Part shown: positions 1-22,989 of the stretch, in pieces | How the letters are laid out: each line of letters opens with the position of its first letter | Position numbering within the stretch: the stretch's first letter is position 1 | Assembly (NCBI GenBank): GCA_002712305.1 | Contig: PATE01000131.1 | Location: forward strand, 1-22,989 | Length of the DNA: 22,989 nt | Direction: 5' to 3' | DNA from: Gemmatimonadota bacterium | GTDB lineage: Bacteria > Latescibacterota > UBA2968 > UBA8231 | Made by a program: the position numbers and the translations under genes | The notes under the pieces: generated by a model | What the model saw: only the letters and a program-made list of their open reading frames with translations | What the model was told of the DNA's origin: nothing | Database searches by the model: none

Positions 1-2
1 AT

Positions 3-380
3 GGCTTGCTGCGGCGTTTCATCGACGACGACGCTTTCATCGACATGATGACGCGCGATCTGGCCGAGGGGCAACACCGACGTCTTGCTGAGCGGGCAAC
101 CTATTTCACCACGGCATACCTCCATCTTCCCGAAGAGCTGGAGGCTGAGGCGAACGACGCAGGTCTGCAGGCAGAGGAAACGTTGGCGATACAAGGCCCC
201 GCGTGGCTCTTGCCCGATTTTGAGGAGCGCTGGGCGGATGAAGCCCATCGCGCTCGGATGATGGATATTCTGCAGCGACTCGAAGCCGAACCATCGCTGC
301 TGGGTGCCAGTGGTCATCTGGCTAGTGGCACGCAAACCATGACCGGCAGAGACCGAGATCACATCAGCGATCGCCGATGA
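3..380 (+). CDS. Class I SAM-dependent methyltransferase, C-terminal part (5' truncated by window)
   Basis: The reading frame is already open at the left edge, so only the C-terminal ~125 residues are present and the real start lies outside the window. The visible part resembles the tail of class I SAM methyltransferases: a Phe-Thr-Thr-Ala-Tyr-Leu-His strand followed by Pro-Glu-Glu-Leu, then an Ala-Gly-Leu turn, a Gly-Pro-Ala-Trp-Leu-Leu-Pro segment and a terminal helix with Glu-Ala-Glu-Pro-Ser-Leu-Leu-Gly. The SAM-binding motifs would lie upstream and cannot be seen, so the substrate is unknown. The last ~12 residues are rich in Arg and Asp and look like a non-conserved tail. The stop overlaps the ATG of the next gene as ATGA, which suggests translational coupling. 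The family call is by remembered similarity of the C-terminal pattern. Confidence 0.6.
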   Translation, partial: GLLRRFIDDDAFIDMMTRDLAEGQHRRLAERATYFTTAYLHLPEELEAEANDAGLQAEETLAIQGPAWLLPDFEERWADEAHRARMMDILQRLEAEPSLLGASGHLASGTQTMTGRDRDHISDRR

Positions 381-787
381 GTGATCGCCCAGTGACGCGA
401 ACGCGGGTGCTGACCCTGTTGCCCGACGAACTCTCTGTCTGCCGTCTTGACGAGAAGGAACCAGTCCCGGTGTGGGTCACAGATCGTGGAGGATTCTGGT
501 CGATGACGAGGCGGGATCGAGAGCTGAGTGTCGTGTGTGTCACGGCGAGCGTGCCGGCCTCGATCCAGCACGAGAGCGGCTGGCGTTGCCTGGTGATCGA
601 CGAGGTCATTCCCTTCGCAGAGATCGGTGTCCTGGCTACGCTCACATCTCTCCTGGCGGCGGCCCAGGTCTCGGTGTTCGCCTTGTCGACGTACGAGACC
701 GACGCCCTGATGGTGAAGCAGGATCGCCTGAAACAGGCCACCGACGCGCTCGAGTCAGCCGGTCATCAAGTGCGAGGTCACCAATAG
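377..787 (+). CDS. ACT domain-containing protein (CASTOR/ACT_7-like)
   Basis: A 136-residue soluble protein whose ATG overlaps the previous stop by four bases (ATGA). The sequence follows small two-lobed ACT proteins of the CASTOR/ACT_7 type: an N-terminal Leu-Leu-Pro-Asp-Glu-Leu-Ser-Val-Cys-Arg-Leu, a middle Leu-Ser-Val-Val-Cys strand, a Trp-Arg-Cys-Leu-Val-Ile-Asp segment, then Phe-Ala-Glu-Ile-Gly-Val-Leu-Ala-Thr-Leu and the signature Val-Ser-Val-Phe-Ala-Leu-Ser-Thr-Tyr-Glu-Thr-Asp near residues 98-109. ACT domains usually bind small ligands, often amino acids, and act as allosteric sensors; the ligand is not apparent here. Overlap with the methyltransferase suggests a joint role. The family call is fairly firm and the function is open. 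Confidence 0.75.
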   Translation: MSDRPVTRTRVLTLLPDELSVCRLDEKEPVPVWVTDRGGFWSMTRRDRELSVVCVTASVPASIQHESGWRCLVIDEVIPFAEIGVLATLTSLLAAAQVSVFALSTYETDALMVKQDRLKQATDALESAGHQVRGHQ

Positions 788-944
788 CGAGGTCCGTCGG
801 CTGCGCGGATCTGTCGCACGGCTCTTGCCACTGTCCGGACTCCGCACGACCATACGAGCCGGTTCGGACGGCGCCGGGCACAGGCCTTTGGATGCATCGG
901 CCTGGGCACAGCAGCCTAGATGTATCAGGATAGACGTACAGCCT

Positions 945-953
945 GGGAGGAGG
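945..953 (+). promoter_or_regulatory. Strong Shine-Dalgarno that sets the PhzF start
   Basis: GGGAGGAGG lies five bases before the GTG at 959. It favours this GTG over the in-frame ATG at 920, which has no such site and would add 13 non-conserved residues. Confidence 0.75.
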
Positions 954-958
954 TTCGA

Positions 959-1786
959 GTGGAACTACCCATCTATCAGGTCGACGCATTCACCTCTCAG
1001 GTCTTCGGCGGGAATCCGGCTGCTGTCGTGCCCTTGGAAGCCTGGCTCGACGACGAACTTCTGCAGTCGATTGCGGCGGAAAATAATCTGTCTGAGACGG
1101 CCTTTTTCGTCCCCACGTCCGGCCATTTCGAGCTGCGCTGGTTCACGCCGACGGTCGAGGTCGACCTATGCGGCCATGCGACACTCGCCACCGCGCACGT
1201 TCTGTTTTCGGAACTCGGCATGCCTTCTGAAACCCTCACCTTCGATTCAGCCAGCGGTGAACTGAAGGTGACTCGCGAGGAAGATCTTCTGATCCTCGAC
1301 TTTCCCGCCTACGACCTGACGCCAGTCGATGTGGACGAACAACTCATCAAGGGGCTCGGTACGACACCGACTGAGGCGCACCGAACACGAGACGTTCTGG
1401 CGGTCTATGAAACGGCTGACGAGGTCCTTGGCCTGACTCCCGATTTTGCGGCGCTGGCTCAGGTGGAAGGGCTGGTCATCATCGCCACGGCTCCCGGACC
1501 GCTGAGCGACCGGTCCCGCGATCAGTCTAGCGATCCGTCTGGCGACCCCGACTGTGACTTCGTCTCTCGATGCTTCGCACCAGGAGGTGGGATCGATGAA
1601 GATCCCGTGACCGGATCTGCTCACTGTACACTCACTCCGTACTGGGCAAAACGGCTCGACAAGACGTCGCTCACGGCGAGGCAGGTCTCAGCGCGGGGCG
1701 GTGAACTTCGCTGCGAACTACAGAAGGATCGTGTGCTCATCGGCGGGCAGGCGCAACTCTACCTGCGGGGGAGTATCCTTGTCTGA
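959..1786 (+). CDS. PhzF family isomerase/epimerase
   Basis: A 275-residue protein of the PhzF family, whose fold resembles diaminopimelate epimerase. Family members catalyse isomerisations such as that of trans-2,3-dihydro-3-hydroxyanthranilate in phenazine synthesis; most, as here, stand alone and have unknown substrates. Visible landmarks are the N-terminal Tyr-Gln-Val-Asp-Ala-Phe-Thr, Gly-Gly-Asn-Pro-Ala-Ala-Val, the catalytic Glu46 in Asn-Leu-Ser-Glu-Thr-Ala-Phe-Phe, Cys-Gly-His-Ala-Thr-Leu-Ala at 71-77, and the C-terminal Glu-Asp-Pro-Val-Thr-Gly-Ser-Ala-His. The GTG start is chosen for its Shine-Dalgarno. An odd Asp/Ser-rich four-residue repeat sits at residues 183-198, where relatives have a short loop. 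No other phenazine gene is nearby, so phenazine synthesis is not implied. Confidence 0.88.
   Translation: MELPIYQVDAFTSQVFGGNPAAVVPLEAWLDDELLQSIAAENNLSETAFFVPTSGHFELRWFTPTVEVDLCGHATLATAHVLFSELGMPSETLTFDSASGELKVTREEDLLILDFPAYDLTPVDVDEQLIKGLGTTPTEAHRTRDVLAVYETADEVLGLTPDFAALAQVEGLVIIATAPGPLSDRSRDQSSDPSGDPDCDFVSRCFAPGGGIDEDPVTGSAHCTLTPYWAKRLDKTSLTARQVSARGGELRCELQKDRVLIGGQAQLYLRGSILV
1505..1552 (+). repeat. Degenerate 12-bp tandem repeat inside the PhzF gene
   Basis: Four diverged 12-bp units start at 1505, 1517, 1529 and 1541. They encode Ser-Asp-Arg-Ser, Arg-Asp-Gln-Ser, Ser-Asp-Pro-Ser and Gly-Asp-Pro-Asp. The Asp is constant and the unit length preserves frame, so the array looks like an in-frame expansion of a surface loop. 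Confidence 0.6.
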
Positions 1787-2015
1787 TCTCCCCCTCCGTC
1801 ATCGGTTACAGCTGTGGGCACTGGCCCTCGGCCTTGCGTGTCAGCCCGTCCAAGGCCAACCGTCAGAGGCGCAGGGAACCCCCACAGAAGCAGGCGTCGA
1901 GGAGAAACAGGCTGACACGACTCCCCAATGGCCAGTGACGGTCTTTCGGGCCGCCCTGAGCCAGAGGGTCTGGCGTCCGCGGACTGGTACCGCATCTTTA
2001 GTTTCTTATGCCTGA
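1779..2015 (+). CDS. Doubtful small ORF with signal-peptide-like N-terminus
   Basis: A possible 78-residue product starting at TTG 1779, overlapping the end of the PhzF gene by eight bases and the start of oadG by eight bases. The N-terminus has an Arg-His-Arg stretch, a hydrophobic run (Leu-Trp-Ala-Leu-Ala-Leu-Gly-Leu-Ala) and a possible cleavage region around Val-Gln-Gly-Gln, followed by a polar Glu/Thr/Gln-rich segment. This suggests a small exported or anchored protein. The Cys after Leu-Ala does not sit in a convincing lipobox. I do not recognise the family, the start codon is weak and there is no clear Shine-Dalgarno. It may be a real linker gene of the operon or chance coding. Confidence 0.3.
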   Translation: MSDLPLRHRLQLWALALGLACQPVQGQPSEAQGTPTEAGVEEKQADTTPQWPVTVFRAALSQRVWRPRTGTASLVSYA

Positions 2016-2274
2016 ACTCGACGTAGGAATCCAGAGCATCATTGACGGCCAAGGCGTGCCTATCGCGATCGTCGGAATGTCGATCGTCTTTGTCGCCTTG
2101 ATCTCGATCGCCTCCTTTATCTCGGTCCTTCCCTGGCTGCTGGCACAACTAGCCAAGTTCGTTCCCGAGACCGATCACCACGCGCCATCTCGGCCGCGAG
2201 GCGACGATGATTCCGCAGCCGTCGCCGCAGCCGTGGCGGCCTTTCATGCTCAACGTAGTGGAGCAGGGTCATGA
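2008..2274 (+). CDS. oadG: Sodium-pump decarboxylase gamma subunit (OadG family)
   Basis: An 88-residue small membrane protein with one transmembrane helix at about residues 18-46 (Ile-Ala-Ile-Val-Gly-Met-Ser-Ile-Val-Phe-Val-Ala-Leu-Ile and onward) and a short, charged, Ala-rich cytoplasmic tail. OadG-type subunits anchor the biotin-carrying alpha subunit to the beta-subunit ion pump and stabilise the complex. The family is short and poorly conserved, so the call rests on the helix pattern Val-Gly-Met-Ser-Ile-Val-Phe plus the immediate neighbour: its stop overlaps the oadB start as ATGA. The Asp-Asp-Asp-Ser-Ala-Ala-Val-Ala-Ala-Ala-Val-Ala-Ala-Phe tail is typical of OadG ends. Confidence 0.85.
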   Translation: MPELDVGIQSIIDGQGVPIAIVGMSIVFVALISIASFISVLPWLLAQLAKFVPETDHHAPSRPRGDDDSAAVAAAVAAFHAQRSGAGS

Positions 2275-3398
2275 CGGTGCTGACCGAGTTTCTCGGTACG
2301 ACCGGCTTTGCCATGATGACATGGGGCAACCTGTTCATGATCGTCGTTGGTTTGATCTTCATCACCCTGGCGATCACCAAGGACTATGAGCCCCTGTTGC
2401 TGCTGCCGATCGGTTTCGGCGCCATGGTGGGGAACATCCCTTCCATTCCGGGTATGGCACTCAGCGTCTACGACCCGGGCAGCGTCCTTGCCTACCTCTA
2501 CTTTGGGGTGAGCCAGGGCATCTTTCCGCCGTTGATCTTTCTTGGTATCGGCGCGATGACGGACTTCTCGACCATGCTGTCGAATCCTCGCCTCGTGCTG
2601 CTGGGCGCGGCGGCACAGGTCGGTATCTTCCTCACCCTCATGGGTGCTCTCTATCTGGGATTCACGCCAGAAGAGGCAGGTGCGATCGGCATCATCGGTG
2701 GCGCAGATGGGCCAACGGCGATCTTCCTGTCGGCCAAACTCGCCCCTCACTTGATCGGCGCCATCGCCATCGCGGCCTATTCGTACATGGCACTGGTACC
2801 GGTGATTCAGCCGCCGGTCATGAAACTGCTGACCACCCGCAAGGAGCGGTTGATTCGCATGCCGCCTCCCCGAGAGGTGTCAAAGCGCGAGAGGATCTTC
2901 TTCCCCATCATCGCATTCCTCGTGGCGGCGCTAATCGCCCCGGGTTCGCTGGCGCTGGTGGGTATGCTAATGTTCGGGAATCTGCTCAAGGAGAGTGGTG
3001 TCACCGATCGACTCGCCGACACGGCTCGTCATGCCTTTATCGACATCGTCACGATTCTGTTGGGCTTTTCCGTCGGTGCTAGCACACAGGCCCAGACCTT
3101 TCTCACGCCGCAGTCGTTATCGATCTTTGGCCTGGGTGCCCTCTCGTTCGCCATGGCTACGGCCGGTGGAATTCTTTTCTGTAAATTCCTCAACCTGTTC
3201 ACTACGCAGAAGGTGAATCCTCTTCTGGGTGCTGCCGGCGTGTCCGCCGTTCCCGATTCGGCCCGCGTGGTGCAGATGGTGGGACTGCAGGAGGATCCAC
3301 ACAATCATCTGCTGATGAATGCCATGGCGCCTAACGTAGCAGGCGTCATCGGGTCGGCCATCTGCGCCGGTATCCTCTGGTCGGTGATGGTCGGATGA
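2271..3398 (+). CDS. oadB: Sodium ion-translocating decarboxylase subunit beta
   Basis: A 375-residue polytopic membrane protein and the ion-pumping core of the oxaloacetate/methylmalonyl-CoA/glutaconyl-CoA decarboxylase family. It removes CO2 from carboxybiotin and uses the energy to export Na+. Family landmarks are visible: Leu-Leu-Leu-Pro-Ile-Gly-Phe-Gly near residue 43, Gly-Ile-Ile-Gly-Gly-Ala-Asp-Gly-Pro-Thr-Ala-Ile near 140-151 with its essential Asp, Val-Pro-Val-Ile-Gln-Pro-Pro-Val-Met-Lys-Leu-Leu-Thr-Thr near 176-189, a Lys-Glu-Arg-Leu-Ile-Arg-Met loop, and a C-terminal Asn-Ala-Met-Ala-Pro-Asn-Val-Ala-Gly-Val-Ile. Length is usual for the family. The four-base overlap with oadG indicates coupled translation. 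Which acid is decarboxylated depends on the alpha subunit. Confidence 0.95.
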   Translation: MTVLTEFLGTTGFAMMTWGNLFMIVVGLIFITLAITKDYEPLLLLPIGFGAMVGNIPSIPGMALSVYDPGSVLAYLYFGVSQGIFPPLIFLGIGAMTDFSTMLSNPRLVLLGAAAQVGIFLTLMGALYLGFTPEEAGAIGIIGGADGPTAIFLSAKLAPHLIGAIAIAAYSYMALVPVIQPPVMKLLTTRKERLIRMPPPREVSKRERIFFPIIAFLVAALIAPGSLALVGMLMFGNLLKESGVTDRLADTARHAFIDIVTILLGFSVGASTQAQTFLTPQSLSIFGLGALSFAMATAGGILFCKFLNLFTTQKVNPLLGAAGVSAVPDSARVVQMVGLQEDPHNHLLMNAMAPNVAGVIGSAICAGILWSVMVG

Positions 3399-3462
3399 CC
3401 GGTCGCCGGCCCACCCTTGATGAAGGTCATCGCAATCTGATCCCCACGAGAAAACAGACCCA

Positions 3463-5256
3463 ATGAAGAAAAAGGTCACCTTCATGTGCACGGCGTTCCG
3501 TGACGGATTCCAGTCCGTCTACGGGGCGCGTGTGCTCACGCCCGACTTTCTCCCAGCTTTGGCTGCTGCCCGGGACGCGGGAATTTCGTATTTCGAAGCA
3601 GGGGGGGGCGCCAGGTATCAATCCCTGTATTTCTACTGTCAGGAAGATGCCTTCGACATGATGGATCAGTTCCGCGAAACGGCGGGACCAGATGCCAATC
3701 TGCAGACGCTTTCGCGTGGCGTGAACGTGGTTGGCCTCGATTCTCAATCGAGCGATATCATCAAGCTGCACGCAGATCTGTTCGCCAAACACGGCATGAC
3801 GACGATCCGAAATTTTGACGCCCTCAACGACGTTGAGAATCTGATCCACTCCGGCAAGTGCATCACCGACGCCGGTCTCCACCACCAGGTCTGTGTGACC
3901 ATGATGGAGTTGCCCCCCGGATGTGTCGGTGCCCACGACGCCGACTTCTACGAGAGCACACTCCGACAGATTCTCGATGCGGACATCCCCTTCGACTCGG
4001 TCTGCTTCAAGGACGCCTCGGGCACGGCGGTACCGTCGACGGTACACGAGTCGATCAAGCGCGCCCGCAAGATGCTGCCCGAGGGCACGTTCATTCACTT
4101 CCACACCCATGAAACAGCCGGCATTTCCGTGCAGGCCAACATGGCAGCCCTGGAAGCCGGTGCAGATGCCATCGACCTGTCTCTGGCGCCTTGTTCGGGC
4201 GGCACCTGTCAGCCCGATGTGCTGGTCATGTGGCACGCTCTGCGCGGGTCTGATTACGACCTCGATGTGGACGTGGACAAGGTTCGGGATGCGGAGGAGG
4301 TCTTTAAGGAGTGCATGGCCGAATACTTCCTGCCGCCGGAAGCGATCGCTGTGGAACCGATGATTCCCTGGAGTCCGATGCCCGGTGGGGCCCTAACAGC
4401 CAATACGCAGATGCTGCGTGACAATGGCATCATGGATCGTTATCCGGAGATGATCAAGGCCATGGGGGAGGTCGTCGAGCGCGGCGGTTTTGGCACCTCC
4501 GTCACCCCGGTTTCGCAGTTCTATTTCCAGCAGGCCTTCAACAATGTCATGATGGGGCCCTGGCAGCGGATCGCCGACGACTACGGTCGCATGGTCCTCG
4601 GCTACTTTGGCAAGACGCCCGTGCCTCCCGATCCCGAGGTGGTGAAGCTCGCCGCCGATCAGTTGGAGATGGAGCCTACCGATCGGCCGCCTCTCGAACT
4701 TAACGACGCGGATCCGAAGAAGGGGGTCGCCGCAGCGACCCAGCGGTTGTCGGATGAAGAGTTGCCCATCAGTGACGAAAACATCTTCATCGTCGCCGCC
4801 TGTGGTGACAAAGGCATCGCCTACCTGAAGGGTGACGCCGAGATGGGGGTGCGCAAGATCGACCCCACGGCGGCCGATCCAGCGGTTTCCTCGGGCGGTA
4901 CCTACTCGGTCCGCGTCGACGGTACGTCCTACGATGTCAGTGTCGAAGGCGGCCGAGTCAACGTTGGTGGCCGTGTGTTCGACGTGGCGGTTTCAGACGG
5001 CACCGGTGTCGCCGAAGCCCCTACCGACACAGGCTCCCTGGTCGATGTGGTTGCTCACATGCCGGGCAAGGTGATTCGCATCGCCGCAGAGCCAGGCGCG
5101 TGGGTCGAGGCGGGAGATCCGGTGATCGTCATCGAGGCGATGAAGATGGAAGTCCCCGTCCCGGCGCCCTCTGCGGGCGAGGTCGCCCAGGTGCATGTCG
5201 CGGTGGGTGAGCAGATTCCCTCTGGCGCGTCGCTCGCGTCACTGAAGGGCAACTGA
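3463..5256 (+). CDS. oadA: Oxaloacetate decarboxylase-type alpha subunit with biotin carrier domain (OadA/PycB-like)
   Basis: A 597-residue protein with an N-terminal carboxyltransferase TIM barrel (about 1-290), a conserved carboxylase domain (about 290-470), a linker and a C-terminal biotinyl domain (about 520-595). In the barrel, Arg13-Asp14-Gly, Lys183 in Cys-Phe-Lys-Asp-Ala-Ser-Gly, and His214/His216 in His-Phe-His-Thr-His-Glu match the catalytic and metal ligands. The biotin acceptor is Lys561 in Glu-Ala-Met-Lys-Met, about 36 residues from the end as usual. It moves a carboxyl group from oxaloacetate, or a similar acid, to biotin for OadB. The motif Phe-Glu-Ala-Gly-Gly-Gly-Ala replaces the commoner Glu-Met-Trp-Gly-Gly-Ala, so substrate preference could differ. 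A 64-base gap separates it from oadB. PycB of pyruvate carboxylase is the main alternative, but adjacent oadGB favours the pump. Confidence 0.9.
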   Translation: MKKKVTFMCTAFRDGFQSVYGARVLTPDFLPALAAARDAGISYFEAGGGARYQSLYFYCQEDAFDMMDQFRETAGPDANLQTLSRGVNVVGLDSQSSDIIKLHADLFAKHGMTTIRNFDALNDVENLIHSGKCITDAGLHHQVCVTMMELPPGCVGAHDADFYESTLRQILDADIPFDSVCFKDASGTAVPSTVHESIKRARKMLPEGTFIHFHTHETAGISVQANMAALEAGADAIDLSLAPCSGGTCQPDVLVMWHALRGSDYDLDVDVDKVRDAEEVFKECMAEYFLPPEAIAVEPMIPWSPMPGGALTANTQMLRDNGIMDRYPEMIKAMGEVVERGGFGTSVTPVSQFYFQQAFNNVMMGPWQRIADDYGRMVLGYFGKTPVPPDPEVVKLAADQLEMEPTDRPPLELNDADPKKGVAAATQRLSDEELPISDENIFIVAACGDKGIAYLKGDAEMGVRKIDPTAADPAVSSGGTYSVRVDGTSYDVSVEGGRVNVGGRVFDVAVSDGTGVAEAPTDTGSLVDVVAHMPGKVIRIAAEPGAWVEAGDPVIVIEAMKMEVPVPAPSAGEVAQVHVAVGEQIPSGASLASLKGN

Positions 5257-5259
5257 TCT

Positions 5260-6027
5260 TTAGCGGGCCGTGCTGTTGTCCGACCCTGCCAGCCGTAGAT
5301 GTCCCGACCAGATCTCTGACGGTTGAGGCGCCGCTTCATCGTCGGTCTCCAATGGCTGCAGCAGCAGCTGGCCGGCGTCGCCAAAACCTGCCAGGATACC
5401 ACGTCGACTGACCTCTCCGTCGTCGATGACGATCTGCCGACCGAGTCCGATGCAGCGTTTCGCCCAATCCAACTGCAGACCCTCAAATCCGGCCCTCGCC
5501 CAGGTTTCCAGGCGTGGCGACAAGGACTTCAGCAGCACGGGCAGCACATCCTGAGGTGCGGTGACCGAACCCGTCTCGATCAAGATCGACGTCGCTCGTT
5601 GGTCGATCCGGGCTGCCTCACCCGCTGACATGCTCACATTCAGGCCGATGCCGACAACGGCGACGCCCGGACGCAATTCACAGAGGATGCCGGCGATCTT
5701 GGCCCCGTCGACGAGCACGTCATTCGGCCATTTGGTCTGGGCAGCCACACCAACCTCATCGAGGGTGTCTGCGATGCCAAGAGCCGTGGCTATGGCCAGC
5801 GATGCCAGTTGGCGTGCAGGCGCTTCGGTTCGACAGAGAATGGAGCAACACAGGTCGCGTCCTGCCTCTGCGTGCCAGTGCCGGGTTCCTCGGCCCCGTC
5901 CTGCGGTCTGTTCCGTGGTGGCGATGACGAAGCCATCCGGCAGGCGCTCTTGAGCATCGATGCGTTCGAGAAGTACGGTGTTGGTCGAGGTGACTCTAGT
6001 ATACCATTGAGGCTCGGTGAACTGCAT
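5260..6027 (-). CDS. birA: Biotin--[acetyl-CoA-carboxylase] ligase
   Basis: A 255-residue biotin protein ligase, which makes biotinyl-AMP and attaches biotin to the Lys of Ala-Met-Lys-Met in carrier domains. Diagnostic motifs are Thr-Ser-Thr-Asn at 13-16, the adenylate-binding Gly-Arg-Gly-Arg-Gly at 43-47 followed by Thr-Arg-His-Trp, Lys99-Trp-Pro-Asn-Asp, Lys110-Ile-Ala-Gly-Ile-Leu, and Gly-Ile-Gly-Leu-Asn-Val near 126-131. There is no N-terminal winged helix, so this is a monofunctional (group I) enzyme, not a biotin-operon repressor. It converges on oadA with three bases between the stops; OadA is an obvious substrate. The C-terminal SH3-like region is present (Arg-Arg-Gly-Ile-Leu-Ala-Gly-Phe). 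Confidence 0.93.
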   Translation of the reverse strand: MQFTEPQWYTRVTSTNTVLLERIDAQERLPDGFVIATTEQTAGRGRGTRHWHAEAGRDLCCSILCRTEAPARQLASLAIATALGIADTLDEVGVAAQTKWPNDVLVDGAKIAGILCELRPGVAVVGIGLNVSMSAGEAARIDQRATSILIETGSVTAPQDVLPVLLKSLSPRLETWARAGFEGLQLDWAKRCIGLGRQIVIDDGEVSRRGILAGFGDAGQLLLQPLETDDEAAPQPSEIWSGHLRLAGSDNSTAR

Positions 6028-6100
6028 GGAGTTATCTTAGATCCGCTTCATGGATGAATTCGTGACTCAGTTCGCACCACGATACCATGGGAGATAGGTC

Positions 6101-7051
6101 ATGTCCACACGAGTGAGGATCAGCACCATCGGCGCCCGCGCTGCCACAGGCAAACCCGCCCCCGACGGTGAAGCTGTGGCACGGATGATCGCCCATTGGG
6201 AAGGCCGATTCGCACAGATCCTACCCGATGAGCCCGACCTGATCGTCGTGCCCGAATGCTGCGACCGATATCCGCAGCATCCGCTGGCAGAGCGGCTGGC
6301 CTACTACCGGGAGCGCGGTGAACAGGTGGGGGATTACTTCGCTTCGGTAGCAAGAGACAATGGTTGCTACGTCGCCTATCCAGCTGTGCGCGAGGTGGAA
6401 GACGGAAGCTGGCGCAACTCGGTGCAGTTGTTCGATCGTGATGGCGAATCGATGGGTCACTACAACAAGAATCACGTCGTCATTACCGAAACCACGGAAG
6501 GTGGGATCCTCGCCGGCTGCGAGGCGCCGTTGTTTGAGTGCGACTTCGGCACCGTCGGTTGTGCGATCTGCTTCGATCTCAATTTCGCACCGATCCGCGA
6601 GGCCTACATCGATTCAAGTCCCGATCTGATTCTGTTTCCGTCCATGTATCATGGCGGGTTGATGCAAGCCTACTGGGCGTATTCCTGCAGATCACACCTG
6701 GCGACAGCGATCTGTGGCATGCCCAGTGGGGTGATCTCGCCCATCGGTGAGACCCTGGCCATGTCGACGAACTACTTCGACTACGTCACCTGCAATGTGA
6801 ATCTGGATTGTCAGGTTGCCCACCTCGACTTCAATCAGGCCGCCTTCCGCGCGATGAAGGAGAAGTACAGGACAGGCGTGACCATCACCGATCCGGGTTA
6901 TCTCGGATCCGTGCTGATTACGAGTGAAGATGAGGAAGTCAGTAGTGAGGATATGATTCGGGAATTCGACATCGAACTGCTCGATGACTACATGGATCGA
7001 TCCCTCGCCCACCGCGACGATCCAGAGAATCAGGCGCCAGAGGAACACTAG
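6101..7051 (+). CDS. Carbon-nitrogen hydrolase (nitrilase superfamily)
   Basis: A 316-residue soluble enzyme with the Glu-Lys-Cys triad of the nitrilase superfamily: Glu52 in Val-Val-Pro-Glu-Cys-Cys, Lys123 in Tyr-Asn-Lys-Asn-His, and nucleophile Cys157 in Cys-Ala-Ile-Cys-Phe-Asp-Leu-Asn-Phe. Family members hydrolyse amides, carbamoyl compounds or nitriles through a thioester intermediate. The branch and substrate cannot be named from sequence alone; an amidase or carbamoylase is likelier than a true nitrilase. The tail from about 270 is acidic (Glu-Asp-Glu-Glu) and may aid oligomerisation. The ATG is preceded by GGGAG about eight bases upstream. The gene is divergent from birA, with a 73-base gap between starts. 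Confidence 0.88.
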   Translation: MSTRVRISTIGARAATGKPAPDGEAVARMIAHWEGRFAQILPDEPDLIVVPECCDRYPQHPLAERLAYYRERGEQVGDYFASVARDNGCYVAYPAVREVEDGSWRNSVQLFDRDGESMGHYNKNHVVITETTEGGILAGCEAPLFECDFGTVGCAICFDLNFAPIREAYIDSSPDLILFPSMYHGGLMQAYWAYSCRSHLATAICGMPSGVISPIGETLAMSTNYFDYVTCNVNLDCQVAHLDFNQAAFRAMKEKYRTGVTITDPGYLGSVLITSEDEEVSSEDMIREFDIELLDDYMDRSLAHRDDPENQAPEEH

Positions 7052-7086
7052 CCGGGGAACAGTAGCCCGAGTAGCAGCCTCTCCAA

Positions 7087-7649
7087 CTACAGCGATTCAC
7101 CATAGAGGCCGTAGCGATGCACTGCATCGTACATGGCCACGACGTTCTGTGTAGGTGAATTGTCCTGTAGCTGGTGCGTTGGGGCAAAACAGTAGCCGCT
7201 TCCCGGCATCATCGTCTCCAGGGTCTGGCGACAAACGTCGATCACGGGGACCCTCCCCGAGGCGACGGGCCCTGCCGTACTGATACAGCCGTGGAAGGCC
7301 AGTCGGCAACTGCCCCTTCGTCGGCATCGTGCAATGGGAAGTCGCAGTAATCCCAATAGCCACCCGACTCGTGTTCGATCCAGCGGGTACGTCGACCCCA
7401 GACCGGATCGACGCGCCGGTCAGGCAACTCCGCGTGTAGGCGCGGGCCGGCATATCGACAGGCGACCTCGCGAAAATCGACACCCAATCGCTGTCGCAGC
7501 CCCTCGCTGTCACGCGGGTCGAGACCGAAGTGGGCCTTCAGGCGTGTGTCGATCCCCGGATTCGCGCTGTAGTTGATCGGGACACGATCGGTTTCCTGAT
7601 GCTGCAAGGTCGCCAACACCCGCTCGCGCGAACTCATCGACGAACTCAT
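7087..7649 (-). pseudogene. URO-D (uroporphyrinogen decarboxylase) family gene with internal deletion and frameshift
   Basis: The N-terminal ~118 residues (from ATG 7649) follow the URO-D superfamily opening: Ser-Ser-Arg-Glu-Arg-Val-Leu-Ala-Thr-Leu, a His-Gln-Glu-Thr-Asp-Arg-Val-Pro segment and Gly-Tyr-Trp-Asp-Tyr. Just after Ala-Asp-Trp-Pro (around 7280) the similarity stops, and this frame ends at 7242. The family's C-terminus then appears in another frame from about 7245 to 7087: Met-Pro-Gly-Ser-Gly-Tyr-Cys-Phe-Ala-Pro-Thr-His, then Gln-Asp-Asn-Ser-Pro and Met-Tyr-Asp-Ala. A normal member has about 350 residues, so roughly half is missing. GGGAGG five bases before ATG 7649 shows a formerly good start. 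Such proteins are often corrinoid methyltransferases or of unknown role, not heme enzymes. It lies downstream of the dehydratase on the same strand. Confidence 0.8.
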
Positions 7650-7734
7650 CCCCACCTCCCTTGTCCTGTTCGGTCAAACCTCTACCGGTCAATGAACCCA
7701 ACGGGTCGAGACAGGCAAATCTCACACGCGACCA

Positions 7735-8835
7735 TCAGTAGTCGGCGACCGAGCCATCCACGAGCCGGTTGTCCGGCCACTGGAACCGCTGATCCGGCTG
7801 CTCACCGACTTGCTGCGCCAGCGATTCGTCCATTTCGACACCAAGGCCGGGGCCCTCCGGTAGATTCACAAACCCCTCTTCGTCCATCGTCCACGTCTTG
7901 GTGGCGACCCCCTCGGCCATCTGCGACGTGTATCCCTCGTGGATGAGGAAGAACGGGACCGAGGCGGCCACGTGCAGACTGGCTGTCAGACCGAGGTAGG
8001 ACATGGTGCAATGGGGTGCGATCGGCACGTGGTGCGCTTCGGCCAATGCGGCGACCTTCTTCATCTGCGTGATCCCCCCTCCGTGGCCACAATCAGGCTG
8101 CAAGATGTCGATGACCTGGGCCTCCAGGATCTCGCGAACCTCCCAGATGCCGCGGTCGCGTTCGCCCGTGGCCAGGGGAACAGGAACCTCTTCGCGCACG
8201 CGTCGCATCACTTCGATGTTGCCCGGTACCCAGGCCTCCTCCAGAAACAGCAGGTCGTCGGATTTGAGATGCCCGGCAAACTGTCGCACCAGAGGGGGCG
8301 GCAACATGGAGTGGGCATCGAACATGACCGCTCCGTCCGGTCCGACCTTGGCCCGGGCCTGGCGAATCCGCTCGACGAGGGCCTCAACGTCGGCTGGTGA
8401 GCCCGTGTGGTAGTGGGCCGCTCCCGGGCTGATCTTGAGCGCCTTCGCGCTTGGATACATCCAGATCTTGTCACGACACGGTCCGCCCAGAAGGCGATAA
8501 ACCGGTACCCCATGAAGTTTCCCGGCAATATCCCACAGGGCCATGTCGATGCCTGAGATGACATGGGTCATCAGACCACCACCCCGGAGATTCCGATGGG
8601 ATCGATACATCCGCTGCCAGAGGTGTTCCACTCGAGTGGGATTCTCACCAACGATCATCTCACCCATCGATTCGGCCAGCTGGCAGGCGACGGGCGTGTT
8701 CATGTTGTTGATCTCGCCCCAACCGACGATCCCTACCGAGGTCTCCAGCTTCACATACCCCTTTCGACCCGCATTGATCGCCCTCAGATGGGTAACACGA
8801 ATGCTTGACGCGCGGTCCTCGACAGGATCAGCCAT
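7735..8835 (-). CDS. Mandelate racemase/muconate lactonizing enzyme family dehydratase
   Basis: A 366-residue enolase-superfamily enzyme with an N-terminal capping domain (to ~125) and a modified TIM barrel. Barrel residues fit acid-sugar dehydratases: Asp173 with His175 in Phe-Asp-Ala-His, Glu199 or Glu200 in Phe-Leu-Glu-Glu-Ala-Trp, Glu225 in Thr-Gly-Glu-Arg, and His275 in Ala-Pro-His-Cys. The Asp-x-His and Gly-Glu-Arg pattern is that of the galactonate/mannonate dehydratase group, which removes water from aldonic acids to give 2-keto-3-deoxy acids. The exact sugar acid is not predictable. It is probably the first gene of a two-gene minus-strand unit with the broken URO-D gene 85 bases downstream. 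A tandem 20-bp repeat lies 19-59 bases upstream of its start and may be its operator. Confidence 0.88.
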   Translation of the reverse strand: MADPVEDRASSIRVTHLRAINAGRKGYVKLETSVGIVGWGEINNMNTPVACQLAESMGEMIVGENPTRVEHLWQRMYRSHRNLRGGGLMTHVISGIDMALWDIAGKLHGVPVYRLLGGPCRDKIWMYPSAKALKISPGAAHYHTGSPADVEALVERIRQARAKVGPDGAVMFDAHSMLPPPLVRQFAGHLKSDDLLFLEEAWVPGNIEVMRRVREEVPVPLATGERDRGIWEVREILEAQVIDILQPDCGHGGGITQMKKVAALAEAHHVPIAPHCTMSYLGLTASLHVAASVPFFLIHEGYTSQMAEGVATKTWTMDEEGFVNLPEGPGLGVEMDESLAQQVGEQPDQRFQWPDNRLVDGSVADY

Positions 8836-8853
8836 GTGAAGCTCCAGGAAATC

Positions 8854-8894
8854 GACGTGAAAATCGGGTATTTGACGTGAGAATACGGGTGTTT
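8854..8894. repeat. Tandem 20/21-bp imperfect direct repeat upstream of the dehydratase (operator candidate)
   Basis: Two abutting copies lie at 8854-8873 and 8874-8894, both beginning GACGTGA and containing CGGGT(A/G)TTT. They differ by two substitutions and one inserted base. They lie 19 to 59 bases upstream of the minus-strand dehydratase start at 8835, about two helical turns apart, as expected for a regulator binding two sites on one DNA face. No regulator gene is next to it. Confidence 0.5.
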
Positions 8895-8961
8895 GAGGGC
8901 AAACTAGCCGCCGCCGCCTTCAACACAAGGGTGCGGAAGGCGCACAGTGCATCCGTTAAAG

Positions 8962-9052
8962 GGGGTAAGGGGACATTCCCGTGCACGGGATACCCCGGTG
9001 GATTTGGGGCATCTGCCCTGAATACCGCCCTCCTTCCACCCAAACAAGGAGG
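8962..9052 (+). promoter_or_regulatory. Structured leader: consecutive hairpins ending in a Shine-Dalgarno-sequestering stem
   Basis: Three adjoining foldable units. (1) GGGGTA 8962-8967 pairs with TACCCC 8991-8996 around a hairpin TCCCG-TGCA-CGGGA at 8977-8990. (2) GGTGG 8997-9001 pairs with CCGCC 9025-9029 (one G-U) around GGGC-ATCT-GCCC at 9007-9018. (3) CCTCCTT 9029-9035 pairs perfectly with AAGGAGG 9046-9052, the Shine-Dalgarno of the 14-codon ORF at 9060. Position 9029 is shared by units 2 and 3, so they could compete. A further hairpin, GTGCG-GAAGG-CGCAC, lies at 8931-8945. I recognise no known riboswitch class. GC-rich DNA forms hairpins by chance, so unit 3 is the best-supported part. 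Confidence 0.5.
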
Positions 9053-9059
9053 TTTCCGA

Positions 9060-9104
9060 ATGTCGCGTAACGATTGCCTGACTCTGTCGAGGCGCCAGGG
9101 CTAA
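9060..9104 (+). CDS. 14-residue micropeptide or leader peptide ORF
   Basis: ATG to TAA encodes MSRNDCLTLSRRQG. The Shine-Dalgarno AAGGAGG at 9046-9052, seven bases before ATG, is one of the best in the window, yet it forms the 3' arm of a perfect 7-bp stem. An intrinsic terminator follows 37 bases after the stop. Strong initiation site, short frame and terminator together suggest either a leader peptide for attenuation of the cluster from 9338 or a small independent gene. No run of one amino acid points to classical amino-acid attenuation; the peptide has one Cys and a basic Ser-Arg-Arg-Gln-Gly end. I do not recognise the sequence. Confidence 0.45.
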   Translation: MSRNDCLTLSRRQG

Positions 9105-9140
9105 CACAGCCTGATTCGTGCCCGCAGAGTCACAAGGGCA

Positions 9141-9180
9141 GAAGGGGGTCGCCTCAATCGAGGCGGCTCCCTTTCTTTAT
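9141..9180 (+). terminator. Intrinsic terminator after the 14-codon ORF
   Basis: A 15-bp stem with a four-base AATC loop (9156-9159): CGCCTC 9150-9155 pairs with GAGGCG 9160-9165, and the stem extends outward through 9141-9149 with 9166-9174 including three G-U pairs. It is followed by a T-rich stretch (TTTCTTTATT) on the plus strand only. No large plus-strand gene ends upstream, so it must end a short transcript from 8836-9140 or act as an attenuator. Confidence 0.65.
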
Positions 9181-9284
9181 TCTCCGAAATTTCTTTACAT
9201 AGTGAGACTGTAACTTTGCCGTAACTCCCTGGATAATATGAGTCTTCCGCAGTTTTGGTTGACCCCAGAGATCAGATCCAGAGC

Positions 9285-9320
9285 CGAGATCCGGACGCAG
9301 ATCGAGATCCGGACGCAGAT
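9285..9320. repeat. Perfect 18-bp tandem duplication
   Basis: The unit CGAGATCCGGACGCAGAT occurs twice without change at 9285-9302 and 9303-9320, just upstream of the ankyrin gene. A decayed partial copy may precede it (around 9268-9284). The unit is a multiple of three. The only plus-strand reading through it is an unsupported 35-codon frame at 9238-9345. Exact identity suggests a recent slippage event. Confidence 0.8.
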
Positions 9321-9337
9321 GACGACGAGTTCGATCG

Positions 9338-9550
9338 ATGACTGAATGGGCAGGCGTCGGCCTGTTGCGCGCAGCCAAGAATGGCAATGCCCGCAATGTC
9401 CGCCTCATGCTCACCCGTGGCTTCGATGTGAATGCCGCGGATGAGACAGGGGCGACGGCGCTGATGCACTCCGCCAACAATGGCCACCTTGAGTCCGCTC
9501 AAGCACTGCTTGAAGCTGGGGCAGATGCCGAGGATCGCGCGATTGGATGA
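9338..9550 (+). CDS. Small ankyrin-repeat protein
   Basis: A 70-residue product with two ankyrin repeats. The first runs Gly-Leu-Leu-Arg-Ala-Ala-Lys-Asn-Gly-Asn through Phe-Asp-Val-Asn-Ala-Ala-Asp-Glu; the second runs Gly-Ala-Thr-Ala-Leu-Met-His-Ser-Ala-Asn-Asn-Gly-His-Leu through Leu-Leu-Glu-Ala-Gly-Ala-Asp. Ankyrin repeats bind proteins; two is a minimal number. There is no signal peptide. The end overlaps the start of the TPR gene by about 26 bases in another frame, so this could be the N-terminal domain of a formerly continuous ankyrin-membrane-TPR protein split by a frameshift. No clear Shine-Dalgarno precedes ATG 9338; GATAAT at 9232-9237 is a weak -10 candidate. Confidence 0.6.
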   Translation: MTEWAGVGLLRAAKNGNARNVRLMLTRGFDVNAADETGATALMHSANNGHLESAQALLEAGADAEDRAIG

Positions 9551-10868
9551 GTCCGCCGCCACCATCCGTCGTGTCCTGCGCAATCTTTCGCTCGGGCTGA
9601 CGGGACTCACCGTTGTCCTCACCATCATCTCGGGCCCCGCAGGTCCTGCTGGTCTTGACGCCCTTTCGGTGTTGCGTACGCCTCTCATGTTGGCCAGCGT
9701 AGCCGGCTGGGTCGCCTACGTGGCCGTGCGTTCGGTGATCGGGGCTCGCTCTCAACAACGCGGATCCAGAGAAACGATGACCGTCGAGGGGCCTGCGGAG
9801 GAATTGGTCCAGAAGGCGACGGCCATCAGTCTCTCACAGCAACCCGACCACGAGCCTGGCGGAGAGGCTGAAAAGAGCTACGAGCAGGCCGAATCGTTCT
9901 ATTCGACGTATCAGTACCCCGCCGCGGCCGAGCAATACGCCGCTTCTGTGGAGGCCCGCCCAACGCTACCGGGTTATCTGAGCTGGGGGGCGGCGCTGAT
10001 CAACTGCTCCGATTTCGGCCAGGCAGAGGAAGTGTTGAGCATCGGTCTACAGATGGCGACGCGCCTCGAACGGAAGGACTTCCGTGCCGCTTGCCTGGCG
10101 AATCTCGCCGTCGTGCGCAATCGTCTCGGTCGCATTGATGCAGCTCAGACTACCTGCGAAGAGGCGCTGGACCTGTTTCGCATGATCGGAGATAGCCACG
10201 GCCAGGCGGATGTGACCCTGACCCTTGGCGCGGTGCACAGTCATCGTGCTGAATTCGACCAGGCGGGGGCGGCCTATGAGGCGGCTCTGAAGCGTTTTCA
10301 AGCTGTCGGCAATGATGTGGGGAAAGCCAATGCCCGTGGAAACATGGGCAATCTAGCCATGCAACACGAAGAACTGGAAGAGGCCCTGTCCCATCATAGG
10401 GTGGCACTGAAACTGCACGAACAGGTCGGCAATCCACTGGGCCGGGCAAATGCTCTGGCCAACATCGGCAATGTCCGGTTTCGCATGGGGCGACCGAAGG
10501 AGGCGCGTCAATCCTACGATGCGGCGCTCGAGATCTATCGCCAGATCGAAGTACCCCTGGGATTGGCGAGTGTCCTGGGCAATCTGGGCAATGTGCTGTT
10601 TCGGACGGGCGAACACGATGAAGCGCTGCAGACCTACGAGCAGACCCTTGAGGTCCATCGGCGTATTGGCAATGTCCTGGGGCAGGCAAACACGCTGACC
10701 AACACGGGTAGTCTGCTGTCGAGAATGGAGCGACGCGGCGAGGCGCTGGAGGCACTGCACGAGGCGCGTCGATTGTTCGAGAGGGTTGAGGCTCGGACTC
10801 GGGGCGCTCAGGCTGCCGCCTCCCTGATCGAAAAGCTCGAGCGTGCCGAAGTGTCCGATGGGAACTGA
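9525..10868 (+). CDS. Membrane-anchored tetratricopeptide repeat (TPR) protein
   Basis: 447 residues from ATG 9525 (TTG 9543 is an alternative start). The N-terminal ~75 residues hold two hydrophobic segments, Leu-Ser-Leu-Gly-Leu-Thr-Gly-Leu-Thr-Val-Val-Leu and Leu-Met-Leu-Ala-Ser-Val-Ala-Gly-Trp-Val-Ala-Tyr-Val, likely two membrane helices. A polar linker follows, then about eight TPR units. The last five or six have the 40-residue LGN/kinesin-light-chain-like spacing with Gly-Asn, Leu-Gly-x-Ala, Asn-x-Gly-Asn and Ala-Leu positions; at DNA level, Gly-Asn-type codons recur every 120 bases near 10308, 10428, 10548 and 10668. Such arrays are protein-binding scaffolds. It overlaps the ankyrin gene upstream and the PhyH gene downstream (11 bases), indicating one operon. 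No enzymatic domain is visible. Confidence 0.82.
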   Translation: MPRIARLDESAATIRRVLRNLSLGLTGLTVVLTIISGPAGPAGLDALSVLRTPLMLASVAGWVAYVAVRSVIGARSQQRGSRETMTVEGPAEELVQKATAISLSQQPDHEPGGEAEKSYEQAESFYSTYQYPAAAEQYAASVEARPTLPGYLSWGAALINCSDFGQAEEVLSIGLQMATRLERKDFRAACLANLAVVRNRLGRIDAAQTTCEEALDLFRMIGDSHGQADVTLTLGAVHSHRAEFDQAGAAYEAALKRFQAVGNDVGKANARGNMGNLAMQHEELEEALSHHRVALKLHEQVGNPLGRANALANIGNVRFRMGRPKEARQSYDAALEIYRQIEVPLGLASVLGNLGNVLFRTGEHDEALQTYEQTLEVHRRIGNVLGQANTLTNTGSLLSRMERRGEALEALHEARRLFERVEARTRGAQAAASLIEKLERAEVSDGN

Positions 10869-11616
10869 GACCTGCCTGACCCCCGAGCAGATCCGTCATT
10901 TCCGCCACAACGGATACCTGAAGCTGCCAACCCTTCTGCCGGCTGAACGGGTCGAACAGCTACGTCGGGCCGTGACCCAGGACGTGAAGGACGCCGTCGA
11001 TCCGGTGGTGCGGGACTCGGATGACAGGGTCGTGCGTCTGTCCAAGCTGTTGGACCGTGATCCCATCTTTCGCCAGAGTGTCACCGACGATCGTGTTCTG
11101 GAGCTCCTGAGCGGTCTTCTAGGGCCGCATATCGAGATGGTGCACAATCGGCACAATCATGCCACACTCAATCTGGCCCATCGCAATACGGACCACTTCC
11201 ACCGAGATGTCGTCCAATGGAGCCGGAGCATCGTGACCATCATCTTCTATCTCGAGGAGACCCACCTCGACAACGGCTGCACTCAGCTGATTCCCGGTAC
11301 GCATTTGCTGCCTGGTGTGGACGTGCTGCACAGGATCGATGAGAACGAGTGGGTTGCTGCCGCCAAACTGGGTGGTCAGGCGATTCCCGTACCCATGCCG
11401 GCGGGGGGCATGCTGGCCATCGACAGCCTCGTCTTTCACCGGGCAGGCCCAAATCAGACCGACGATACACGAATGAGCATGACGATCGGTTATCGAAGTG
11501 TCGACGAACTGGCCAGTGTCGACGATCCTACAACCGAACTGGTTCTGGGACGCCGGGGGTATATGGGCAATGACGGTCGATCAAGAAATGACGGGGACGA
11601 GCGGACGACCCGATGA
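10858..11616 (+). CDS. Phytanoyl-CoA dioxygenase (PhyH) family Fe(II)/2-oxoglutarate oxygenase
   Basis: 252 residues from ATG 10858, overlapping the TPR stop by 11 bases; an in-frame GTG at 10843 would add five residues. Visible are the opening Leu-Thr-Pro-Glu-Gln-Ile-x-x-Phe-x-x-Asn-Gly-Tyr, the iron-binding His115-x-Asp117 in His-Phe-His-Arg-Asp, the distal His194 in Leu-Val-Phe-His-Arg-Ala-Gly, and Arg205 for 2-oxoglutarate. The Asp-Asn-Gly-Cys-Thr-Gln-Leu-Ile-Pro-Gly-Thr-His segment (138-149) is typical. All metal ligands are present, so it should be active. PhyH enzymes hydroxylate small molecules, and many environmental paralogues have no known substrate. Its place between two repeat proteins is unusual for a metabolic enzyme. 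Confidence 0.9.
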   Translation: MGTETCLTPEQIRHFRHNGYLKLPTLLPAERVEQLRRAVTQDVKDAVDPVVRDSDDRVVRLSKLLDRDPIFRQSVTDDRVLELLSGLLGPHIEMVHNRHNHATLNLAHRNTDHFHRDVVQWSRSIVTIIFYLEETHLDNGCTQLIPGTHLLPGVDVLHRIDENEWVAAAKLGGQAIPVPMPAGGMLAIDSLVFHRAGPNQTDDTRMSMTIGYRSVDELASVDDPTTELVLGRRGYMGNDGRSRNDGDERTTR

Positions 11617-11626
11617 GGGCGACCCC

Positions 11627-12712
11627 ATGAGGATGGCATTGATGAGATGGTCGGGATGGATGATATGTGTGGGAGTTCTGCTGGCGACCACAGCCGACGC
11701 CGAGCCTTTCGGGGGTCTCAGCTGGGAACAACGTTGGGACATCGCCGACAGCCTCGATCAAAGCAGCCGTCAGGCGGTACAGACCGGTGACTATCAAGGC
11801 GCACTCCGTCTGATTGACGCGGCCCTGTTGGCCCATCCGGCGCACTACCGTTCGTGGCTGAATCGATGGAATCTGCAATTGCGGCGTGGGCTGGAGCAGG
11901 GGCTTTCGCATGAAGAACTGGTGGCCTCGATTACGGCCGATCTGCGCAAGGTGGAAGCGGCAGATCCCAATGCAGATCAGGCCTACGTCCTCAGCTTCGC
12001 CGACGGTCGACTCTTTCAGCTGACGGGGGACTCAACACATCTTGAGCGGCGAACGCAGAGGCTGACCCTCCATCTTGCCGAACAACCTGACACGCCGCGA
12101 GCCTTCGATTTTCACCTTTCGCTGGCCAAGTGGGCGGTGTCAGACGAGCAAGCGCGTGAGCACTTTCGGGTGGCGCAGAGCATGGCCACCACGCCAGGTC
12201 GGCGCCGCGAATGGAGTCAGGCCGCTCTCGAACGTGGCATCGCCCATCCCCGTTTTCTCGACGATGATGACTTGAAGGCGGCCCTGACGCAGTGGCACTC
12301 CACGCTGGCCTTCATCACCGATGAGGGCAACCGAGTGCGCGAAGAAGCCAATCTCGTCGTCTGGCATGGTCGAGTGTCGACGGTGAGGGGTGATACCGCC
12401 GTCGTTGCCCATCTCGTCGATGCCTTCGCCCATCTGCGTCGCAAGCTGCTGACCCATGAGGAACAGATCGTGAAGCGAGGCTGGCAGGCGCCGGTGGGCC
12501 CCTTCGCCATCCTGGACAGTCGGGCTGAGGCGATGCACGGTGATCTGGAGATGCTTCGTGGTGATCGCGAGGCCGCCGAGCAACACTTCCGAAGAGCCTG
12601 GCAGATCATCGGCCCTATCGTGGAGCAGTGGGATCGTAGTCGAGACGTGCTCGCAGGTGAGCATCTCCGACAACTTCGGCAGCGCCTACTGCCCTACGTT
12701 TCCCAGCGCTGA
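11627..12712 (+). CDS. Secreted or periplasmic TPR-like helical repeat protein
   Basis: 361 residues from ATG 11627, ten bases after the PhyH stop, with GAGGG seven to eight bases upstream. Residues 1-25 form a signal peptide: Met-Arg-Met, a hydrophobic core (Trp-Met-Ile-Cys-Val-Gly-Val-Leu-Leu-Ala) and an Ala-Asp-Ala cleavage site before Glu-Pro. The mature part is all-helical, with TPR-like pairs, for example Ala-Val-Gln-Thr-Gly-Asp-Tyr-Gln-Gly-Ala-Leu-Arg-Leu-Ile near residue 55 and Leu-Arg-Gly-Asp-Arg-Glu-Ala-Ala-Glu-Gln-His near 305. I do not recognise a specific family. With the membrane TPR protein it would put repeat scaffolds on both sides of the inner membrane. Confidence 0.75.
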   Translation: MRMALMRWSGWMICVGVLLATTADAEPFGGLSWEQRWDIADSLDQSSRQAVQTGDYQGALRLIDAALLAHPAHYRSWLNRWNLQLRRGLEQGLSHEELVASITADLRKVEAADPNADQAYVLSFADGRLFQLTGDSTHLERRTQRLTLHLAEQPDTPRAFDFHLSLAKWAVSDEQAREHFRVAQSMATTPGRRREWSQAALERGIAHPRFLDDDDLKAALTQWHSTLAFITDEGNRVREEANLVVWHGRVSTVRGDTAVVAHLVDAFAHLRRKLLTHEEQIVKRGWQAPVGPFAILDSRAEAMHGDLEMLRGDREAAEQHFRRAWQIIGPIVEQWDRSRDVLAGEHLRQLRQRLLPYVSQR

Positions 12713-12756
12713 GACACATGTCCTCGCGGCGCGTTTGTCCGCGGCCAGGCGCTTGA

Positions 12757-13782
12757 TCAGAACGAAACCATCGCTTTGACGACACCACTTTCGGGTGCCA
12801 ACCAGGAACCGAAGATCTCCACCACATCGTCATAGCTGGCGCGATGCGTGATCCACGGTGTCGTGTCGACTTCGCCCGATTCCATCAGGGCCAGGATTCG
12901 CCGGAATTCGGTGGCCGTGCTGTTCCTGCTGGCCAGCAAACTGAGTTCTCGGCGGTGGAATTCCGGATTCTCGAAGTGAATTTTCTCCAGCTGAAAACCG
13001 ACGAAGACGAGACGCCCGCCGCTGGCTGGAAAGGCCAGTGACGTTTCCATCGATGCGTGGTAGCCTGTGCAGTCGAAGACACATGTGGGCAGGTCGCCAC
13101 CCAGGTGCTGTCGCAGGTCACCGACCGTCGCCGGGCCATCCACACCGGGTGTGAGAGAAGCGGTGATGTCGAAGTGTGCCTCGGCGAATCCGCGGCGACC
13201 GGCATCCAATTCGAGTAGATGTACGCGACCTCCCGCCAGACGGGCGAATTGGGCCGTCGCGAGTCCGATGGGACCGGCGCCGACGACGAGGACCGCCTCT
13301 CCGGCTTGAATCCCGGCTCTGCCGACGGCATGTGCGCCGATACCGAGGGTTTCCACCAGAGCGAGTTGCTCCAGTTCAAGCTCTTCAGATCGATGCAGCT
13401 TGATCGCTGGCATGTCGATGATCTCGCGCATGCCCCCGTCCGTATGGACACCCAGGACACGGAGGGACTCACAACAGTTGTAGCGGCCTGAGCGGCAGGG
13501 CTGGCAAGTCCCACATTCCAGATACGGCTCGACGGCCACATGGTCACCGACGGCCAGATGCTGCACGTCATCACCAATGGCCACGACCTCAGCACCCAGT
13601 TCGTGCCCGAGAATCCTCGGATACGCAAAGAAGGGCTGGCGGCCATTGAAAGCATGCAAGTCCGTTCCACAGATGCCCACGCGATGGATGCGCACGGTGG
13701 CGTGGCCAGCTGCAGGCGCTCCAGGTTCTTCGGTCTGCGTGCGTTCAAAGTGGCCCGGTTCAGACAACAGCAAGGTCTTCAC
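12757..13782 (-). CDS. Zinc-dependent medium-chain alcohol/polyol dehydrogenase
   Basis: 341 residues from GTG 13782, chosen because the conserved MDR opening (Lys-Thr-Leu-Leu-Leu) starts there, 34 bases after the upstream stop, with GGAG 12 bases before it. Catalytic zinc ligands Cys38 (Gly-Ile-Cys-Gly-Thr-Asp) and His60-Glu61 (Gly-His-Glu) are present, as are four structural-zinc cysteines at 90, 93, 96 and 104. The NAD(P)-binding Val-Gly-Ala-Gly-Pro-Ile-Gly-Leu lies near 166-173. The closest types are sorbitol, threonine and galactitol dehydrogenases, oxidising a secondary alcohol of a polyol or sugar acid. It is the last gene of the minus-strand set with the reductase and the sialidase-like gene, so a sugar-derived substrate is likely; which one is not visible. 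Confidence 0.88.
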   Translation of the reverse strand: MKTLLLSEPGHFERTQTEEPGAPAAGHATVRIHRVGICGTDLHAFNGRQPFFAYPRILGHELGAEVVAIGDDVQHLAVGDHVAVEPYLECGTCQPCRSGRYNCCESLRVLGVHTDGGMREIIDMPAIKLHRSEELELEQLALVETLGIGAHAVGRAGIQAGEAVLVVGAGPIGLATAQFARLAGGRVHLLELDAGRRGFAEAHFDITASLTPGVDGPATVGDLRQHLGGDLPTCVFDCTGYHASMETSLAFPASGGRLVFVGFQLEKIHFENPEFHRRELSLLASRNSTATEFRRILALMESGEVDTTPWITHRASYDDVVEIFGSWLAPESGVVKAMVSF

Positions 13783-13816
13783 GTCGTGGATGGTCTCCGT
13801 TTTCGTGGATTCGAAG

Positions 13817-14947
13817 TCAGCGAACCCGGTCGTCGAGGATGCCGGACAGCAGGAGCGGTTGTCGACCAAAGCGATCGACAAAGTCGTCCAATGTCGGTCG
13901 AAGCCGAGTCTCGACCTTCGTCTCATGATGGAGAGCGATATCTCTGAGTCGGTGCTGCATCCAGGGGTTGGCAAAGCGCTCGAGGGTGGCCTCAGCGAAG
14001 CCGGATGCGTCTTCGACCCGGTCGCCCAGGGCGGGAAGGATCTCCTCTTCCAACAGACGCCGCAGCCAGGCCTGCACGTCAGGATCAACGATGGCATCGC
14101 CCACCGTCTCGATGCCCAGTGGCATCGCTTTGGCGACAAGTGCCGTGTGAGCGCCATTGAGAATGCGCACCTTCCGCAGGCTGTAGGGTGTCACGTCGGC
14201 GATGCGCAAGATGGCGGCATGATCGAACAGATCGAGATTGCCGCGATCTTCCACCGCCCACAGGGCAAAAGGCTCCGTGACCGTCAACAAGGCATCCTGC
14301 TCGAGAAGGGGATGTTCTTCGGGTTGGCCGGAGACGATGCGATCCACGAGGGTGTTCACCCAGTGGCACTGCTCGGAGATCCACGCCAGCAGCACATCGG
14401 AACAACGCCATCGGCGCGCCTGCTCCAGCACAAGGCTGTGCAGTCTCTCCGCATTGTTGTCCACCAGCTCACAGGGCAGAATCGTGAGGCCCTGTAAGCC
14501 CGCCTGGTGGCGATGAGAAAGCACGGCTAGCAGTTTGGCCGGGAACGACACGGGAGGCTCATGTGGATCACGGTCGTCGTCGGACAACTGCAGGCCCGCC
14601 TCGGTGGTATTCGAGAGGATCCAGCGCAGATCTTCGGAGGTGGCAAACTGCAGGACCTGCGGCCACTGGGATTCGGCACTCAGCGCCCTGGACAGCGCTC
14701 TGCAAACGTGGATCGTCTCATCGATCCGTTGACGCTCACGCAGACCTCGCACGACCACGTGGTAGCGACCCGATTGCTGGTTGATCCATCTGCTTCGGTC
14801 GCTGACGGTGGAAGTGACCACCACCGCGCGCCCATGATCGCCGCCAGATGAATTGGTCTCGTGGAGGAATAGATCGGCAAAGGCACGCATGAAATTGCCG
14901 CCTCCAAACTGAAGGACGCTTTCGCGGTCAGGGTCAGTGCCTTGCAT
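13817..14947 (-). CDS. Mannitol dehydrogenase family oxidoreductase, tagaturonate reductase-like
   Basis: 376 residues from ATG 14947 (GTG at 14956 and 14953 are in-frame alternatives; none has a clear Shine-Dalgarno). It opens with the nucleotide-binding Leu-Gln-Phe-Gly-Gly-Gly-Asn-Phe-Met-Arg-Ala-Phe. Family positions follow: Asn-Thr-Thr-Glu-Ala-Gly, Phe-Pro-Ala-Lys-Leu, Leu-Pro-Cys-Glu-Leu-Val-Asp-Asn-Asn, and the signature Lys-Val-Arg-Ile-Leu-Asn-Gly-Ala-His-Thr near 262-271 with the catalytic Lys and the Asn/His. This is closest to UxaB (tagaturonate reductase, altronate-forming) of galacturonate breakdown, but E. coli UxaB is about 100 residues longer, so the substrate is uncertain. It sits between the sialidase-like gene (30 bases upstream) and the zinc dehydrogenase (34 bases downstream). 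Confidence 0.85.
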   Translation of the reverse strand: MQGTDPDRESVLQFGGGNFMRAFADLFLHETNSSGGDHGRAVVVTSTVSDRSRWINQQSGRYHVVVRGLRERQRIDETIHVCRALSRALSAESQWPQVLQFATSEDLRWILSNTTEAGLQLSDDDRDPHEPPVSFPAKLLAVLSHRHQAGLQGLTILPCELVDNNAERLHSLVLEQARRWRCSDVLLAWISEQCHWVNTLVDRIVSGQPEEHPLLEQDALLTVTEPFALWAVEDRGNLDLFDHAAILRIADVTPYSLRKVRILNGAHTALVAKAMPLGIETVGDAIVDPDVQAWLRRLLEEEILPALGDRVEDASGFAEATLERFANPWMQHRLRDIALHHETKVETRLRPTLDDFVDRFGRQPLLLSGILDDRVR

Positions 14948-14977
14948 CGTCACCACGTGCGAGGATCAGGTCAGGCA

Positions 14978-16084
14978 TCAATCGACGATTTCCACGCGGA
15001 CCCAGCGCGTGTGGGTCGTGCCCCCCACCGTACACCAGAACCAGGTCAGCAGTGTTCCATCGTCGAGCCGGCGCCCCCCTGGTTTGCCAAAGGCGATCAG
15101 CATGTGTTCGGCGAGGAAGTTGTCGTGATCCGGTGTGCCCAGGGTCGCCTCGGCCCCCGCATCAAAGACGACAAGCTCGTTGGCAGTGTCGAAGGTGGTC
15201 AGGTCTTCGCTGAGGGCCACGTGAACGCCCTGTGGCTCGTGGCGATGATTGTAAATGGCTGCCACACGGCCATCGGGGAGAGGGATCGGCGTGCAGACCT
15301 GACCCTGCAGATTTGTGCGTATCGGTGCCGTCCACGTGTTGCCTTGGTCTTCGGAATACACCTGGTGGTTGCAGATGTCCTGACTTGTGCCATACAGATG
15401 GGTCCACAACAACGTGTACAGTCGACCGTCCGCCAGCTGGCAGTTCATCTGATCCCAATAGAGAATCTTGCCGGAAGGATCGTCAGCAACGACGCTGAGA
15501 TCTGTCCAGGTCTGCCCCTGGTCCTTAGAAACGATCTGCCACGCACGTTGGTCGGGGGGGCCTTCGAACCCCTCAGGTTTCCATGTTTCGAGAGGCCATA
15601 TCCATCGATCGGGTGACAACTGCACAAGTTGACCTGCCGAATTCCACGTATATCGGGCCGGATCGAGATCGACGGGCACGATCTGTGGTGGTGTCCAGGA
15701 TACACCCCCATCGTCAGACCAGAACAGGCACATCTGAGGGCGCGAGAGGGCTTCACTGTCGGGATCGAAGAGTTTCCCGTCACCCGTCTCAAAACGGGTG
15801 CACGTCATCACCAGCTGAGTCGTGTCACCGACGACACTGATCTGAGGGGCGCGATAGGCCCAACCGTCAGTCGGTGTGCCCCCGGCATGGATGGAGCCTT
15901 GTTCCGTCCACGACAGGCCGTCGGTCGAACGCAGCACGACAATGTGGTTGTCATCGCTGCCGAGTTGCTGTCCCACGTGTTGAGATCCAATGAAGGAGCC
16001 ATCGGGCAGTGGTGTCAGCCACGGCATGTAGGCGCCACGGCTTTCAACGTGAGAGATCATTCCCTGGTCGACGATACGCAGCAT
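14978..16084 (-). CDS. Sialidase-like BNR/Asp-box beta-propeller protein
   Basis: 368 residues from ATG 16084. The frame stays open upstream, but that extension is not propeller-like and overlaps the divergent promoter region. Four Asp-box motifs (Ser-x-Asp-x-Gly-x-x-Trp) are visible: Ser-Thr-Asp-Gly-Leu-Ser-Trp, Ser-Asp-Asp-Gly-Gly-Val-Ser-Trp, Ser-Lys-Asp-Gln-Gly-Gln-Thr-Trp and Ser-Glu-Asp-Gln-Gly-Asn-Thr-Trp. An early Glu-Ser-Arg-Gly-Ala-Tyr-Met-Pro segment fits an active-site strand. No signal peptide is seen, so it is probably cytoplasmic, unlike scavenging exo-sialidases. Many such proteins in environmental bacteria are glycosidases or hydrolases of unknown specificity. It is first in a minus-strand set with two sugar dehydrogenases, suggesting it releases or modifies the sugar they oxidise. 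Confidence 0.82.
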   Translation of the reverse strand: MLRIVDQGMISHVESRGAYMPWLTPLPDGSFIGSQHVGQQLGSDDNHIVVLRSTDGLSWTEQGSIHAGGTPTDGWAYRAPQISVVGDTTQLVMTCTRFETGDGKLFDPDSEALSRPQMCLFWSDDGGVSWTPPQIVPVDLDPARYTWNSAGQLVQLSPDRWIWPLETWKPEGFEGPPDQRAWQIVSKDQGQTWTDLSVVADDPSGKILYWDQMNCQLADGRLYTLLWTHLYGTSQDICNHQVYSEDQGNTWTAPIRTNLQGQVCTPIPLPDGRVAAIYNHRHEPQGVHVALSEDLTTFDTANELVVFDAGAEATLGTPDHDNFLAEHMLIAFGKPGGRRLDDGTLLTWFWCTVGGTTHTRWVRVEIVD

Positions 16085-16178
16085 GGCAGCCAATTCTCTA
16101 TCTTGTGCGGCGAATCTCAGCCAGATGCGATTCGCGGCGCGGATCCAATGACGAAAAACCGATGAGGGAGAGTAGTCG

Positions 16179-17021
16179 ATGACGACGGCAACGGCCAACG
16201 AGCAACGAACCCGACTCCTGCGCGATGGGTATTGCCATTTCCCACAGATCCTGGATGCCGATCTACTCGAGCGCACGCGAGAGGTCTCGGATCGAATGCT
16301 CGACGCGCTGCCGCCGAAACACCTGGACGAGCAGAAGTCGACGGGATCCATGATCAGCGTTTATCAGGATCCGCACTTCGCCGACCTGGTGGCCACGCTC
16401 TGCGCCCGTGAGGCCCTCGCCACTCTGGGTTTCGACAACCCGAAGTTTGCTTCCGGCTTCGTCATCAGCAAACCCGGCGGCTCCCCGCCGCTCTTCTGGC
16501 ACCAGGACTGGTGGGGCTGGGACGAGGAGTGTTCCTACACATGGGACCAACCCATGCAGGCCTTCCTCATGTGGTATCTGGTGGATACGACGATCGACAA
16601 TGGCTGTTTGCGCGTCCTGAGGGGGACTCACCGCAAACGCCATTCCATGCACGACGCGGTGCCGGATGCGCACACCGCTGAGCTGAGGGCTGTCGTCGAT
16701 CCGGACCATCCCGCCTATCAGGCTCAACCGGAAGAGGTGGATGTGCCCGTGAAGGCGGGTGATCTCGTCGTTGGCGACTCACGGCTGCTGCACTCGGCCC
16801 ATGCCAACAAGACTGACCAGCGCCGAACGGTGATCACCCTCTGGTACTATCCCGCATGGGATGAGCTGAGTGAGCCCATTCGAGCGCGTATGGCCAAGGC
16901 GGGACAGAGCTATGGCTGGTCGCCGGAGGTCGTGCAACGCCTCGGCTCGCTGCTTCCCACCTATGACGGTGATGCCGAGGATGCAACGTGGAATCGAATT
17001 CCCGGGCCTCGCTTTACCTAA
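16179..17021 (+). CDS. Phytanoyl-CoA dioxygenase (PhyH) family oxygenase, second copy
   Basis: 280 residues; ATG 16179 is preceded by GAGGGAGAG at a good distance. The oxygenase core shows iron ligands His108 and Asp110 in Phe-Trp-His-Gln-Asp-Trp-Trp-Gly-Trp, the Asp-Asn-Gly-Cys-Leu-Arg-Val-Leu-Arg-Gly-Thr-His strand (140-151), the distal His205 in Arg-Leu-Leu-His-Ser-Ala, and a 2-oxoglutarate-binding Arg at 215 or 216. It differs clearly from the copy at 10858 (Trp-rich active-site stretch, different C-terminus), so this is not a recent duplication. It starts a plus-strand block divergent from the sialidase-like gene with 94 bases between starts. Hydroxylation of a small molecule is likely; the substrate is unknown. 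Confidence 0.9.
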   Translation: MTTATANEQRTRLLRDGYCHFPQILDADLLERTREVSDRMLDALPPKHLDEQKSTGSMISVYQDPHFADLVATLCAREALATLGFDNPKFASGFVISKPGGSPPLFWHQDWWGWDEECSYTWDQPMQAFLMWYLVDTTIDNGCLRVLRGTHRKRHSMHDAVPDAHTAELRAVVDPDHPAYQAQPEEVDVPVKAGDLVVGDSRLLHSAHANKTDQRRTVITLWYYPAWDELSEPIRARMAKAGQSYGWSPEVVQRLGSLLPTYDGDAEDATWNRIPGPRFT

Positions 17022-17031
17022 ACAACATGAC

Positions 17032-17040
17032 GGGAGAGAG
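17032..17040 (+). promoter_or_regulatory. Shine-Dalgarno supporting a TTG start
   Basis: GGGAGAGAG ends three bases before TTG 17044, with its GGGAG core seven bases away. The nearby ATG 17027 is in another frame, and the in-frame codons upstream lie inside the PhyH gene. This makes TTG the likely start of the Ldh2-type dehydrogenase. Confidence 0.65.
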
Positions 17041-17043
17041 AAA

Positions 17044-18096
17044 TTGACCATTCGGGTGGATGGGACGGATCTGGAGCGGTTCACGGCAGAAGTATTCGAA
17101 GGGGCGGGCATGTCGCGGGAGGATGCGGCCACCGAGGCGAGAGTGCTCGTGTGGGCGAATATGCGCGGCGTCGATTCGCATGGTGTCGCGCGGCTTGACT
17201 CGTATCTGGCGGCGGCGGACGGCGGTCGCATGAAGGTGAAGCCGAATATTTGTGTGATCGGCGAACGCGCTGCGGCGATCTACATCGAGGCAGATCATGC
17301 CTTTGGTCCCGTGGTGACGGATTTCGCCGTAGGGCTCGTAGCGGACAAGGCCAAGCAGGCCGGTGTCGGTTGGGCCTTGATCCGCAATACGACCCATCAG
17401 GGGGCCATGGGATACTACACCGAGCAATTGGCCCTGCGTGGATTGGCCGGCATCGCCGTAGTGACGAATCCGCCGAACATGGCCCACCCGGGCACGCGTG
17501 CGGCGGGTGTGCATAACAGTCCGATCTCCTTCGCCGTGCCCGGCCCTGAAGATCGCGGTCCTCTCGTGCTCGACATGGCCACCAGCATCGCCGCCTTCGG
17601 CAAGGTGATGGTCGCCAGCGACAAAGGCGAGTCGATCCCCGACACGTGGGCCCTCGATGAACACGGGAATCCGACAACGGACCCGGCAGCGGCGCGAACT
17701 TTGCGACCGGCGGGGGAATACAAGGGGTATGGCCTCGCCTTGCTGTTCGAGTGCTTTACCGGACTCATGGCGGCCAACCCACTCGTGTCACCGAACATCC
17801 TCGACAACAAGACGGGAACGGCTCAGCCCGGTGCGCAGAATTCGTTTCTCTGCGCGGTCGACGTGTCCATGTTCGGCGATCTCGTCGACTATCGGCAAGA
17901 GGTAGAGGATCTGATTCGCGCCGAGAAGTCGCTGCCGCGACAGGATGGTGTGGACGAGGTCTTTGTGCCGGGCGACCCGGAACTGAAGACGCTGGAAGAG
18001 CGCACACGCGAGGGTGTGCCCATGCCACCAGGTACGTGGGCGAAGATCGAGGTCGCGGCGCAACGCTTTGGGCTGGAATTACCGAGGAAGGTCTGA
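17044..18096 (+). CDS. Malate/L-lactate/ureidoglycolate dehydrogenase family (Ldh2)
   Basis: 350 residues from TTG 17044, 22 bases after the PhyH stop. It belongs to the Ldh2/MDH type-2 family, NAD(P)-dependent 2-hydroxyacid dehydrogenases unrelated to classical LDH. Visible signatures are Asp-Ser-His-Gly-Val-Ala-Arg with catalytic His46, Asn-Thr-Thr-His-Gln-Gly-Ala-Met-Gly-Tyr-Tyr near 115-125, Asn-Ser-Pro-Ile-Ser-Phe-Ala-Val-Pro, Leu-Asp-Met-Ala-Thr-Ser near 178-183 and Tyr-Lys-Gly-Tyr-Gly-Leu-Ala near 227-233. Length is normal. Relatives act on malate, lactate, ureidoglycolate, 2,3-diketogulonate or imino acids, so the substrate is not defined. In context it could oxidise or reduce a 2-hydroxy acid made by the oxygenase or the sugar-acid enzymes. 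Confidence 0.88.
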   Translation: MTIRVDGTDLERFTAEVFEGAGMSREDAATEARVLVWANMRGVDSHGVARLDSYLAAADGGRMKVKPNICVIGERAAAIYIEADHAFGPVVTDFAVGLVADKAKQAGVGWALIRNTTHQGAMGYYTEQLALRGLAGIAVVTNPPNMAHPGTRAAGVHNSPISFAVPGPEDRGPLVLDMATSIAAFGKVMVASDKGESIPDTWALDEHGNPTTDPAAARTLRPAGEYKGYGLALLFECFTGLMAANPLVSPNILDNKTGTAQPGAQNSFLCAVDVSMFGDLVDYRQEVEDLIRAEKSLPRQDGVDEVFVPGDPELKTLEERTREGVPMPPGTWAKIEVAAQRFGLELPRKV

Positions 18097-18157
18097 TCCA
18101 CGGCAGAAGCTCATTGCCAACACAGCGGGTTTACCCGCAACATCCAGAAAGGCCACC

Positions 18158-18991
18158 ATGGCCGACGAATCTCTCATCGCCGTCTTCATCGATTTCGAAA
18201 ACCTCGCCATCGGTCTGCGCCCGGGTCGTTTTCAGGCAGACATCGTGCTCAAGCGTTTTCTAGAGCGCGGTCGCGTGGTCTACAAGCGGGCCTACTGCGA
18301 CTGGAGTGGCTATCGCAACGATGTGAAGGACATGCACAAGCAGGGGATCGAACTGGTCGACATTCCGCAGACGAGGGCCAGCGGCAAGAATTCGGCCGAT
18401 ATCCGTATGGTCGTCGATGCCATCGATCTGAGTTACGCCAAGGACCACATCGACAGCTTCGCCCTGATCACAGGTGATTCTGACTTTTCTCCCCTGGCAT
18501 CGAAACTCAAAGAGAATGACCGGCGTGTCATCGGCTGTGGCGTGCGTAAGTCGACGTCCGATTTGCTCATCAACAGCTGCGACGAGTTCATCTTCTACGA
18601 CGATCTGGTTGAGAAGTCGCAGCGGAAACCCACACGCCGCAAGGCGGCCGTATCAGCATCGGATTCGAAGACGTCGACCAAGACGCGGGGGAAGGACAAG
18701 ACGAAACCGAAGGCAAAGGCGGCAGTGTCAGAATCGGCCACAGATGCCTCACGGGAGGAGGGGATCGATCGTCTCGTGCAGCTCGTGGCGTCTTTGGAGG
18801 AGGACTATTCGCCCTTGTGGAGCTCGCTGGTGAAGCAGAGTCTGCGCCGAGTGGACCCCGGTTTCAGTGAGAAGCGGTTTGGTTTTCGCAACTTCAACGA
18901 GTTGATGGCTGCCGCCGAGTCGGCGGGATACATCGAACTCGAGCACGACAAGACACGTGGCAATGACATGGTGAAATTGCGCGACGCATGA
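18158..18991 (+). CDS. NYN (PIN-like nuclease) domain protein with C-terminal OST-HTH/LOTUS domain
   Basis: 277 residues from ATG 18158, with an AGAAAGG Shine-Dalgarno six bases upstream. Residues 5-150 form a NYN/LabA-type PIN-like domain: Phe-Ile-Asp-Phe-Glu-Asn with Asp12, Cys-Asp-Trp at 47-49, Lys-Asn-Ser-Ala-Asp-Ile with Asp81, and Ile-Thr-Gly-Asp-Ser-Asp-Phe with Asp107 and Asp109. These acidic residues fit a metal-dependent ribonuclease. A basic Lys/Arg/Thr/Ala linker (about 155-200) leads to an OST-HTH/LOTUS domain (about 204-275) ending Phe-Arg-Asn-Phe-Asn-Glu-Leu-Met, a fold linked to RNA binding. Bacterial members are thought to process RNA, but targets are unknown. Its stop overlaps the next gene as ATGA. 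Confidence 0.9.
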   Translation: MADESLIAVFIDFENLAIGLRPGRFQADIVLKRFLERGRVVYKRAYCDWSGYRNDVKDMHKQGIELVDIPQTRASGKNSADIRMVVDAIDLSYAKDHIDSFALITGDSDFSPLASKLKENDRRVIGCGVRKSTSDLLINSCDEFIFYDDLVEKSQRKPTRRKAAVSASDSKTSTKTRGKDKTKPKAKAAVSESATDASREEGIDRLVQLVASLEEDYSPLWSSLVKQSLRRVDPGFSEKRFGFRNFNELMAAAESAGYIELEHDKTRGNDMVKLRDA

Positions 18992-19824
18992 GAATCGGTC
19001 TTGCCCAGACGCGCCAGACGGCGGATCGTGACGAGAATGTGGCCGCCATTCTGGAGGCGCTGCAGCAGGGGGCTGACGACGGGGCGAAGATTCTGTGTTT
19101 CCCGGAGACGCAGACGGTGGGTTACCGTGTCGACATCGCCGCGCCCGAAACACCCGTCGATGCTGACTGGCTCGAGGCCACACATGCGGAGGTGGCCGCC
19201 TCCTGTGCCAGACTTGGCGTCGCCTGTATCCTCGGAACCGAGTTGCCTTCGCCGGCAGACAAGCCGACGAACACCGCTCTCGTCATCGACGAGACGGGAT
19301 CGATTCTCGGTGCCCACCACAAGACGATGCTGACGCCCCTCGATGCCGTGGCGTACTCACCCGGGACGCAGCAGCACACCTTCGAGCTGGCCGGCGTCAC
19401 TGTAGGTATCGTGATCTGCTTTGAGGCCTTTCGCTTCGCCCACACCACTGCTGAATGTGTTCGTCAGGGCGCCCAGCTCGTCTTCCATCCACAGAACAAC
19501 ACGACACGACCGAATGACTGGAAGATCCCCGTTCACCACGCCATGCTCGTGACGCGGGCCACGGAAAACACGGTGTGGTTCGCCTCGTGCAATGCGAGCC
19601 TCGAACACCAGAATTGCCGGTCTATGATCGTTCGCCCCGACGGGCAGATTCAGGCGCAGACCGAGTTGAGGCGTGAACAGGTCCTGGTCGACGACATCGA
19701 TATTGACCTGGCCACACGGGCCATGTTCCGGTTGGGTGAGGGAGAGCAGGGCGACGCCGTCGACGACAGTGGCGCCATGCTTTTTGCGGACACCGTCGAT
19801 CGTTCCGAGTGGAGGGCGCCGTAG
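18988..19824 (+). CDS. Carbon-nitrogen hydrolase (nitrilase superfamily), second copy
   Basis: 278 residues; the ATG overlaps the NYN gene stop by four bases. The catalytic triad is Glu40 in Cys-Phe-Pro-Glu-Thr, Lys112 in His-His-Lys-Thr-Met, and Cys144 in Ile-Val-Ile-Cys-Phe-Glu-Ala-Phe. The opening Met-Arg-Ile-Gly-Leu-Ala-Gln is typical of the amidase/carbamoylase branches. The next-to-active-site Gln-Asn-Asn-Thr-Thr and the Met-Ile-Val-Arg-Pro-Asp-Gly strand are also usual. It is shorter than, and different from, the copy at 6101. The substrate is not predictable; omega-amidase, N-carbamoyl or simple amide hydrolysis are all possible. Confidence 0.88.
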   Translation: MRIGLAQTRQTADRDENVAAILEALQQGADDGAKILCFPETQTVGYRVDIAAPETPVDADWLEATHAEVAASCARLGVACILGTELPSPADKPTNTALVIDETGSILGAHHKTMLTPLDAVAYSPGTQQHTFELAGVTVGIVICFEAFRFAHTTAECVRQGAQLVFHPQNNTTRPNDWKIPVHHAMLVTRATENTVWFASCNASLEHQNCRSMIVRPDGQIQAQTELRREQVLVDDIDIDLATRAMFRLGEGEQGDAVDDSGAMLFADTVDRSEWRAP

Positions 19825-19843
19825 ACGCCAGTCGTCATGCTGC

Positions 19844-20414
19844 TCAGTTCTGCGTGTGTGACCGATCCAGATCGAATCCCTCACGCACTTGATTCTCGGC
19901 ATGCCAGCGCCACCAGTGGGCGCCGACGATGGCGAAGGGAACCAGCTGCCGACCGGCCAGCACGTTGGCAACCTTTACGATCAGGAACCACGGATCGATC
20001 CCCGCCGACATCTCGTAGGCTTCAGGGCGGGAGAGGGTCAGCCACTGACTCTCCATCCCCAGCAGAGTGTCGCCAACCTGCCATAGGAACAGGAGGGGAA
20101 GCCCCGCCACACCCCACCCGAGGCGGGTACGCGGATCGACACGGTCTACGGCCAGGATCGCCGTGAGATATAGAGCCAGGTTGTAGCTGGTTAGTCGAAG
20201 ACCCACTTTGCCGCTGCCTCCTTTCGCGGCTTCCCAGACGAAGTGCGCTCCATCCACGGCCCCCGCCAACCTTCCATCTGTGTAGAACAAATTCATCACG
20301 TTAAGGATGAACCTGCCGAGGACATGCTCGATGTAGGCTGGCTACGAACGCCACAAGGGCACTGGCCAGAACGAACGCAGGGACCCACCTGAAGGCGGGG
20401 TGAGCCTCGCTCAC
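19844..20414 (-). pseudogene. Exosortase H-associated membrane protein, interrupted by a frameshift
   Basis: A GTG start at 20414-20412 overlaps the xrtH stop as GTGA and begins Ser-Glu-Ala-His-Pro-Ala-Phe-Arg-Trp, then a first membrane helix (Val-Pro-Ala-Phe-Val-Leu-Ala-Ser-Ala-Leu-Val-Ala-Phe-Val). That frame ends at 20301. From 20341 downward another frame continues Pro-Ala-Tyr-Ile-Glu-His-Val-Leu-Gly-Arg-Phe-Ile-Leu-Asn and runs to 19844 with further membrane segments and a Trp-Trp-Arg-Trp-His tail. The shift lies between 20341 and 20303 and requires skipping one base. The joined protein would be about 190 residues, close to what I recall for membrane proteins found beside xrtH. The family assignment rests on position and hydrophobic pattern. 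Confidence 0.6.
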
Positions 20415-21036
20415 GATGCCCCCGCAACGGTCTGTTGCGATCGTACGTGCTCGACATGCTGCATCCACAGCAGCAGGACGGCGACGATCATCACGCCCTG
20501 TGCGATCTGATCATGCGCGACGTCGATCCAGTCGGGATGACGGGCCATGTATACAGCAACCCCAGAATTCGTACGAGGTTGAGCCCGAACAGAAGGGGCA
20601 AATCGCGAAACAATGCGCGCAGTCGAGTCGGCCAGGACGCTGGCAGGGCGAGGATGCCGGCGATCATGAGAAAGAGCGCTTCGATCCCATTGCAGCCTCC
20701 GCGAATCACGACGGTTGTGCTGAGCGGCTGATCCTTGCTATCGGCAAGCGTCGAGGGCACCGTTCCCAGGGTGATGTCGCCGCGCCGTTCGACTTCGAAG
20801 GGCAAAACGCGATTTCCCAGGCCCTCGGCGGCGATCGTCACCAGCCGCGTGAAGGGTACATCGATGATCTGCCCATCCAACAAGCGGCGCTCCGCCTGAT
20901 ACAGCTCGTCCAGAAGTGCCAGAATCAGCAGGAACAGGCCGATCACGCGGCCAGCCCGAAAGCCTGGGCCTACGGCTAGGTTGCCGGCTACTGCGCTCTG
21001 CGACGGGGCATCACCGGTATCTGTAGTGGTCAGCAT
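20411..21036 (-). pseudogene. xrtH: Exosortase H, interrupted by a -1-type frameshift
   Basis: Exosortases are membrane cysteine transpeptidases that process PEP-CTERM-like sorting tails; XrtH handles IPTLxxWG-CTERM-type tails. From ATG 21036 the frame shows a membrane helix (Val-Ile-Gly-Leu-Phe-Leu-Leu-Ile-Leu), catalytic Cys115 in Arg-Gly-Gly-Cys-Asn-Gly-Ile-Glu-Ala, Pro-Ala-Ser-Trp-Pro-x-Arg and Arg156 in Asn-Leu-Val-Arg-Ile-Leu, then degenerates after Tyr162 (20551). The missing end lies in another frame from ATG 20548: Ala-Arg-His-Pro-Asp-Trp-Ile-Asp-Val-Ala-His-Asp-Gln-Ile with the catalytic His, then a last membrane helix and stop at 20411. One base appears lost in the TATACATG stretch. 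The joined protein would have about 208 residues and all three catalytic residues. It may be recent decay, programmed shifting or an assembly error. Confidence 0.8.
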
Positions 21037-21051
21037 TGGTTTTCTGTCGAT

Positions 21052-21071
21052 ATATCAAGAAATCTTGATAT
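21052..21071. promoter_or_regulatory. Perfect 20-bp inverted repeat (ArsR/SahR-type operator)
   Basis: Arms ATATCAAGA (21052-21060) and TCTTGATAT (21063-21071) are separated by AA and pair perfectly over nine bases. The site overlaps the -35 box of the regulator's promoter and lies 15 bases upstream of the xrtH start on the other strand. Palindromes of this type are bound by dimeric ArsR-family repressors, and the first downstream gene encodes one. Confidence 0.85.
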
Positions 21072-21093
21072 TTACCTTGTATACCCGTATACT
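21065..21093 (+). promoter_or_regulatory. Sigma-70-type promoter of the regulator-ahcY unit
   Basis: TTGATA (21065-21070) and TATACT (21088-21093) are separated by exactly 17 bases, each matching consensus at five of six positions. Transcription should start near 21100, giving a leader of about 22 bases that includes nine consecutive A residues (21107-21115). The -35 lies in the right arm of the operator, so bound repressor would block polymerase. Confidence 0.8.
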
Positions 21094-21121
21094 CCTTCTG
21101 GACCTCAAAAAAAAAGACACC

Positions 21122-22147
21122 ATGCCCGAACCCCTCCAAATCCACAAAGCTCTGGCTGACGAAACGCGTCTGCGACTGATGCGTCTCCTCGGTCGTTCGC
21201 CGCTCAATGTCAACGAGATCCTCTCGATCCTGCAAATGGGGCAGAGTCGAATCTCCAGACACCTGCGGATTCTGGCCGAAGCCGATCTGGTCACGCGTCG
21301 ACGCGAAGGCACGTGGATCTACTACGAATCTCACGCCGAGAGCGACTGGCCTATGGTGAGGGATACACTGTCTCTGCTCTCGGACCACGAGCGCGAGTTG
21401 CCTTCCTATGAACAGGACATGCAGCGGCTGGAGGAGGCCATCGAGGGGCGCCGTCAGCAGACCCTCTCCTTCTTCGACAGCCTCACCGATCAACAGGAGG
21501 CCGGTGAACGTCTCAGCCCCGACGGGCATACCTATCGCGAGGTCGCACTGTCGCTGCTGCCCCAGGCGCCCGAACGAGTGCTCGATCTCGGTACCGGGTC
21601 AGGCCTGCTGTTGCCGTCGCTGCTCGATCGTGCCGACCAGGTGATCGCTGTCGATGCGTCGACGACGATGCTGCAGTTGGCGCGGCAGACGGCTGGTAAA
21701 GCTGCCGTGGATCGATGCGAGTTTCGTCTTGGAGATCTGGAACACCTGCCCGTCGCCGATGGTGAGGTCGACGCGGTCGTGGCCTGCATGGTTCTGCATC
21801 ACGTGCCCCGACCTCAGGCGGCCATCACTGAAGCTTGGCGCGCTTTGGCCCCCGGTGGCGAACTCACCGTGGTGGAGCTTGCCCAACACGAAGACGAGTC
21901 GATGCGAGAGTTGCACGCTGATCTGTGGCTCGGATTCCGCCCCATCGAGATGCGCCGCTGGCTCACGCAAGCTGGTTTTGAGGTGACCGAAGGCGAACCA
22001 CGAACCGAAGACAATCAACCCACACTCCCACTCATCACTTTCCGAGGAACCAAACCATGCTCAAAACGACCCACAAGACGTCAAAACCAAAGCGGAACGG
22101 CCAAAACGGCCACAACGGCAAGCGGAAGAAAGCGGACTACAAAGTAG
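21122..22147 (+). CDS. ArsR-family regulator fused to a SAM-dependent methyltransferase (SahR-like)
   Basis: 341 residues from ATG 21122. Residues 5-70 are an ArsR winged helix ([13 protein letters not shown] at 8-20; recognition helix Gly-Gln-Ser-Arg-Ile-Ser-Arg-His-Leu at 40-48). A coiled region (80-120) links to a class I methyltransferase with motif I Val-Leu-Asp-Leu-Gly-Thr-Gly-Ser-Gly (153-161), acidic Asp178, and Met-Val-Leu-His-His-Val-Pro near 223-229. The fusion would let SAM or SAH occupancy control DNA binding. It sits behind a palindrome overlapping its own promoter and directly before ahcY, so autoregulated control of SAH recycling is the likely role. Whether the domain still methylates anything is unknown. 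The last ~30 residues, rich in Lys, Arg and Thr, overlap ahcY and may be non-conserved. Confidence 0.88.
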
Positions 22148-22989
22148 CCGACATCGGTCTGGCCGAATGGGGCCGCAAGGAGATCCGCCTCGCCGAGCGC
22201 GAGATGCCGGGTCTCATGGCCCTGCGCGACGAATATGGAAAGAGCAAACCCCTGAAGGGGGCCCGCATCGCTGGCTCTCTGCATATGACGATTCAGACAG
22301 CGGTTCTCATCGAGACCCTGCAGGCCCTCGGCGCTCAGGTGCGTTGGGCGTCGTGTAACATTTTCTCCACGCAGGATCACGCCGCCGCTGCCATCGCCGC
22401 TGCCGGCACGCCCGTGTTCGCCTGGAAAGGGGAGACGGAAGAGGAGTACTGGTGGTGCACCGATCAGACCCTCAACTGGGGCTTCGAAGGGCCGAACATG
22501 ATCCTCGACGACGGTGGCGATCTGACCAAGTGGGTGCACGACAAGCGCCCGGATCTGCTGCGGGCCATCCAGGGTACATCTGAGGAAACGACCACCGGTG
22601 TCCACAATCTGAATCACATGCTGGCGGAGGGGACCCTGAAGATCCCTGCGATCAACGTGAACGACTCGGTAACGAAGTCGAAATTCGATAACCTCTATGG
22701 CTGTCGTGAGTCGCTGCTCGACGGGATCAAGCGTGCCACCGACATCATGACGGCTGGCAAGACCGTCGTCGTGGCTGGCTACGGCGACGTGGGCAAGGGG
22801 TCGGTCGGTTCCATGAAGGGTTTTGGTGCTCGTGTCATCGTGACCGAAGTCGACCCCATCTGCGCCCTGCAGGCGTCGATGGAGGGCTTCCAGGTGGAAA
22901 CCCTCGAGAACGTGGTCGAAACCGCCGACGTCTTCGTCACCACCACTGGCAATTTCGACATCATCACGGCTTCACACATGGCGCGGATG
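22057..22989 (+). CDS. ahcY: Adenosylhomocysteinase (S-adenosyl-L-homocysteine hydrolase), 3' truncated by window
   Basis: The first 311 residues, from ATG 22057 with GAGGA about eight bases upstream; the frame runs off the window. The enzyme reversibly splits SAH into homocysteine and adenosine using bound NAD+, clearing the inhibitor left by methyltransferases. Family motifs include [11 protein letters not shown], Leu-His-Met-Thr-Ile-Gln-Thr, [14 protein letters not shown], Asp-Asp-Gly-Gly-Asp, Thr-Ser-Glu-Glu-Thr-Thr-Thr-Gly-Val, and the NAD-binding Gly-Tyr-Gly-Asp-Val-Gly-Lys-Gly. A basic N-terminal extension of about 25 residues (Lys/Asn/Gly-rich) precedes the usual start and overlaps the regulator gene by 91 bases. 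Co-transcription with the regulator is expected. Confidence 0.96.

Follow-up and report, generated by a model that had tools for sequence, protein, structure and literature searches.

A conserved, structured candidate small RNA with a sequestered Shine-Dalgarno sequence and a 13–14-codon open reading frame in an uncultured bacterial lineage

The window analysed here is the whole 22,989-nucleotide stretch of contig PATE01000131.1 from a Gemmatimonadota bacterium (GTDB phylum Latescibacterota). Within it, a discrete block of ~232 bases (8946–9177) lies between two ordinary genes. The MR/enolase gene on its left starts at 8835 and runs in the opposite direction. The ankyrin gene on its right (9338–9550) is cut to 70 codons; over the first 63 residues, its product shares 97% identity with an ankyrin protein of at least 458 residues in the relative G001, and the end of the gene is overlapped by a TPR ORF (9480–10868) in a different frame. 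This ankyrin/TPR arrangement represents either a rearrangement of recent date or a join made during assembly. Elsewhere in the window, a minus-strand ORF at 6939–7655 resembles by eye the start of a uroporphyrinogen-decarboxylase-like protein, appears broken across frames, and is probably a pseudogene. At 20981–22989, an ORF resembling, by eye, a fusion of an ArsR-type regulator with a methyltransferase overlaps the start of an apparent S-adenosylhomocysteine hydrolase gene.

The block was singled out by a sequence-only reading that described consecutive hairpins, a hidden Shine-Dalgarno (SD) sequence, a 14-codon ORF, and a terminator, all of which direct reading and folding place where that reading had put them (Table 1). 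Although the elements it described are real, the unit itself begins with a conserved box at 8946, 16 bases 5′ of the first hairpin then recognised. The terminator is confined to the plus strand, as proposed; the minus strand has just a weak 5-pair candidate elsewhere (8931–8945). Because the MR/enolase gene runs the opposite way, the left-hand gene does not explain the terminator, in agreement with the claim that no larger gene accounts for it.

Table 1. Elements of the conserved block, in window coordinates.
Feature	Position	Strand	Basis
Conserved 5′ box AGTGCATCCGTTAAAG (consensus AGTGCATCCGWTANAG)	8946–8961	+	Identical in 4/4 homologues
Hairpin P1, GGGG...CCCC, inner CCCG/CGGG	8969–8996	+	Minimum-energy fold
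Hairpin P2	8997–9029	+	Folds in 4/4; 91.7% of cells paired
Hairpin P3, CUCCUU/AAGGAG, sequesters the Shine-Dalgarno sequence	9030–9051, extending to 9029–9052	+	Core of 5 pairs invariant in 4/4
Perfect Shine-Dalgarno sequence AAGGAGG	9046–9052	+	Direct read
14-codon ORF MSRNDCLTLSRRQG with TAA (9102–9104)	9060–9104	+	ATG, frame, and TAA kept in 4/4
Hairpin P4, GCCYGAC...GUC..GGGC; apical stem CAGGGCU/AGCCUG (9096–9113); ORF stop in loop	9076–9139	+	RNAalifold consensus
Intrinsic-terminator-like hairpin (15 pairs, stem 9141–9174) with T-rich tail CTTTATTCTC	9141–9183	+	

The region from 8950 to 9190 folds at −114.4 kcal/mol, compared with −84.7 ± 5.5 kcal/mol for 200 dinucleotide shuffles, none of which was as stable (z = −5.4), and P1, P2, and P3 are all present in the minimum-energy fold. 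The three homologues described below gave shuffle z-scores of −3.6, −5.2, and −3.0. Consensus fold energy was evaluated against column shuffles that preserve the gap pattern and the conservation class: three versions of the alignment gave z = −5.3, −6.6, and −9.2, with 0 of 300 shuffles as good, and the minus strand gave z-scores of lower magnitude (−3.9, −4.7). The SD hairpin and the apical stem of P4 show zero variation among the four homologues. The basal and middle parts of P4 have 94% and 75% of cells paired, respectively; P1 retains its outer GGG/CCC pairing in the relatives with a variable inner part; and the terminator stem is kept in the RNAalifold consensus, where some pairs of its upper portion have changed. 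Two pairs at the base of the P2 stem changed on both sides (A-U/G-C and G-C/A-U), but this number was reached in 175 of 500 shuffles and, with four sequences, is not significant alone. As covariation is thin, the case for structure rests on the conserved energy together with a slid-partner control, in which 91% of cells were paired versus 33–48%.

Three further genomes of the family each carry one homologue, making four sequences from two genera. The blastn search suggested by the sequence-only reading covered 100 relatives and recovered the block from one genome of the window's genus (G001) and from two of a second genus in the family (G005 and G012); below, L002 shares the window's genus, and L003 and L004 denote the G005 and G012 sequences. 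Two covariance models built from these four sequences returned homologues in the four genomes (E-values of 1e-27 to 1e-34), and the blastn recovery is independent of the models. With the models, no further genome carrying the RNA was found in the family, class, or phylum (64 genomes) or among 386 relatives across the domain, and plasmids and phages gave no match. Among viral contigs, the 26 matches to one motif are close to chance expectation and none fits the model; a second motif had no viral match. A candidate degenerate copy in G015 C80 proved to be matches to the two strands of a single 48-base palindrome, and candidates L091 and L092 were rejected with E-values of 0.3–0.5 and no SD-ATG arrangement.

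A scan of 4227 Rfam families produced no match at the gathering cut-off in the window or in L002–L004, and no more than chance-level matches at E-values up to 10; neither threshold gave an antitoxin RNA at this locus, and the window contains no tRNA or tmRNA. The homologues, the shuffle controls, and the lack of an Rfam match support the proposal of a structured RNA outside the known classes, with a hidden SD, a short ORF, and its own terminator. The sequence-only reading had offered to be judged by conservation in relatives and by the Rfam search, and neither refuted it, with covariation among four sequences adding little.

The limits of the unit are sharp. Between-genus alignments made with long flanking sequence begin, in three of four cases, exactly where the 5′ box begins, and in the other case 3 bases earlier; three of the four end at the 3′ end of the terminator, and the L002–L003 alignment ends ~7 bases beyond. 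The box has one exact copy in each of the four genomes, always at the RNA locus, and it is probably a promoter element or the first bases of the RNA. No sigma-70 promoter was recognised at the locus. A sigma-28 (flagellar-type) promoter was considered since CCGATA fits, and it was rejected by eye because a correctly spaced TAAA occurs in 0 of 4 sequences. In L003, the box and a 16-base imperfect inverted repeat of it lie at 1125–1140 and about 836–851 on the minus strand; in G012, the gene immediately upstream of the RNA (L004 642–1511) resembles an ABC transporter split over several frames.

Sharp ends in differing surroundings could also mark a short mobile cassette or its remnant instead of a functional RNA gene, and the inverted repeat past the L003 terminator fits that idea (3 of 500 shuffles were as good). 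However, the repeat is absent from the other three homologues, each genome has one copy, the position near the MR/enolase gene is kept, and the structure and SD-ATG arrangement persist despite 66–70% between-genus identity over the block. We therefore regard a cassette as highly improbable; a multicopy repeat or MITE was rejected on the single copy per genome and the confinement of the inverted repeat to L003.

CCTCCTT (9029–9035) is a perfect 7-bp complement of AAGGAGG (9046–9052), confirming the claim that a perfect stem hides the SD; base 9029 also closes the preceding stem. Seven bases separate the SD from the ATG at 9060, and this spacing is 6–8 in all four homologues, with an ORF of 13–14 codons. 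The linker after the SD is variable, and the ATG is its sole invariant trinucleotide. AAGGAGG precedes a start codon once in the window, and the 13 other putative starts that were checked have a weaker SD or none (two table rows not at a start codon were dropped). Since the assembly has no 16S gene, complementarity of the SD to the organism's own rRNA is assumed. In the four full-length homologues, the SD has a predicted openness of 0.07, 0.08, 0.51 (L003), and 0.24, so the lock looks tight in one genus and less so in the other, with weak sequestration in L003.

The encoded peptides (MSRNDCLTLSRRQG, MPNYKCPTMSRRQG, MLKIERPTMLRHQG, and MLSITRPTMSRQG) are short, polar, and basic by eye. If this were a regulated micropeptide gene, its product would be the 13–14-residue peptide itself; the ATG, frame, stop, and optimal strong SD are kept in 4/4, the frame is maintained up to the invariant TAA with a single whole codon as the sole internal length change, and the C-terminal halves are alike (PTMSRRQG, LTLSRRQG, PTMLRHQG, PTMSRQG). 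Against this, codons 2–5 change freely, and the varying columns number 6, 7, and 5 at codon positions 1, 2, and 3, with no third-position excess over the 13 codons and four sequences, which points to selection on the RNA rather than on the peptide. The kept half of the peptide overlaps P4, and its conservation is thus explicable without the peptide. A micropeptide gene is consequently quite unlikely, and of the earlier suggestion of a self-contained micropeptide transcript, the self-contained RNA is favoured while the micropeptide is weakened, as its amino acids are not conserved in a protein-like manner.

The sequence-only reading had alternatively proposed a riboswitch-like switch attenuating the ankyrin/TPR/PhyH cluster. 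Trp-type leader-peptide attenuators have a short ORF, successive hairpins, and a terminator with a T-rich tail. The anatomy here is similar, with an SD and 14-codon ORF, a hairpin series, a T-tailed intrinsic terminator, and a same-strand gene that starts 44–166 bases past the terminator in 4/4. As a cis-acting, translation-coupled leader, it would work through a ribosome at the SD that frees CCUCCUU to pair with AAGGGGG of the terminator 5′ arm, so that transcription passes into the downstream gene. The competing CCUCCUU:AAGGGGG pairing is predicted at 0.95–0.98 for the window transcript at lengths that include just the 5′ arm of the terminator and transiently, at 0.94 for one length, in L002, but at 0.00–0.11 in L003 and L004, where it is not predicted; as a conserved antiterminator this genus-specific pairing was rejected. 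A classical region 2:3 antiterminator was also rejected, there being no adequate complement by eye.

The downstream gene is not constant either. An ankyrin gene follows the RNA in the window and L002, and an aldo/keto reductase gene follows it in L003 and L004, with the same MR/enolase gene nearby in both genera. In G015 the reductase and enolase genes are adjacent, with a methyltransferase-like ORF (named by eye) between them and the RNA absent, and the G000 reductase homologue lies on another contig without the single-copy RNA. A downstream gene that changes, and a reductase beside the enolase without the RNA in a relative, make a leader of the ankyrin/TPR/PhyH cluster unlikely; unlike trp-type attenuators, the ORF also has no run of one regulatory codon or amino acid. 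GC content falls to 40% directly past the terminator, which fits the expectation of a separate ankyrin promoter. The segment 9160–9250 (GC ~40% versus 61% for the window), in which GGATAATATG and GGATTATATG are kept in the same-genus relative, is a possible candidate for it. A conserved unit, a changing downstream gene, and a genus-limited competing fold point towards an independent RNA; a leader is the main rival.

The invariant CCUCCU, which is followed by an unpaired C-rich loop, raises another alternative, in which a trans-acting anti-SD small RNA would pair through CGYCCUCCUNCCACC with SD regions of target mRNAs and the internal AAGGAGG would be the lock. The alpha-r14 small RNAs act via CCUCCUCCC motifs, and in alpha-r14/NfeR1 RNAs these motifs occur unpaired and in three copies (PMC10746234). 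The likeness lies in an invariant CCUCCU-type motif amid variable stems; here, however, there is a single motif, and in the consensus fold it is not free but paired to the AGGAGG of the internal SD. Most window genes have weak SDs, and anti-SD action leaves the correctly spaced ATG unexplained. We consider this reading very unlikely.

SgrS/SgrT and SR1 are dual-function small RNAs. Like such RNAs, the block would be an independent small transcript with a terminator and an internal small ORF; it has a terminator-like stem and sharp ends, and no promoter was recognised. Their peptides are longer and functional, as in VcdRP, whose 29-residue VcdP peptide is functional (PMC8672173), whereas here protein-like conservation is lacking and the SD sits closed within an invariant hairpin. 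In the AapA3 type I toxin mRNA, the SD is held in a local hairpin by a short anti-SD that lies a few bases 5′ of it (PMC6733600). The present RNA shares this local trapping by a nearby upstream anti-SD in a small structured mRNA, but its 13–14-residue peptide is polar, a hydrophobic membrane helix is absent from all four peptides by eye, and no antisense RNA gene was seen. By these comparisons, the RNA resembles SD-locked small mRNAs and dual-function small RNAs, yet lacks a defining feature of each.

Taken together, the original observation is correct and goes beyond chance: the block is conserved and single-copy, has a predicted fold and a fixed SD-ATG-stop order, and has no fixed downstream gene. 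We infer that it is transcribed and translated and has a trigger and a target. The reading we prefer, at about even odds (roughly 0.5) given four sequences and an unrecognised promoter, is a stand-alone small RNA gene, ~215 bases long, that has a start region and an intrinsic terminator of its own and whose 13–14-codon ORF has a strong SD locked in an invariant hairpin. The transcript would normally be closed at the SD hairpin, which may open through a pairing partner, through a protein, or transiently in the course of transcription. The opened SD would load a ribosome that reads to the TAA in the P4 loop and in doing so melts the 5′ strand of P4, exposing different parts of the RNA. Selection would then favour the fold of the RNA and the translation event itself, not the peptide.

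A limited literature search turned up no structured-RNA study of this uncultured lineage, from which the block now provides an RNA family that has clear limits and is absent from Rfam. More speculatively, and at odds that make it doubtful, it may be a new kind of RNA regulator that is switched by translating a 13–14-codon ORF with no meaning of its own: the SD/anti-SD lock would gate the ribosome, and passage to the stop in the loop would refold the RNA, whatever the peptide. Invariant initiation signals combined with a free peptide provide a sharp test of whether short-ORF translation can regulate an RNA irrespective of the encoded product, and they indicate that a strong, locked ribosome-binding site can persist where the sites of neighbouring genes are weak.
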